The position numbers and the translations under genes were made by a program. Below are positions 1 to 60,819 of a stretch of 60,819 nucleotides of DNA, one piece after another (the stretch's first letter is position 1; each line of letters begins with the position of its first letter). The notes beneath the pieces are model-generated. The model saw only the letters and a list, made by a program, of their open reading frames with translations, did no database searches and was not told where the DNA came from. This DNA comes from an uncultured Butyrivibrio sp. (GTDB taxonomy: Bacteria > Bacillota > Clostridia > Lachnospirales > Lachnospiraceae), in NCBI GenBank assembly GCA_946546925.1, contig CAMNOS010000003.1:1-60819 (forward strand), in the 5' to 3' direction.

Positions 1-42
1 CGTAAAAAGTCGATGGAGATATACCCCATCGACTCATATGAT

Positions 43-1239
43 TCATTTCCTGTAATATGCCGCAACCTTCTTAACCGCCTCAATCACAGACTCCACATCC
101 TCATCAGTCATGAGAGGATAGAGAGGAATGCTCATGATGCCCTCATATATTTCCTCTGCGATTGGACACAGTCCCTTCTTGTAGCCCCTCTCCTGATAGA
201 ACGGGAAATAGTAGACCGGTACATAGTGAACCTGGCACTGCACGTTCTCAGCACTTAAAGCATCGAAGAACTCACGCCTCGTGCATGAGAGTTTGTCCTT
301 ATTGAGCCTTATGATGTACAAATGCCTTGTGGTATCAGACTCAGGGATTTCCTTCTGCAGTATGAGCTCGGGAACATCACCAAAGGCCTCGTTATATCTT
401 CTGACTATCTCTTTTCTTCTGTCAGAGAATTTCGAGAGCTTCTTAAGCTGGCTCATAAGGAGGGCAGCCTGGAAGTCGGTCATCCTGTAGTTAAAGCCAA
501 GGGTCTGCATCTCATAGTACCAGGGACCCTCAGGGTTCTTCTCCACAAACTCGGACTCATCGTGAGTGATGCCGTGCTGGGATGCGAGAAAGAGCTTTCT
601 GTAAAGCTCGGGGTCGTTGGTGGTGATGGCACCGCCCTCCCCGGATGTTATGGTCTTGACAGGGTGAAAAGAAAAACAGGTCATATCGCCGAGGCTTCCT
701 TCCGGCTGTCCTTTATATTTAGTCCCGATTGCGTGGGCTGCGTCAATTATAAGGATGAGACCATGTTTGTCGCAGATCTGCCTTATCCTCTCATGTTCAA
801 CCGCCTGCCCCGTGAAATCCACGGCAACCACAGCCCTGGTTCTGTCAGTAATGTGCGCCTCGATTGAATCCGGGTCGATGTTGTAGGTCTCAGGGTTCAC
901 ATCTGCAAATACGGGTGTCGCTCCAACGTACACCGCACAGTTGGCTGAAGCAGCAAAGGTAAGCGGAGTTGTGATAACTTCATCCCCGGGTCCGAGCCCT
1001 GCAGCTATACAGGCACAGTGAAGAGCCGCTGTTCCGTTACACACGGTCACTGCATGTTTTGCCCCCGTAACCTCACAGATCCTGTCCGCAAGAGCCGCAA
1101 CACTGGGGCCACAGGTTATGTAGTCGCCCTTCAGTGTCCCTGCCACTGCCTGAACATCATCATCATCGATCCACTGGCGGCCGTAAAAAATCTTTTTATC
1201 CCTGACGGGCTTACCTCCAAATATAGCTAACGTTTCCAT
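43..1239 (-). CDS. pseC: DegT/DnrJ/EryC1 family PLP aminotransferase, PseC-like (UDP-4-amino-4,6-dideoxy-N-acetyl-altrosamine transaminase)
   Basis: 398-aa ORF with CNGTAALHCA, GDEVITTPLTFAASAN, IIDAAHAIGTKYKG, TCFSFHPVKTITSGEGGA and GFNYRMTDFQAAL motifs typical of PseC-type sugar aminotransferases. Confidence 0.88.
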   Translation of the reverse strand: METLAIFGGKPVRDKKIFYGRQWIDDDDVQAVAGTLKGDYITCGPSVAALADRICEVTGAKHAVTVCNGTAALHCACIAAGLGPGDEVITTPLTFAASANCAVYVGATPVFADVNPETYNIDPDSIEAHITDRTRAVVAVDFTGQAVEHERIRQICDKHGLILIIDAAHAIGTKYKGQPEGSLGDMTCFSFHPVKTITSGEGGAITTNDPELYRKLFLASQHGITHDESEFVEKNPEGPWYYEMQTLGFNYRMTDFQAALLMSQLKKLSKFSDRRKEIVRRYNEAFGDVPELILQKEIPESDTTRHLYIIRLNKDKLSCTRREFFDALSAENVQCQVHYVPVYYFPFYQERGYKKGLCPIAEEIYEGIMSIPLYPLMTDEDVESVIEAVKKVAAYYRK

Positions 1240-1388
1240 TATATGTCACCTCTTTGTCTAAGCATTTATGATTTCTGTCCACTATATCATATAATGCTTC
1301 CTGCGTGTTTTTGCAAGTGTTGCATGACAATAATCTGCAGGTCCCTGTGGATATTTTCCTTCACTGTCCGCAGGAAGTTGCGCTTTAT

Positions 1389-4300
1389 TTACCTTTTCTT
1401 TTTTACGACATTGCCATAGAACTTTTTGAATTCAGCCTTACAGTAATCCTTTGCCTTGATCCCCGGACCAAAGAAGGGCTTAAAATCCTCATCAGTGGCA
1501 AATGCATTATCAATTGTACCTTCATATACTCCTCTGGCACTTATAATAGCTGACAGGAAGTTCATCCACTGTGCGGCTCCATACTTTCTCTTGAGTAATC
1601 CATCCTCCATAAGTTCTTCCAGGTCCTCTTTTCTTCTGTGAAGCAAAAGTTCATTCAAGTTAAAATCTTTCGAAATAGGATCTTCTATGAGCGCAGGTAT
1701 CTTATTGTACCAGTCACTTGCTGCCTGAAGGAACTTCAACCGGTTAAGCACGCCTTCAAAATCATCGTATGCAAACAAAGACATCTTGGAAACCTTTTCT
1801 TCTTCGCTCTCATCCGTAAAAGAATCCTGAAGCTCTTTGTAAAGCTTCCTGTAAGCTTTAAAAATGTTCTCGGCATCCATGGCCATAACACAGGCAAACC
1901 TCAGCTTCATCTTTGCGGGAGACATGAGCTCTTTTATATCACCAAACTCAAATTCACTTATATCAAAGCTGAACAGGGTATCAAATACGTGGTTCATCTC
2001 CTCAACACGCTGTGCAAACTGTGGGAATTCAGTTTTCGGATCAAAACCGGCAGTGAGCTTCTTGTAACTGTCAAGAGCCATCTCCGACTTCTTATCTTCT
2101 GTCAGCTTAACCTTTTCTCCGGTGCCATCGTCATATCCATCCACATTATCAAGATAGGACATAATATTGACCATTGCCCGGTAAGTTCTCTCGGGTATCG
2201 ACGCGTCTTTCCTGGCCTTTTCTTCTTCACTCAGGACAAAGAACTCCTTGTCATACTTATAGAGGATCTCGTCGTATTCCTTGTTATATTCCTTACACGT
2301 TTCCTGCAAAGCGGGGAATTCTGCTTGCCATAAAGGCTCCTCCTTTTCCCATTTGATTTCTCTGTCACTAAATGCCTGCTCGTTCTTCAAAGCTTTCTCA
2401 GGGGAAGTCTTAAACCCGTATATCTTCGAAAGCATTCCATTTGCGGCCTGATATTTCGTAAGGGGTCTCGTTTCGTCTATACCTGCAACAAATATAAGGC
2501 TCCTGGGTAAAGATGCCACTACGTCATAAGCCTCGTATTCAGCCTCTGGCAGCTTCATAACATCAATCCCGTTTATCCTGTCTGACATTGCCTGAATCTT
2601 CTGATGAGATAAATTCCCCATCTCATACAGTGAAAAAGAATGAAGATATCTGTTGCTTGTGCGCTGTGAAATTCCGGTACCTCTTCCTGCCATTATTGAC
2701 TGTCCGAAAGAATAAAAAACCATTCCCTTGCTCATCATATCTTCTGCGGAATCAAACATATCAGGGATTTTCAGCGCCCCATCGGATTTTTCCACCAGTT
2801 CTTTTACATGTTTCAGGCTGTCTCTGAGTCCGTCAGAGGCAAGTTTTGCCAAACGCTCCTTAACTTTGAAATTGTCTACAAGTTTCCCAAAATCAGATGC
2901 ATCATACATATTGAGATCGCAGTTCATGACCTCTTTAATGAGCATTGTTTCATATTCATACTGCTGCTCATCTGTTCCTGTCGAGAGTTCAAACAGGCGC
3001 CTTACTTCTTCACCCGATTTGCCACCTATCATTGCACCAATTGTTCTTCCATGAGATGATTTTTTCCCGGTCGTCTTTTCAAGATACTCACAATAGGTAC
3101 TGGAAGGCTCAACCAGGAAATTAGCCTCAATTGCTCCCTTGCAGATACTATCCTGCATTATGGCATTTCTGTTGTATTGTTTTTTTCGTCTCTCAAGCTC
3201 AGCAGGGGGAATCTCTTCATTACCATCTGCAAGAAGAAGCCTGTATGTGATCTTTATGTTTTCGTCCTTCATCGCATCTTCTTCTGCATAAGTTTCCCTG
3301 TATTTGTTATATGTAACAGCCGGATAGCCTGGGGTAAATATATAGAACTTAAATCCGGTCGTCTCCTGCACATTGAGTTTAGATGCCAGTTTTTTCTCAA
3401 ATTCTTCCTTCGGAAGACTCATGGATTCCTTATCCACGGCCATAATATGATTGACGGCGCACATAGTCTTTTGAAAACTGTAGAAGAACCCGGTCTTCGC
3501 CCTGAATTCAACCATAGCTGCATCATCAAAGGAAGGATCCTCCCACCCTCTCGCAAGGCCCCGCACCACCTGGCTGTGAAGGTATCTGACTCTTTCACAG
3601 ATCTCGTAGTTATAGTTAAAGTTCTCCACCATATCTATGTAGTTTTTACCTTTTATCGAAGTAATGCTTATACCATTAATCTCATTTATGAGATCCTTCA
3701 TTTTGGCAGCATCGTACTCCGGCTCTTTATAGCCCGGCTGAGCCTCAATATTTCCCTTGAAATTTATGACATTTGAAAGAGCCGTCGCATTCATGGCATC
3801 AGCAATCTTGTTGTTATTAAGCCGTACGTATTCAGCTTTGGAAAGGTCTCTGCGATTGAGATAGTTCTCATTAAGAAGTTCTTTCGTCTTGCCAAGCCTC
3901 AGTGGTTCCTCATACATTTTGAGATAATTCGCACCTTCCTGCGCGTTCTTGAATTTAGGCGCACCAAGAGCATTTACCTTCTTCTGGGACATTCCGTTTT
4001 GCTGCATCATATGCTTTCCGGCAGCATAGACCTTCAAAAGCTTCAGGGCCACCTCATGCTGCTCGTAATCATTGGTACTTGTCACATCCATTGTCAGCTC
4101 TTCGTTATAGTGAGCCACATAATATTTGTCAGTGATCAGCTCCTTTCGGGCTTCATAGTAATATGCAACAGAACGGATCCTATCCAGTTTCTCTTCCATA
4201 ACCGCTCTGTCATCATCTCTGAAAGAAGAAAAATATTTCTCGGCGCCGCACAGTCTGTCAAAGGCTGCTATCTTAGCAGAGAGTTTCTCCAGTTCCGCAG

Positions 4301-4991
4301 CATTCCGGCACAGCTCAACGTCATTTTCAAGCCTGATGTTTCCGATGTTCACAGACATTATGCTGTCAAACATTATGTCCATGGCCTCCCTGACATCCAT
4401 ACCTTCTCTGTCTTCACCGCTCCCCATAAAAAGCTTTACAAGCTGCGCATTGGCCACAGCGTCCTCAGTCATGAAAGCAGACAGATCATAGATGCGCTCA
4501 TCGTCAACAAGCTCAGCTTCACCTGCAGCTTTTGCCAGAAGTTCAACGTTATGGTCTCTGACGCTATGCACTGCAGTTGTTATAAGCTTCAGATTCTCTT
4601 TTTTCCTAAAGAGCCTCGATCTTTTGTTATTCTGCTTTGAAGCTCTCACCTCATCATTGTATTTTGATTTGAATTTGCTGCCGTAATCCGATATAAGGGC
4701 AGACTTCTCCGGTACATGTTTTACAGTCTTAAGCTTTCTGAATGCAAGATTTATCCGCCTCATCTGCGCTACCGCTCTCTTCTCACGCATTTTGTCCTGC
4801 CTGTTAAGTTCCTGCCGGCTCTCGGATGATGCCCTCTCAGCCTCGCCTCTGTCCGCATAGGCCATACGCTGCATGTTTGCCACAGCCTCAGCATTGCGGG
4901 CATTATCACTTAAAAGTGCTGAACTCGCCACCATATCGGAGCGATCTTCCTGCCTTCTTGAAAACAATTCTTCGTCTCCATGTCCTATCAT
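1389..4991 (-). CDS. Very large (1200 aa) uncharacterised, charged, mostly helical protein without signal peptide or TM segment
   Basis: Single long open frame; no recognised domain. Confidence 0.85.
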   Translation of the reverse strand: MIGHGDEELFSRRQEDRSDMVASSALLSDNARNAEAVANMQRMAYADRGEAERASSESRQELNRQDKMREKRAVAQMRRINLAFRKLKTVKHVPEKSALISDYGSKFKSKYNDEVRASKQNNKRSRLFRKKENLKLITTAVHSVRDHNVELLAKAAGEAELVDDERIYDLSAFMTEDAVANAQLVKLFMGSGEDREGMDVREAMDIMFDSIMSVNIGNIRLENDVELCRNAAELEKLSAKIAAFDRLCGAEKYFSSFRDDDRAVMEEKLDRIRSVAYYYEARKELITDKYYVAHYNEELTMDVTSTNDYEQHEVALKLLKVYAAGKHMMQQNGMSQKKVNALGAPKFKNAQEGANYLKMYEEPLRLGKTKELLNENYLNRRDLSKAEYVRLNNNKIADAMNATALSNVINFKGNIEAQPGYKEPEYDAAKMKDLINEINGISITSIKGKNYIDMVENFNYNYEICERVRYLHSQVVRGLARGWEDPSFDDAAMVEFRAKTGFFYSFQKTMCAVNHIMAVDKESMSLPKEEFEKKLASKLNVQETTGFKFYIFTPGYPAVTYNKYRETYAEEDAMKDENIKITYRLLLADGNEEIPPAELERRKKQYNRNAIMQDSICKGAIEANFLVEPSSTYCEYLEKTTGKKSSHGRTIGAMIGGKSGEEVRRLFELSTGTDEQQYEYETMLIKEVMNCDLNMYDASDFGKLVDNFKVKERLAKLASDGLRDSLKHVKELVEKSDGALKIPDMFDSAEDMMSKGMVFYSFGQSIMAGRGTGISQRTSNRYLHSFSLYEMGNLSHQKIQAMSDRINGIDVMKLPEAEYEAYDVVASLPRSLIFVAGIDETRPLTKYQAANGMLSKIYGFKTSPEKALKNEQAFSDREIKWEKEEPLWQAEFPALQETCKEYNKEYDEILYKYDKEFFVLSEEEKARKDASIPERTYRAMVNIMSYLDNVDGYDDGTGEKVKLTEDKKSEMALDSYKKLTAGFDPKTEFPQFAQRVEEMNHVFDTLFSFDISEFEFGDIKELMSPAKMKLRFACVMAMDAENIFKAYRKLYKELQDSFTDESEEEKVSKMSLFAYDDFEGVLNRLKFLQAASDWYNKIPALIEDPISKDFNLNELLLHRRKEDLEELMEDGLLKRKYGAAQWMNFLSAIISARGVYEGTIDNAFATDEDFKPFFGPGIKAKDYCKAEFKKFYGNVVKKKR

Positions 4992-5048
4992 AGAATAACC
5001 TCCTTATCTGAAGTTCAAAGATCCATGTCAAAGAGCTGCATCAAAGAA

Positions 5049-5915
5049 TCATTCATCAAAATTATCCGTTGTAACAGGAACCTCAAAGGTAAAGCTCACA
5101 AGATTTCCGACCTTAACGGCTTTGTGGCCTGTTACGTCGGACAGGATCCTGGTCTTCATCCTGTCTGAAGATATGTAAGTATATACTATGGTTTCCTTGG
5201 AATGGCACTTTCGGGCTGCATCTGCAACCCAATATATCAGATCATTTGTAAGAGCCCCTTCATCGCTTCCGTATGCAGCAACACCCTCTATAAAAATAGC
5301 ATTATCTCTGATGCTCGTAAGCAGCCCAGCCTGGATATTATAATCATCATCAACCAGGAATACCGAAGTTTTGGGATCATAGTACTCCCTGCCTGCGATC
5401 ACAAAGTCATAAATGGAAGCCTCCCTGACGAAGCTCTCCCACTGCTCATCCGTAAGGTCTCTGGGATTCAGACAACCAAGTCCTGTCACTGTCTTTTTGA
5501 TCTTCACATCCGAAACCAGAAATTCATAGAGAGGAAGCTTTTTTTCTTCCTCAAAAAATCCCAGCCCAGCGAAGAATCCGCCCCTGTCATCAGGATCACC
5601 TTCCGCAACGAACTCTCTTTCAATCACTGCGCTGCAGCCGCTTATCTCAGCCAGATCCTCAAGAAATCTGTAGAGAGCATTTTCCGCATCAGTATCTTTG
5701 AACGCGTCATCTATGATCACTTCTCTGACAACAAACGCAAAGCTGTCATCACTTTCATCAGGCACAGTTGAAAGTGCCATGACACCGCATGCAGTGTCTG
5801 ACTCCTCTTCATACAATCCGATAAAGACATCACTAAGTGCCTTTGCCTCTTCGCCAAGCGGCCGGACAAAGACTCCTCTGTTCTCATCATCAACAGGTGT
5901 TGCAACAAAATTCAT
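5049..5915 (-). CDS. Hypothetical protein, possible GNAT-type acetyltransferase
   Basis: 288-aa ORF downstream-facing in the same direction as 1389-4991; mixed alpha/beta composition; weak GNAT resemblance only. Confidence 0.55.
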   Translation of the reverse strand: MNFVATPVDDENRGVFVRPLGEEAKALSDVFIGLYEEESDTACGVMALSTVPDESDDSFAFVVREVIIDDAFKDTDAENALYRFLEDLAEISGCSAVIEREFVAEGDPDDRGGFFAGLGFFEEEKKLPLYEFLVSDVKIKKTVTGLGCLNPRDLTDEQWESFVREASIYDFVIAGREYYDPKTSVFLVDDDYNIQAGLLTSIRDNAIFIEGVAAYGSDEGALTNDLIYWVADAARKCHSKETIVYTYISSDRMKTRILSDVTGHKAVKVGNLVSFTFEVPVTTDNFDE

Positions 5916-5995
5916 TGAAGGCCTCCTTCCTGGTGTTTAACAATTCGGTATATTCAATTACAACTACCGGGTCAGGTGATCCTGCAGATCATTTT

Positions 5996-6886
5996 TCACA
6001 GAATTTCAAACACATCGCTTTCTTTGGCCATGACAACAGTTCCATCAGAAGGAAGCTGCTCTTTTATACCATCAAGAAATTCGTCCGTATGGTTCGGAGC
6101 GTGGTGAACAATGACCACCTTTCCGACTCCCGCCTTCTGCCCAAGTTCAATTGCCTTCACATAGGTGGAATGTCCAAAGCTTCTGCACTTCTCATATTCT
6201 CCGGGTGTGTACTGCCCGTCAAACAGACACAGTTCTGCGTCTTTGGCAAAAGAGATAAGGCACTCCATAGGCTCAGTGTAATAGCGAAGTATTTCTTTTC
6301 CCAGAGGAGCATCCTCAGCCATCTCAGGCTTCCTGTCATCCGGCAGCTCTTCGTGTTCAAAGTCCGTAGCATAGACAAAATCGGTGCCTTCGCAGGACAG
6401 TTTGAACAGAGTTGAACCTCCGGGATGGTTGGCAGGTACAGCTGTCACTCTCACATCTCCTATGTCAAAAGAGCTGCCGTCCTCCGTCACTTCCCTGAAG
6501 GTGATCTTTGCAGGGAAAACATCTATCCCGACAGGCCACAGCGGCTTTCTCATATAGGTATCAAGCTTCTGTCTTATGGACATCCCGCAGTTGGTCGCTC
6601 CGTAGATGGATATCTCTTTTGTCCCCATAGCTCCAAGAAAGACAGGCAGCCCCAGTATGTGGTCTATATGTGAATGCGTGATAAGAAGCGATACGTTTCG
6701 GTCCCCCAGATCAGGAAGATTGAGAATCCCGGTCCCTGCATCAAGAATTATCGCCTGCGTATCCGTCATATAAAGATAGCTGCTTGTGGCGCCGCCGTAT
6801 TTCTGAAAAGCTTTTCCCGACACGGGAAGCGAGCCCCTGCATCCCAGAACTGTCAGTGTTATTTTCTTTTGTATATCTGACTGCAT
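5996..6886 (-). CDS. MBL-fold metallo-hydrolase
   Basis: LLITHSHIDHILGLP (HxHxDH), AVPANHPGGST, FDGQYTPGEY, HHAPNHTD motifs. Confidence 0.88.
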   Translation of the reverse strand: MQSDIQKKITLTVLGCRGSLPVSGKAFQKYGGATSSYLYMTDTQAIILDAGTGILNLPDLGDRNVSLLITHSHIDHILGLPVFLGAMGTKEISIYGATNCGMSIRQKLDTYMRKPLWPVGIDVFPAKITFREVTEDGSSFDIGDVRVTAVPANHPGGSTLFKLSCEGTDFVYATDFEHEELPDDRKPEMAEDAPLGKEILRYYTEPMECLISFAKDAELCLFDGQYTPGEYEKCRSFGHSTYVKAIELGQKAGVGKVVIVHHAPNHTDEFLDGIKEQLPSDGTVVMAKESDVFEIL

Positions 6887-6990
6887 AAAATACCTCTGCT
6901 TATACGATTCATTTGCTCAAACATTTTTTCGTTGTCCTTATATCATGATATCACAGATAATTATCCCTCTGCGAGAAAAACACATACGGG

Positions 6991-7018
6991 TTGCAATATT
7001 TAAAAAAATGAATATAAT
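6991..7018 (+). promoter_or_regulatory. Putative sigma70-type promoter for 7086-7280 (TTGCAA-16-TATAAT)
   Basis: TTGCAA at 6991-6996, TATAAT at 7013-7018; RBS-like GGGAGG just before the ATG at 7086. Confidence 0.6.
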
Positions 7019-7085
7019 AAAATGAAATAGTTTACTAACACATGTCTTACATGTAGATTTTTATTTCCATAAGGGAGGACTAGGA

Positions 7086-7280
7086 ATGGCAGCAAAGGTT
7101 AATACAAAAATTGAGCTTCAGTTCGGCGAGCTTGCCGTAAACGATGAGCAGCTTATAGCTCAGGCCAAGAAAGCATACGGCGGCAAGGACATCAAGAATC
7201 TTGATATCTATGTTAAGCCCGAAGAAGGCAAAGCTTACTATGTTGTTAACAACGACGTTACCGGAAGCTTTGATCTTTAA
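7086..7280 (+). CDS. Small conserved protein (DUF6465-like)
   Basis: 64-aa ORF with promoter, RBS and downstream terminator; KNLDIYVKPEEGKAYYVVN motif. Confidence 0.8.
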   Translation: MAAKVNTKIELQFGELAVNDEQLIAQAKKAYGGKDIKNLDIYVKPEEGKAYYVVNNDVTGSFDL

Positions 7281-7299
7281 TTCTCTTTGTAAAAAATAA

Positions 7300-7334
7300 A
7301 GCTTCGCACTTTCGATGTGCGAAGCTTTTTTATT
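7300..7334 (+). terminator. Rho-independent terminator
   Basis: AAGCTTCGCACtttcgatGTGCGAAGCTTTTTT. Confidence 0.85.
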
Positions 7335-7372
7335 ACTCTTTTGGTTGTGTATTTAAAACCATCTGACTTAAT

Positions 7373-7558
7373 TCATACGACATTGGCGGCCGCAATTGCG
7401 CAGGCAGCTGCCATGATCACCGCGATAATCGCAAAGATCCTCATCCACTTGTAGGTCTCTGCCTCCTCCTCATTATCCTTATTAAGTTCACCGATGGTGA
7501 ACACCACCACCCCCGCTATAAAGATGACGGCGGCATACACCGCTAAGAGTCTGTTCAT
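7373..7558 (-). CDS. Small two-TM membrane protein
   Basis: 61-aa ORF with two hydrophobic segments; start overlaps the stop of 7555-8265. Confidence 0.65.
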   Translation of the reverse strand: MNRLLAVYAAVIFIAGVVVFTIGELNKDNEEEAETYKWMRIFAIIAVIMAAACAIAAANVV

Positions 7559-8265
7559 AGTGTAAAGTCTCCGAAAATACTTGTTACTGCTGAATTGGAC
7601 GCGCTGCTTGCATAAGCCTTTATAAGAGCCTTGGAAAGATCAGTAGAAGCATTGCTGCTATCATCTCCCCCTGCCGTCAAAGATGCAGTATTAAGGTCTG
7701 ACAGCGATATGTTATCAAAGGGTGACTGCGTCGTCGCACCGGACTGCAGAGCATTTACCAGGTTTGTCTTAAAAGAACTGCTGCCGGACGATCCGGAATT
7801 CTCGCCGCTTTTTTCTTCGAAGAGAGAGCTCTGAACGAGATTGGCTGAAAAATACTGTGACCTGGAAAGCTCCTGCAGTGCCTCAGCACTAAGAGGTCCC
7901 TTATAAGCGTCGGAGTTGCCGGTATTCGAATCATCCGCCTGCGTGTTGCCAGAACCTGTCGCCTCAGAAACCTTTCCTGCGCCCTGTATACTCTCAAAAG
8001 CCCCATTTATCTGCTCAATAGTCGCATCAATCGATGATACGGCTGTCTGAACCTGGTTCTTAACACTTTCGGAAATATCGGGAACCACTTCTGCATCCCG
8101 CATTCTGCCCTCAATGTTCTGCCTTATGGCATCGGACAGTTCGGTCCTAAACCTGCTCTTTTGCTCTATCTCCTCAGAAGCCTTTCTTGCTACTTCGCTC
8201 ACATCAGAGATGGAATTGAGGTATTTATTAACTGCACTTGTGAGTTTGGAAATATCAAATGCCAT
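7555..8265 (-). CDS. Hypothetical Ser/Ala-rich protein
   Basis: 236-aa ORF, low-complexity Ser/Asn/Asp region, coupled to the downstream small TM gene. Confidence 0.7.
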   Translation of the reverse strand: MAFDISKLTSAVNKYLNSISDVSEVARKASEEIEQKSRFRTELSDAIRQNIEGRMRDAEVVPDISESVKNQVQTAVSSIDATIEQINGAFESIQGAGKVSEATGSGNTQADDSNTGNSDAYKGPLSAEALQELSRSQYFSANLVQSSLFEEKSGENSGSSGSSSFKTNLVNALQSGATTQSPFDNISLSDLNTASLTAGGDDSSNASTDLSKALIKAYASSASNSAVTSIFGDFTL

Positions 8266-8385
8266 AACGGTTCCTCCAAAACAATTATACTACATTTTGT
8301 TCGTGGTATGCTATATCTTGTGGTTATAATACGCCCTGATCCGCAGATGTTTGATTAATCCCAAATAAATCGTTAAACTTGAATC

Positions 8386-9639
8386 ATGAATAAGCCAAGA
8401 TTATCTTTTGAATTCCTGCACGGCAGGCTTCGCTACAACTTCAAACAGCTGCGGGACTTTGAGCACGAGGAATCGGTCAAAGAGCAGAAATGCCATACCA
8501 CCATGGTCCTGATGGTCGGATTTATCATTTATTCCGTTCTGACCATCTTCCCAAGCATACCGGGTTATATGCACGGCGTGGTCACGAATATCACAATCAG
8601 CATTCTCTTTCTTCTTGGAATGCTTCACCTCAAACTGTTCAAAAGCCATATCAGCACCACCATACTCGTATCATACGAACTTAGCCTGGTACTCTTTTTC
8701 CACTTTATAACGGAGACGGACTGGACAATAGGAATGGATGCCTTCTGGCTCTTCATTCTCATAATGCCCTTCATAACCAACTATCTCGCCGGAATAATAT
8801 ACGGTGGTATCGCGGCCTGCGCAGGACTGCTTCTGAGCTTTGCCTGCTTCCAGACAAGAATGCTCAACTACCTTCAGCCCTATGGACGCAACATGGTGGA
8901 ATGGTTCACTGTTATCTATATCGTGGTCATGATAGCTGCCGCAGTCATCGAATACGAACTGACAACCAATCAGATTGACAAAGAGATCTCGGATGAAAAG
9001 GTCTCCTACTACCAGAAGGAGCGCACCCAGCGCCTTCAAAAGGTCCTTGAGATCTACGAGAGCAATGAGACTACAATAAGGAAATACAAGCACGACGTCA
9101 GACACTACAACAGAGTGCTGGCAGGTTTTATCCAAAACAGGGAGTATGAAAGCGCCCAGAAATACCTCAAAGAGCTGGATGCAATGCTCGAAGAAGTCAC
9201 AGCCATGAGCTTTTGCGACAACGTTATCGTCAACGAGCTATTATCTATTTACACCTCGAGGTGCAGCAAACTGGGCTTTAAATTGAGAGTCAGGGCAGTC
9301 GTTCCCGAGCGCTTTCCCATGGAAGAGACGGACCTGACAAGTCTCGTAGCTAACGCCCTCGAGAACGCAGTTGAAGCTCAGGAGAACGTGGCAGCAGAAA
9401 AAAGAGCCGTGCAGGTCGAACTGATCTACGACGGCAGGAAGTTAAAGCTCATGACTAAAAATCCCTGCGCATCAGAGATAAGCTTCAAAGAAGACGGCCT
9501 TCCGGTCAGCACGAGACCTGTTCAGAGCGGCATCGGAACCGCCCAGATCAAGGCCATAGCAGAAAAGTACGGCGGTGTTGCAAGTTTCACCAAGTCCGGC
9601 GAACAGTTCATAGTAAAAGCAGTAATGACCTGCATCTGA
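8386..9639 (+). CDS. Orphan GHKL-type sensor histidine kinase (AgrC-like)
   Basis: N-terminal multi-TM region, YKHDVRHYNRVLAGF H-box-like motif, LVANALENAVEAQ N-box, SGIGTAQIKAIAEKYGG G-box. Confidence 0.82.
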   Translation: MNKPRLSFEFLHGRLRYNFKQLRDFEHEESVKEQKCHTTMVLMVGFIIYSVLTIFPSIPGYMHGVVTNITISILFLLGMLHLKLFKSHISTTILVSYELSLVLFFHFITETDWTIGMDAFWLFILIMPFITNYLAGIIYGGIAACAGLLLSFACFQTRMLNYLQPYGRNMVEWFTVIYIVVMIAAAVIEYELTTNQIDKEISDEKVSYYQKERTQRLQKVLEIYESNETTIRKYKHDVRHYNRVLAGFIQNREYESAQKYLKELDAMLEEVTAMSFCDNVIVNELLSIYTSRCSKLGFKLRVRAVVPERFPMEETDLTSLVANALENAVEAQENVAAEKRAVQVELIYDGRKLKLMTKNPCASEISFKEDGLPVSTRPVQSGIGTAQIKAIAEKYGGVASFTKSGEQFIVKAVMTCI

Positions 9640-9668
9640 ATACGAAAACCCGGGACTGGGGGTGCCTG

Positions 9669-10400
9669 TCATCCCGCTTCTTTTTCCATATGCTCTTTAA
9701 TCTTATCTTTGATCCTGCCTTCCACAAGCGCAGCGATCTCCCGGGTCTTCATTCCCTCGTATTCTTCATATTGGATCGGCTCAAGATAATACACATATGT
9801 CGTAACCGGCCCCTTGTGCGGGCTGTTGAATACTTTGTAAGAATCCACAAGCGCAACAGGCACTATAGGGCATCCGGCCATCTGTGCCAGTTTAAAGCTC
9901 CCCGCCTTGAACGGCTCAACCATATTCCTGTTGTTCTCCTTGTAGCCGCCCTCGGGGAAAAGAATGAACTTCCTGCCCATATCTCTTATCTCATGTGCCA
10001 TCTCCTGGAACACCCTTATAGTCTGCCGCAGGTCATCCATCTTGAGGCGCTTGCCCCCGCAGAGCAGCAGAAACTCATTCACAAGGATCATGTGCGATTT
10101 CTTCTCATCCATAACAAAGGAGCAGGGCTTAAAGTGAGTCGAAAATATCCCAGGCACATCATACTTACCCTGATGATTAGGAAAAAGAACATATCCCCCC
10201 TCTTTTGGAAGGTTTTCTTCTCCAAAGGCTATCGTGCGATATCCGGATGATCTGTTCATCTTCCCGACCATCTCTGTGCACACGGCATAGCACTCTTTTT
10301 CGCTGTGCCTCTCAGGATGCCTCATCCAGACCCTGGCCTTGATCACATAATAGATGATTCTATGAAGATTTATCAGTATTGTGCGATAGTAATTAGTCAT
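9669..10400 (-). CDS. 1-acyl-sn-glycerol-3-phosphate acyltransferase (PlsC-like)
   Basis: NHQGKYD (HX4D) and FPEGG motifs. Confidence 0.87.
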   Translation of the reverse strand: MTNYYRTILINLHRIIYYVIKARVWMRHPERHSEKECYAVCTEMVGKMNRSSGYRTIAFGEENLPKEGGYVLFPNHQGKYDVPGIFSTHFKPCSFVMDEKKSHMILVNEFLLLCGGKRLKMDDLRQTIRVFQEMAHEIRDMGRKFILFPEGGYKENNRNMVEPFKAGSFKLAQMAGCPIVPVALVDSYKVFNSPHKGPVTTYVYYLEPIQYEEYEGMKTREIAALVEGRIKDKIKEHMEKEAG

Positions 10401-10463
10401 TCAAAAGCTTTCCGTCAAAACAATTTGTAACAATGAAAAAGTATAACACAGAAATCCGCTGTA

Positions 10464-11495
10464 TCAAAGTTTTTCAATTAGGGACTTAAAACCGTATCTG
10501 TTAAACTCTTCAAGAGCTTTTTCCCTGTCAAAAGAGATCCTGAAGTCATCAATGCTGTCCGGCACCGGATAATCCCTGTATATCTTCGCAAGCTCTTTTG
10601 ACAAAAGAGCCACATCCCTATAGGTAATAAGTGCCTTCATCGGGCTTCTGGAGATTCCAAGATCATCCTTCCACCTTGCTGCCAGCTCTTTTAACCCCTT
10701 GTCATCACCTGCGTTGTCAATTGCACTGTATATCTCCTCGACCGTTCCATACTCCTTAAGGAGCGGGATTGCAGCGCTGCTGACTCCCTTTACGCCGGGT
10801 ATGTTGTCGGACGCATCGCCCTGTATCCCCTTAAGGTCAGGTATCTGCTCGGGGCGGACTCCATACTCTTTAAGGCACAGATCCGGAGTCACTTCAAAAG
10901 CCTTATCGGGAAGAGGTGTAAGGTTTTTGTTCCATCCGAATTCTGCGCCATATTTATTCTGAAGCTCATCTGCGGTCTCCTGCTTGGTCTGAACAAGCCA
11001 CACTCTGGTGTTATCGCTCATAAGCTGCAGATAGTCGTGGTCCTTGGTGATTATGAAGGAAGGGATCTCTTTTTCAAATTTCTTAACGACACTTCCCACA
11101 ATGTCATCCGCCTCGTATCTGTCATCAGACATGACAACAAAGCCCATGGCCTTCAGCATGTTCTCCATGTTTGTAAACTGCTCTTTTAACGGCTCAGGCG
11201 TGTCCCCGCGGTTGCCCTTATACTCCTGGTACTTCTCCCTTCTGAAGGTGTCCCTCGTCCTGTCAAAGGCAAACATCATGTGGGTGGGCTTTAATTCCGC
11301 CATGATCTTGAGGATTGAGCGCATCATGCTGTACATGGCGTTGGTGTACTGTCCCTTGTCGTTGTGCATGATCTGGCTGTAGAGCTTTATCTTCTTCTCA
11401 GGATCCTTTTCAAATAAAAGAGCTTTCGGCAGATTGCCGTAGTAATTAGTCACCAGCATCGAACTGCCGTCTATCAGAATAAACTTATCTGCCAT
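10464..11495 (-). CDS. Stand-alone 5'-3' exonuclease (PolI-type FEN/PIN)
   Basis: LIDGSSMLVTNYYG, AFDRTRDTFRREKYQEYKGNR, DDRYEADDIVGS, GIQGDASDNIPGVKGVS motifs. Confidence 0.88.
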   Translation of the reverse strand: MADKFILIDGSSMLVTNYYGNLPKALLFEKDPEKKIKLYSQIMHNDKGQYTNAMYSMMRSILKIMAELKPTHMMFAFDRTRDTFRREKYQEYKGNRGDTPEPLKEQFTNMENMLKAMGFVVMSDDRYEADDIVGSVVKKFEKEIPSFIITKDHDYLQLMSDNTRVWLVQTKQETADELQNKYGAEFGWNKNLTPLPDKAFEVTPDLCLKEYGVRPEQIPDLKGIQGDASDNIPGVKGVSSAAIPLLKEYGTVEEIYSAIDNAGDDKGLKELAARWKDDLGISRSPMKALITYRDVALLSKELAKIYRDYPVPDSIDDFRISFDREKALEEFNRYGFKSLIEKL

Positions 11496-11590
11496 GATTC
11501 CTCCCGGATTCGTAAACTTATGACTGCCCGGGCTTATCTTACGATCATGCTCGGGCAGTCTTTTAATGTCATACCTTCGAAGCTATAGTG

Positions 11591-12229
11591 TCACTCAAAT
11601 ATGTCCTCGCCGAACCTCACTCTCGCATGAGCCTTGATGGCTTCCACGCACTTCTCAAAGCCAAGCTTGCTTGAGTCGATGCACAGATCGTAGTTCATGG
11701 CGTCGGTCCACTTCTGACCGGTGTGATGTTCATAGTAAGCTGCTCTGTATTTGTCCTCTTTAGCCATGAACTTCTCAAGTTCATCAAGAGGAAGACTCTT
11801 GACTTTGGCAGCCTGCTCAACGAGGAAATCGTGAGGAGCATGGACAAAAACGCTAAGCACATTGTCATAGTCTTTCAGCACAAAATCCGCTGCCCTACCA
11901 ACAATTACGCAGCTCGTCGTCTCAGCCAGCCTCTTTATCGACCTGGCCTGGAATGCAAAAAGATTGTCCTCAGAAGTAAAGTCCTTGCTACTTGGTCCAA
12001 TTATCTCGCCATTATACACCTTGACAGGGACCCTGAAAAAGCCGTTGTTCCTCATCTTCTCATCGGTCTCAAGGAAAAGGCCTTCGTTGATACCGCTGTC
12101 CTCAGAAGCAAGCTTAATGAGCTCGTGGTCATAATAGTGGATACCCAGGTCGTTCGCCAGCATCTCACCCACAGTCCTTCCGCCGCTTCCGTACTGCCTT
12201 GCTATTGTGATAACTATGTTTCGCTTCAT
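11591..12229 (-). CDS. Cytidylate kinase-like family protein
   Basis: MKRNIVITIARQYGSGGRTVGEMLA P-loop-like start, IVGRAADFVL; start placed at internal Met of the 11591-12250 ORF. Confidence 0.8.
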   Translation of the reverse strand: MKRNIVITIARQYGSGGRTVGEMLANDLGIHYYDHELIKLASEDSGINEGLFLETDEKMRNNGFFRVPVKVYNGEIIGPSSKDFTSEDNLFAFQARSIKRLAETTSCVIVGRAADFVLKDYDNVLSVFVHAPHDFLVEQAAKVKSLPLDELEKFMAKEDKYRAAYYEHHTGQKWTDAMNYDLCIDSSKLGFEKCVEAIKAHARVRFGEDIFE

Positions 12230-12258
12230 GATATGCCTCCTAGCCGCCAAATGTTCTT

Positions 12259-12969
12259 TTACTCACCGAGATAAGCTTTTCTGATCGCCTCATCGTTTAG
12301 AAGCTCTTTGGCGTCGCCCTCTTTAGCTATGGTACCTGTTTCAAGTACATAGGCCCTGTTTGCGATTGAAAGAGCCTTTCTGGCGTTCTGCTCCACAAGA
12401 AGGACAGTCACGCCGTCCTTGTTCACATCCTCAATGATACTGAATATCTCGTTGACAAATATCGGTGAAAGTCCCATAGATGGTTCATCCATAAGGATCA
12501 GATCGGGATGGGACATCAGCGCTCTACCCATAGCAAGCATCTGCTGCTCACCGCCCGAAAGAGTGCCTGCCAGCTGACTCTTTCTCTCTTCAAGCCTGGG
12601 AAACCTCCTGTAGACTCTTTGAAGTGTGGCCTCAAACTCTGCCTTGTCGTTTCTGGTATAGGCTCCCATCTTAAGGTTCTGCAGCACCGTCATCTCTGCA
12701 AAAACCCGTCTTCCCTCAGGCACCTGGGCCATTCCAAAGGTGACTATCTTATGACTTGGGAGTCTGGTCAGCTCGTGTCCCTTATAATTGATAGTGCCGC
12801 TGTCAGCGCTTATGAGCCCCGAAAGGGTGTGCAGGGTTGTTGTCTTGCCTGCTCCGTTGGCACCGATCAGCGCCACGATCTCCCCCTTGTTAACGTGAAA
12901 GGAGATCCCTTTGAGGGCCTGGATCACGCCGTAATATACACTTAAGTCTTTTACTTCCAAAATAGACAT
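12259..12969 (-). CDS. livF: Branched-chain amino acid ABC transporter ATP-binding protein
   Basis: Walker A GANGAGKTT, LSGGEQQMLAMGRALMSHPDLILMDEPSMGLSP. Confidence 0.93.
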   Translation of the reverse strand: MSILEVKDLSVYYGVIQALKGISFHVNKGEIVALIGANGAGKTTTLHTLSGLISADSGTINYKGHELTRLPSHKIVTFGMAQVPEGRRVFAEMTVLQNLKMGAYTRNDKAEFEATLQRVYRRFPRLEERKSQLAGTLSGGEQQMLAMGRALMSHPDLILMDEPSMGLSPIFVNEIFSIIEDVNKDGVTVLLVEQNARKALSIANRAYVLETGTIAKEGDAKELLNDEAIRKAYLGE

Positions 12970-13005
12970 ATTCTTACCTCGTAGTTTTTGATAGGGACAA
13001 GCCTT

Positions 13006-13770
13006 TTACTCGCCAAGATACGCAGTGATAACCTCAGGATTGGACAGCACCTCTTTAGTTTCGCCCTGGCACAGCACTCTTCCGAAGTTGAGCACCGTCA
13101 GCCTCTCACAGATACCGGAAACCAGCTTCATGTCATGCTCAATGAGCAGGATCGTCATATCAAACTCCCTGCGGACCAGTGCTATTGTGTCCATCAGCTC
13201 TTTGGTCTCATTTGGGTTCATTCCGGCAGCCGGTTCATCCAGAAGAAGAAGTTTGGGATTCGTTGCCATAGCCCTTGCTATCTCCAGCTTTCTCTGCTTA
13301 CCGTAAGGCAGGTTCGCCGCCAGTATATCCCTCTCACCGTCAAGGTCAAATACCTTCAGTAGTTTGGAGGCTTCAGCATCCATTTCTTTTTCGACGCTAA
13401 AATATCTTCCAACGTGAAGAATCCCCTCTAAAGCACTGTATTTGAATCGCTCCGAGAGCCCCACCTTGACGTTGTCTATAACACTCATATTCTTAAAGAG
13501 CCTGATATTCTGGAAGGTTCTTGCTATACCTGCATGATTTATCTCTATGGTGCTCTTCCTTGTTATGTCCTCTCCGTCAAGCCTTATGATGCCTTCGTTA
13601 GGCTTGTATACTCCGGTGAGCAGATTAAAGACCGTGGTCTTACCTGCGCCGTTGGGTCCTATAAGTCCATAGAGCTCACCTTTATTGATCGTTATGTTGA
13701 AATTGTCCACTGCCCTCAGTCCGCCAAAAGAGATGCTGAGGTTATTTACATCAAGAAGTGCCATGCTCAC
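13006..13770 (-). CDS. livG: Branched-chain amino acid ABC transporter ATP-binding protein
   Basis: GPNGAGKTTVFNLLTG, ARTFQNIRLF, LLLDEPAAGMNP, C-terminal YLGE. Confidence 0.93.
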   Translation of the reverse strand: MSMALLDVNNLSISFGGLRAVDNFNITINKGELYGLIGPNGAGKTTVFNLLTGVYKPNEGIIRLDGEDITRKSTIEINHAGIARTFQNIRLFKNMSVIDNVKVGLSERFKYSALEGILHVGRYFSVEKEMDAEASKLLKVFDLDGERDILAANLPYGKQRKLEIARAMATNPKLLLLDEPAAGMNPNETKELMDTIALVRREFDMTILLIEHDMKLVSGICERLTVLNFGRVLCQGETKEVLSNPEVITAYLGE

Positions 13771-14816
13771 GCCTCCTTTGTCAGTTTAAGGTTCATGCGG
13801 CCGAAAGTTCTTTTACGCCACTCTATGATCTTCGGTGACCAGTTCACGATCATCATCACAATAAGTACTATTGAATAGATGAGCATTCTGTAGGTGTTGA
13901 GACCTCTTAAGAGCTCCGGCAGAAGGTACAGTATGCATGCTGCAATGACGCTGCCCCTGATATTGCCTATGCCGCCCAGTACTACGTAAACCAGTATCAT
14001 TATGGATGCATTGTAGCCAAAGTACTGGCTGGACGCCGTAAGTGTCGTGATGTTATGTGAAAAAAGAACACCTGCAGCCCCGGCGATCGCCGCAGAAATG
14101 GTAAATGCCATCATCTTGTAGCCTGTGATGTTGATGCCGGTTGCCTCTGCCGCGATGTTATTGTCGCGGATCGCCATTATCGCACGTCCGTCCCTTGAAC
14201 CAACCAGGTTCTGAACAACAAAGAGAGTTATCAGAAGCACCACGATCCCCACTGTGAAATTGGCATTGTGAGGTGTTCCGGTGATGCCCATCGCACCGTT
14301 GACGATAATGTCGCCGTCCTTGTCCATGCCCATCTCCATGGCACTCTTCATGGAAAAGTGAAGTCCCTTGGAATCAATGCCTATATAAAAAGAATTGATC
14401 ACGTTCTTGATTATCTCGCCAAAAGCCAGGGTTACAATCGCCAGATAGTCTCCTTTCAGACGAAGAACCGGGATTCCGATAAGAAATCCGAACAGCGCCG
14501 CAAAAGCTATGCCGATTATAAACGCAAGAATAAATCTCGGCACAGTGGGGATACTCATCTCGGTTGCCCTTGAAAAGAAAGCACTTGTAAATGCTCCGAT
14601 ACACATAAAGCCGCAGTGTCCGATAGAGAGCTCACCAAGTATACCGACGCAGAGGTTGAGCGCCACAGCTATTACAGCATAATAGGTCAGGGGAACAAGA
14701 AGTCCCTTCATGTGGCTAGACAGGTTTCCTGTCAGTATCATGATCTCTACGATGATATAGAATGCGATCACGATTGCGTATGTTATAAGATTGTTTTTGG
14801 TCTGCTTTTTGTTCAT
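13767..14816 (-). CDS. livM: Branched-chain amino acid ABC transporter permease
   Basis: Multi-TM; LSIGHCGFMCIGAFTSA, RLKGDYLAIVTLAFGEI; overlaps livG start. Confidence 0.92.
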   Translation of the reverse strand: MNKKQTKNNLITYAIVIAFYIIVEIMILTGNLSSHMKGLLVPLTYYAVIAVALNLCVGILGELSIGHCGFMCIGAFTSAFFSRATEMSIPTVPRFILAFIIGIAFAALFGFLIGIPVLRLKGDYLAIVTLAFGEIIKNVINSFYIGIDSKGLHFSMKSAMEMGMDKDGDIIVNGAMGITGTPHNANFTVGIVVLLITLFVVQNLVGSRDGRAIMAIRDNNIAAEATGINITGYKMMAFTISAAIAGAAGVLFSHNITTLTASSQYFGYNASIMILVYVVLGGIGNIRGSVIAACILYLLPELLRGLNTYRMLIYSIVLIVMMIVNWSPKIIEWRKRTFGRMNLKLTKEA

Positions 14817-14832
14817 GTCTTTTCCCCTAAAT

Positions 14833-14915
14833 TAATATGTACAGGCACGATCACTCCGTAATCCTGCCCTATCGGCAGGAACCATTCCAAACCATGACTT
14901 CGTCATGATGGTTCC
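14833..14915. repeat. REP-like intergenic palindromic element, copy A
   Basis: TAATATGTACAGGCACGATCACT...GGAACCATtccaaaCCATGACttcGTCATGatGGTTCC; a related copy is at 50365-50405. Confidence 0.6.
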
Positions 14916-14919
14916 GTTC

Positions 14920-15804
14920 TCAAACCTTCTCTACCATCTGCCTGCCAAGAATTCCGGTGGGCTTAACCAGAAGAACCACAACCAGGATTCCGAATACGAT
15001 GGCATCCGAAAGTTGGGAAGAAATGTAGGTCTTGGAGAGGATCTCAACGATTCCCAGAACCATTCCTCCGATCATGGCTCCCGGAATCGAACCGATGCCT
15101 CCGAGAACCGCTGCCACAAAGGCCTTGATTCCGGGCATGGCTCCCGTGTATGGTGAGAGCGACGGATACGCCGAGCAAAGCAGGGCTCCCGCTACAGCAG
15201 CAAGTGAAGAACCTATAGCAAAGGTAAGCGCTATCGTGCGGTTGACGTTGATACCCATAAGCGCTGCAGCTCCCTTGTCTTCTGACGCTGCAAGCATTGC
15301 CTGTCCCTGTTTGGTTTTATTGATGAAAAGCTGGAGCGCAATAAGGATAACGACACTCACAAGAATAGTCACTATTGTCACGCCCTGTATCTTGAGCTGC
15401 CCACCTGCAAAGGACACGCCCTCCCAGGTTATGACTGACGAAAAAGACTTGATATCCGCTCCATAGATAAGTAGGGCAATGTTCTCCAAAAGATAGCTCA
15501 CGCCGATAGCAGTGATAAGAACCGCAAGTGGAGATGCCGCACCTCGAAGGGGTCTGTAAGCCACAAACTCAGTGGTAACACCAAGGATTGTACACAGCAC
15601 CACAGCCACAATTATACCGATAACCGAATTGCCTGAAAGAGCTGCACTTACCGAAAAGATAATGTAGCATCCCACCATTATGAAATCTCCGTGAGCAAAG
15701 TTCAGCATCTTGGCAATTCCATAAACCATGGTATATCCCAGGGCAATTATGGCATATATGCTCCCCAGACTCAGTCCATTAATGAGATAGGTCAAAAAAC
15801 TCAT
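14920..15804 (-). CDS. livH: Branched-chain amino acid ABC transporter permease
   Basis: LINGLSLGSIYAIIALGYTMVYGIAKMLNFAHGDF is diagnostic for LivH. Confidence 0.94.
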   Translation of the reverse strand: MSFLTYLINGLSLGSIYAIIALGYTMVYGIAKMLNFAHGDFIMVGCYIIFSVSAALSGNSVIGIIVAVVLCTILGVTTEFVAYRPLRGAASPLAVLITAIGVSYLLENIALLIYGADIKSFSSVITWEGVSFAGGQLKIQGVTIVTILVSVVILIALQLFINKTKQGQAMLAASEDKGAAALMGINVNRTIALTFAIGSSLAAVAGALLCSAYPSLSPYTGAMPGIKAFVAAVLGGIGSIPGAMIGGMVLGIVEILSKTYISSQLSDAIVFGILVVVLLVKPTGILGRQMVEKV

Positions 15805-15991
15805 CCCGCACCTCCGAAAGATTAAATCATCTGTTTATATTTATGATATACGAAGTGCTCTGTTGCATGCAACTGTCGTACTATCACTTTGGCACATCTT
15901 GGTCGCATCTGCGCCATAAATATGCGAAGGCGAGGGATACCTGTGACAGCATCCCTCGCTGTAAAAAAGTCTTATTGGCAAAAGCTCTTTA

Positions 15992-17170
15992 TCAGTCAGC
16001 TGATACGTAAGCACCATTCTTGATGATTACAGCCTTAGGCTCCTTGTTGGGCTCACCTGAAGCATCCCAGGTCATCTTTGCTGATGTAAGCCCCTTGGTC
16101 TCGATCTGAGTCATAGCCCCTTTAAGAGCCTCACACAGATCAGATACTGACATATCAGGTGTAGCACCTGCCTTCTCGATTGCCGCCTTGATGATATATA
16201 CTGCATCATAAGCATCAGCAGCAAACTGGTTCGGTGTCTCACCATATTTCTCATTGTATTTCTTAACGAAGTTAACTGTAAGATCATCTGTAGCATCAGC
16301 TGCGAAAGGTGTAAGAAGCATTACGCCCTCAGCAAGTGCTGTATCAAAGTTCTCAACAGAAAGGATTCCATCCATACCGTCAACGCCGAAGAATGTTGGT
16401 GCATATCCCATGGTGTTGGCCTGTGTAAGGATAAGAGATGCATCTGAATAGTAGATAGGAAGAAATACCAGATCAGCGCCTGCATCCTTAGCCTTCTGAA
16501 GCTGCACAGAGAAATCTGTGTTGTTGTCCTGTGTGTAAGCTTCAGCTGAAACAACTTCAAAATTCTTGCCCTCAGCCTCTTCTACGAACTTCTGATAGAT
16601 ACCTGAAGAGTAAACGTCTGAGTTGTCATAGATGATACCAACCTTAGTAGCAAGATTGTGATCATTGATGTACTGAGCAGAAGCAATACCCTGGTTGGGA
16701 TCTGAGAAGCATACTCGGAATGCGTTGTCATACTTAACACAATCCTCAGCAGAACCTGATGGTGTGAGCTGGAACATATTGTCCTCTTTAGTATACTCAG
16801 AAACTGCGATCGAGCATGCAGATGTTGTTGAACCAACAAGAAGCTGCATTCCCCAGTCCTTAAGTGTGTTGTATGCGTTTACTGATTTCTCAGCATTGAG
16901 CTCGTCATCCTCACTCTTGTACTCGATCTGAACGCCATTTATGCCACCTGCCTCATTGATCTCGTCAACAGCAATCTGAGCTCCGTTTACTACTGCGTTA
17001 CCATAAGCTGCAGCAGCACCTGTAAGAGGTCCGATGGCACCGATCTTGAATGTTCCGCTTCCTGAACCGCCTGTTGTTGCAGTTGCAGCGCCTTCACCAC
17101 AACCTGCAAGCATTGTAACCGACATTACGCAGGCAAGTGCAGCGCCGAGAACTCTTTTAACCTTCTTCAT
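15992..17170 (-). CDS. livK: Branched-chain amino acid ABC transporter substrate-binding lipoprotein
   Basis: Lipobox VTMLAGCG; GAIGPLTGAAAAYG, GINGVQIEYKSEDDELNAEKSVNAY; start placed at internal Met. Confidence 0.92.
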   Translation of the reverse strand: MKKVKRVLGAALACVMSVTMLAGCGEGAATATTGGSGSGTFKIGAIGPLTGAAAAYGNAVVNGAQIAVDEINEAGGINGVQIEYKSEDDELNAEKSVNAYNTLKDWGMQLLVGSTTSACSIAVSEYTKEDNMFQLTPSGSAEDCVKYDNAFRVCFSDPNQGIASAQYINDHNLATKVGIIYDNSDVYSSGIYQKFVEEAEGKNFEVVSAEAYTQDNNTDFSVQLQKAKDAGADLVFLPIYYSDASLILTQANTMGYAPTFFGVDGMDGILSVENFDTALAEGVMLLTPFAADATDDLTVNFVKKYNEKYGETPNQFAADAYDAVYIIKAAIEKAGATPDMSVSDLCEALKGAMTQIETKGLTSAKMTWDASGEPNKEPKAVIIKNGAYVSAD

Positions 17171-17320
17171 AAATTTGTCCTCCTCAAAATGTATATTTGT
17201 ATACAATGTATAGATTTAAGTTTAATTATTAATAGAAAAAAGTCAATACTTTAAAGCAAAAAAGTGTTTCCCGGACTACTAAAACCTCACTGTACTGTTA
17301 TCGCCTGATGCTAACAGCAC

Positions 17321-17371
17321 GTAAAAAGCGCAGTGCTGAAATGTGTTGCCACAATCAGATAACTGCGCTTC
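17321..17371 (-). terminator. Putative terminator for the minus-strand gene at 17457-18014
   Basis: AAGCGCAGT...ACTGCGCTT stem, followed by a T-run when read on the minus strand. Confidence 0.45.
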
Positions 17372-17456
17372 TTCTGTCTCTTAAATATCAGTCAGACAAG
17401 CATTCATCTGAATCCCTGTCATTGTAATTCAGGTCCCCTGACAACCGGTACAGGAA

Positions 17457-18014
17457 TCATCTGTAGTAATCGTTCTCAGCTTTCTGCAGGAGCTTGGCTG
17501 CCTGTATCTCATCATTGACATCAGACAAAAACTGATAGTTGTGGGGATCCGATATAAACTCAAGAAAATCTGAGGCTTCCTTGGTCGTGAGATTCTGTAT
17601 CTTGGTGAGATACTCAAAGATCTCCTCTCTGGTCTTGCCCTCATTGATTGCTCTGTCCACTATGTCAAACAAAACCATAAATCTGCGCATGCGCACGCGG
17701 GCATTTATCTGATGAAGTTCGATAAAAATGGAAGTCACGAAGATAATCGCAGAGGTAGAGAGAATCATGAAACCGACACCATAAATAGTAAGCCCCAATT
17801 TTAGATTAAGGACTCCTGCGGTCAGACCCGATATGGAAAACACCATCATGGAAGTAATAAGAATTACTAACCTTGCCTTGTTTCTGGTCTTATCTGTCAG
17901 CTCCATCAGCCGTACAGCCACTCCGAATACCACGTAAAAAACCAGTGAAAAGGCAATCCCCACATAAGCTATATTGAGCATGAAGTTCATCCCCCTATAC
18001 ATTAATTCTATCAA
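17457..18014 (-). CDS. Hypothetical membrane protein
   Basis: 185-aa ORF, several N-terminal TM segments, charged C-terminus. Confidence 0.7.
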   Translation of the reverse strand: MIELMYRGMNFMLNIAYVGIAFSLVFYVVFGVAVRLMELTDKTRNKARLVILITSMMVFSISGLTAGVLNLKLGLTIYGVGFMILSTSAIIFVTSIFIELHQINARVRMRRFMVLFDIVDRAINEGKTREEIFEYLTKIQNLTTKEASDFLEFISDPHNYQFLSDVNDEIQAAKLLQKAENDYYR

Positions 18015-18114
18015 TCATAATGCACAAATGCAATCTAGTAATAAACGTACATTTATGATCGTTTTCCCGTCTGAGTTTCAATATCAGGTCCTGTCCGTTG
18101 TCCCCCAACGCTGC

Positions 18115-18533
18115 ACATAGGTTGTCAGTTATTGTCAGACATCAAAAAGTAAGACGATAGCGGGTGTTTGTACCATATAGCAGATTTTGACATGATAGGG
18201 GACCAGTATTATTTTTATACCTGTGGGGGCTCAATTCAAAAAAGACTTCGTACAGTTACAAATATTAGATGGTGTCATTTTATATTGCGCACCATCTAAT
18301 AGTCCGCATATCCTTTTTGTACCATATAGATAGTTTCAGAGCGCTTTGCCCCCAAAATGTCTAGTCCTGGAGATGCTGCAGAAAATTCTGATTGATTTCA
18401 AATTGGGGGCTCATTACAAAAAAATCCCTATGGCGTACACTGCATTGTGTGCAATAGATCCATAGGGATTAAAGATTTGTATTTTTCAGTGGATTTTGTA
18501 ACTGTGAGAGGTGTTTTTTGAGATTGACCCCCA
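18115..18533 (+). repeat. Left copy of a ~420 bp structured inverted repeat
   Basis: Reverse complement of 23151-23585; about 258 bp around 18166-18423 identical by eye; contains two hairpin modules bounded by GGGGG/CCCCC. Confidence 0.92.
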
Positions 18534-18559
18534 AATCGCATTTTATGGATCTGAGAAGA

Positions 18560-19273
18560 TCACCCCACTCCGTGTGCCCGGTTATATCCGGTGCAGACAA
18601 GATTAGTATTGGTGATCAGTATGTGCCAGGCAATAAAAGGTCCGATGCCACATGCAAACTGGCCGAGAAGCATCCAGAGCAGGATTGTTGTACCATTCTC
18701 TGTTACGGTAAATCCGTATCTTCCTGCATTTACAGCAAGTCTGTTGCCAACCTTATAATACCAGTAGTAACAGTAAATTCCGCAGGTTACTATACTCAGA
18801 AGAAGAAATATCAAAAGTCCCGGGGTCTCTTCTCCGTCGCCATCGCAGGCGGTGTTGATGTCCCTGATGATCTGGTACATGAAGATATACCAGTAAATAC
18901 CACAAGTGATGATGCTGAGAACAATAAACATCAGAAGCGTCCTGTCGGTGCGCAGCGGCAATACACCGTAGGGCTGATTATATGTAAATCCGTTACCCGC
19001 ACCGCCTTTTGATGTGTAACTTCCTGAAAACGATCCGGCACCGCTGTTGCCTGAAAATGAACCATTATAGCCATTTCCTGAAAATGATCCATCAGAGCTG
19101 TTCCCCGAATAGGAGACGCCTGGATTTGGATCCGAAGAAGCGCCCTCATTACTCATATTTATCGTGTCATTATAGACAAATCCCTTTATATCCCCTGTAT
19201 CCACGGGAGTTCCGCAATTCGGGCAGTACTTCACTCCGTCTTCAATCTGTGTTCCACAATTACTACAAAACAT
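18560..19273 (-). CDS. Zinc-ribbon / DUF4234-like membrane protein
   Basis: MFCSNCGTQIEDGVKYCPNCGTP zinc ribbon; LLMFIVLSIITCGIYWYIFMYQIIRDIN DUF4234-like segments. Confidence 0.83.
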   Translation of the reverse strand: MFCSNCGTQIEDGVKYCPNCGTPVDTGDIKGFVYNDTINMSNEGASSDPNPGVSYSGNSSDGSFSGNGYNGSFSGNSGAGSFSGSYTSKGGAGNGFTYNQPYGVLPLRTDRTLLMFIVLSIITCGIYWYIFMYQIIRDINTACDGDGEETPGLLIFLLLSIVTCGIYCYYWYYKVGNRLAVNAGRYGFTVTENGTTILLWMLLGQFACGIGPFIAWHILITNTNLVCTGYNRAHGVG

Positions 19274-19310
19274 TATCCTTACTCCTCCAATATAATATCA
19301 GATCATTCAC

Positions 19311-19739
19311 TCAGGACTGCAAGCCAGACAGTCTTAAGATAAGTGAAATGATCCTGTAAATAAGACCTTCCTGCGGTCTGAATGCCACAACCGTGTCATC
19401 AGGGCCAAGGAGCCTTAACAGGTATATTATAGAGAAGAGCATTATCAAAGTAAACATCCAAATGTTGTAGACTTTCCCCGGGATCCCGGCTTTGCACATA
19501 TACACCACTAGCGCGGCAGCAGGCATAAGAAATAACGGATGATAATAAAATGCACCGGCAAAATCGAGCCGCAGCAACGCAAGCCAGGCTCTTGTCATGC
19601 CGCAGCCCGGGCATGAAACTCCGGTCACGAACCTGATCGGGCACCCGATTCCCGTAATATGAAAAGTGGCATAAACAAGCACTACCGCCAAAATGGCCGG
19701 CAGTGCATTTTTGATTTTCTGCAATTTGATATTCTCCAT
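19311..19739 (-). CDS. DUF2752 family membrane protein
   Basis: GCPIRFVTGVSCPGCGMTRAWLALLRLDFAGAFYYHPLF. Confidence 0.85.
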   Translation of the reverse strand: MENIKLQKIKNALPAILAVVLVYATFHITGIGCPIRFVTGVSCPGCGMTRAWLALLRLDFAGAFYYHPLFLMPAAALVVYMCKAGIPGKVYNIWMFTLIMLFSIIYLLRLLGPDDTVVAFRPQEGLIYRIISLILRLSGLQS

Positions 19740-19752
19740 ATAAAAGAATTTA

Positions 19753-21039
19753 CTACTTGGTTTCTCTGTTTACAAATTTGTTATGAAATTTTGAATACAT
19801 GATCTTCTGGCTGCTGTACAGACTGTGGTATCCGGAGAAGGTGTAACTCAGGGCTATGGCCAGAAGATAATACGGCATTCCTTTAAATCCGAACAGTTCA
19901 AAGCAGATGAACAGTGATGATATAGGACAGTTAGTCACGCCGCAGAACAGCGCTCCCATGCCTATTGCGGCGCACAAAGCCGGATCGAATCCAAATAGCT
20001 GTGAGTAGAGACATCCGAAGGTTGCACCAATATAAAGAGCCGGGACAATCTCGCCGCCTTTGTAGCCGGCTCCAAGTGTAAGTGCCGTAAACAGTGCCTT
20101 TACTGCGAATGCGTAATAAGGCGCCTCGCCTCTGATCGCCATCTCTATGACATTCATACCGGCGCCGTTGAAGTACCTTGTGCCTGAAATAAATGTAAGA
20201 GCCGCAACAATACATCCGCCCACAAAAACTCTCAGGTATGGATTGGGAAAGAACTTTTTATATGCCTTGCCAGATGCCTTGAGAATGTCACAGAAAAGCA
20301 CACTGACAAAGGCGCACAAAAGAGCAAGAACTCCGGTAAAAAAGCCTCGATAAATGTTGAGATCCGGAACTATTGCTACTGCAAACTGCTCACCGGAAAC
20401 CCCCATGTATCCTGCAATGCTCTGAGCCATCAGCGCTGAAATGACACACGGGACAAGAGCTGAATAGTACATAACACCGACATTTTCGATTTCCATCGCC
20501 ATGAATGAAGCTGTCATCGGAGTGCCAAAGAGCGCAGAAAAAGCGGCGCTCATTCCGCACATGGTCATGATCTTGATGTCGCCCTCGCGAAGCTTTAAGA
20601 ATCTGCCCAGATTATATCCTATGCTTCCTCCCATCTGAAGGGCTGCGCTCTCTCTTCCTGTAGAACCACCAAACAGATGAGTAATCGTCGTTGATATAAA
20701 GATAAGAGGAGCCTTAACGATCGGAAGATGCTCACCCTCCTGAATCGATTTGATTATCAGATTGGTGCCCTTGTCTTCATAATCCTTACAGAGCCTGTAT
20801 AGAAATACGATCAAAAGACCTGCAAACGGAAGCCCCAGGATTATCAGATCATGAGAAGTTCTGAAGGACGTGGCATAGCCAATTGCCATGGAAAAAGCAC
20901 CCCCGGTAACACCAACTATGGCACCGGTAACGCATCCAAGGATGAGCCATCGGAACAGAACTCGCGTCTTTCCAATCACATCAAGATCTGATACATGTTC
21001 GATTATGAAGTTAACAGGGGCATGATTTTTATTTTCCAT
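19753..21039 (-). CDS. ClC-family voltage-gated chloride channel
   Basis: GGSTGRESAALQMGGSIG, GYKGGEIVPALYIGATFG, multi-TM. Confidence 0.9.
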   Translation of the reverse strand: MENKNHAPVNFIIEHVSDLDVIGKTRVLFRWLILGCVTGAIVGVTGGAFSMAIGYATSFRTSHDLIILGLPFAGLLIVFLYRLCKDYEDKGTNLIIKSIQEGEHLPIVKAPLIFISTTITHLFGGSTGRESAALQMGGSIGYNLGRFLKLREGDIKIMTMCGMSAAFSALFGTPMTASFMAMEIENVGVMYYSALVPCVISALMAQSIAGYMGVSGEQFAVAIVPDLNIYRGFFTGVLALLCAFVSVLFCDILKASGKAYKKFFPNPYLRVFVGGCIVAALTFISGTRYFNGAGMNVIEMAIRGEAPYYAFAVKALFTALTLGAGYKGGEIVPALYIGATFGCLYSQLFGFDPALCAAIGMGALFCGVTNCPISSLFICFELFGFKGMPYYLLAIALSYTFSGYHSLYSSQKIMYSKFHNKFVNRETK

Positions 21040-21099
21040 ATTAGCTTAATGATAACACGAAAAACCGTTTTAAGAGAGGCTTTAACAAAATAAAATACG

Positions 21100-21123
21100 C
21101 AGAGCCCAAAAAGCTCTGCGCTA
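21100..21123 (-). terminator. Putative hairpin terminator between 21129-21449 and the ClC gene
   Basis: GCAGAGCccaaaaaGCTCTGC. Confidence 0.4.
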
Positions 21124-21128
21124 AACTT

Positions 21129-21449
21129 CTATATGTTCTCTACTGCCCTGAACTCATCAAACTGAGGATCCTCGACAAAATCAACTATCAGATTCATCGG
21201 TGTGAGACCAATGGCCTCGTGATGGATCTGCTGTCTTATGACCATCTTTTCATAGTTGGAGAGACATTCAAATTCAGGATGTGTCTCTCTATACTTCTCA
21301 TTGAGCTGGTCAAACAGGTTATACTCCGGATCTCCCCAAGCAAATACCTCGGCTGTCTTCAAATTTGGTTTGAACGGAGAATAGCGCATTTGTGTACTAG
21401 ACATAATCAGATGCTCCTTTCTCTTTGGCAGGAAGTCTGCTTCCTGCAT
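21129..21449 (-). CDS. Small hypothetical protein
   Basis: 106-aa ORF; likely start at internal MSSTQMRYSPFKPNLKTAEVFAWGDPEYN. Confidence 0.65.
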   Translation of the reverse strand: MQEADFLPKRKEHLIMSSTQMRYSPFKPNLKTAEVFAWGDPEYNLFDQLNEKYRETHPEFECLSNYEKMVIRQQIHHEAIGLTPMNLIVDFVEDPQFDEFRAVENI

Positions 21450-21715
21450 TTGTCCAAAAACAGAAGTACAAAGTCAAAGGATAGCAAGACATTAAATTAC
21501 CCTTTAAAATCATGATATCACAGATCACAATAAAATTTCAGAAAATTTAATAGATTTTTTATACAAAATTTCATTTTTGATTTCGGTAATTATTTTCATT
21601 TATTTTTAATACTTTTTTATTTTGTCATAATTGAATGGCACAAGCAAAAGGACTAGTATTACTTCAAAGGGGCAATCGGTAATGACGTGTTGCTCCACAG
21701 ATAAACGAGGTGAAA

Positions 21716-22072
21716 ATGAGTCTTTCAGTTGGTGGAATTGGAAATGCATATGGAATGAGCTTCATCCAGCCTATGAATTACAGTGTAAAGAATCAGGCGG
21801 ATGTCTCAGATGCTTTTATTGAGACGGGAATGAGCGGCGCCATAATGAATGTACCGCCCGTGGTATATCCCAACGCCCAGGCCGTCCCTTCAGGTGATAG
21901 CGAGAGCAATCCGCTTTCTCTTTCGGCGGGCAGCGTCAGAAAATCCCAGGAGGCCAACAAGCTTTACAACGATGTGGCAGCCAGATTTGAAGGTATGACG
22001 ACAGGCTATACACAGAGCACTGAGGGAATATCCTATGGTATGAGCGGAAGCAGAGTAGATCTCTTCGCCTGA
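21716..22072 (+). CDS. Small hypothetical protein
   Basis: MSLSVGGIGNAYGMSF...; RBS-like GAGGTG upstream; hairpin with T-run downstream. Confidence 0.65.
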   Translation: MSLSVGGIGNAYGMSFIQPMNYSVKNQADVSDAFIETGMSGAIMNVPPVVYPNAQAVPSGDSESNPLSLSAGSVRKSQEANKLYNDVAARFEGMTTGYTQSTEGISYGMSGSRVDLFA

Positions 22073-22091
22073 CCATATGGAAATCAAATAC

Positions 22092-22136
22092 AAAACGCAA
22101 AAGAGCGACTACCCAGAGGATGGTCGTTTTTTTGCG
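22092..22136 (+). terminator. Rho-independent terminator-like hairpin
   Basis: AACGCAAAAgagCGACtACC...GGATGGTCGTTTTTTTGCGT. Confidence 0.6.
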
Positions 22137-22157
22137 TGGGAAAATAATTATTTGGCA

Positions 22158-22202
22158 ATCTTAAACAAATCTTAAGAATTTTCGACGGTAAATCTTAAGA
22201 AT
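22158..22202. promoter_or_regulatory. Phased direct repeats (operator-like)
   Basis: ATCTTAAACAA / ATCTTAAGAAT / 12 nt / ATCTTAAGAAT upstream of 22326; perfect 14-mer AAATCTTAAGAATT at 22167-22180 and 22190-22203. Confidence 0.5.
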
Positions 22203-22325
22203 TATCTGCTAGTATTTCTTTTGTGCAGTTCTGCACTTTCTTGGCATATCGCCGGAAAATCATTTTTTACAGTATTGCGATGCCGGCGGCTATGGCCATT
22301 GTGGCATCCAAAAGAAAGGACAAGT

Positions 22326-23114
22326 ATGAATATAATTAGTAAGCTGGAGGCAGAGAAAGCTCGCTTGGAGTCGCAAATTGCCAGGGAAACCTATGACTTC
22401 GAGATGGCGAATTATCCTGAGGGCCGCCTGAATATCAAACAGGCTGGAAAGTATTACAAAATGTATCATGTATATAGTACCCCGACTGGCACAAAAAGGA
22501 CTTATATCAAGAAGAAAAACATAGACCTGGCCCAGTGTCTTGCTCAGAAGGCATACAAAAAAACTTCTATCCAGGCTCATAAGAAGGAATTGCAGGCTAT
22601 AAATGCATATCTTAGATATTATCCCAGAAAGTCGCCGGATGACTACTTTAGGAATTCTTCTGAATACAAAAGACTGCTTGAGGATTTCATTCCTATATCT
22701 GAAGCATATAATGATTGGGCGTGTGAAGAGTATGAACGCAATCCGGAGTACCCGGAACGGCTGATTTATCCGACCATGAAAGGTGATATGGTCCGTTCAA
22801 AATCAGAAGCGATGATAGCCGATGAATTCTACAGGCGTGGGATTCCATACAGATATGAGTACAAGACTACAATTGGTGGATATGATGTGTATCCGGATTT
22901 TACTATCATTGACCCAGTGTCCGGAAAGACTTACATTTGGGAACATTTTGGCAAGATGGACGACGATGATTATGTTAACAAATGTATCTGGAAGCTGCGC
23001 TTGTACCTGAGCAATGGCTATATTCCGCAAGTCAGTCTGTTGACGACTTATGAAACCGGGATGGACCCACTCACCTCTGTCAGAGTAGTTGAGACAATAG
23101 ACCAGTTTTTCTAG
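22326..23114 (+). CDS. Solo PD-(D/E)XK-like nuclease-domain protein
   Basis: RSKSEAMIADEFYRRGIPYRYEYKT...VYPDFTIIDPVSGKTYIWEHFGKMDDDDYVNKCIWKLRLYLSNGYIP: E...D...ExH arrangement after a coiled-coil N-terminus; RBS AAAGGA before ATG at 22326. Confidence 0.75.
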   Translation: MNIISKLEAEKARLESQIARETYDFEMANYPEGRLNIKQAGKYYKMYHVYSTPTGTKRTYIKKKNIDLAQCLAQKAYKKTSIQAHKKELQAINAYLRYYPRKSPDDYFRNSSEYKRLLEDFIPISEAYNDWACEEYERNPEYPERLIYPTMKGDMVRSKSEAMIADEFYRRGIPYRYEYKTTIGGYDVYPDFTIIDPVSGKTYIWEHFGKMDDDDYVNKCIWKLRLYLSNGYIPQVSLLTTYETGMDPLTSVRVVETIDQFF

Positions 23115-23150
23115 AGCGCAAAACAGGTCAAAATAGCTGGTGCAAGCACT

Positions 23151-23585
23151 TTGGGGGCCAATCTTAAAAAACACCTCTTACAGTTACAAAATCCACTGGA
23201 AAATACGAATTTATAATCCCTATGAATTGATTGTATGCAATGCAGTGTACTCCATAGGGATTTTTTTTGTAATGAGCCCCCAATTTGAAATCAATCAGAA
23301 TTTTCTGCAGCATCTCCAGGACTAGACATTTTGGGGGCAAAGCGCTCTGAAACTATCTATATGGTACAAAAAGGATATGCGGACTATTAGATGGTGCGCA
23401 ATATAAAATGACACCATCTAATATTTGTAACTGTACGAAGTCTTTTTTGAATTGAGCCCCCACAGGTATAAAAATAATACTGGTCCCCTATCATGTCAAA
23501 ATCTGCTATATGGTACAAACCCCCGCTATCGTCTTACTTTTTGATCTCTGGCTGCCTGCGTCTGACAATAACCGACAGCCTAAGT
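23151..23585 (-). repeat. Right copy of the ~420 bp structured inverted repeat
   Basis: Reverse complement of 18115-18533; carries ~14 extra nt (CTCTGGCTGCCTGC) near its outer end. Confidence 0.92.
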
Positions 23586-23635
23586 CTGCCATTTCCCAGC
23601 GACTTACCTGCTGCTTTATCCAGCCACTGATCTTC

Positions 23636-23971
23636 TCATTCCATCTCCAGTATCTGCTTTCGCTGCTCAATAAGCTTGTCATAGAGAGCCCTGTAGTCTA
23701 CGCTCTCCTTAGCACGCAGATGCTCTGTGATCTCACAGATTGTATTATAGAGCGGAGCGAGTGCAAGATTACCTATTACACCCTTTAGGGCATGAACGGT
23801 CTCAAAGGCCTCATCAAAATTACCTGAATCAAGGACATCGCCAAGGGTGTTAAATCTCTCATCCGAAAGGCCCAGCTCTACCATTTCAAGGTAGAAGTCC
23901 TCCATTCCCATGCATCTTTCAAGTCCCTCATCAACATTTGCACCAAATTGTCTCAGGGTATCTATAGTCAT
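23636..23971 (-). CDS. Hpt (histidine phosphotransfer) domain protein
   Basis: FETVHALKGVIGNLAL Hpt signature; start placed at internal Met (MTIDTLRQFGANVDEGL). Confidence 0.82.
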   Translation of the reverse strand: MTIDTLRQFGANVDEGLERCMGMEDFYLEMVELGLSDERFNTLGDVLDSGNFDEAFETVHALKGVIGNLALAPLYNTICEITEHLRAKESVDYRALYDKLIEQRKQILEME

Positions 23972-24066
23972 TTTCCGCTCCTTTCTCCAAATGTCTAACA
24001 TCATAATTAACATCATAGCCGCTAATACAGAGCCGTACATCACATTACATTTATGCTGTCATCCTG

Positions 24067-25815
24067 TTATTTGAAGCATCCGAGATTCCTCTCGATAAGA
24101 TGCCCAAATTCGCTGGAAGACACAGGCTTTGAGAAGTAGTAACCCTGTATGATATCACAGCCGGCCTTCTTCAAAAGCAGATACTGCTCTGCATTTTCAA
24201 CGCCCTCAGCAATGACCGGAACTCCAAGAAACCTTGCGATCTCCAGAATGAATTCCACCATGCTCATTTCCTTGTTATTCTCAGCGATGTCCTTGATAAA
24301 GGCCATGTCGAGTTTGAGAGCATCAATCGGCAGGGAGGTGAGCATATTCAGGGATGAGTAGCCCTTGCCGAAATCATCCATCTCAACTTTAAAGCCTGCA
24401 TCTCTCAGGCTCTTAACTACTTCGATCATGGTGTTTACGGAATCGGTATAAGCTGTCTCGGTAATCTCCAGATGAAGGTCCGCCGGATCAAGGTTATTAT
24501 CGCTTATGACCTTCTTCAGGAACTCCAGAAGATCGGGATCAAATATATCAACCCTCGAGACATTGACAGACACCGGTACCTTCACGCCGTACATGTCATG
24601 CCAAATGCGCACCTGTCTGGCGGCCTCCTGCCACACGAATCTGTCCAACTCCTTGATGCGCCCGTTTTCCTCAAAAAGCGGAATAAAGAAGTCCGGTCTG
24701 ACAAGCCCGTATTCAGGATGTTTCCAGCGAACAAGGACCTCGGCACTGCACAGTTCTGGCTGGTCTTCATGAATATCATATTTTGGCTGAAAGACAATCT
24801 TGAACTGATTTTCCAAAAGAGCTTTCTCAATATCTCCCAGAAGCTTGGCCTCGTAAATCTCCCTCTCATGCATCCGGTTGTCATAAACCGACAGCGTATC
24901 CTGTCCCGCATTCCTTGAAAGCAGGTTGCAGGCCTGAAGAGCCCTGTCAAACCGCTGCTCAAGATTCACCGAGTGGTAGATATCCGGGTATACTCCAATC
25001 CTTAGCCTTATATCCTGAACCTCCAGCATTTCAGCCAGTAAATTGGAAAGAGTTCTCATCAGAAAATCATAATTCTCCTGATGCTCGATATACATGTAGA
25101 AGCAGTCAGCATTGGTCCTGCAAGCAACTCCTCCGCACGCCCTCGAAGCATTTCTTACCCCCTCCGCGATCACCTTGATCACTCTGTCGCCAAAATTCCT
25201 TCCGTACAGCTCATTGATAAGATGGAACTTGCTGACATTGACTACAATGGCATCCACTTCCTGGTCCGGGTGGAACTTGTCATACTCCTGGGAATACCGG
25301 AAAAAGTATTCCTTAGTCATAAGCCCCGTCAGCTTATCCACTCCCGTTGCTCCGATGATGCTCCTGCCGATGGAAAGCTCAATGGATCGCCTGATCCTGG
25401 CCTTGATGACCTCCGGATTATCGTAAGGCTTGCTCAGAAAATCCACGGCCCCTCTGTGCAGACTCTCGACTTCAGCAGACTTATCGGATGTGAGCACAAT
25501 TACCGGAATATCGCGCAGTTCCTCGTTTGTTCGCATCTCATCGAGTACTGCATAGCCGTTTCCGTCAGGCATGTAAAGGTCAAGAAGCACCAGTGACAGA
25601 AGATCCTTCTGCTTTTTGATCTCCGAAATCGCCTCCTTACCTGTCTGGGCGTAAGCTACGTCATATTCCTCGCCAAGTATGTTTCCAAGGAGCCTCAGAT
25701 TCACAGGCTCATCATCCACAATGAGTATCGTGCGCCTGAAATCGCGTTCATACTTAGCCTCTATGTCCAGCTGACTGTTATCAAAGTTCATTTCCACTCC
25801 TTCTCTTGACTGCAT
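24067..25815 (-). CDS. Response regulator with REC, degenerate GGDEF and EAL domains
   Basis: REC ILIVDDEPVNLRLLG; RTNADCFYMYIE replaces GGDEF; EAL motifs AEVLVRW, LEITETAYTD, MDDFGKGYSSLNML, VIAEGVEN. Confidence 0.9.
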   Translation of the reverse strand: MQSREGVEMNFDNSQLDIEAKYERDFRRTILIVDDEPVNLRLLGNILGEEYDVAYAQTGKEAISEIKKQKDLLSLVLLDLYMPDGNGYAVLDEMRTNEELRDIPVIVLTSDKSAEVESLHRGAVDFLSKPYDNPEVIKARIRRSIELSIGRSIIGATGVDKLTGLMTKEYFFRYSQEYDKFHPDQEVDAIVVNVSKFHLINELYGRNFGDRVIKVIAEGVRNASRACGGVACRTNADCFYMYIEHQENYDFLMRTLSNLLAEMLEVQDIRLRIGVYPDIYHSVNLEQRFDRALQACNLLSRNAGQDTLSVYDNRMHEREIYEAKLLGDIEKALLENQFKIVFQPKYDIHEDQPELCSAEVLVRWKHPEYGLVRPDFFIPLFEENGRIKELDRFVWQEAARQVRIWHDMYGVKVPVSVNVSRVDIFDPDLLEFLKKVISDNNLDPADLHLEITETAYTDSVNTMIEVVKSLRDAGFKVEMDDFGKGYSSLNMLTSLPIDALKLDMAFIKDIAENNKEMSMVEFILEIARFLGVPVIAEGVENAEQYLLLKKAGCDIIQGYYFSKPVSSSEFGHLIERNLGCFK

Positions 25816-25994
25816 TTTTCTAAAAAGAGCACAATTTCACTTATAATACCATTATAAATGTTTTTGAGGTTTATTTGCTCTTCTAATGATATATTTTCGC
25901 AAAATTACATACTTTATACAGAATATTTTTACAATTATTTAAGCAATATAACCCCCCGGCTGTGGTACGATTTTGTTAATAACGAGGTGAACCT

Positions 25995-27305
25995 ATGGGT
26001 AAAAATCACAAGATTCTGATCGTAGACGATGAAAAAATTTCCCTCAGAATGACGGATCACATATTGTCAAGTGAGTACGATACCATCTGTGCCGCATCCG
26101 GAAAAGAAGCCATAGAGCTGTTCAAGGCAGAGCGTCCGGATCTTGTTCTCTCAGACCTGCGGATGCCTGAAATCGATGGATTTGAGCTGCAGAAAATGCT
26201 TCAGGATGAGATGGGGTTCCAGGTTCCTTTTATGTTCATGACCTCAGACAAAAAGGACGTGACTGAGAGTATCGGCTTCTCCATGGGAGCACTCGACTTT
26301 ATCCGTAAGCCCTTCAGAGCAGATGTCCTTCTAAGGCGCGTCTCCAATATACTGACAACCGTGGAACAGATCCGCGGTCTCAAAAAAGCCGCTGTCACCG
26401 ATCCCATGACAGGTCTTCTCAATAAGGCTTCTTCCCAGGAAGAGATTGATATTCTGGCAAAAGACAACATTGGCGCCCTGATGATGATCGACCTTGACAG
26501 CTTCAAGCCTGTCAACGACATCTACGGTCACGACATGGGCGATAAGATTCTGATAAGATTCTCTGAGATCATTCGCTCAGCCATACGCTCCACCGACCTT
26601 GCCGGCCGCATGGGAGGTGATGAATTCGTGGTATTCTGTAAGAATATCAACGACGAAGAAGTCATAGCAGACAAGACCAGATGGATCAATGAGCAGATCA
26701 CGCTGTCAGCAAAAGAGCTGCTGGGCGAGGACATGACCATACCCCTTGGAGCATCTATCGGATGCTCATTTGCACCGGACAATGGCAAAGACTTCCTGAC
26801 TCTTTTCAAAAAGGCAGACAAAGCCCTCTACGATGTTAAGCAAAACGGAAAGCATGGATACAAAATTTTCTCAGATCCAAAGAAAAGTGAGGAAAACGCA
26901 TCTTCAGAACCCACTGCTCTGGCAACTGCCATGATGCTCATGGGCGAAAGAAGTCCCGGAAAGGGCGCCATGGTGCTGCCCACAGAACAGTACAAGATCA
27001 TATATCAGTTTCTGTCAAGGGTTGTGGTCAACTATCAGAAAAACATCCACGTGATGCTCTTCTCAGTCAAGATCCACGGCGATCTTGATCCGGAAAAAGT
27101 CATGGAAGCCTTCGTAGAAGTGATGAAGAATTCTTTAAGACAGAGCGATGTCATTACTCCGTACGGACGAAACCAGGTCCTGCTGATACTTTTGAAGACC
27201 ACGGCAATAGATATAGATGTGGTCTCAGAAAGGATAATGATGAACTGGGATGCCAGCAAATACAGCGATATGTGCAATGTTACTTTCGAAGTAAATACTA
27301 TGTGA
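25995..27305 (+). CDS. Response regulator REC-GGDEF (diguanylate cyclase)
   Basis: KILIVDDEKISLRMTD, VLSDLRMPEIDG; RMGGDEFVVFC intact GGDEF. Confidence 0.92.
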   Translation: MGKNHKILIVDDEKISLRMTDHILSSEYDTICAASGKEAIELFKAERPDLVLSDLRMPEIDGFELQKMLQDEMGFQVPFMFMTSDKKDVTESIGFSMGALDFIRKPFRADVLLRRVSNILTTVEQIRGLKKAAVTDPMTGLLNKASSQEEIDILAKDNIGALMMIDLDSFKPVNDIYGHDMGDKILIRFSEIIRSAIRSTDLAGRMGGDEFVVFCKNINDEEVIADKTRWINEQITLSAKELLGEDMTIPLGASIGCSFAPDNGKDFLTLFKKADKALYDVKQNGKHGYKIFSDPKKSEENASSEPTALATAMMLMGERSPGKGAMVLPTEQYKIIYQFLSRVVVNYQKNIHVMLFSVKIHGDLDPEKVMEAFVEVMKNSLRQSDVITPYGRNQVLLILLKTTAIDIDVVSERIMMNWDASKYSDMCNVTFEVNTM

Positions 27306-27345
27306 CGATACGATGCCGGAGTCCCGTCATATGCATTCAAAAAAA

Positions 27346-27386
27346 TAACTGTTGCGGAAAAAGCTTTTCCGCAACAGTTTTTTCAT
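27346..27386. terminator. Bidirectional terminator
   Basis: AACTGTTGCGGAAAAAGCTTTTCCGCAACAGTTTTTT. Confidence 0.88.
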
Positions 27387-27697
27387 ACATTCTCGTTGTG
27401 CTCAAGAAGATAGTCATTAAGTGCATCTGTGATCTCATCGCCGTCGATTCCGTGAACCGCACATGCCTCAGCCAGCGATTCCATCTGTGATGCGGGACAG
27501 GAGATGCAGCCCATGCCGCACTCCATAAGGAATCTCGCAGCGATCGGATGCTTGGAAATAATATCTCCAACAAGCATGCTTGAATCTATGATATCGCCGC
27601 CGGCGCCCTCTGTTTCCTTCCTGATCTCTTCGTTCTCCATATTACCTGCCTCTCTTTCTGTATCACTTCCAAAGAATAAATCCTTTAATGATCCCAT
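27383..27697 (-). CDS. DUF1858 (hybrid-cluster-associated disulfide) domain protein
   Basis: MLVGDIISKHPIAARFLMECGMGCISCPASQMESLAEACAVHGID. Confidence 0.87.
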   Translation of the reverse strand: MGSLKDLFFGSDTEREAGNMENEEIRKETEGAGGDIIDSSMLVGDIISKHPIAARFLMECGMGCISCPASQMESLAEACAVHGIDGDEITDALNDYLLEHNENV

Positions 27698-27754
27698 TAT
27701 TATACTCCTTTTATGTAAAGATAAAATGCAAAATTTAAATTGCGTAAAATCATT

Positions 27755-28789
27755 TTACCCCACACTCACTTCTCCTGCAAGTACCTTTTTGTAGTCCTCG
27801 TAGTTTTTCTTAAGAAGTTCCGGAGTGCTGAGCTCATATGGACACTTTGTAGTGCAGGCTCTGCAGTTTATGCAGGTATCGATCTTGGCCATCTCCTCCT
27901 GCCACTGCCTGCTAAGCCAGGACTCTGATGGAGCACGCCTTATCATAAGGGACATCCTTGCACAGTTGTTGATCTTGATTCCCATAGGACATGGCATACA
28001 GTAACCGCACCCCCTGCAGAAATCCCCTGCCAGTTCAGCTTTTTCTTTTTCAATAAAAGAACTGATCTCAGGAGTCATTTCAGGTGTGTTGTCCATATAT
28101 GAAAGCCACTCATCAAGCTCTTTCTCGCGCTGGATACCCCAGATGGGCATAACGTTGTCAAATTCGTTCATAAACGCCATTGCAGCATCCGACCTGTTGA
28201 TCAGACCTCCTGCAAGGCCCTTCATCGCAATATATCCCATGTTGTGTTCTTTGCAGAGGCTGACAAGTTCAAGTTCCTTGTCAGATGAAAGATAGCTCAG
28301 CGGGAACTGCAGCGTTTCGTACAGATCACTCTCAATCAGTTCCCTGGCCACCATAAGCTTGTGGGCAGTTACTCCTATGTGTATGATCTTCCCCTGCTCC
28401 TTAGCCTTTTGCATGCACTCATACATGCCAGTTCCGTCACCGGGTCTGTAACACTGCCCCACCATATGAAACTGATACAGATCAATGTGGTCTGTCTGCA
28501 GGTTATTAAGTGATGTATCCAGATCCTTCCAGAAGTCCTCAGGCGTTTTGGCTGCGGTCTTGGTTGCTATGAATATTCTGTCCCTGATGCCGGATTCGCC
28601 AAAGGCTTTTCCAAGCTTTTCCTCACTGTCTGTGTAGGCCCTTGCGGTATCAAAATAAGTCATGCCGCCTTCGTAAGCCTTTCTGAGTATCCTGACCGCC
28701 TCATCCATCGATACTCTCTGTATGGGAAGTGCACCAAAGCCGTTCTGAGGCGCTGTTATACCGGTTTTACCAAGCGTGATGTTCTTCAT
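27755..28789 (-). CDS. Aldo/keto reductase with C-terminal 4Fe-4S binding domain
   Basis: GFGALPIQRV, FDTARAYTDSEEKLG, IHIGVTAHK; CRGCGYCMPCPMGI and CINCRACTTKCPY clusters. Confidence 0.9.
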   Translation of the reverse strand: MKNITLGKTGITAPQNGFGALPIQRVSMDEAVRILRKAYEGGMTYFDTARAYTDSEEKLGKAFGESGIRDRIFIATKTAAKTPEDFWKDLDTSLNNLQTDHIDLYQFHMVGQCYRPGDGTGMYECMQKAKEQGKIIHIGVTAHKLMVARELIESDLYETLQFPLSYLSSDKELELVSLCKEHNMGYIAMKGLAGGLINRSDAAMAFMNEFDNVMPIWGIQREKELDEWLSYMDNTPEMTPEISSFIEKEKAELAGDFCRGCGYCMPCPMGIKINNCARMSLMIRRAPSESWLSRQWQEEMAKIDTCINCRACTTKCPYELSTPELLKKNYEDYKKVLAGEVSVG

Positions 28790-28807
28790 AAGAAATCCTC
28801 CTTAGTT

Positions 28808-29083
28808 TCATTGAAAGAATCGTATCTTAAGTCCGTCTGTCTCTTTTGCAGCACGCTGTGCCATTTTTCGAAGCTTACCTATATAATCAGAAAGCCGGCA
28901 ATCAGCTGACGCAGCATTGTAAAAGATAATATTCCAGCCTTCACCGCATTCAGTCAGAATGTCGTAAAGCGCATCCAGATTCCGGCCGTAATAATCAGGA
29001 AGCGGAAGCTCTTTTGCAAGGAGCCCGTGGAGCTCTTCTTTTGTCGCAATACTTCTCAGATCAATGTAAAAAACTTTCTCCAT
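28808..29083 (-). CDS. Barstar-family ribonuclease inhibitor
   Basis: [54 protein letters not shown]: barstar signature (P-x-YYGxNLDALxD); start placed at internal Met. Confidence 0.88.
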
Positions 29084-29149
29084 ATTTTCTCCATATTTCA
29101 AAGATCCTGTACAGCCTAAGAAACAAAACATTAAAGCTTACACTAATGC

Positions 29150-29956
29150 TCAGGGCTCATACAGAAGTTCAAACGACTCATAGTGGTCATCAGTGTAATA
29201 AATGTAGCCGTCATCGGAATAGATTATGCGCTTTGCCCCGCGCTTGCTTTTGCCAAGAGTATCTATATCGCACTCCCGGTATTCCCGATCTTCAGGCAAA
29301 AGCCCCTCATAGTTGCCAAAGTAATCGCCTCCAATGCACTTGCCCGGCGCGAATTCTTCCAGACCACCTCCGCTCCAGCCCAGCTTTTTGGCCTGTTTCT
29401 TGGTGATAAAATTAGAAGGAAGTCTGCCGTATGTGTGTATATAAAGAGCCACGTCTTCCTTGGTAGTGTAGGAGCCGCCCTCGTCAGGAACAGGCTCTTT
29501 GGCGGAAGTGCCATCCGAAAACGCAGAGTTCTTCGCATCCGCATAGCCTGACGCCGCATCCGCCTCCGACATGTTATTGTTTCCGGAATCAGTTGCATTG
29601 TTCTTCCCAGACCCTGACGTAGCTTGACTTCCCAGTTCTGCTGCACTGTCCTTTCCATACTCGGCCGAAGCTTCACTGCCGGGTTCTGCAGCACTTTCAT
29701 CTGTGCCACCGGTATCAAGTTCGAACTCGAATGTGGACGATGCGCCTGCCGATTCTTCTGAAACAGACTGCACATTTAATGCAGCATCTGCAGCTATCTG
29801 CTCTGCGCTGTTCTTCCTTCCGCATCCGGAAAGTGAAATGCACAGCACCATAACAAGTACAAAGGGAAGCAGATTGCCTTTTATAACCCGCCCAATGGAG
29901 CCATCAAGCCTTATCCTTCGTCGTGTATTTTCAATTATTCCGCTCATGTCAATCAT
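29150..29956 (-). CDS. Lipoprotein with C-terminal barnase/RNase N1-type ribonuclease domain
   Basis: Lipobox LCISLSGCG; long Ser/Ala/Asp-rich linker; VALYIHTYGRLPSNFITKKQAKKLGW...APGKCIGGDYFGNYEGLLP...YRECDID...KRIIYSDDGYIYYTDDHYESF matches barnase including its catalytic Glu, Arg and His. Confidence 0.9.
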   Translation of the reverse strand: MIDMSGIIENTRRRIRLDGSIGRVIKGNLLPFVLVMVLCISLSGCGRKNSAEQIAADAALNVQSVSEESAGASSTFEFELDTGGTDESAAEPGSEASAEYGKDSAAELGSQATSGSGKNNATDSGNNNMSEADAASGYADAKNSAFSDGTSAKEPVPDEGGSYTTKEDVALYIHTYGRLPSNFITKKQAKKLGWSGGGLEEFAPGKCIGGDYFGNYEGLLPEDREYRECDIDTLGKSKRGAKRIIYSDDGYIYYTDDHYESFELLYEP

Positions 29957-30016
29957 AATGTCTCTCTAAGTTATATTCCAAATCAGATCATATCCCAACA
30001 TCCAAAAAAGACACAT

Positions 30017-31174
30017 TCAGCCCAGTACAGCTCTTACAACCTCATCAGCCCGCGCAGACAGTTCTGAGGCAAGCTGTGCGTCAATGTCCCTGACCCATGG
30101 ATTCTTATGTGAATCATCTAAAGCGTGAGCACTGCCGTCTTCAGATATTGTGCTGCAGGCGCCATCCCCGGAAGATAGAATTGTTGTTCCATATTCGCCG
30201 TAAAACGTTAAAGGCTCATCTTTGGTTATTCCGCCCCAGCCAGAAAACCGCTCAGGGGCTATACTTGCATCCATTTCGCAGTCAATGAAAACAGTCCTTG
30301 CCTCTTCCCTCCAGGGACGTCCCAAAAAGACGCTTCCATCCTCACAGCCCGGAGCGCCGTATATCCTGCAGTTCCTGAAAACAAAGCCGAGGTTTTCAGA
30401 AAGTCCGCAGGCCGCTGTTATATATCCGTTTATAAGCCGCTCGGTGACATCTATCTGATCCTTGTCAAGTCTGCCCTCATGCGCCCCTGAATCCTTCATT
30501 GTAAGATCACCGGTCTTTGAAGCTGATACCGCTTCATTACTGCTCTGTGAAATACTCTCTACGGCAGTCCTTCTCCGATCATGCATCCTGTCATTGCAGA
30601 TGATCTCACATCCATCAAACACAGCGTCCGCGCCGCCAAAGATGAAGTCCACGTCCCCCGTAATATGGCAGTTCTTGTAGTACTGCTTCGTAAGGCGCCT
30701 TTCGGTCATAAGTCTGGGCCCCATAAAACCGTTCTTCTGCCTTGCACTCACAGGGAGCGGTGCACAGAAGAGCGTATCCTGGCAGCCTGTCATCTCAACA
30801 TTCTCAAAAAGGCACAGATCCGCATCAGCATAGACAGCAACAGCCTGGCCCACAACCCTGCCGTCGCCTGCACTGTTTTTGATCGTCATGTTCCTGACAC
30901 AGACTCTCCCGCCGCCAAAGAACGCAGTATAACTTCTGAAGGTCCCGCGCTTTGAGCCGTCCTCCATAACTTCGTTGGCATAGTCATCAAAATCTATCAC
31001 GGTTTTGTCGATTCCTGCTCCAATAAAGGTAATATCTCTTTTTTCGCAAAAGAGCTTCTCTCTGAATACACCTTCTCCAATGATTATCTCAGCCTTCTCT
31101 TCATAAGGAACCGCATTGATTGCTTCCTGTACTGTAGAGAAATCTCCACCGCTCTTTTCAACCCGTATCTGCAT
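30017..31174 (-). CDS. Pectinesterase (carbohydrate esterase family 8)
   Basis: DFSTVQEAINAVP, GDVDFIFGGADAVFDGCEI, VFLGRPWREEARTVFIDCEM; no signal peptide. Confidence 0.9.
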   Translation of the reverse strand: MQIRVEKSGGDFSTVQEAINAVPYEEKAEIIIGEGVFREKLFCEKRDITFIGAGIDKTVIDFDDYANEVMEDGSKRGTFRSYTAFFGGGRVCVRNMTIKNSAGDGRVVGQAVAVYADADLCLFENVEMTGCQDTLFCAPLPVSARQKNGFMGPRLMTERRLTKQYYKNCHITGDVDFIFGGADAVFDGCEIICNDRMHDRRRTAVESISQSSNEAVSASKTGDLTMKDSGAHEGRLDKDQIDVTERLINGYITAACGLSENLGFVFRNCRIYGAPGCEDGSVFLGRPWREEARTVFIDCEMDASIAPERFSGWGGITKDEPLTFYGEYGTTILSSGDGACSTISEDGSAHALDDSHKNPWVRDIDAQLASELSARADEVVRAVLG

Positions 31175-31241
31175 ATATTATCTACTCCGTTTGCATAAGG
31201 CTCTGGTTCTCGCCCTTGGAAAATCCGCCAATTAACCGCCG

Positions 31242-32816
31242 TCAGTTCATGTACTTCACATCAGTAAGTTCTGACTTCTCGACATTTATAAGCTCAGGAG
31301 CATCATCTGCGCTGCCCTTGATCTCAACGTTTTTCAGCACCAGTTCTCTGACATTCTTGGCGTAGATACTTCTCCCGCTCATCTTATCAAAATTGTCCAT
31401 CATGACAGGTGTCTCCGGAACCCTCTCACCTTCAGGCAGGAACGAAAGCCTGATGTTTTCAAAAGAGAGCCTTCCGATAGGACTCTCCGGAAGCCCCACG
31501 CCGCAGAGCATGCAGGCACTTACACCGGTACACTCTATATTTCTTCCTGCTATTGTTCCTATAGAAGGGGTCATCTCATCAACAGGCGCAGGATTCTGAT
31601 TCTGAACATAGTCGCTGTGCCCGTCCGGATCACAGAAATAGAACATATTCACAGTAAATGGCATATGCACGCCGTCCATAATGATGTTCTCAAAGAGGAT
31701 GTCGTCGAGAACAGATCTCTCGCCTCTTCCCCGCCTCGTCTTTATACGAAGCCCTCTGTCAGTTCCGTCAAAGACGCACTTTGAAACCCTGACGTTTCTC
31801 ACACCGCCTGCAGCCTCGGAGCCGACAGTGACGCTTCCGTGCCCTCTCTCAAATCTGCAGTTGCGGATATACACATCCTCCGTCACCTTATGATGCTTAA
31901 GACTCATGTAGTATTTGCCGCTCTTGATGGCCATGCAGTCATCACCCACTGAGATGACTGTTCCAAGCACAAGAACATTCCTGCAGCTCTCAGGGTCCAG
32001 ACCGTCAGTATTGGGTGAATCCGACGGATTATTGATGTAGAGATTAAGAAAAGAAATGTCCTCACAATAGTAGGGATGCACAGTCCAGCAGGGTGAATTC
32101 ATCACCTTGATATTCTGCAGTCTTACATTTCTGCATCTGGAAAGGAAAATGTCATTGGGCCTCCATGCACATCTCTTTACTTTGGGTTTGACCCACCAGT
32201 CAGAGTTCTGCGCATTTCCGTCTATAGTTCCCGGTCCGATGATATTGAGATTCTCAGCATCTATAGCCGTTATCAGCGATGCAAACATATCCAGGGGATT
32301 GCCTTCCCAGGTTCCAAGGTTGTATTCTCCCTTTTCATCTGTCGTCATGGTCATTCCCGGCAGCACCGGATAATGATTCCTGTCTGTATCTCCCAGGATA
32401 CGAGCTCCTTCATCGATAAACAGCGTCATGTCGCTCTTTAGGAAAAGAGCTGCTGAGAGGTAATCTCCTGCCGGAAGGTATACTGTGCCCGCCTTGGGAC
32501 AGCATGCAATTGCAGCCTGAATGGCCGCTGTGTCACTGGTGATGCCGTCTCCTTTGGCCCCAAATTTCCTTACATCAAGAAGCACAGACTCGTGCTCGGT
32601 CACAAACTCTTTTTCGCAGTCACCGATCCTGATCACATATTTTGTATCAGGCAAAAGACCTGCTACTGTCAGGACATTCCGGTCGGTACACAGGCTCTTT
32701 TGCCCGTTAATAAATACCTCAAACTCCTCGTCCTGTTTAAAAATGCTCTCTGAAACAAGCTCCACCGTCACACTTCTGTTAAATACTTCAACTATGTTAA
32801 ACATCGCGCCCTCCAA
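31242..32816 (-). CDS. Glycoside hydrolase family 28 (polygalacturonase)
   Basis: DVRKFGAKGDGITSDTAAIQAAI, NTDGLDPESC, VGDDCMAIKSG, RGHGSVTVGSE, RIKT; no signal peptide. Confidence 0.92.
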   Translation of the reverse strand: MEGAMFNIVEVFNRSVTVELVSESIFKQDEEFEVFINGQKSLCTDRNVLTVAGLLPDTKYVIRIGDCEKEFVTEHESVLLDVRKFGAKGDGITSDTAAIQAAIACCPKAGTVYLPAGDYLSAALFLKSDMTLFIDEGARILGDTDRNHYPVLPGMTMTTDEKGEYNLGTWEGNPLDMFASLITAIDAENLNIIGPGTIDGNAQNSDWWVKPKVKRCAWRPNDIFLSRCRNVRLQNIKVMNSPCWTVHPYYCEDISFLNLYINNPSDSPNTDGLDPESCRNVLVLGTVISVGDDCMAIKSGKYYMSLKHHKVTEDVYIRNCRFERGHGSVTVGSEAAGGVRNVRVSKCVFDGTDRGLRIKTRRGRGERSVLDDILFENIIMDGVHMPFTVNMFYFCDPDGHSDYVQNQNPAPVDEMTPSIGTIAGRNIECTGVSACMLCGVGLPESPIGRLSFENIRLSFLPEGERVPETPVMMDNFDKMSGRSIYAKNVRELVLKNVEIKGSADDAPELINVEKSELTDVKYMN

Positions 32817-32897
32817 TAAAAAACTGTGCTATCATTAAAAAAATCATAGCACAGTTTATAGTAAAATCCTTGTAAAAAAATGAAGAAAAACTATGAG

Positions 32898-33710
32898 TTA
32901 TTGGCATATCCATTCATCTATGATCCGGGCAGTTATATCAAGCTGTTCCTGGTTGGTTATAGCAGGCTCTCCATCATTCTCCTGTATACCGTAACTGCCG
33001 AAATATGAGTGGATCCCGCCTTCTATTACTTCCTCTCTGGCATCCCCGGGCCAGTAGGATCTGCTCTTCTCATAATTCTCCATATTGAGCACTCCGTCGT
33101 TGGATCCCCTGATCGATATAAACCTAAGTGTCGTACCAGACAGATCGTCTGCGGGATATGAAGCGCAGAGTATAAGCCCTTTAAAGCCGCCTACCAGGTC
33201 TCCCCTATCGTTTTTTGCTTTATCAGCAAGATAATTTGCAGCCGCGACGCCCCCAAGTGAATGTCCTGCCAGATACCAGTCAAGCCCGTTCACAAGAGCC
33301 ATCTCATCTGCATATTTCCTGCGTATATCATCAATGGCATCAACGTTCAGAAACGCAAGATTGCCTCTCATCCTGGGGATCACACAGATATACCCCATAT
33401 CCGACAGCTCATACATAAGGCTGCTGTAGGCCGAATACTCAACCTTGCCACCGGGATAGAAGACTACAACAGCCTTGACATCATGGTCTGCAGGAATAAA
33501 TACCGTCCCGGTCTCGTCTGTATATGCAGTCACGCTATCACCGATCAGATCTGCAATTTCTTGAATTGTCCCTGTATCAGCAGCGTAATAATCACTCGTA
33601 TATATCCTGAATGCTGCGAAAAGAGCTATAGCAACTACTATCAGCACAGCAAGTACAATACCAATGACTCTTTTTACACTTATCTTTTTTTTCAAAAGAG
33701 ATATCACCAA
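32898..33710 (-). CDS. Alpha/beta hydrolase
   Basis: N-terminal TM, VVVFYPGGKVEYSAYSSLMYELSDMGYICVIPRMRGNLAF, AGHSLGG nucleophile elbow. Confidence 0.87.
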   Translation of the reverse strand: MVISLLKKKISVKRVIGIVLAVLIVVAIALFAAFRIYTSDYYAADTGTIQEIADLIGDSVTAYTDETGTVFIPADHDVKAVVVFYPGGKVEYSAYSSLMYELSDMGYICVIPRMRGNLAFLNVDAIDDIRRKYADEMALVNGLDWYLAGHSLGGVAAANYLADKAKNDRGDLVGGFKGLILCASYPADDLSGTTLRFISIRGSNDGVLNMENYEKSRSYWPGDAREEVIEGGIHSYFGSYGIQENDGEPAITNQEQLDITARIIDEWICQ

Positions 33711-33713
33711 CCC

Positions 33714-34229
33714 TTATCCGGAAACAATCCTGTCAATTATTCTTATCAGTTCAAGAGCACTGTTAAAATCCAGCTGCTCATCCTTCTCTTTGATGATAAC
33801 ATGCCCCTGCCATGAAGCGTCCTGCCTGTACACGACCTGAACCACAAATGTTCCGAGTGCCCCCTTCTTATTCTGGACGTTTCGCACTCCGCACTTCTCT
33901 GCAATGATATCTATTGGAAGTTTGTCTCCATGAGCGGGTTTCTTTCTCTTTAATTCGTCTCTGTCCTTCTTGTCAAACTTTCGTGCAGCAAGTCCTCTCT
34001 GAGGAAAATCCCACTCATCAAAAAGAGCTTCCATCTTTACCATAAGATCGGCAGTCCCGTCAAAAGAAACAGGATCATCCGCATACTGATGATAAAGAAG
34101 GCCCTGATAGTCAGCATTCTGGTTGTCCTCTATACAGATGCAGATCAGATTTCTTGCAAATAACATGTGCTTGCTGTCACTCATAATTCTCGCCATATTC
34201 CTTTTTCTGAAAAATTCAATTATTTTGTC
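33714..34229 (-). CDS. Protein with C-terminal copy of the small 'TFxVxVxYRQxASWQGxV...SALELIRxxD' domain
   Basis: GTFVVQVVYRQDASWQGHVIIKEKDEQLDFNSALELIRIIDRI; paralogous to 34343-34519, 41079-41294 and 41523-41735; start placed at internal Met of the 33714-34247 ORF. Confidence 0.75.
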   Translation of the reverse strand, partial: DKIIEFFRKRNMARIMSDSKHMLFARNLICICIEDNQNADYQGLLYHQYADDPVSFDGTADLMVKMEALFDEWDFPQRGLAARKFDKKDRDELKRKKPAHGDKLPIDIIAEKCGVRNVQNKKGALGTFVVQVVYRQDASWQGHVIIKEKDEQLDFNSALELIRIIDRIVSG

Positions 34230-34281
34230 CATTACAGTATACCACAAGTGGGCATATTTCCCGCATTAAAATCAGAAAACA

Positions 34282-34322
34282 CGGCAAGCCGCGTGACAAA
34301 AATCTACGCGGCTTGCCGTCCA
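34282..34322. terminator. Hairpin, bidirectional terminator candidate
   Basis: ACGGCAAGCCGCGTgacaaaaatctACGCGGCTTGCCGT. Confidence 0.6.
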
Positions 34323-34342
34323 TCCTATATAAACCCAACACA

Positions 34343-34519
34343 CTAAATCTGCTCCGACTCCGAACCAGCCTCCAGCGCCTCATCCATGTGCTTCAATAGC
34401 TCCAGTGGACTTCTGAAGGTCTCTGTGACTCCTTCGTCTGCCCAAGTCACCTTACCATTCCATGAAGCATCATCCGTGTTATCAACTTTAATAACGAAAG
34501 TGCCTTTCTTCCTGTTCAT
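34343..34519 (-). CDS. 58-aa small protein, member of the TFxVKV/SWxG/FRSxLELLKxMDEA family (absent from ORF track)
   Basis: Manual translation: MNRKKGTFVIKVDNTDDASWNGKVTWADEGVTETFRSPLELLKHMDEALEAGSESEQI*; clear similarity to the three other copies in this window. Confidence 0.85.
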   Translation of the reverse strand: MNRKKGTFVIKVDNTDDASWNGKVTWADEGVTETFRSPLELLKHMDEALEAGSESEQI

Positions 34520-34623
34520 AGAATGTCCCTTTCCTTATAACAAAATGATACTCCGGGGCGCATCATATAAATAATCATAGCAGAGAATATTTTTGCAATT
34601 TTGTCTTAAAAAAAAATAAAATA

Positions 34624-34664
34624 AGGCGCCGGATCCATAATGCCGGTCCGGCGCCTTTGATTAA
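34624..34664. terminator. Terminator hairpin downstream of the giant surface protein gene
   Basis: GGCGCCGGatccataatgccggtCCGGCGCC then TTTG. Confidence 0.65.
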
Positions 34665-34698
34665 CTATTCCGAGTACTGAGCATATAAGCTTTCTATA

Positions 34699-37600
34699 TT
34701 ACTCTTCCTCTTCCTTTTTCTTGCCTGTGAGCATGATAGTGATTGCTGCAGCTGCCGAAATAAGGATTGCAAATACTCTGGCTGAAGAATTAGTCTCATC
34801 CTCAGTTCTGCCTCTTCTTGCACCAAGTACAGCAGGCTCCTCAGCTTCCTCTCTTCTCGCACCGAGAACTGCTCCTGAAGGTGTTGTAGGAGTATCTCCT
34901 CCGTCAGGTGTAGGTGTAGGATCGGTCGGAGTAGGATCGTCAGGAATAGTACGGTTCCTGATAGTAAAGTTTCCGTCATTGGTCCGTACTATAAAGTTAC
35001 CCTGAGGGTTCTTTGTATCAGTATCAACTTTCAGAACATACTTGCCTGCTCTCTCAGACTTATCTGTACGAACGACTTTGTAGACAACAGTCTTAAGCGC
35101 TTCAGGCAGAAGAGCCTTACGTGTCTCTTCATCAAGTCTTGTGTCTGTTACGACTACATCTGCATCAAATTCAGGATCTCTTGTACCGGACATCTTGTAG
35201 CGACCTGTTTCTGCAGAAACTGTTACCTCTGCAGGAACTATGTTGAGATAACCCAGCTGATCAGAATTGATCTTAAACTGCTTTGTTACATCTACGCCAT
35301 CCTGATAAATAACAGGATTACTGTCCAGAGCGAACTTATAAGTATGCTCTGCAATATTGGTTCCTTTAGCTGTTACAGAAATGCCGCTCATGATGTACTC
35401 TGCATCAGACCCCTCTACCTTGAAGCTTATGCCCTCAGCTGCTCCTGCAGTGATAGTAAAGAAGTTGCCAATCATCTCTTTGAGCTTCTGTATTGTTCCT
35501 GCCACACCATTGGTATCCTGAACAACATCTGCACCAATTGTGTACTTCTGCTCCTTGCCATTGTATACAGACTCAACGTCCTTGCTTGTAAGCCTAACCT
35601 CATAAGGAGTCTTTCTGTCAGTAATAGTGATCTTACCAGGCTTTACAGTAATATCGTAGTTGTCAGTTACAGTCTCTGTGCCGGACTTAACAACAACTGA
35701 AGCCTTATCAATAATTACCTTCTGATCTCCGGGCAGTGTTCTAATGTTTGTTTCATCAACAAATTTGATATCTGACTTGCTTATCTTGTCTTCTCCAACA
35801 AGCTTATCAAGATAATCCTCTGTGATATCATCTGCAGTAACTTTCCAAGGATTTCCACTGTACTCAAATTCCTTCTCGGGAGCAGTTATCTCAATTTTAA
35901 GAGGTGTGATAGTTACTGTTCCTGTAGCCTTGGCTGTTTCATAGTTCTTGTGCTCAGCCATTACATGAATTGTAACCGGTTCCTTAGTTACATTGGTGTA
36001 AGTAGGAAGTGTATCACTCCAATTCTCTCCATCAAGACTGTACTTAAGTGTTGAGCCTTCTACCTTAGCCTTCGCGGTGATGCTGTGAGCATCTGCATCA
36101 TAAGGCGCATTGTAATCAGTTACTGTGATCTCGTTAAACTCTTTGCCTGCTTTATGGATGTGCAGGTAATTAGGCACCTTACTTACCTTGTAATTGCCCT
36201 GTATCTCGTTTTCGATAGTAGCGTCGATGAGATAATCTCCTACGTCTTCACCATCCTGACGGTCAAGTGTGTAGCTGATGAGCTGCTTAGGATCTTCTCC
36301 CTCAACCATCTGCTCGGTAAGATCCTGTACAGTGAGCTCAGGATCATCTTCTCCGTAGAACTTCTCTTTCTCATCTACATATACTGTTACCGGCTTAGGT
36401 GTGATAGTTACTTTTCCGCTTGCTGTGGCATCCTCATAGTTGGGGTTAACTGCCTTAACATATACAGTGGTTCCATTTGTTACGTCTTTGTACTCAGGAG
36501 CAGATGTCTTCCACTCACCATTTTCGCTCTCACTGAAGTAAAGAGTTGTTCCCGCTGTTACTTTAGCAGCTGCTGTGATCGTATGGAATCCACCATCATA
36601 TACGCCATTGTAATCTGTCACTGTAACAGAATTCGTTCCGGCTTTTCTGATCTCGAACTTTCCGTTCTGATAAGTTACCTTATAGTTACCCTGTATCTCA
36701 TCTCCGCTTGGGATGATTCTGTAGTCTGAACCTACATCTTCACCGGGATCACGATTTACATCATAGCTGATAAGATCCTCGGATTCGCCGTTCACAAGTT
36801 CGGATACTTCTGCTTTCAGCTCAGGATCAGCTTCTCCATATGTCTTATCGTTATCCAGTGCAGTAACTTTTACCTCTGCATAATCGATCTTCATTGATCC
36901 GTCTTTTTTAAGCACGAATGTAACTGCTTTTGGATCAAATGCGCTGCCTGTATAAGAGAACTGTGAATCAGCCAGGTTCATGGGATAAGTGCCTACATTT
37001 ATGCCTGATGCACCGCTGCCCGTGTAGGTAATGTCATTCTTAGTAACACTTACAGCCTCTTTGTCTTCATCAACAGCAGAAACTATTTCCCACTCATTGT
37101 ATGTCTGAGTTAAACCATTGTATGTCTTAGATGTATCATCAAGTCCCTTAACGGTAACAGTTACTGTAATGGGCTCGTACTGAGCATAAAGGATGTTAGC
37201 CTTTGGATTAAATGTTCCGGCATCCTTGTTGTCAGCCGCAATGAATGTCTTGTTAAGATCAACTGTTAATCCTTTTCCATCAATCTCTGTATTCCAGGAA
37301 ACCTGCTTGTATCCGGCCTTGGTGTATGTCTTGCCAAGAGCTGTTACTTTATAGTTGACCGGAAGCGGTGAAGGAGTACTAACAGTTATCTGTGCCTGAC
37401 CGGCATCTCCACGACCGGGGTCATAGGTGATGTGTGTTTCTTCATTAACTATTTCTGATTTCTCATATTTAGCTTTCAAAACCACAGCCTTTACAGTGCT
37501 TCCATCTGTCTCTGTGTAATCCTGAAGTATGTCGCCTGTAATCTTAAATGTATTATTGGGAAGGAGAACTGCTCCGTCTCCGCCTTCAACAACCCATCCC

Positions 37601-40600
37601 ATGAATACATGCTTGCTGTCGGGCCTTGCAGGCTGTCCAACAACAACAGAGGAACTGGTCGCATAGCTGTAGTTATCAAAAGGTGCATCGGTTCCAAATT
37701 CGCCGGCATCGTATTTTACTTTTACTACTCCGGGATATCTCCACTTAGCTTCGAGGTGAATTTCAGTCTCGCTACCTGTGGGCTGTCCGTATGAATAAGG
37801 TGTATTTGTGCCCTGCACAAACCATCCTACAAGCTGCCAGTCGCCATGTGATACATTCGCATCAAGACTTCCTCTTTCAACAGTCTCGAACTGTCCCAGC
37901 TCTTCGATATACTTAAGGGTAAATTTCATTCCGTCAGGTTTTTCAACTTTGGCACCCTCGCCCTCATGTAAAATCACAGTATAGAGGATAGGTTTCCAAT
38001 AGCCGTAGAGTACAAAGTTGTTGGGCGGCATAGTCTCTGAATCCCAGTCAAACTTTGCTGTGCCATTCTTGTCTTTGTACCAGCCCTCGAATGTAAATCC
38101 GTTCTTGTTACTGGTATTAACTTCAGGTGTCTTATCGCTGTAAGCGCCAAGAGTTTCCTCGAAAAGGATTCCCTTTATACTGCCAACTTCTGTTGTACTG
38201 CCCTTATAGTTTTCAACAAAGGTTATGTTGCCTGCATTTCTCTTGTGACGGATATACAGGTTGTTATTCTCACCGTATACCACAATAGGATTGCCCTGGT
38301 ATACATCAGCATCTGCAACCTTCTTCCAGGCTGACTCATCAGTCGGGTATGAAGTTCCTACATAGTATTCATATACCGTGAATCCTTCATATTTATCGGA
38401 GAAGTAGAAGTATGCATCTACATATCCCGTTTTGCTGTTGTTTTTACCGTATTTGTAATATCTTGCCGGATAGGTATTGGTGTTATCAGGGTTCTCAGGA
38501 TTGTATGTGTGGTCTACATTCTCTTTGTAGTGATAAATGGAATGTGGATGCTCTGTGTCATACTGAACCAGAACGTTACCAATATTGTCAATTTTAGTGT
38601 AGTATGGAGTATATTCAGGAGTAACTGCATATAATGTCGTATCATAAAGGAAAGATGCCAGGAATGTGTAGTGAGTTCCGGCTACAGTTCCATCTTCCTT
38701 TAATTCATCATACCACTCGTATTCTGTGGGCCATTCAGCATCTTTAACCTGGCTGAAGTTCTGCTCATACAACCCGGTTACGACTTTATAAGTGTTCTGA
38801 ACAATTTTGTTATTTCTCTTCGTTACTGTCACAAATTTCACAGTAATCTCGTCTCTGTCATAGTAAACATTAACTACTGAATTACCGGCAATATCAAGAT
38901 CCACATTCTTATCGCTCTTGGATACATTCTTGGTAAAGTGATCAAGACTGAAGTTTGCTGTAGAATTCTTGATTGTCTCAACATTTCCAGCAATGATGCT
39001 CTCTGTAAGAGTGGCATCAGAAGAAATAGTAAATTCCTTACTTGCACCAAAGTCATACTTCTTATCTGCATCAGAGGCCTCAACAGAATCTGATACCTGC
39101 TGTTTCCAGACAATAACTGTATATTTGATGCTATCATTTTCTTTCCAATGAGCATATACTTTCACATCACTTGAAAGTGCGCTGTTCCAGTCAAATTCAG
39201 CGCCACCCTCAGCCTCTGTAAACCAGCCGAGGAACTCATAGCCTGAACGAATAGGATCATCCGGCTTGGAAGCAGAAGGTTTCTTGCCATACTCAACAAA
39301 AACAGGTGCTGTATATGTTGCTCCCTTGCCATTCTTATCAAAAGTGATCCAGTGCGCATTGACAACTATAGGATATACTTCATCAACCTGGCTTACATCA
39401 ACTTCTGTCACCTTGTCAGCAGAAGTTGTGGAACCCTCTGATATCGACCATCCCATAAATGCCTGCACGTCGCTCTTAGGTGTAACAGTCTCATCATCAA
39501 GAGCAACCATTGTGCTCTCACCTTCGTTGATGGCAGCTCTCTGAACATGGACAATTTCTCTGTCAACGCCGTCGCCGTTAACACCCATTCCACGGAATGT
39601 TATATAGTATGTAACTCTGATCTTGGCATATACATTGACGATATCATTAGCTGTAACATCACCGACTGTTCCGAATGTTACCTGCTTATCAAATTTGTCA
39701 TCAGCTGTCTTGGTATACCAGCCCTCGAACTCCTTACGTCCCTTTTCACCTGCACCGTAAGAGAGGTCAGGAACTCCGGGATCAACAAGTGTATCGCCTT
39801 TTTTGACAAGCTGAGTATTGATAAGCTTATCTCCATCATAGAAGTTATAGGTGGCAACACTGTGATATTCACCATTAATATCATCAGAGGAACTACCATC
39901 ATTGGCAACGATGAAGATTGAGAACTGTTCAACGTCAAACTCAACTGCTTCAGCGTTACCTGCAGCATCCTTGGATACAGCTGCACTGATCTCCTCAACA
40001 TTGTCGCCGTGGTCGTGAAGAACTGTAAGATTGTCAGTCTCCATTGCCTCTTCAAGAGCAAGCGTTACGTGTACATATGTCTGATCAGCAGGCTGGATCT
40101 CTTCATTATTATTCCAGAAAGTAATATCGACACCTTTTGCTTCTGTTACGCCATCGCCCAGCTCATCTTTGGCTGTCTCAAGAGCTTTATCCTCAGAGAT
40201 GCCTTTAATGGAAACTGTTGTACCCTCAGGGAATACACCTGATTCTGCATTCACAGAAACGATCATTCCGCCTGCGTGTACATTCTCTTTTACAATTGAA
40301 GGCATCCTGACTTCAACGTCTTCATTGGCCTTGAAGGTAGCTGTGAATGTCGCATCCTCTGTAAGACCGGAAGGAACGATTGTATTGCCCTCTTCTACTA
40401 CTGTTCCCTGCGCATCAACCCATCCTGTAAACTCGTACTCGTCGTTCCAGGCTGTAACTGTTGCGCCCTCAAAAGAAGCAGCTTCATCATTAACATCTAC
40501 AGTCTCAGACTTGCGAGAAAGTGTTCCACCTTTCTGGGTCTTATATGTTACTGTAACAAGCTTCTTCTCAGCCTCTGCTTCAACAGCTATTTCTGTCTCG

Positions 40601-41004
40601 GCAGTTGTAACTGCTTCAGCAGCCTCTGCAGGAACTTCTGCAGTTGCTTCTGCATTCTCATCTGTTGCGGCCTCTGCAGCTGCTTCAGTAGTACATTCTG
40701 TAGCTGCTTCCGCATTATCTTCTGCAGCTGCTTCTGTTGCAGCATCTACTGCAGCTGCATCCTCTGCGCTCTCTTCCTCAGAATCTTCCTCAGCAGCTTC
40801 TGAGCTGTCTTCTGAGGCATCATTTTCCTCCACATTTTCAGCTATAGAAAGACTTCCAAGGCCATCGCCTTCATCGGAGTCTTCTGTTGCCGCTTCGATT
40901 TCTTCAGCGTAAACTCTTGCTGTAGCGAAGTCACTGCCAAAGGTAGTGGTCACAAGAGCTACAGAAAGCAGAAACGAAAGCACTCTGTTCCATTTTCTTA
41001 ACAT
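34699..41004 (-). CDS. Giant (2101 aa) secreted/surface repeat protein with InlB B-type and MBG/YDG-type repeats
   Basis: Signal peptide MLRKWNRVLSFLLSVALVTTTFGSDFATARVYA; Glu/Ala-rich low-complexity region; repeated GYEFLGWFTEAEGGAEFDW-type InlB_B repeats; MBG-like TYGEADPEL / FYGEDDPEL repeats; C-terminal doubled VLGARR, TM helix, KKKEEEE tail. Confidence 0.93.
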   Translation of the reverse strand: MLRKWNRVLSFLLSVALVTTTFGSDFATARVYAEEIEAATEDSDEGDGLGSLSIAENVEENDASEDSSEAAEEDSEEESAEDAAAVDAATEAAAEDNAEAATECTTEAAAEAATDENAEATAEVPAEAAEAVTTAETEIAVEAEAEKKLVTVTYKTQKGGTLSRKSETVDVNDEAASFEGATVTAWNDEYEFTGWVDAQGTVVEEGNTIVPSGLTEDATFTATFKANEDVEVRMPSIVKENVHAGGMIVSVNAESGVFPEGTTVSIKGISEDKALETAKDELGDGVTEAKGVDITFWNNNEEIQPADQTYVHVTLALEEAMETDNLTVLHDHGDNVEEISAAVSKDAAGNAEAVEFDVEQFSIFIVANDGSSSDDINGEYHSVATYNFYDGDKLINTQLVKKGDTLVDPGVPDLSYGAGEKGRKEFEGWYTKTADDKFDKQVTFGTVGDVTANDIVNVYAKIRVTYYITFRGMGVNGDGVDREIVHVQRAAINEGESTMVALDDETVTPKSDVQAFMGWSISEGSTTSADKVTEVDVSQVDEVYPIVVNAHWITFDKNGKGATYTAPVFVEYGKKPSASKPDDPIRSGYEFLGWFTEAEGGAEFDWNSALSSDVKVYAHWKENDSIKYTVIVWKQQVSDSVEASDADKKYDFGASKEFTISSDATLTESIIAGNVETIKNSTANFSLDHFTKNVSKSDKNVDLDIAGNSVVNVYYDRDEITVKFVTVTKRNNKIVQNTYKVVTGLYEQNFSQVKDAEWPTEYEWYDELKEDGTVAGTHYTFLASFLYDTTLYAVTPEYTPYYTKIDNIGNVLVQYDTEHPHSIYHYKENVDHTYNPENPDNTNTYPARYYKYGKNNSKTGYVDAYFYFSDKYEGFTVYEYYVGTSYPTDESAWKKVADADVYQGNPIVVYGENNNLYIRHKRNAGNITFVENYKGSTTEVGSIKGILFEETLGAYSDKTPEVNTSNKNGFTFEGWYKDKNGTAKFDWDSETMPPNNFVLYGYWKPILYTVILHEGEGAKVEKPDGMKFTLKYIEELGQFETVERGSLDANVSHGDWQLVGWFVQGTNTPYSYGQPTGSETEIHLEAKWRYPGVVKVKYDAGEFGTDAPFDNYSYATSSSVVVGQPARPDSKHVFMGWVVEGGDGAVLLPNNTFKITGDILQDYTETDGSTVKAVVLKAKYEKSEIVNEETHITYDPGRGDAGQAQITVSTPSPLPVNYKVTALGKTYTKAGYKQVSWNTEIDGKGLTVDLNKTFIAADNKDAGTFNPKANILYAQYEPITVTVTVKGLDDTSKTYNGLTQTYNEWEIVSAVDEDKEAVSVTKNDITYTGSGASGINVGTYPMNLADSQFSYTGSAFDPKAVTFVLKKDGSMKIDYAEVKVTALDNDKTYGEADPELKAEVSELVNGESEDLISYDVNRDPGEDVGSDYRIIPSGDEIQGNYKVTYQNGKFEIRKAGTNSVTVTDYNGVYDGGFHTITAAAKVTAGTTLYFSESENGEWKTSAPEYKDVTNGTTVYVKAVNPNYEDATASGKVTITPKPVTVYVDEKEKFYGEDDPELTVQDLTEQMVEGEDPKQLISYTLDRQDGEDVGDYLIDATIENEIQGNYKVSKVPNYLHIHKAGKEFNEITVTDYNAPYDADAHSITAKAKVEGSTLKYSLDGENWSDTLPTYTNVTKEPVTIHVMAEHKNYETAKATGTVTITPLKIEITAPEKEFEYSGNPWKVTADDITEDYLDKLVGEDKISKSDIKFVDETNIRTLPGDQKVIIDKASVVVKSGTETVTDNYDITVKPGKITITDRKTPYEVRLTSKDVESVYNGKEQKYTIGADVVQDTNGVAGTIQKLKEMIGNFFTITAGAAEGISFKVEGSDAEYIMSGISVTAKGTNIAEHTYKFALDSNPVIYQDGVDVTKQFKINSDQLGYLNIVPAEVTVSAETGRYKMSGTRDPEFDADVVVTDTRLDEETRKALLPEALKTVVYKVVRTDKSERAGKYVLKVDTDTKNPQGNFIVRTNDGNFTIRNRTIPDDPTPTDPTPTPDGGDTPTTPSGAVLGARREEAEEPAVLGARRGRTEDETNSSARVFAILISAAAAITIMLTGKKKEEEE

Positions 41005-41078
41005 GGTTTATCCTCCTCAAATCTTGTTTTTTCTATATTAATAAAGGAAATGTATTCCCATTTATAAAAAGAGAGTTA

Positions 41079-41294
41079 TTATACCGCTGAGGTCTTATCG
41101 GCAAAAGAAGCGGCCTCAGCACTCTTGTTCATCGCTTCATCCATAAGTTTGATGAGTTCCAGCGCACTTCTGAACCTCTCGGTCCTGTTTTCATCAGCCC
41201 AGACCACTTCTCCCTGCCAGGTGTCCCTCTGGCGGTTGTCCAGCTTGACTATAAACGTATTTTTATCTTTGTAGCTGTGTTTTGACTTGTTCAT
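41079..41294 (-). CDS. 71-aa small protein of the same TFxVKV/SWQG/FRSALEL family
   Basis: NTFIVKLDNRQRDTWQGEVVWADENRTERFRSALELIKLMDEAMN. Confidence 0.85.
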   Translation of the reverse strand: MNKSKHSYKDKNTFIVKLDNRQRDTWQGEVVWADENRTERFRSALELIKLMDEAMNKSAEAASFADKTSAV

Positions 41295-41411
41295 GGTAAT
41301 AATCCTTTTCCTACGGGTTACTTACTTAAATCCGGTTTATATTTTATAATTTTGTCAATCATATTACCCATCATATTTATATCTATTTTTGTAAAAAATA
41401 AAAATTATCTA

Positions 41412-41462
41412 AAAAAAGCCGGAAGCCCTTAATTGTTTCTTTAGGTTTCCGGCTTTTTCTTT
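41412..41462. terminator. Terminator between the two small paralogues
   Basis: AAAAAGCCGGAA...TTCCGGCTTTTT. Confidence 0.75.
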
Positions 41463-41522
41463 TATATGATTTTATTATTTCTTTATCTGATAATACTTCT
41501 CTTCTTCCTTAGGATATCTTCC

Positions 41523-41735
41523 TCAGGATACTGAGTTTTCAAGATCCAAGCATGACTCCTGCTGACTGTTCATGGCTTCGTCCATGAGCTTTAAAAGCTC
41601 AAGAGCGCTTCTGAAGCGGGCCTGTCTGCCTTCTTCGGCCCAGATCACCCGGCCCTGCCAGGATCTGTTCTGACTGTATTCGACCTTTACAATGAAGGTC
41701 TCTTTTTTATTAGTCACATTTCTTTCCATGCCCAC
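41523..41735 (-). CDS. 70-aa small protein of the same TFxVKV/SWQG/FRSALEL family
   Basis: ETFIVKVEYSQNRSWQGRVIWAEEGRQARFRSALELLKLMDEAMN. Confidence 0.85.
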   Translation of the reverse strand: MGMERNVTNKKETFIVKVEYSQNRSWQGRVIWAEEGRQARFRSALELLKLMDEAMNSQQESCLDLENSVS

Positions 41736-41995
41736 AGTCTTCCTTTCATATTATGATTATAAAGAACAGTCAATCATACAAGTCATCATAAACACCTGTA
41801 TTCATGCGACATTCACATTAAAGCTTTGTAAAGAGTTTATATACAAAAATATGTAGAAAATTAATTAGAAATAAAAGAATTGTATAGAATGTATGAAGTC
41901 TGATTTGGAAATCCGACATATAAGGGGTAAAATGGGGATTGGATATGACTTTTGACTGCGGATAAAAGATTGCCGCACCAACATAGGAATGATCA

Positions 41996-42817
41996 ATGGA
42001 TTCAAACAGATTGTACTTAATCAATACCGACTCGCTTTCAGACAAAAGAGCTTTTGACAAGTGGTATCCACTAATGCCCGCGGAGCGCAGAAAAAAACTA
42101 GACGCATTTAAGGTCGACAGCGCAAAGCGCCTTTGTCTTGGTGCAGGAATTCTTTTACACACTGCTATGGCAGATCTTGGAATGGCAGATTACCGGGTCG
42201 GGGCCGGAGCGCACGGCAAGCCATACCTGATTGAGTCTGATGGCAATTCTTCTGCCCCAAAAGCACAGAAGACAGATAACACTGATATGAAGAACATCTT
42301 TTTCAATATCTCCCACTCAGGCTCCATGGCGGTTCTGGCTCTGTCCGGCAGCGAAGTAGGCGTGGATATTGAAGAAGTGCGTCACTTCAATGACAATCTT
42401 GTAAATTACGCTTTTAATGATGAAGAAACGGAACTTGCAGCAAAGATGAGCACCTGCATCAATATTGAGATAAGCAGCAATTCTCATAGCAATGACGAAA
42501 GAAACGATCCGGAGCGCGACCTTGCTTTCACAAGGCTCTGGACCTTCAAGGAGAGCGTCATGAAATATACCGGAATAGGGATTGCCATGGGAGCCAGGAA
42601 CATCCGGCTAAAAAGAAGCAGCTCTGCATCTCTTTTACCCGAAGAGGTCTCAGGATCTTATCCGGTCAGATACCGGATTTCAGATATTTCAGCCTCATGC
42701 GACTCTTTTGACCTTTCCGGTATTTCTTTTACCGAATATTTTGTTCAGGGATATGCACTGACAGTATGCTCAAAATGGGCGCCATTCTGCGATGAGGTGA
42801 AATTTACAGAAGTATGA
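41996..42817 (+). CDS. 4'-phosphopantetheinyl transferase (Sfp-type)
   Basis: NISHSGSMAVLALSGSEVGVDIEEVRHF ... FTRLWTFKESVMKYTGIG. Confidence 0.9.
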   Translation: MDSNRLYLINTDSLSDKRAFDKWYPLMPAERRKKLDAFKVDSAKRLCLGAGILLHTAMADLGMADYRVGAGAHGKPYLIESDGNSSAPKAQKTDNTDMKNIFFNISHSGSMAVLALSGSEVGVDIEEVRHFNDNLVNYAFNDEETELAAKMSTCINIEISSNSHSNDERNDPERDLAFTRLWTFKESVMKYTGIGIAMGARNIRLKRSSSASLLPEEVSGSYPVRYRISDISASCDSFDLSGISFTEYFVQGYALTVCSKWAPFCDEVKFTEV

Positions 42818-42826
42818 AATTTCCGC

Positions 42827-42855
42827 TTTACATTGTCATACTGCTATGATATAAT
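42827..42855 (+). promoter_or_regulatory. Consensus-like sigma70 promoter of the tRNA gene (TTTACA-17-TATAAT)
   Basis: TTTACA 42827-42832, 17-bp spacer, TATAAT 42850-42855. Confidence 0.8.
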
Positions 42856-42916
42856 TTCCTTCGTCGGCGCGACAGGGAGAAGTTGTCCCGTCTTTGCGCC
42901 GTTCACATATAAATAT

Positions 42917-42988
42917 AGGGGAATCATACAATGGCTAGTATCACGGTCTCCAAAACCGTTCATGCGGGTTCGAATCCTGCTTCCCCTG
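42917..42988 (+). tRNA. tRNA-Trp (anticodon CCA)
   Basis: Acceptor AGGGGAA/TTCCCCT (7 bp), D-stem ATAC/GTAT, anticodon arm ACGGT-CTCCAAA-ACCGT, T-arm GCGGG-TTCGAAT-CCTGC; 72 nt, CCA end not encoded. Confidence 0.95.
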
Positions 42989-42997
42989 CTACAAAGA

Positions 42998-43035
42998 CCT
43001 GCAATATAGCGATCGCTAAATTGCAGGCCCTTTTT
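42998..43035 (+). terminator. Terminator of tRNA-Trp
   Basis: CCTGCAATaTAGCGATCGCTAaATTGCAGG followed by CCCTTTTT. Confidence 0.85.
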
Positions 43036-43038
43036 ATG

Positions 43039-43314
43039 TCACCATATCTGATTGATATAGCTGATAGCATTCGTCAGATCCATACCCGTTCCGTCTGTGC
43101 ACCTGTCTTTGAATTTACTGCCGGTTTCCCAGGACTCCGTTATTACCTCAATAAGGCTGTCCTTGGTCTTGCCCATTCTTTTGGCCACAAGAACAGCTGA
43201 TGAAAGTACTAAATATCCCGAGGCACTTATCTTGCCGCCGGCGACATCTTCAAGTTCATCCAGGGAAAGCTCCTGCATGGCGGCATCACTCATAATCTTT
43301 TCTTCGTTACTCAT
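43039..43314 (-). CDS. Double-glycine-leader peptide (bacteriocin/RiPP-like precursor)
   Basis: 91 aa: MSNEEKIMSDAAMQELSLDELEDVAGG|KISASGYLVLSSAVLVAKRMGK...; classic ELSxxELExVxGG leader. Confidence 0.82.
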   Translation of the reverse strand: MSNEEKIMSDAAMQELSLDELEDVAGGKISASGYLVLSSAVLVAKRMGKTKDSLIEVITESWETGSKFKDRCTDGTGMDLTNAISYINQIW

Positions 43315-43448
43315 ATGACATGTCCCTCCTTTGTTACACGTTTATACGAACCATAATGGATTTGGTCAAAAAGCATTGTTCTTATTAAATATTATCGCAT
43401 ATTTCATCATCTTATCAACGTCGATGTTTTCGGTGTATAATAAATATT

Positions 43449-44153
43449 ATGATCAATTTAGCAATTGTAGAAGACGAAGATACATATGCAGCCCAGCTCA
43501 CTGAGTTTGTGGAGAAATACCAGACCGAGAGCGGCAACTATTTCAAGATAACCAGGTTCAGGGATGGGGATGAGATTACAAACGGCTACAAGTCACAGTT
43601 CGACATCATACTCATGGACATTGAGATGAAACTGATGGATGGCATGACTGCCGCAGAGGAGATACGGCGCCTTGACCAGGATGTGGTCATTATGTTCATC
43701 ACCAATATGACCAGCTATGCCATCAGAGGCTATCAGGTTGATGCACTGGACTATGTTGTTAAACCCGTCAGCTACTTTGCCTTTTCTCAGAAACTTGACA
43801 GAGCTATCGGCAGGATCAGGAAATCAAGTTCCAATATCATTTCCATTGATATGCCCACAGGGGTCAAGAAACTGGATATAGACAATATCTTTTATATTGA
43901 GAGCGAGGGACACAACCTTAATTTCTATACAAGTGGCGGCCAGTTCACCATAAGAGCCAAGCTCTCAGACTTTGAACAGCAGCTCTCCCCCTACAACTTT
44001 TTCAGGAGCAACAAGGGATACCTGGTGAACCTCAAATACGTCGACGGAGTCGAGAACGGCGCCTGCCTCATAGCGGGCAGGCAGCTTCTCATCAGCCGCG
44101 CCAGGAAAAACGACTTCATGAGCGCTCTCACAGACTACATGGCAGGTCTGTGA
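43449..44153 (+). CDS. LytTR-family response regulator (AgrA-like)
   Basis: LAIVEDEDTYAAQL, DIILMDIEMKLMDGMTAAEEIR, DALDYVVKP, LytTR segment KLDIDNIFYIESEGHNLNFYT...FFRSNKGYLVNLKYV. Confidence 0.93.
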   Translation: MINLAIVEDEDTYAAQLTEFVEKYQTESGNYFKITRFRDGDEITNGYKSQFDIILMDIEMKLMDGMTAAEEIRRLDQDVVIMFITNMTSYAIRGYQVDALDYVVKPVSYFAFSQKLDRAIGRIRKSSSNIISIDMPTGVKKLDIDNIFYIESEGHNLNFYTSGGQFTIRAKLSDFEQQLSPYNFFRSNKGYLVNLKYVDGVENGACLIAGRQLLISRARKNDFMSALTDYMAGL

Positions 44154-44186
44154 TGAGCAGCACAACATCACGGGACATTTAACTCT

Positions 44187-45497
44187 ATGGAAAATATTTA
44201 TCAGGACATACCAAGACTATACACTGCCCTGGCCGAATGGCTCTCCTGCATAACCTACTGCCTTGTCCTTAAGCAGAAGGTTTCAAGAAAGATGTTTGTC
44301 ATAATCTCGGCTGCTGCACTACTGATTCAGGGTTCCTTTCTTCAGACGACCAGGAATCTTCCCATATACTTCTGGTTTCCCTGTATGCTCATGGCAGTGA
44401 TCTTTATGTACTTCTTCATGTACATTGTGTGCGATGACACCAGACATGTCATAGGCTATTACTGCGCCAGGGCTTTTCTTCTGGCTGAGCTGGCAGCTTC
44501 CCTGGAGTGGCAGCTGGCCTGCTTTTTCAGGACGATCAATCCATCACCCGCAGCTCAGATCATCATTCTCATCGCAACTTATTCCATTGTGTTCATCTGG
44601 GCCTATTACATGGAAAAGAGCATTACCAGGGGTATATTTCAGCTGGAGATCAACACCAAAGAACTCATTGCAGCAATTCTCATCGCACTTGCGATATTTG
44701 CCTTCAGCAATCTGAGCTTTATCTTCTCCAACACGCCATTTTCTGCCGGTGTCACCCAAGATGTGTTCTATGTAAGAACTCTTGTTGATATCGCAGGTAT
44801 CATGATCCTGTATGTGTATCAGAGCCGTATCTGTGAACTCCTTGCGGAAAAAGAGCTCAACAACATCAATTCAATGCTCAAGGCGCAGTATGACAAGTAC
44901 AGGAATTATCAGACCACATTCGATCTGATCAACATGAAGTATCACGACCTGAAGCACCAGATTGCGGGGCTTCGCGCCGAGATGAGCGACGAGCAGCGAA
45001 GCAAATGGATCGACTCCCTCGAGCAGGAACTCGAATCCTACCGCCCTGAATTGGAGACCGGTAACAGCGTCCTCGACACACTGATATCCGGTAAGATGAT
45101 GAACTGCCGCGCCAATAACATCAAGATCACCTGCGTGGCCGACGGCAATACTCTCGATTTCATGCATGTTGCAGACATATGCACAATATTCGGAAATGCA
45201 CTGGATAATGCCATCGAGAGTGTTACGCTCATAGAAGATCCCGAGAAGAGACTTATACATCTTTCGGTATCTTCCAGAAAGAATTTCGTACTTATTCAGA
45301 TAAACAACTACTGTGAAAATACGATCAACCTCAAAAACGGCTACCCTGTTACAACAAAAGCCGACAAGGAAAGTCATGGTTTCGGACTAAAGAGTATACG
45401 ATATACTGCCGAAAAATATCATGGAACTGTGACCTTTGACATCAATAAAAACTGGTTTGAACTCAAAATACTAATTCCTCAGGGAGGAGTATCATGA
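44187..45497 (+). CDS. GHKL-type sensor histidine kinase (AgrC-like)
   Basis: Multi-TM N-terminus; NMKYHDLKHQIAGLR H-box, FGNALDNAIES N-box, KESHGFGLKSIRYTAEKYHG G-box. Confidence 0.92.
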   Translation: MENIYQDIPRLYTALAEWLSCITYCLVLKQKVSRKMFVIISAAALLIQGSFLQTTRNLPIYFWFPCMLMAVIFMYFFMYIVCDDTRHVIGYYCARAFLLAELAASLEWQLACFFRTINPSPAAQIIILIATYSIVFIWAYYMEKSITRGIFQLEINTKELIAAILIALAIFAFSNLSFIFSNTPFSAGVTQDVFYVRTLVDIAGIMILYVYQSRICELLAEKELNNINSMLKAQYDKYRNYQTTFDLINMKYHDLKHQIAGLRAEMSDEQRSKWIDSLEQELESYRPELETGNSVLDTLISGKMMNCRANNIKITCVADGNTLDFMHVADICTIFGNALDNAIESVTLIEDPEKRLIHLSVSSRKNFVLIQINNYCENTINLKNGYPVTTKADKESHGFGLKSIRYTAEKYHGTVTFDINKNWFELKILIPQGGVS

Positions 45498-46627
45498 ACA
45501 TAATCGCAGTTGCAACATCAGATTTTACGGGCTTCATACTGATTGCCGCCATGCTCTATTCGAGCCGCATCAGAAGATCTGACACGGGGCACGAAGAATT
45601 CAGGATCTTTTCCGCCATGGCAATCCTTGCAATGATAGCCTGTGTTGTAGACTTTCTCATGTTCTACAGCGACGGAAAAAGCGGAATTCTGATGAGGATC
45701 ATCGCGATGTTCGGCAATACCTATTGTTTTGTTGCCAACCCGCTCTTCATCTCATCGTGGTGCCTATATGAGGATTTAAAGCTCTATCACTCAATGAAGA
45801 GAGTCCGCAAAATATATACCTACGCCTTCATTCCGGCGATTCTGCTTGCTATCGTCGCCCTGGTCAACAACATTTTCCCGATCATCTACACCATAGATGA
45901 GAATAACGTCTACCACAGGCTGCCTTTCAGCTATGCGTTCTACGTTGTGGACGGATGTTATATCCTATTCAGCATATACATACTTCGCAAGTACGAGGAG
46001 CGGTATGACAAAGTCAGGTTCTTCCCCCTGCATCTGATGGTGGGGCCGGTGGTACTTGGCTGCATAATCCAGGCAGTTTTCTATGGGGTGTCGCTGATCT
46101 GGGTATCCCTCGCGATCGGACTGACTGCAATATATATGTCGGAACAAAACGAGTTCTCCTACCTTGATAAACTGACCGGTCTGTACAACAGGGCTTACCT
46201 CGACTACCTGCTGGAAAGCGTCGGAAAGCAGCGCGGCAAGCTCGGCGGTATCATGATAGATGTGGATTATTTCAAAAAGATTAACGACACCTTCGGTCAT
46301 TCAGTTGGTGATGAAGCTCTTATTGATGTAGCAAGGGTGATAGTTTTCTCAAAGTCTGACAAAGCCATCGCCACGAGGTTTGCCGGGGATGAGTTCATCA
46401 TCATCGTCAGAAACACTTCTGATAAGGAACTGCAGAATATTATCAAAAATATCCACGACGAAGTGGCCCTCTTTAACGAGACAGAGAATCGTCAGTATAA
46501 GCTCTCACTTTCCATCGGATACAGCATTTACGATCCAGAGACCGAAAGCCTTGATGATTTCCTCAAGCACATGGATGACAACATGTATGAGGAAAAGGAA
46601 AAGAATCACAGCCAGAGGCAGGCATAA
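45494..46627 (+). CDS. Membrane-bound GGDEF diguanylate cyclase
   Basis: N-terminal multi-TM sensor; LDKLTGLYNRAYLDYLL, DVDYFKKINDTFGHSVGDEAL, RFAGDEFIIIV; ATGA overlap with the GHKL kinase stop. Confidence 0.92.
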   Translation: MNIIAVATSDFTGFILIAAMLYSSRIRRSDTGHEEFRIFSAMAILAMIACVVDFLMFYSDGKSGILMRIIAMFGNTYCFVANPLFISSWCLYEDLKLYHSMKRVRKIYTYAFIPAILLAIVALVNNIFPIIYTIDENNVYHRLPFSYAFYVVDGCYILFSIYILRKYEERYDKVRFFPLHLMVGPVVLGCIIQAVFYGVSLIWVSLAIGLTAIYMSEQNEFSYLDKLTGLYNRAYLDYLLESVGKQRGKLGGIMIDVDYFKKINDTFGHSVGDEALIDVARVIVFSKSDKAIATRFAGDEFIIIVRNTSDKELQNIIKNIHDEVALFNETENRQYKLSLSIGYSIYDPETESLDDFLKHMDDNMYEEKEKNHSQRQA

Positions 46628-46662
46628 GCCCTACTTGCAGCAGGATAATACCAATGAAAAGA

Positions 46663-46706
46663 AAATCCCCGGTTCCATGGATATCATGAAATCGGGGATT
46701 TCTTAT
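46663..46706. terminator. Bidirectional terminator candidate
   Basis: AAATCCCCGgttccatggatatcatgaaatCGGGGATTT. Confidence 0.7.
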
Positions 46707-46731
46707 TTTTTGTATTCAGAGTTTATGAAGA

Positions 46732-49671
46732 TTACTCTTCTGCGCTCTTTTCTGCTACAGGTGTCTCCTTCTTCTGAGCGAGGTACTTCTTAATTGCCCT
46801 GAACTCAAGGAAGGCGATGAGTGCGATGAGAAGTGCATCTACACAGTAGAGGAGCTTAACCCATCCGGGAAGTCCTGTGTTAACGTTCTTGTCGTAAGCA
46901 CGGCTGTTAACAACGGTGTAGAGGATGTTCTTGGAAGCCTGTCTCATTGCAATTACAGATGTTGCAGAAGTCTGGTCTGTAACTGTGGACTGAGGTGTCT
47001 CGTAGGTTGCAAGCATCAGATCACAGCCGTTTCTGATCATTCTGTCTGAATCCTGATAGCCGTAACCACCGAAGTAGTCAGTCTCTGCAAGACCTCTGAA
47101 GCCCCACTCACCGCGAAGGACGGTGTTAAGAAGCTCTGAGCATGCCTCAGCAGGAACTGTTCCGATGTTGTTGAAGGCAACCATTGTTGCTGCAGGATTG
47201 GCCTTCTTGAAGGCGATCTCGAAGGACTTAAGGTATACCTCACGAAGTGACTGCTCATTGAGCCATGTGCACAAAAAGCCTGTTCTGTTGGTCTCCTGGT
47301 CGTTGGTTGCAAAGTGCTTAACATATGAGTATACGCCGTGAGCTCTTGCTCCGTTTACAGCGTTTGCGCACATCCAGCCTGCAAGAGCGCCATCCTCTGA
47401 GTAGTACTCGAAGTTACGTCCGGCAAAGGCGCTTCTGTGGGTGTTGGTAGCAGGAGCATACCATCCGGATACATCCATCTCATCTGCCATTGTTCCGATG
47501 GAATCACCGAAGGCATAGGCAAGATCCTTGTTCCAGGTGCAGGCGATCATAACTGCTGCAGGGAAGCCGATGGAACCCTGGCCTGTAAAGTTGTTGTTAA
47601 TAGAAGCAGGGCCGTCACAGTCATAGGTCATAACCTTGCCGATGGAATCAACTGCTGAAGTCTCATATCCGCCAAGGGCAATAAGTGTGTTCATCTCAGA
47701 AACAGTAAGCTCATCCAAAAGGCTGTCCCACTTGGGATCATCGTAGTCCACGTCACGAAGGTCAGAGAGCTTAACGCCGTTCTTGGCACCTGTTACAGGC
47801 ATTACGTCTTCGTCGCTGTTGTAAGCTGTAGGATCATAGTTGGTCTCGTTGAAATATGTTACCTTGTAAGCATCTGACATCTCAGTTGTTGCAGGTGCAG
47901 CTGTGGCCTCTGCAAAGTTAGCAAAGCCGTCTTTTCTTGAAAGGTATGTGAAGGAATCACCCTCAGCAAATCCGAACTGATTGGTTGCTGCTACAAAGTC
48001 TGACTCACGTTTGTTGGACTCGTCGTAAACAACCTTTGAGCCTACGTTTACAGTCTCTGAAGCGATCTTGTTGTGTGCGTCTGTGTTGATTGAGATCTCG
48101 TAATCTCCTGCGTCAAGGACGTAGCAGCCCTCGCCGTATGTGTCATAGGAAGCCATATCTTCCAGGGCAAAAGAGATCTTAACTGTCTCTGAAGCTCCTG
48201 CCTCAAGAAGGGATGTCTTTTCAAAGGCAACAAGGTTTGCAGCTGACTTCTCGATTCCGCCGTTCTCATAAGGAGGATTGTAGTAAACCTCAACCACGTC
48301 CTTACCGGGTACATTTCCCGTGTTGGTTACAGTTACATCAAAAGAGATCTCTTTTCCGTCGTTATTAACAGGACCCATCTCCTGTGTGAAAGTTGTGTAT
48401 GAAAGTCCGTATCCGAAAGGATATACAACTGCGCTGTCATAGTCAAAGTCCATGTTGCCGGCCTGAGCTTCAGCGTAAGCTGTCTCGTAGAATCTGTATC
48501 CAACGTAGATGCCCTCTACGTAGTTGACGAAGGTAGGATAAGCCATGCCGCCCTCAGCGAACATGTTCTCATATCCGAACTCAGTCATGTTGGTGTAATC
48601 AAAGTCACCAAAGTTGTTGGCTGTAGGTGTTGCATGAAGATCAGCAACGAAGGTATCAGCAGTCTTACCTGAAGGGTTAACTGTACCTGCAAGGATCTCA
48701 CCAAGTCCGTCAAAACCTGTCTGGCCTGTGCCGGGGCAGTAAAGAACTGACTTGATCTGTGAATAGTCATTTACAAAACCAAGCTCCATGGCATTGGCTG
48801 AGTTAACAACAACGATAACCTTGCTGTAGTCTGATGTAACCTTGTCCAGAAGAGCCTTCTCTCTGTTTGAGAGCTCAAGATAGGACTTGCTTGCATCAAG
48901 GTCATCAGCCTGCTCGGAGTAGCGTGTACCTGTGCCGCCAAACCAGCTGTTAGGATCAAAGTTGTAAGTATCAACGCCGTCATAGTTGACAGGAAGATCG
49001 GCGCCCTCACCGCCTGAACGTGCGATGAAGAAGATTGCTGTATCTGAATAGTCTTTTGCTGAAGTAAAGAGATCACCATACTCGTCGATGGTAGGCTCAG
49101 GTATAGTCCAGTCCTGACCCATCATGCCGACTGAAGGTCTTGAATCTCTCCATCCCTTGTAGAAGTCAACCAGCTCCTGGTTGTACTCGATTCCCGCATC
49201 AGAAAGCCCCTGAAGGAAATCTACTGTGGGATAAGCTGCAGAAAGCGCACCTGAACCGGTTCCACCGTAGATAGGATTGGTTGAAGACCAACCGAATACG
49301 TTAACTTTGGTTCCTGATGCAAGAGGAAGAGCAGCATCATCGTTCTTAAGAAGAACTATGCCCTCCTCTGCGATCTCTGTGCAGAGTTCTTTGGCATTGT
49401 TGGAGGATTCCTCAGAAATCTTGCCTCCGCCCATGGCCATGTTCACCATTGAGTAAACAGGTCCGAGCAAGATGTTTGTTACGACAATTACCAGTGTCAG
49501 AAGAAATGCAAGCCAGGCCTGCTTTCTTACAAAGCCCTTTAAAGGCTTTTTGATCGCAATTGCTGCAATGGTGCAGATGATTGCTAATGCGAGTACCACG
49601 CCGATTATTACCAGCTGTGGGATCATTGTTTGAAGTACGGCAATGACGTCCGCGATGTTGATAGATAACAT
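46732..49671 (-). CDS. Membrane-anchored glycoside hydrolase family 3 with permuted domain order
   Basis: N-terminal TMs; AEEGIVLLKNDDAALPL (GH3 C-domain), FGYGLSYTTF, Fn3-like, then GH3 N-domain AGRNFEYYSEDGALAG, KHFATNDQETNR, GFRGLAETDYFG; C-terminal TM. Confidence 0.9.
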   Translation of the reverse strand: MLSINIADVIAVLQTMIPQLVIIGVVLALAIICTIAAIAIKKPLKGFVRKQAWLAFLLTLVIVVTNILLGPVYSMVNMAMGGGKISEESSNNAKELCTEIAEEGIVLLKNDDAALPLASGTKVNVFGWSSTNPIYGGTGSGALSAAYPTVDFLQGLSDAGIEYNQELVDFYKGWRDSRPSVGMMGQDWTIPEPTIDEYGDLFTSAKDYSDTAIFFIARSGGEGADLPVNYDGVDTYNFDPNSWFGGTGTRYSEQADDLDASKSYLELSNREKALLDKVTSDYSKVIVVVNSANAMELGFVNDYSQIKSVLYCPGTGQTGFDGLGEILAGTVNPSGKTADTFVADLHATPTANNFGDFDYTNMTEFGYENMFAEGGMAYPTFVNYVEGIYVGYRFYETAYAEAQAGNMDFDYDSAVVYPFGYGLSYTTFTQEMGPVNNDGKEISFDVTVTNTGNVPGKDVVEVYYNPPYENGGIEKSAANLVAFEKTSLLEAGASETVKISFALEDMASYDTYGEGCYVLDAGDYEISINTDAHNKIASETVNVGSKVVYDESNKRESDFVAATNQFGFAEGDSFTYLSRKDGFANFAEATAAPATTEMSDAYKVTYFNETNYDPTAYNSDEDVMPVTGAKNGVKLSDLRDVDYDDPKWDSLLDELTVSEMNTLIALGGYETSAVDSIGKVMTYDCDGPASINNNFTGQGSIGFPAAVMIACTWNKDLAYAFGDSIGTMADEMDVSGWYAPATNTHRSAFAGRNFEYYSEDGALAGWMCANAVNGARAHGVYSYVKHFATNDQETNRTGFLCTWLNEQSLREVYLKSFEIAFKKANPAATMVAFNNIGTVPAEACSELLNTVLRGEWGFRGLAETDYFGGYGYQDSDRMIRNGCDLMLATYETPQSTVTDQTSATSVIAMRQASKNILYTVVNSRAYDKNVNTGLPGWVKLLYCVDALLIALIAFLEFRAIKKYLAQKKETPVAEKSAEE

Positions 49672-49797
49672 TTCTTTTTCTCCTTCCCTTTATAAAACGT
49701 TGTGTTTTATTTATCTAAAAGAGTGGTCAGCTCTTTTTGATCTGTGTGAAACCCCGGGTGTCTCCCGGGGACGTAGTCAACAGGACATTTTTGTGAA

Positions 49798-50346
49798 TCA
49801 GTTCTTTGGTGTCTCCGGGAAAATGATCTTGTTCACAAAGAAGAACACGATCATGGAGACCCCTCCGTTGAGCACTGTGGTTCCGATATTGTAGAGCCAT
49901 GCAGGAACGAACATTCCCGCTACAGCAACCCATATGCAGTTGATTGAGTTAACGATGCATGTGATCAGGATGAAGGCCAGCACATACCATGCGATCTGTT
50001 TGCCGGGCTTGTCATGGTTCCTGAACACGAACAGCTTCTGGATGGGGAAGTTGATGCACTCACCGATGATCATGGCGATCATGTATGCCGTGAAATATGC
50101 AAGTCCCCCGTGGGCCTGGTCATAACCAAGGATGTTCCACTCAAAGGTCTCTCCGAAAAGAGTGACCGGAATCCCGGGCCATCCAAAGCTCCTGTCCCCC
50201 ATAAAGGCAAAAGCCGCAGGGAGAAAAGTAAGGAGCAGATACTTGAACACTGTTATGGCGTTACTTACTATCACGAAGAGTCCGCCTTCTCTCACCCACT
50301 TGGCTACAGCGGGATGTTTTTCTGCAAAATCATTCCAAAATTTCAT
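49798..50346 (-). CDS. GtrA-like family membrane protein
   Basis: Four-TM pattern, FVIVSNAITVFKYLLLTFLP ... GECINFPIQKLFVFRN (GtrA signature). Confidence 0.85.
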   Translation of the reverse strand: MKFWNDFAEKHPAVAKWVREGGLFVIVSNAITVFKYLLLTFLPAAFAFMGDRSFGWPGIPVTLFGETFEWNILGYDQAHGGLAYFTAYMIAMIIGECINFPIQKLFVFRNHDKPGKQIAWYVLAFILITCIVNSINCIWVAVAGMFVPAWLYNIGTTVLNGGVSMIVFFFVNKIIFPETPKN

Positions 50347-50364
50347 TTTTCAATCCTCACTCGT

Positions 50365-50405
50365 ATAATATGTACCGGCGCAATCACTTTCGCAATGATG
50401 GTTCC
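50365..50405. repeat. REP-like intergenic palindromic element, copy B (short form)
   Basis: ATAATATGTACCGGCGCAATCACTTTCGCAATGATGGTTCC; matches both ends of 14833-14915. Confidence 0.55.
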
Positions 50406-50410
50406 GCCCT

Positions 50411-52831
50411 TTACTTATGAAGTCCGGCTTCATAGGCCTTGTTCTTCTTGCTGTTTCTGAAGTAGCCGCCTATTATTGTGCCCAGGCCCTTGAAGAAGTG
50501 CCCGTTCACAAGATTCACAATGCCATCCACCATCTCCATGCTGACAGCGCCGCCGGTCATCTTGGCCATAGCCCTGAAGGGCATGTTGTAGATGAAAAGA
50601 ATATTCAGATCAGGCGTACCCTTGTCGTCAGCTTTTTTCTTCATGGCCGTGAGGCGGTTATAGGCAAATCTTGCAAGTCCGCTCTTTGCGTAGTACATCT
50701 GGCAGATAGCGTCGTTCTTATTAAGAAGTCCTGACCACTTGCCGTCAGGGATCGGCCTTCCAAGGAGTTTTTCAAACTCTTTATCAGAGACGTTCTCAAT
50801 CTTTCCTGAGTAGTAGGCCAGCATTTCAGTCCTGTCATAAGGGTAAAGATCTGTGGTCTCCCCCTTCATTATCTCGGAGGTGAGGTTGATCCTGGCGCTG
50901 CTTGATCCGATCATGATCTGATAGCTTCCATCCTCGATCTCCCACTTGTTTGTCTTAACATTAAAGTATCTGAAGGTCTTGTCATCGAAGGGGATGGTGA
51001 CCTGTTTGCTCTCTCCTGCCTTAAGGAACACCTTGGCAAAGCCCTTGAGTTCCTTGGCAGGTCTGTAGACCTTGCCACCGGGGAGTGATACATAGAGCTG
51101 TGCAACTTCTGCTCCGTCGCGGTCGCCTGTGTTCGTAATTGTGAAGGTGGCACCCTCATCATTAACAGCAAGGCCGCTGTACTCAAAGGTTGTATAGGAC
51201 AGTCCGAATCCAAAGGGATAAAGAACCGGTACTCCTGCTGTGTCATAATATCTGTAGCCCACGTAAGGTCCTTCCCTGTACTCGGAAGTGCGCTCGCGGC
51301 TTGGGTAGTAGCGGTAAGCCGGTGTATCCTCAAGACGCCTTGGGATGGTCTCAGAAAGCTTGCCCGAGGGATTGACCCTGCCGGTTAAGATGTCCAGTGC
51401 TGCTCCTGCTCCCGCCTGTCCGTTTAAGTAGCAGTGAAGAAGCGCCTTGAAGTAGTGGTGCCATGGCATCTCGATGGCAGAGCCTGCGCTTATGATGCCC
51501 ACCAGATTGCTGTTGGCACCGCCAAGCTCCTGTAAGAGCTCGATCTGGTTCTGAGGTATTCTCATGTGCGTCCTGTCCATTCCCTCAGACTCGGAATCCT
51601 CATTAAGTCCAAAGAAGTACAGCACGATATCCGCCTTCTGAGCAAGATCCAGTGCTTCTTTCCTGGTCTCTGCATCTGCCTGGCCGTTTCTGGAATAGCC
51701 CCTGCTCATTCCCACAACCTGAAGGTCGTAGCCGTTTACAAGCTCTGAAACAGTCTCTATTTTAGTGGGATTGACCAGTGATGAACCGGCTCCCTGATAC
51801 CTTGGTACAAAGGCAAAGTCTCCGATAATGGCAACCTTTGCTCCGGGTTTAAGAGGAAGAATATTCTCCTCATTCTTTAAAAGAATTGTGCTCTCAGCCG
51901 CAGCCTGTCTTGCTATGGCGTGATGCGCATTCTTGTCAAAGTCGTCCTTTTTGTTCTGTGCATTCACATAGAGTGTCATGACTGCGTCAAGAAGCTCGTC
52001 AACTCTCTCGTCCAGATCCTTCATTGTGATCTTGCCAGAGTTCACCGCATCCACCAGCTCTCTTGCCGAGTCAAGTCCGGGATTGGGCATCTCAAGGTTT
52101 GAACCTGCCGCAACACCGAGGGCGTGGTCGTTACTTGCGCCCCAGTCGGTGATCACGATTCCATCGAATCCCCACTCGTCCCTGAGGATCTCTTTTAACA
52201 GATGCTTATTCTCATTGGCATAGGTGCCGTTGACCTCGTTGTAGGCGCTCATGATGGTCTTGGCCTTGCCCTCTTTGACTGCGATCTCAAATCCTGTAAG
52301 GTAGATCTCGCGCAGTGTCCTCTCATCAACCACTGAGTTCATGGCCATTCTGCGAAGCTCCTGGGAGTTCACCGCAAAGTGCTTGGGGCAGGCGTACACG
52401 CCCTGTGACTGGATGCCTCTTACATATGAAGCTGCCATCTTACCTGCAAGGTATGGGTCCTCTGAGAAGTATTCGAAATTCCTTCCGCAGAGAGGACTTC
52501 TCTTAATATTGAGTCCCGGTCCAAGGAGCACGTTGACGCCCTCCGCCATGGCCTCCTCACCAAGAGTCTCTCCGAGTTTCTCGCCCAGTTCCTCGTTCCA
52601 GCTGTTGGCAACAGTTGCCGCTGTCGGGAAGCAGGTTGCGGGAAGTGAAGCATTGAGCCCCAGGTGATCCCCTGCTCCTGCCTGCTTTCTGATGCCGTGA
52701 GGGCCGTCAGAGCAGAAGATTGAAGGGATCCCAAGTCTCTCAAAATCCCTGGTCTGCCACTCTCCCTTTCCGCTTAGGAATGCTGCTTTTTCTTCGATTG
52801 TCATCTTCGAGATAATGTCCTGATACTTCAC
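50411..52831 (-). CDS. Glycoside hydrolase family 3 (beta-glucosidase-like), canonical domain order
   Basis: SDGPHGIRKQ, GRNFEYFSEDPYLAGKMAA, CPKHFAVNSQE, GFDGIVITDWGASND, STILLKNEENILPLKPG, FGFGLSYTTFEYS; start placed at MKYQDIISKM. Confidence 0.93.
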   Translation of the reverse strand: MKYQDIISKMTIEEKAAFLSGKGEWQTRDFERLGIPSIFCSDGPHGIRKQAGAGDHLGLNASLPATCFPTAATVANSWNEELGEKLGETLGEEAMAEGVNVLLGPGLNIKRSPLCGRNFEYFSEDPYLAGKMAASYVRGIQSQGVYACPKHFAVNSQELRRMAMNSVVDERTLREIYLTGFEIAVKEGKAKTIMSAYNEVNGTYANENKHLLKEILRDEWGFDGIVITDWGASNDHALGVAAGSNLEMPNPGLDSARELVDAVNSGKITMKDLDERVDELLDAVMTLYVNAQNKKDDFDKNAHHAIARQAAAESTILLKNEENILPLKPGAKVAIIGDFAFVPRYQGAGSSLVNPTKIETVSELVNGYDLQVVGMSRGYSRNGQADAETRKEALDLAQKADIVLYFFGLNEDSESEGMDRTHMRIPQNQIELLQELGGANSNLVGIISAGSAIEMPWHHYFKALLHCYLNGQAGAGAALDILTGRVNPSGKLSETIPRRLEDTPAYRYYPSRERTSEYREGPYVGYRYYDTAGVPVLYPFGFGLSYTTFEYSGLAVNDEGATFTITNTGDRDGAEVAQLYVSLPGGKVYRPAKELKGFAKVFLKAGESKQVTIPFDDKTFRYFNVKTNKWEIEDGSYQIMIGSSSARINLTSEIMKGETTDLYPYDRTEMLAYYSGKIENVSDKEFEKLLGRPIPDGKWSGLLNKNDAICQMYYAKSGLARFAYNRLTAMKKKADDKGTPDLNILFIYNMPFRAMAKMTGGAVSMEMVDGIVNLVNGHFFKGLGTIIGGYFRNSKKNKAYEAGLHK

Positions 52832-53019
52832 AATGTCACCTCTTATCAATATTCTGAATGCTGAATTTACCAAATGCGTCAGGCTGCGAATCGCTCTGCA
52901 GCGCTGAGCATGTCATTACCTTTCGACTTTATGCTATCACAATAAAAAAATCGTGCCGTTTTTGTCACAAAAGGTACGATTTTTGTCATGAACTGCAAAT
53001 TTATTCATTTAGATTCAAG

Positions 53020-53898
53020 TCACAGGTATTTCTCAGGCTCATTCAGGAAGACATCCGTGATCCCCATGGACTCATATCTGAAGATATCAAGTTTGCTTCC
53101 CGTAGGCTTCTCAGGGTAGAGATGACCTGTGAACCAGGCTCTTACCGTACGCCCTGAGTACATATAGTTTTCGATATCCATCATCTTGCCGCAGGGATGA
53201 AGCGCAAAGCTAAAGGGCCTTGTAATCATATCTGACAGGCACGATCCTTCTGTCTTCTCTGACAGATCCAAAGCCTCCCGGACAGCTCCATCCTCTTTAT
53301 CCCTTTCGCTCTCACTGCGCTCTGTAAAGTACCTCTCAAGTCCCATGGCCTTATACAGGCAGTCGCTCACCTTGTCGTCCAGAACTCCCAGCTCTGCCTT
53401 GGGATCAAGTTCATGCACTCTTATCAGCGAGTCCGCATAAAATGTGGAATACACGATCGCATCCTGCACCTCAAACTCATGGACCATGTCTACAATCCTG
53501 GTCTCCATGCCCGGATACGGGAATATGCTGTTCTTAAGTTCGATGTTGAGGCGGATTCCTCCGCTTGCAGCGGGATCCTCGCCTTTTCTGTATTTCCTGA
53601 GCACAGGTGAAAGAAGTTCAAACACCTCTCTCATTGTGGGAATATGCTCCACCTTGTCTGTGCCTGTGTAAATATGAAGGTTTTTCAGCTCAGCAAGGGT
53701 ATAATCCCTGACATAGCCGTAACCGTCAGTAGTCCTGTCAACTCTTTCATCATGTATGACTACCAGCTCTCCGTCCCTGGTCAGCTGGATGTCCAGTTCA
53801 ATTCCTGCAAGATGCGGGATGTTCATTGCCTTCTCAAAGGCCGTCAAAGTGTTCTCAGGATACATCTGACTGCATCCCCTGTGTGCCCAGATATTCAT
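53020..53898 (-). CDS. Glycerophosphodiester phosphodiesterase family protein
   Basis: MNIWAHRGCSQMYPENTLTAFEKAM, GIELDIQLTRDGELVVIHDERVDRTTDG. Confidence 0.93.
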   Translation of the reverse strand: MNIWAHRGCSQMYPENTLTAFEKAMNIPHLAGIELDIQLTRDGELVVIHDERVDRTTDGYGYVRDYTLAELKNLHIYTGTDKVEHIPTMREVFELLSPVLRKYRKGEDPAASGGIRLNIELKNSIFPYPGMETRIVDMVHEFEVQDAIVYSTFYADSLIRVHELDPKAELGVLDDKVSDCLYKAMGLERYFTERSESERDKEDGAVREALDLSEKTEGSCLSDMITRPFSFALHPCGKMMDIENYMYSGRTVRAWFTGHLYPEKPTGSKLDIFRYESMGITDVFLNEPEKYL

Positions 53899-53909
53899 TG
53901 CAAGCTCCT

Positions 53910-55538
53910 TTATTCTACAACTCGTTCTTCTATATAAGTGGCTGAACCGTAAGCCTTGATTGGATTGCCGTTCTCGTCAAATTCAGTGGTATAGCGCACG
54001 ATAAACGGCACGCGCTCTCTGGTTAGCGGGATCACAGCTTCAAGGAAAGGTTCTCCCTCTTCAAGTCTGCGGTGCCATTCCCTGTACATATCCGCGTAGT
54101 CCGGCGGGAAAATACCCATAGATATTGCCGGCTCCGGATAGTCCTTCAGAAGCGGAGGAAGCCCCAGATCTCTGATGCACCTGAAGCATGGTCTCATCTC
54201 CCTGGTCGCTATATCATACTCCCATGCGTAGATGTTGGCATGCTCGCTGGCATGTCTGAACCGCCTCTCACTCTCTGCCACTTCTTCGTAGTTCATCTTC
54301 TCTTTGGTCACATTGTGCACCAGCGCATAAATAATGTACTGATCCTCTGCCCTTCCGATGACCCTCATAAATGTCCTGATGCAGACCCTGTCCTCCCCGC
54401 AGCACTTGGAATTGAGAACTCTCCAGGTGTCACAGCGCTCTTCCTCTCCGGACTCGATCGCTCTTGTTATCGTCTGCTCGTAAATGGTCCTGCTCTGAGG
54501 ATCAAAATATTTCCAGGGATTCTTGTCGATGAAATCCTTCTCGGAAATATTCATTCCAATCTCAGTGACATACTTGTGATTGACCCTTATGAGCTCCATC
54601 TCGCCGCGCTTATAGAAAAAGATGGCGGCGCCCCCTACAAACTGATTGAAGATCAGGGTCTCCAATGATTCCGGATCCCAGAATTTTTCGGCGTCAAATG
54701 TGTCCACCAGCTTCAGGGAGGCAGCTGTGGCCTCGTGCTGGGTTGCGATAAGCTTCTCCATAAACTCTTTTTCCGGAACAGGCTTGGAATACAGGTAGCC
54801 CTGAACATAGTTGCTGCCAATGCTCTTCATGAACTCCGCCTGCTCGATGGTCTCAACGCCCTCAGCGATAATGGGGGTCCTGAGCCACTTGGTCATCTGC
54901 ACGATGGAGCGCAGGATTATGCCTCCGCGTCCGCCGATATCGCCATTGATGAACTTAAGGTCAAGCTTGATGACGTCCACATCAAGGTCTTTCAATATAT
55001 TCAAAGAAGAATAGCCGCTGCCAAAATCGTCCATCTCCACCACATAGCCGTAGTCGTGGAACTTCTTAATGACGGAGCTTACCAGCTCCATTCCGCCGAT
55101 GGCAGAAGTCTCCGTCAGCTCCACCCTTATGAGCCTTACAGGCACTTCATACTCCTGCCTTATTCTCTCCACCTCTTCCACATAGTCATGCTTGTAGATG
55201 TCATTTCTGGACATATTAAAAGAAATGGGAACCGTGGGGATGCCATTGTCCATGCAATAGCGCTGGAACTTACAGGCAATGCGGGCCATCTGAATGTCGG
55301 CCCTGTAGAGAATGTCGTTCTCCTCAAGAACGGGAATAAAATCGGAAGGATACTGCAAGCCGTCCACCGGATCCTGCCAGCGCATCAGAGCCTCAGCACC
55401 GGTCATCCTGCCGGTGGCGTGATTGTACTGAGGCTGGTAATAGGCAAAGATATAGCCATTGGATAAAGCATCGTCGAATCTCTCTAAAAACTCCTTGGCC
55501 GTTAATCTTCTTGACATAGGCACCTCCGGAAAAGACAA
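53910..55538 (-). CDS. EAL-domain c-di-GMP phosphodiesterase with PAS-like C-terminal region
   Basis: GAEALMRWQDP, VELTETSAIGG, MDDFGSGYSSLNIL, IIAEGVETIEQ, VQGYLYSKPV. Confidence 0.92.
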   Translation of the reverse strand: MSFPEVPMSRRLTAKEFLERFDDALSNGYIFAYYQPQYNHATGRMTGAEALMRWQDPVDGLQYPSDFIPVLEENDILYRADIQMARIACKFQRYCMDNGIPTVPISFNMSRNDIYKHDYVEEVERIRQEYEVPVRLIRVELTETSAIGGMELVSSVIKKFHDYGYVVEMDDFGSGYSSLNILKDLDVDVIKLDLKFINGDIGGRGGIILRSIVQMTKWLRTPIIAEGVETIEQAEFMKSIGSNYVQGYLYSKPVPEKEFMEKLIATQHEATAASLKLVDTFDAEKFWDPESLETLIFNQFVGGAAIFFYKRGEMELIRVNHKYVTEIGMNISEKDFIDKNPWKYFDPQSRTIYEQTITRAIESGEEERCDTWRVLNSKCCGEDRVCIRTFMRVIGRAEDQYIIYALVHNVTKEKMNYEEVAESERRFRHASEHANIYAWEYDIATREMRPCFRCIRDLGLPPLLKDYPEPAISMGIFPPDYADMYREWHRRLEEGEPFLEAVIPLTRERVPFIVRYTTEFDENGNPIKAYGSATYIEERVVE

Positions 55539-55577
55539 CAGACCGGGCAGTCAGACGCTAGCCCGAACATGAACAAA

Positions 55578-55618
55578 AAGCCTCCCACCCCTATTTTACG
55601 GGATTGGGAAGGCTTTTA
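55578..55618. terminator. Terminator-like hairpin
   Basis: AAAAAGCCTcCCacccctattttacgggattGGgAAGGCTTTT. Confidence 0.6.
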
Positions 55619-55879
55619 CAACCGTATAAATTCAGTATTTTTCTGCATTTGCGGGATTCTTTCTTGATAAAACAAAGGCCCCTATATATAGGGTTTTATT
55701 ATGATTTATTTAGATTCGGTAATTGTTTCTTTTCAGAGATTTTAATCTTTCTTAATCGTTTTCGTGACTTTTTTGTTCTATACTACATCTTGTGCATAGA
55801 TGAATTCAAATTAGTCAGAAATGATCCGGACAGCGGATCAGGAGGGATAAAAAGGTATGAAAAACACAAAGAAATAAGC

Positions 55880-55908
55880 GGCTCAAAACGTTAATTCGTT
55901 GAGCCGCC
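55880..55908 (-). terminator. Hairpin downstream of the SWIM gene
   Basis: GCGGCTCA-aaACG-ttaatt-CGT-TGAGCCGC. Confidence 0.5.
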
Positions 55909-55914
55909 GTCTGA

Positions 55915-56652
55915 CTAAAATAACCCTACACCAAAGAGCTCTCCCAGATCCTCTGCGATTATGCGATCACTTTTACAGTCAGCATTCTGAAGCATCTGTT
56001 CCACCTTGTTCTCCAGTGCCACACTGATGAACCTGTCCACATCGATTCCCCGAAGATTAAAGAAATAGAATGGGTTCTCATCAAAACGTATCCCAATGGC
56101 ATACATTACTGCAGCCACATGCTTGCACATAACTGCCCAGTCCGGACAGCTGCATCCAAAGCTTATCTGCCTTGGATTTGGGAAAAGGCCTCCCTCCTCA
56201 GTAAAGATATCCTTCAGTTCCTCAGGGAACTCACCACTCACCAGCTTTTCCATGCTGTCGATCCTGGCGCTGCATCTACTTATTATATTCTGAACCGTAT
56301 CTTCGGAAAGCCTGCCTATCCTGATCTCAACATTGTAGGGAGTCTTGCGCCTGCCCTGAACCTTGGCGCTCACATGGCCGTCATGAATCTGCAGATCTAC
56401 CACTGCTCCGGATCTGACATACCCTTTTCCCCTGTCAAGCCGGCTTGCATAGTCAGCATACCTCTCCAGGTTACTGCACCAGGCCTTCCCCCACCAGCTC
56501 GTACATATATCGCCACGCTTAGTTTTTGCTACAACAGGCTCATATTTTCTTCCACGTTTTTTCGCTGCTGACAGGCTCTCCTTGGCCCTTCTTTTGAGCT
56601 CTGCTACAGAGGGCTGGCTATAAACCGTCTCGTCATTCCAATACTTTGCCAT
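55915..56652 (-). CDS. SWIM zinc-finger protein
   Basis: FGCSCPDWAVMCKHVAAVMYAIG (CxCx(n)CxH); directly downstream of the SNF2 gene. Confidence 0.9.
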   Translation of the reverse strand: MAKYWNDETVYSQPSVAELKRRAKESLSAAKKRGRKYEPVVAKTKRGDICTSWWGKAWCSNLERYADYASRLDRGKGYVRSGAVVDLQIHDGHVSAKVQGRRKTPYNVEIRIGRLSEDTVQNIISRCSARIDSMEKLVSGEFPEELKDIFTEEGGLFPNPRQISFGCSCPDWAVMCKHVAAVMYAIGIRFDENPFYFFNLRGIDVDRFISVALENKVEQMLQNADCKSDRIIAEDLGELFGVGLF

Positions 56653-56653
56653 T

Positions 56654-59281
56654 TTAAATCTCCAGTCTCATCATATCCAGGATAGCTGCATCACTCATCT
56701 CCGTGATCCACTTCTCGCCACCTGATCCGATGACGTTTTCAGCAAGCTCTACTTTGTCCTTTATCATTGCGTCTATTTTTTCCTCGATGGTTCCGGAATC
56801 TACAAATTTGTGCACGATAACACTCCTGTTCTGTCCTATCCTGTAAGCCCTGTCAGTTGCCTGATTCTCCACTGCAGGGTTCCACCATCTGTCAAAGTGT
56901 ATGACATGATTGGCACTTGTAAGATTGAGTCCCGTTCCACCTGCCTTGAGAGAGAGTATCATGTAGGGAACATAATCTTCTCCGTTAAATTCATCAACCA
57001 ATGTCTGTCTCTTTTTGGGCGCAACTCCACCATGGATCACAAGGCCATCACATCCAAAGATACCCTTAAGAAATCTGTCGAGGTATGGAATAATCTCTTT
57101 ATACTGAGTAAATACCAGCACACGCTCCCTTTTTTCATAAATTGTCTCACAAAGGGTCTTAAGCAGTTCAAACTTGCCGCTTTCTTTTGCAAGATAATTC
57201 TCCTGCCCAAGGAACTGATCGGGATGATTACATATCTGCTTGAGCTTTGTGATAGTAGAAAGAACCATTCCCTTCCTCTTCATGCCCTTAGCCATGGCAA
57301 GCTCTTTTTCCAGTTCTGAAACCTGCTTTCTGTAAAGCACGATCTGCTTCTGAGAAAGAGATACATATTCAATCTTCTCAACTTTGTCAGGAAGATCTGC
57401 GATTATCTTTTTATCGCTCTTAAGTCTTCTCAAAATAAAAGGCGAGATCATGTTCCTGAGTTTCTGATAACCTTCCGAGTGACCGGAGAGACTTTTTGCA
57501 AAGTCGTCGAATTCTTTGGAAGAACCAAGAAGCCCCTTATTAAGGAAGTCAAACAAGGACCAGAGGTTGGCAAGCTCATTCTCTATGGGGGTTCCGGTCA
57601 TGGCTATCCTCTGGACTGCGGGAATCTTCTTGATAGCCCGAGTCTGCTTCGTGCCAGGATTCTTAATGGCCTGGGCCTCATCAAGGATAAGACAGTCTAC
57701 TTTTCTTTCGGAAAGAGATTCCATCCTTAAAACCATCTGATAGGTGGTAATGTTGAGAAAGATTTCTTTGGCGCGATACTCAGCATCATGGGTCTCACTT
57801 CCTTTCCCATGAAGTATCCTATAGGGAAGTCCGGGAGAAAACTTATCAATTTCCTTGGCCCAGTTGCCAAGAAGAGATGCCGGAACTATTAATAGCACAT
57901 TTGCAGTTTTATTCTTTTTGAAGAGCCACGTAAGGAATGCGATGACTTGCAGCGTCTTACCAAGTCCCATGTCATCGGCAAGGCACGATCCAAAGCCGAG
58001 CTTACTCATGTAGCACAGCCACTGGAATCCGGTCTGCTGATAGGATCTTAGATCCGCATTAAGCCCAGACGGCACCTTCTCTTTTTTCATGGTTCCGGGC
58101 TGCCTGAGGTTCTTTAACAGAGTCCCAAGCCATTTGCCATTACTGATAATAGGGCCGACATCTATATCAATATCCTGCACTTCAAGCCCGGCCTCCAGCT
58201 TCATGGCATCTTTAAGAGACAGCTCGCCATCATACTGTTCCATCACCTCAAGCAGTCTTTCAAGCCTGGAATGATTAACCTCAACCCACTTGCCCTTAAG
58301 GAGCGCCAGACCTTCTGTCTGGTCAAGAAGCTTTCTGATCTCTTTTTCTGTAAGTTCAACTCCGCCCACAGAAAGAGCAGGTTTCATTGATACCAGAGCG
58401 TCAAAGCCCAACATAGCCGGTTTCTCTTCTCCAAGCTTGACCTGCATTTTGATGCTGCTCTGGGAGCTCTTCCACCAGTAAGGCACTCTGCAGACAATAC
58501 CGCACTCCTCGATTTTGGGTACAGCCTTCAGAAACTCGTACGCTTCATCACTGCTCATCCTTAGCGGATGAAACATCTCTCCCGAAGTGATAAACCCAGA
58601 GAGCATAGGAGAAATCTCCGCCACCTTATCAAGACATGAAAGAAGTGCCATGAGCTTTTCTCTGTCCTGCTTGTACTCCTCAAGGGCATAGGACAGTGGC
58701 ATGTGCCTGACTCCGCCCTGCTCATCCTTAGTGGCGTACGTCGCCAGAAAGGCAAACGGTGCATACTCGTCTTTGCGGTTTTCTACCAGATGGAAAAAGA
58801 TCCTCTCGGGAACCCGGAGATCCTGTGAAAGCTCAGCCAGAAAAGCTACAGCGTTGCCGCCATATTCGGCAAGCTGCAGATTAAAGATATTGCAAAGCTT
58901 CATGAACTGAAGACTTATCCATGCCCTGCTGATATACTCTGCTCCAAGGCAAAAGGGAATGACCGATGAAAGTACATCATAAGCATCATCCGTCAGCTCT
59001 ATGTTCAGACTGCTCCCCGCCACAGACAGCTCCGGAGTGTTCTGAACCTCGTCAATAAACGTAAGCGAAAGCCTCCTTAGAAAACTCAGCGAGGGGCTCT
59101 CACTCTTTAAAGGGCTCTTAAGGCCAAGGCGAAGAAGCGCCTTGTACCTGTTGGTCAAAAACTCATCCCTGAGCTCCAGTTCTTCCGCATTTAGTTCCTC
59201 CCCTACCTGATCAACCCTAAAACTCTCTTCCGTAAAAACAAATGATAACATGGCACATTCCCCAATAAGCTTTTTACTCAT
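56654..59281 (-). CDS. SNF2-family DEAD/DEAH helicase
   Basis: LADDMGLGKTLQVIAFL, LDEAQAIKNPGTKQTRA, MTGTPIENELANLWSLFDFL, LKAGGTGLNLTSANHVIHFDRWWNPAVENQATDRAYRIGQ. Confidence 0.95.
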   Translation of the reverse strand: MSKKLIGECAMLSFVFTEESFRVDQVGEELNAEELELRDEFLTNRYKALLRLGLKSPLKSESPSLSFLRRLSLTFIDEVQNTPELSVAGSSLNIELTDDAYDVLSSVIPFCLGAEYISRAWISLQFMKLCNIFNLQLAEYGGNAVAFLAELSQDLRVPERIFFHLVENRKDEYAPFAFLATYATKDEQGGVRHMPLSYALEEYKQDREKLMALLSCLDKVAEISPMLSGFITSGEMFHPLRMSSDEAYEFLKAVPKIEECGIVCRVPYWWKSSQSSIKMQVKLGEEKPAMLGFDALVSMKPALSVGGVELTEKEIRKLLDQTEGLALLKGKWVEVNHSRLERLLEVMEQYDGELSLKDAMKLEAGLEVQDIDIDVGPIISNGKWLGTLLKNLRQPGTMKKEKVPSGLNADLRSYQQTGFQWLCYMSKLGFGSCLADDMGLGKTLQVIAFLTWLFKKNKTANVLLIVPASLLGNWAKEIDKFSPGLPYRILHGKGSETHDAEYRAKEIFLNITTYQMVLRMESLSERKVDCLILDEAQAIKNPGTKQTRAIKKIPAVQRIAMTGTPIENELANLWSLFDFLNKGLLGSSKEFDDFAKSLSGHSEGYQKLRNMISPFILRRLKSDKKIIADLPDKVEKIEYVSLSQKQIVLYRKQVSELEKELAMAKGMKRKGMVLSTITKLKQICNHPDQFLGQENYLAKESGKFELLKTLCETIYEKRERVLVFTQYKEIIPYLDRFLKGIFGCDGLVIHGGVAPKKRQTLVDEFNGEDYVPYMILSLKAGGTGLNLTSANHVIHFDRWWNPAVENQATDRAYRIGQNRSVIVHKFVDSGTIEEKIDAMIKDKVELAENVIGSGGEKWITEMSDAAILDMMRLEI

Positions 59282-59468
59282 TATAAAGCAGACGTCGGGG
59301 ATACGTCAAAAACAAGTTCCGGCTTCTCGTATATCATGATCAAGGTCATAACTCCCCCCGATAATCTCTCCGGAGGAATAGGTCCAAGAACAGGGCTGTC
59401 TATCACAAGCCCGTCAACATAAGTGGAATTGTCCACAGCTTTATCTATGTCTGCGGATTCTCTGTATT
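59282..59468 (-). pseudogene. Remnant of a DUF4869-like gene
   Basis: Manual translation without a start codon: YRESADIDKAVDNSTYVDGLVIDSPVLGPIPPERLSGGVMTLIMIYEKPELVFDVSPTSAL*; resembles the SPVLGxIxPxxLSGGxKTLxLIYxxPExVFNAS core of DUF4869; truncated at both ends. Confidence 0.6.
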
Positions 59469-60812
59469 TTAAATTGTATCAACCGGCTTTAGCACCGGAA
59501 GTTCTGTCTCTTCACGAACAAACATAACCATGTAAACCGGCATATACAAATACTTTCCCGAAAAACTGATATCACAGTTGGCAAATATATATGCTTTTTC
59601 TACTTCATACTCATCGTTCTCGACGACTTTATTTAATGCAGAGTGCTTAGTATAGTCTTTGCCGCTTTTTACCTCTATCGGTACAACATGAAGATTTTCT
59701 TCTATAAGGAAATCCAATTCTCCAATGCTATGGCTGTTGTAATAATAGCTGGAAAACCCATGGGTGTTCAATTCCTGCGCTATCGCATTCTCATATATAC
59801 CGCCAAGATTAATCTTGTTATCATCTGCCAATATGCCAGCTTTCATAGCCTGTCCGTACTGGCATGTCAATAACCCTACATCAGAGGAATACATTTTAAA
59901 AAAAGAGCTCTTTTCATTTTGCCTAAGTGACACTCTGGGCTCGGTGGCTTTACAGGTGGTTATAACCACTCCCGCTGCTTTCAGCCACAAAAAACTACTT
60001 TCGATCCTCTCAAACTTTAAGCCTTTCTGTATGTCAGCATAATTGAATCTCTTGTTTTGTCTGAGCAATTCCGTTGGCATCAGATCATATAACGATACAA
60101 GATTCAATTTCTTTTCCTGCTTCTCATACTTAGTAAAGTCCTTTTTGTACAGATCAATTATGTCTCTCTGTATTTGTGAAACAGCAGTGATGTTTCCACT
60201 GGATATATACTCTTTTACAGCATCAGGCATTCCTCCAACAACAAGGAACCTGCGAAAGTGCTCCATCATCTTGGAATTGACAACATCTCCCACTTGTTCA
60301 CGGAGCTGAAAACACTTATGCAGATACTCAATTGTCTGCGCAGTAACACCTGAAGCCCATAAGAATTCCTCAAAATCCAATGGATACATGGTAATCTCTG
60401 TAAGATATCCAACCGGTGCAGAGCGGATGTTTTTCAGCTCTATTCCAAGCAAAGAGCCACTGAGAACAAATTTAAACCTTCCATCATCCACCCAAAACTT
60501 AATTCGGGTAATAATATCAATCACTTCCTGAACTTCGTCAATGAATATCACCGATTCACCGGCAACAAACGTATAATTAGTGATTGCCGAAATGTTCACA
60601 ATGAAATCATCGACACTCATAGACTTCTCGAGTAAAGGGATGATCGCAGGATTTTCAATCAGATTGATTTCAAGATAATTCTTACCCTCGTCTTTCAGGC
60701 ACTTCCTGATAGTATAAGTCTTGCCCACCTGTCTCGCACCGCTTACAAGAAGGGTTTTATCAGAATGATGTATCCAATTCTTAATGGCTTCCTCTGCCTT
60801 TCTAGCAATCAT
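59469..60812 (-). CDS. AAA ATPase with C-terminal DUF4143 domain
   Basis: LLVSGARQVGKTYTIRKCL Walker A, VIFIDEVQEV, C-terminal YYNSHSIGELDFLIEENLHVVPIEVKSGKDYTKHSALNK. Confidence 0.93.
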   Translation of the reverse strand: MIARKAEEAIKNWIHHSDKTLLVSGARQVGKTYTIRKCLKDEGKNYLEINLIENPAIIPLLEKSMSVDDFIVNISAITNYTFVAGESVIFIDEVQEVIDIITRIKFWVDDGRFKFVLSGSLLGIELKNIRSAPVGYLTEITMYPLDFEEFLWASGVTAQTIEYLHKCFQLREQVGDVVNSKMMEHFRRFLVVGGMPDAVKEYISSGNITAVSQIQRDIIDLYKKDFTKYEKQEKKLNLVSLYDLMPTELLRQNKRFNYADIQKGLKFERIESSFLWLKAAGVVITTCKATEPRVSLRQNEKSSFFKMYSSDVGLLTCQYGQAMKAGILADDNKINLGGIYENAIAQELNTHGFSSYYYNSHSIGELDFLIEENLHVVPIEVKSGKDYTKHSALNKVVENDEYEVEKAYIFANCDISFSGKYLYMPVYMVMFVREETELPVLKPVDTI

Positions 60813-60819
60813 TTTAGTA

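Follow-up and report, generated by a model that had tools for sequence, protein, structure and literature searches.

The inverted repeats that flank a 4.6-kb segment of the Butyrivibrio contig analysed here (the window, 60,819 nucleotides) are two copies, A and B, of a non-coding DNA element of about 350 bp. Six full copies and one decayed solo copy (C68) are present in the same draft genome. The element is dispersed and appears restricted to one lineage, and it probably behaves as a non-autonomous mobile element of small size, or as a pair of REP sequences, spread in trans.

Positions 18136-18424 are 99% complementary to 23262-23550 over 289 nt, and positions 18418-18535 are 88% complementary to 23150-23267 over 118 nt. 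In the flanks, 18115-18140 and 23560-23585 are 88% complementary, and 14 bp are absent from A after position 18140. This complementarity is far above chance and bears out the inverted repeat pair described in the first-pass annotation, whose two perfect hairpins, G5...C5 brackets, recurrence of TTTGTACCATATAG at 18167 and 18316 and opposed orientation of ACAGTTACAAA are likewise present in A and B. Its figure of 258 identical bp was close, as 18166-18433 (268 nt) contains no substitution and a single 1-bp indel. The features in the window are as follows:

18165-18535, plus strand: copy A, 371 nt
23150-23521, minus strand: copy B, 372 nt
18115-18164, plus strand: flank of A, common to B (23522-23585) and to no other copy
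18167-18223, plus strand: conserved 5′ block of copy A, TTTGTACCATATAG ... GGGGACC-AGTATTATTTTTATACC, with zero indels across the six copies
18224-18262, plus strand: left inverted arm of copy A, TGGGGGCTCAATTCAAAAAAGACTTCGTACAGTTACAAA, 38-39 nt
18495-18533, minus strand: right inverted arm of copy A, complementary to the left arm
18224-18356, minus strand: module 1 of copy A, an inverted copy of module 2 (26.7 bits)
18399-18535, plus strand: module 2 of copy A, holding the GTACACTGCATTGTGTGCAAT block and the right arm
18263-18397: spacer of copy A, 135 nt in A and B; 110-111 nt and unrelated in sequence in the four other copies
18263-18301: perfect hairpin TATTAGATGGTG/CACCATCTAATA, copies A and B only
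18166-18433: homogenised (gene-conversion-like) tract of A, 0 substitutions relative to B and 14 in the next 102 nt
23252-23520: homogenised tract of B, counterpart of that in A
23424-23462, minus strand: left inverted arm of copy B
23152-23190, plus strand: right inverted arm of copy B

Four further copies, full and diverged, came from a DNA search of the genome, a draft of 260 contigs that is 80.6% complete. They lie at:

G000:C151, L013:396-743: copy C151
L014:1724-2073, minus strand: copy C256
L015:3016-3365: copy C96
L016:2451-2799: copy C121

A profile (R1) built from sequence alone on the 98 nt at the 5′ end of the element gave six full matches in this genome, with E values from 1e-23 to 1e-26, and C68 was recognised as a solo decayed module by a profile of the 3′ 140 nt (R2). 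Run over 1.83 Mb of the genome, an HMM of the arms recovered the 13 that belong to known copies and then nothing convincing. Copies C151, C256, C96 and C121 occur singly.

Each element consists, in order, of a 5′ block, a left arm of 38-39 bp, a spacer of fixed length, a GGTACAC block, a short spacer and an inverted right arm. The 5′ 98 nt, which include the conserved block of 58 nt, align across the six copies without an indel. The arms are mutually inverted and read G4-5 ... AAAAAA ... ACAGTTACAAA, and the core measures 285-309 bp. As the left arm is preceded by the conserved block of 58 nt, the arms are terminal at the 3′ end of the element and not at the 5′ end. R2 also has matches on the reverse strand within the 5′ half of every copy, the fullest being those in A and B (18224-18356 and 23330-23462). 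The element is therefore composed of two diverged modules of about 135 nt plus the 5′ block, the second module being the first in inverted orientation, a relationship beyond what the first-pass annotation could see. In C96 the 5′ block resembles the tail of a third module.

Conservation is confined to the blocks, which show 64-72% mean identity between unrelated copies and are almost gap-free, while the spacers are at chance level. The main spacer is 111, 110, 111 and 111 nt long in the four single copies and 135 nt in A and B; the sequences of these spacers are no more similar than shuffled sequences, with C256 and C121 as a marginal exception. The second spacer, of 30 nt, is near random in sequence and free of gaps. 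Judged on five independent copies, spacer length appears to be constrained and spacer sequence free. No reading frame is shared between the copies; coding in a shared frame was rejected because every frame contains stops and none is common, and the element is non-coding. We conclude that the features common to the family are the conserved DNA blocks and the inverted arms.

R1 gave no convincing match in 78 further genomes from the genus or in approximately 390 from the order, searches in which only some of the candidates receive a score. Two pattern scans, which covered 85,488 species genomes and viral contigs but demand exact matches and may let distant relatives escape, gave no relative and two unrelated chance matches. 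Phage and plasmid records held no copy by blastn, and Rfam gave no match at E<=1. The R1 matches in genome G048 proved to be a different palindromic repeat (GGGGACGGTTTTTATACCAATGGGGACGG...) and not copies of the element; a distant link between the two through TTTTTATACCNATGGGG is conceivable. By these searches the element is restricted to one lineage and belongs to no named family.

The element is missing from three orthologous places in related genomes. At site A, P1 and the DUF4234 gene lie 546 bp apart in this genome, compared with 110-197 bp in G005, G021 and G060. At site C256 the distance from ApbE to AKR, taken from the aligned ends, comes to 627 bp, as against 168 bp in G060; G005 and G021 carry a different palindrome there. 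The region upstream of the G009 gene that corresponds to site C151 holds no copy. Presence only in this lineage favours gain here over loss elsewhere, although the absence in relatives could also reflect loss. The earlier suggestion of a mobile element thus holds in the weak sense of dispersed copies and absence at three orthologous places.

Relatives also bear on the segment between A and B, which had been described as accessory and possibly invertible. Those without the repeats share the order and orientation of genes for a LIV-binding protein, P1, DUF4234, DUF2752, CLC, Hpt and EAL, with DUF2752 or DUF4234 missing from some; small genes (106 aa, 120 aa and PD-(D/E)XK) shift place and flip among them. 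Since the core genes keep their order and orientation, and only the present orientation of the segment was seen in relatives, inversion is not supported, and the segment is not accessory and did not arrive between the copies. A composite transposon around it was rejected on the same synteny. Inverted in orientation, with 268 nt free of substitutions and a signature of gene conversion, A and B could be taken to bound an invertible switch, or a composite transposon with the 4.6-kb segment as its cargo, but the synteny in repeat-less relatives and the single occurrence of the other four full copies make this extremely improbable.

The identity of A and B changes sharply along their length. The tract without substitutions is followed by 14 substitutions in 18434-18535, and the 5′ flank shared by the two copies contains substitutions and a 14-bp indel. 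A step this sharp is characteristic of gene conversion acting on a pair of older copies, and suggests that A and B recombine. The identical tract may also be an assembly effect of the draft genome.

The first-pass annotation had further proposed a structured non-coding element. Its two hairpins are peculiar to A and B, and are not found across the family. The imperfect inverted arms pair in all six copies, in 89.8% of cells, with six pairs changed on both sides; 15-18 of 500 shuffles attain most of these values. Copies A, C121 and C256 fold better than shuffled sequences (z of -6.9, -4.0 and -3.1). These results would suit a multicopy structured RNA closed by a long helix of the two arms, with differences in target residing in the variable interior, as in paralogous small RNA families. 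Against this, C96 (z -1.7) and C151 (z -0.7) do not fold clearly better than shuffles. Cognate arms are no better matched than non-cognate arms (13 of 120 permutations, and 43 of 120 with the variable part), pairing between the interior and the second spacer shows no cognate preference, and no structure beyond that of shuffles is seen in the spacers of the four single copies (z from -0.9 to +0.5). Fourteen aligned modules yielded no consensus RNA pair, Rfam contained no match, and no conserved promoter or terminator block was seen by eye outside the copies. The non-coding part of the earlier description therefore stands and its structured part is weakly supported; RNA structure beyond the arms is not supported by these comparisons, and we consider a structured RNA unlikely.

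Blocks at fixed spacing with free sequence between them are also what a chromosomal binding site for a host protein, serving organisation, segregation or regulation, would present. The spacers of 110-111 nt and 30 nt, constant in length and random in sequence, fit sites that are recognised on duplex DNA at a set distance from one another, and four copies have a co-directional gene approximately 160-210 bp downstream of them. This is not so for A and B, and the neighbouring genes share no function. Host sites usually persist in related genomes, but copies of this element were not found there, and a host site is in our judgement improbable. Also improbable is a reading on which the copies serve as constant frames, each holding a spacer of set length (110-111 bp in four copies) that is exchangeable or drifts freely. 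The element would then act as a scaffold of DNA bound by protein and constant in geometry, whether mobile or domesticated, and would differ from known MITEs and REPs.

On the reading that we favour, a mobile element spread in trans, the blocks would be bound by a recombinase or transposase acting in trans, and this enzyme would have spread the element into intergenic DNA; the length of the spacers may be kept because of the geometry required by the bound complex. A and B would have arisen by local duplication carrying about 50 bp of flank, and a later exchange of the RecA type between the inverted copies could have homogenised the middle of the pair. Fixed-length spacers free in sequence are the one feature that is poorly explained. 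MITE copies usually share their interior, and unrelated spacer sequences are therefore odd for a MITE.

No target-site duplication of 5-7 nt was present at the ends of the six copies, and no autonomous partner with the same ends was found, either by the arms profile in 1.83 Mb or by R1 across the whole 80.6% complete assembly. The sole Y1 transposase piece in the assembly is a fragment of IS200-type TnpA at a contig end; its flanks lack the ends of the element, and it was rejected as the mobiliser. Genes of the PD-(D/E)XK type adjoin B and C121. The one beside B was rejected as a partner, because homologues occur at this locus in G005 and G060 without the element. Genes near the copies have no common function. 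The mobilising partner may have been lost, may be missing from the incomplete assembly, or may act via other sequences.

The element adds a repeat family to a bacterial group in which no relative of it was found. As A and B illustrate, inverted repeats placed strikingly around genes need not form a switch but can be two copies of a dispersed element that exchange sequence. Spacers constrained in length and free in sequence predict a DNA-protein complex with several sites.

Tn3-type repeats begin with GGGG, as do the arms of the element. With arms of 38-39 bp and a core of 285-309 bp, the element could be a Tn3-type miniature element (TIME) whose arms are terminal repeats of the Tn3 type, acted on by a Tn3 transposase. 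TIMEs described in the literature measure 262 bp with 38-bp repeats, are flanked by direct repeats of 5 or 6 bp at the target, and can pair around DNA (PMC4133298). The likeness in inverted repeats and in the distance of approximately 260-300 bp between outer ends is a match of length only. Unlike TIMEs, the element has no direct repeats of 5-6 bp and no recognised Tn3 partner, no Tn3 transposase gene having been seen without a profile search for one; a conserved block lies outside its left arm, and the DNA between A and B is ancestral, unlike that within a TIME-COMP. A TIME origin is thus very unlikely, and the resemblance of the 38-bp GGGG arms is a lead only.

The element shares more with bacterial MITEs, which have been reviewed with Correia/NEMIS, RUP and ERIC as examples (PMC2229807): it is short (below approximately 600 bp), non-coding and intergenic, has inverted arms, occurs in several copies in its lineage and is absent at orthologous places. 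It differs from them in having no target duplication or known parent, in a 5′ arm that is not terminal and in an interior that is not shared. With REP pairs and BIMEs, and RAYT or TIRYT systems (PMC3733652), it has in common inverted pairs of modules, G-rich ends, an intergenic location and the existence of a solo module. Its module of about 135 nt is longer than a REP of 20-40 bp, its copies are few, and in place of a linked RAYT gene there is only the plain IS200-type Y1 fragment. The description of bcr1-bcr18 of the Bacillus cereus group, dispersed lineage-specific repeats of 100-400 bp for which a TTTAT motif has been reported in connection with mobility (PMC6542083), resembles the present element in size, in lineage-specific dispersal and in having mobile features with no named mobiliser.

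The segment between the two inverted element copies, A and B, encodes a protein that probably carries a PD-(D/E)XK-type nuclease domain. Together with their neighbour beyond copy A, the gene and its upstream repeats lie in the window as follows:

17460-18014, − strand: membrane protein, conserved in the genus
22167-22206: direct repeats AAATCTTAAGAATT(T/A)TC, preceding the PD-(D/E)XK gene on its 5′ side
22326-23111, + strand: 262-aa protein

The 262-aa protein had no match in Pfam or NCBIfam. Its C-terminal half resembles PADLOC PDC-S68 (E 8.7e-29) and weakly matches HEAT_CxxC_PD-DEXK, and these two matches make the nuclease assignment likely. Homologues of the gene were found at the same locus in relatives G005 and G060, in the opposite orientation. 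A similar CTTAAGA repeat lies downstream of C121, a further full copy of the element (in L016), upstream of the adjoining PDDEXK_2 gene. Both sets of repeats are promoter-like.

Copy C151 (in L013) is immediately followed by a tandem repeat:

L013 770-860: tandem repeat, unit ~36 nt (GAGATTCTTCCRATATCCTGTCTTTTGAAAATA), 3′ of C151

Upstream of C151, the stretch L013 1-330 is present repeatedly in the same locus. Several relatives (G009, G006, G003) carry parts of this stretch as well, and ARAGORN detected no tRNA within it.

At the ApbE-AKR intergenic spot, which holds element copy C256 in the source genome, long palindromes (GACACGGGGACGGTTCT...AGAACCGTCCCCGTG) were observed in G005 (L095, G005:C21:41700-42200) and likewise in G021 (L096, G021:C37:55000-55450). 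The arms are wholly different in sequence between the two genomes, yet each palindrome is near-perfectly self-complementary, which suggests template-switch correction of the arms. Palindromes resembling these were also seen in G048 (L040, L041).

In PADLOC, the membrane protein beyond copy A is weakly similar (E 0.003) to the SLATT proteins that form part of DRT defence systems.

Follow-up and report, generated by a model that had tools for sequence, protein, structure and literature searches.

A solo PD-(D/E)XK-like nuclease adjoined by arrays of locus-specific inverted repeats: a candidate enzyme-and-site system of gut and rumen bacteria

In an uncultured Butyrivibrio sp. (GenBank assembly GCA_946546925.1), the gene for a small PD-(D/E)XK-like protein adjoins an array of imperfect inverted repeats, and gene and repeat probably make up a two-component system in which a PD-(D/E)XK-type nuclease is paired with its own cognate DNA sites. 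Shown here, at the level of compared sequences, are an association of gene and array, site sequences particular to each locus, helical phasing of the sites, selection on their half-sites, dispersal within genomes and co-occurrence in orthologues. The 60,819-nt stretch of contig CAMNOS010000003.1 that was analysed is referred to as the window throughout. A preliminary description of this DNA had suggested a nuclease paired with an element of its own. Homologues throughout the family are associated with arrays next to them, which bears this pairing out, and neither finding named there as refuting it, the lack of such an association or a fold other than PD-(D/E)XK, was obtained; copies of the repeat are, however, also dispersed without a nuclease gene.

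The nuclease gene, its product and its relatives

The gene was found where the preliminary description had placed it, on the forward strand and preceded by a conserved promoter region:

22158..22219, + strand: promoter region with CTTAA/CTTAAG boxes and a TGCTA..AT -10-like element, conserved in two syntenic orthologues
22223..22236, + strand: short hairpin GTGCAGTTCTGCAC in the 5' leader, predicted from sequence
22326..23114, + strand: nuclease gene, 262 aa, in two parts (N-terminal, residues 1-100; C-terminal, about 145-262)

Neither a transposase nor a methylase gene was seen in the surrounding few kb, in keeping with the earlier remark that no transposase or restriction partner is nearby. 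The promoter resembles the leader of a PDDEXK_2 gene that this genome also carries, and the 5' leader of the nuclease gene folded no better than shuffled sequences. Close to the locus in three congeners there is a counterpart (72-75% identity) of the 120-aa ORF at window positions 21710-22072 (+ strand), for which Pfam yielded nothing above cut-off. An Rfam scan of the window returned tRNA and GA-cis only, with no family at the nuclease locus; the GA-cis RNA (RF02987; 14834-14923, - strand), over its gathering score, is distant from that locus.

Searches with the 262-aa protein (P0001) against Pfam, NCBIfam and PDB sequences gave nothing usable, nor did PHROGs, from which weak matches only were obtained; Pfam likewise had no match for 46 members taken as a family, and the family is without a matching Pfam or NCBIfam model. 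The AlphaFold2 model of P0001 was confident (pLDDT 93), with an N-terminal part composed of a helix (3-27), three strands (34-60) and a long helix (63-98), and a C-terminal part (H159-170, strands to 202-208, H214-229, E238-242) whose elements follow the PD-(D/E)XK order. Model and Foldseek neighbours agree on the alpha-beta-beta-beta-alpha-beta core of the PD-(D/E)XK superfamily. Against viral models, Foldseek returned Holliday-junction resolvases, TnsA-N, Vsr, DUF2726 and restriction enzymes (prob 0.9-1.0), and against the PDB weak matches of the same kind (3ijm, MunI, XisH, cap-snatching and R2 endonucleases). No confident match was obtained in a fold search with the N-terminal domain, for which reason an impression of an integrase-arm-like sheet was dropped. 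All 46 members matched the C-terminal region of the PADLOC profile PDC-S68 (E=8.7e-29), the match being confined to positions 1090-1218 at the C-terminus of this 1221-aa profile.

Seventeen residues are invariant in the alignment of the 46 homologues (S158, K159, E161, Y177, E178, D191, F192, W205-D212, Y216 and E243), falling into the blocks R/S-K-S-E161, Y-E178, D191-F and W-E206-H-F-G-K-M-D; the KSE...YPDF...WEHFG core singled out in the preliminary description is thus conserved. Among them are the acidic residues E161, D191 and E206. The position two after E206 is F208, not lysine, so that the canonical ExK lysine is displaced (E206-H-F), a role in which the invariant K159 or K210 could substitute. 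The model, its nuclease fold neighbours and the PADLOC PD-(D/E)XK models support the earlier assignment of P0001 as a PD-(D/E)XK-like enzyme, with nuclease activity presumed from conservation because the usual catalytic lysine is off its canonical place.

A match to the nuclease was present in 101 of 299 sampled genomes of the host's taxonomic family (about a third), at up to seven matches per genome and roughly 27-45% identity. Further relatives were found in Treponema and other Spirochaetes, Fibrobacter, Anaerovorax and Helcococcus. The distribution is patchy, and some congeners lack the gene. No relative was confirmed among the viral contigs searched; phage and plasmid records gave partial matches only, mostly to the nuclease domain, and the plasmid carriers of this domain are annotated as RecD-like helicases or AAA ATPases.

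Arrays of inverted repeats at the window and beside homologues

The repeat next to the nuclease gene is an array of four to five ~41-bp sites of the TTTGGGGGC...TATGGTACAAA type, each conforming to TNTGGGG(G)NC, about 20 nucleotides and then TACAGTTACAAA or TATATGGTACAAA, with halves that are imperfect inverted repeats. The first site starts at 23150, 35 nt past the stop codon, in line with the distance of ~36 bp given before. The G5 modules (GGGGGC/GCCCCC) of the preliminary description are real, and the inverted arms at 23149-23190 and 23424-23465 (42 nt) are 79% complementary. The sites of the array and of a second copy, copy B, are as follows:

23150..23190, + strand: array site 1, 41 bp, TTTGGGGGC...ACAGTTACAAA
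23244..23284, - strand: array site 2, 41 bp, ATTGGGGGC...TATGGAGTACACT
23330..23370, + strand: array site 3, 41 bp, TTTGGGGGC...TATATGGTACAAA
23424..23464, - strand: array site 4, 41 bp, TGTGGGGGC...ACAGTTACAAA
23479..23519, + strand: tentative fifth site, diverged, TGGTCCCC...TATATGGTACAAA, picked by eye, with a 55-bp offset as at two other loci (L004 and L194, below)
about 18146..18535, - strand: copy B of the array, 96% identical, without an adjoining nuclease gene
18222..18262, + strand: copy B site
18316..18356, - strand: copy B site
18402..18441, + strand: copy B site equivalent to site 2, placed by aligning both copies
18495..18535, - strand: copy B site

Diverged copies in which site and spacing are kept occur elsewhere in the genome, on contigs C96, C121, C151 and C256. 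On C121 (locus L007), a copy at 1346-1843 lies immediately upstream of a PDDEXK_2 (PF12784) gene (ORF 1844-3031), which is possibly co-regulated with the window nuclease or a second enzyme tied to the repeat. On C151 (L004, 1-300), an unrelated ~235-bp repeat with the palindrome GCATCCCCTTGCTTGCAAGGGGATG occurs twice beside the window-repeat copy.

A search of congeners with the neighbouring EAL gene led to two orthologues of the window nuclease in syntenic position; in several species the neighbours abut without a nuclease gene. One orthologue (L194 in genome G326, 52% identical) is followed directly past its stop codon by four window-type sites at spacings of 93.5/55/85.5 bp, against 93/86/93/55 bp in the window. 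The other (L193 in G303, 50% identical) has three TTGGGT...AGAGGTAT sites downstream, spaced 73 and 88 bp apart, the second spacing only partly in phase. At a syntenic locus devoid of the nuclease gene (L195 in G318), the L194-type pattern detected no site, an absence that is weak evidence because the same pattern missed the sites of L193. Nuclease and sites thus co-occur in one clear orthologue and, less clearly, in a second. A DNA search for the window repeat in 60 congeners returned none at E<=1e-6 and is not evidence of absence, since it missed the diverged, clearly related sites of L194.

Many homologues across the family are flanked, before or after the gene, by short inverted-repeat arrays whose sequence is specific to the locus. 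When arrays were counted as at least two pairs of one 8-mer plus its reverse complement per 1-kb window, 27% of the 1-kb windows just upstream and 23% of those just downstream scored positive, compared with 0-3% of windows 1-4 kb away, 0% within the gene and 0/710 shuffles. A second criterion combining 6- and 7-mers detected an array within 1 kb at 25 of the 31 loci with full flanks, as opposed to 1/31 at 1.9-2.9 kb and 2/31 at 2.9-3.9 kb. Overall, 52 of 78 loci were positive by this criterion; the 26 that were negative in the automatic test include some with contig ends or degenerate repeats. Arrays were equally frequent upstream and downstream of the gene, the downstream position being that of the window and its orthologues. 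The expectation that homologues would be followed by the window's repeat therefore held for the presence of an array but not for its sequence: each homologue has its own, with site ends made of locus-specific words (e.g. TGGG.. or TACGGATAA), and the window's site type is shared by its syntenic orthologues only. Site similarity correlated weakly with identity of the N-terminal domain (Mantel r=0.17, p=0.001), more so than with that of the C-terminal nuclease domain (r=0.11, p=0.02), lending weak support to the N-terminal domain as the part that may set site specificity. Counts of TGGGTA...TACCCA across the family genomes gave few with at least three matches, four of which had the nuclease; the exception (G005) has identical pairs 2-3 kb apart, read as the ends of an insertion sequence.

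Helical phasing, conservation and dispersal of the sites

Within an array, the separation of half-sites is nearly constant, with a median outer footprint of 37.5 bp. Distances between like half-sites fall at 41-42, 51-53, 61-64, 71-75, 82-86, 93-96 and 103-106 bp, and a Rayleigh test peaked at 10.5 bp (R=0.65, n=69 de-duplicated distances, p about 3e-13), also when one value per array family was used (n=34, R=0.77, p about 2e-9). This spacing rule is common to sites of unrelated sequence in different bacteria. For the window's site type in its own genome, the centre distances of 93, 86, 93, 55, 156, 212 and 250.5 bp (six distinct values) were not significantly phased as such (R=0.45, p=0.29); with one fitted dyad offset of 0.9 bp they correspond to 9.03, 8.02, 5.07, 14.86, 20.02 and 24.03 turns (p=0.0013, the offset being refitted in the null). 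Multiples of ~10.5 bp are what would be expected of a protein bound to one face of duplex DNA; neither an RNA nor a single-strand hairpin would be expected to show them. We therefore argue that the sites would be recognized as duplex rather than as folded single strands, and the hairpin or RNA recognition envisaged in the preliminary description is not favoured, the sites having the look of duplex-DNA binding sites set in helical phase.

At the nuclease locus of five Treponema-type genomes, half-site columns were 94.6% identical, compared with 52.1% for site interiors and 58.2% for the rest; columns were chosen on the strength of a full site in one or more of the genomes, which brings in some bias, too small to account for 95% versus 52%. 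The alignments thus show purifying selection on the half-sites. Conserved half-sites were also found at an orthologous dispersed cluster in three Treponema-type genomes. Since the gene neighbourhood is conserved, the Treponema locus has been inherited vertically, which is not needed of a purely selfish element and counts against the reading proposed below. In one Treponema-type site (L081, about 3700-3750), both arms have undergone an identical base change (ACGGAGAA...TTCTCCGT), as though matching were maintained.

Dispersed clusters number from one to a dozen per genome in Treponema-type bacteria and other Lachnospiraceae. In genome G103, one pattern retrieved 86 units that repeat at exactly 52 bp and form six clusters, and the reversed control retrieved 0. 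The linker GCTCCGG is common to 6/6 of these arrays, and two 27-nt site interiors each recur on two contigs, suggesting movement or conversion of units between arrays. One G103 contig, C9, holds satellite-like bacterial DNA of about 30 tandem 52-bp units (L121, 3300-5800) and further clusters between surface-polysaccharide genes. Genome G365 has three-site elements with spacings of 92 and 41 bp in both orientations.

A proposed partnership, its rivals and known systems

We propose that the sites, imperfect inverted repeats of about 35-41 bp clustered beside the gene and in a few intergenic regions elsewhere in the chromosome, are bound by the nuclease itself, most likely as a dimer through its N-terminal domain. 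Several dimers would align on one face of the DNA and bind cooperatively along the array. Nicking or cutting inside arrays, followed by repair from another copy, could then duplicate units and spread them between arrays, and the outcome would resemble a REPtron, with an unrelated enzyme at its centre. The wider generalization is one we advance tentatively, as falling somewhat short of an even chance, namely a class of repeat drive in which PD-(D/E)XK nucleases spread phased site arrays chromosome-wide by cutting and repair from copies, each paralogue owning its sequence.

Chief among the alternatives is that regulation or defence is served here, with the arrays tuning or tethering the enzyme. 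As operators or regulatory elements only, they would let the protein or another factor control its own and a few dispersed genes, while the nuclease serves, for instance, in phage defence. Arrays that often stop just short of the start codon, the conserved CTTAAG promoter and the homology of the nuclease domain to the PADLOC phage-defence candidate PDC-S68 would fit such a role, and helical phasing is typical of regulators. We nevertheless consider it unlikely, as arrays lie as often downstream as upstream (downstream in the window and its orthologues), the tens of tandem units in the G103 arrays are beyond operator needs, and dispersed copies occupy varied intergenic places.

That the repeat is instead a MITE or transposon remnant moved by an unrelated enzyme, such as the PDDEXK_2 protein of the same genome, with the nuclease as a bystander, would account for the dispersed copies, for copy B as a recent duplicate in inverted orientation 5 kb away, and for the copy just upstream of the PF12784 gene. 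This reading is improbable in view of the same kind of site at the same place beside the syntenic orthologue of another species, of a family-wide association with differing array sequences that is unexpected for a bystander, and of constant spacing, which is a pattern other than transposon-end anatomy.

We give very little credence to the repeats as RNA elements (guide-like or attenuator) that partner the nuclease as omegaRNA does TnpB: single-strand folding of the window repeat does beat shuffles (z=-3.75) and the arms of the L081 site changed in step, but independent sites are helically phased, occur in both orientations on either side of the gene and have freely diverging interiors, with no Rfam family at the locus. 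Equally far-fetched is a part in chromosome organization or partition, with a site-specific DNA-binding protein marking regions and the nuclease fold structural; the arrays are centromere-like in layout, and vertical inheritance and the half-sites kept at the orthologous dispersed cluster would suit it, but none of the 46 homologues departs from the catalytic-type acidic residues and the family is patchy, missing from some congeners and from most genomes sampled.

Of the known systems, the proposed nuclease-site partnership most invites comparison with the REPtron, in which TnpA-REP/RAYT, an HUH tyrosine enzyme, acts on single-stranded REP with a GTAG motif and is accompanied by REP/REPIN/BIME repeats (PMC8266576, PMC8049555, PMC6006769). 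In both, one chromosomal enzyme gene lies by its own palindromic repeats, which are also dispersed intergenically, and enzyme and repeat co-vary. Unlike the REPtron enzyme, P0001 has no HUH motif and no Pfam match; its sites are not preceded by a GTAG-type tetranucleotide but have locus-specific ends, and they are phased by the duplex helical repeat in arrays that may reach a 52-bp-period tandem organization. Rpn/PDDEXK_2 (PF12784) proteins are likewise solo PD-(D/E)XK proteins (PMC5350276, PMC10327210). The one in the same genome shares the promoter type and adjoins a repeat copy, but P0001 itself has no match to PF12784 or PF04754. We know of no array association for Rpn. The PADLOC candidates PDC-S68, PDC-S69 and HEAT_CxxC_PDDEXK have a homologous nuclease domain, but are mostly large proteins with that domain C-terminal (~1200 aa for full-length PDC-S68, versus 262 aa in the window), and the solo family differs from them in its own N-terminal domain and its arrays. 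Tn7-like transposons encode the PD-(D/E)XK protein TnsA and have arrays of TnsB sites at their ends. TnsA-N is among the viral Foldseek matches and binding sites are clustered here too, if only putatively; no TnsB or TnsC was seen, however, and the sites form many clusters per genome rather than the ends of a single element. From TnpB/omegaRNA the system differs in its PD-(D/E)XK-like rather than RuvC-type fold.

In a search of the open-access literature, no description of such a system was found, and this enzyme-plus-repeat system of gut and rumen bacteria appears to be undescribed so far. A widespread, unannotated nuclease family would thereby be linked to an apparently undescribed class of repeats, each enzyme arriving with its predicted binding sites. 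If confirmed, the system would be a non-HUH counterpart of REP/RAYT and would bear on the origin and upkeep of intragenomic repeat populations, and its dozens of natural enzyme-site pairs may open a way into the evolution of DNA specificity.
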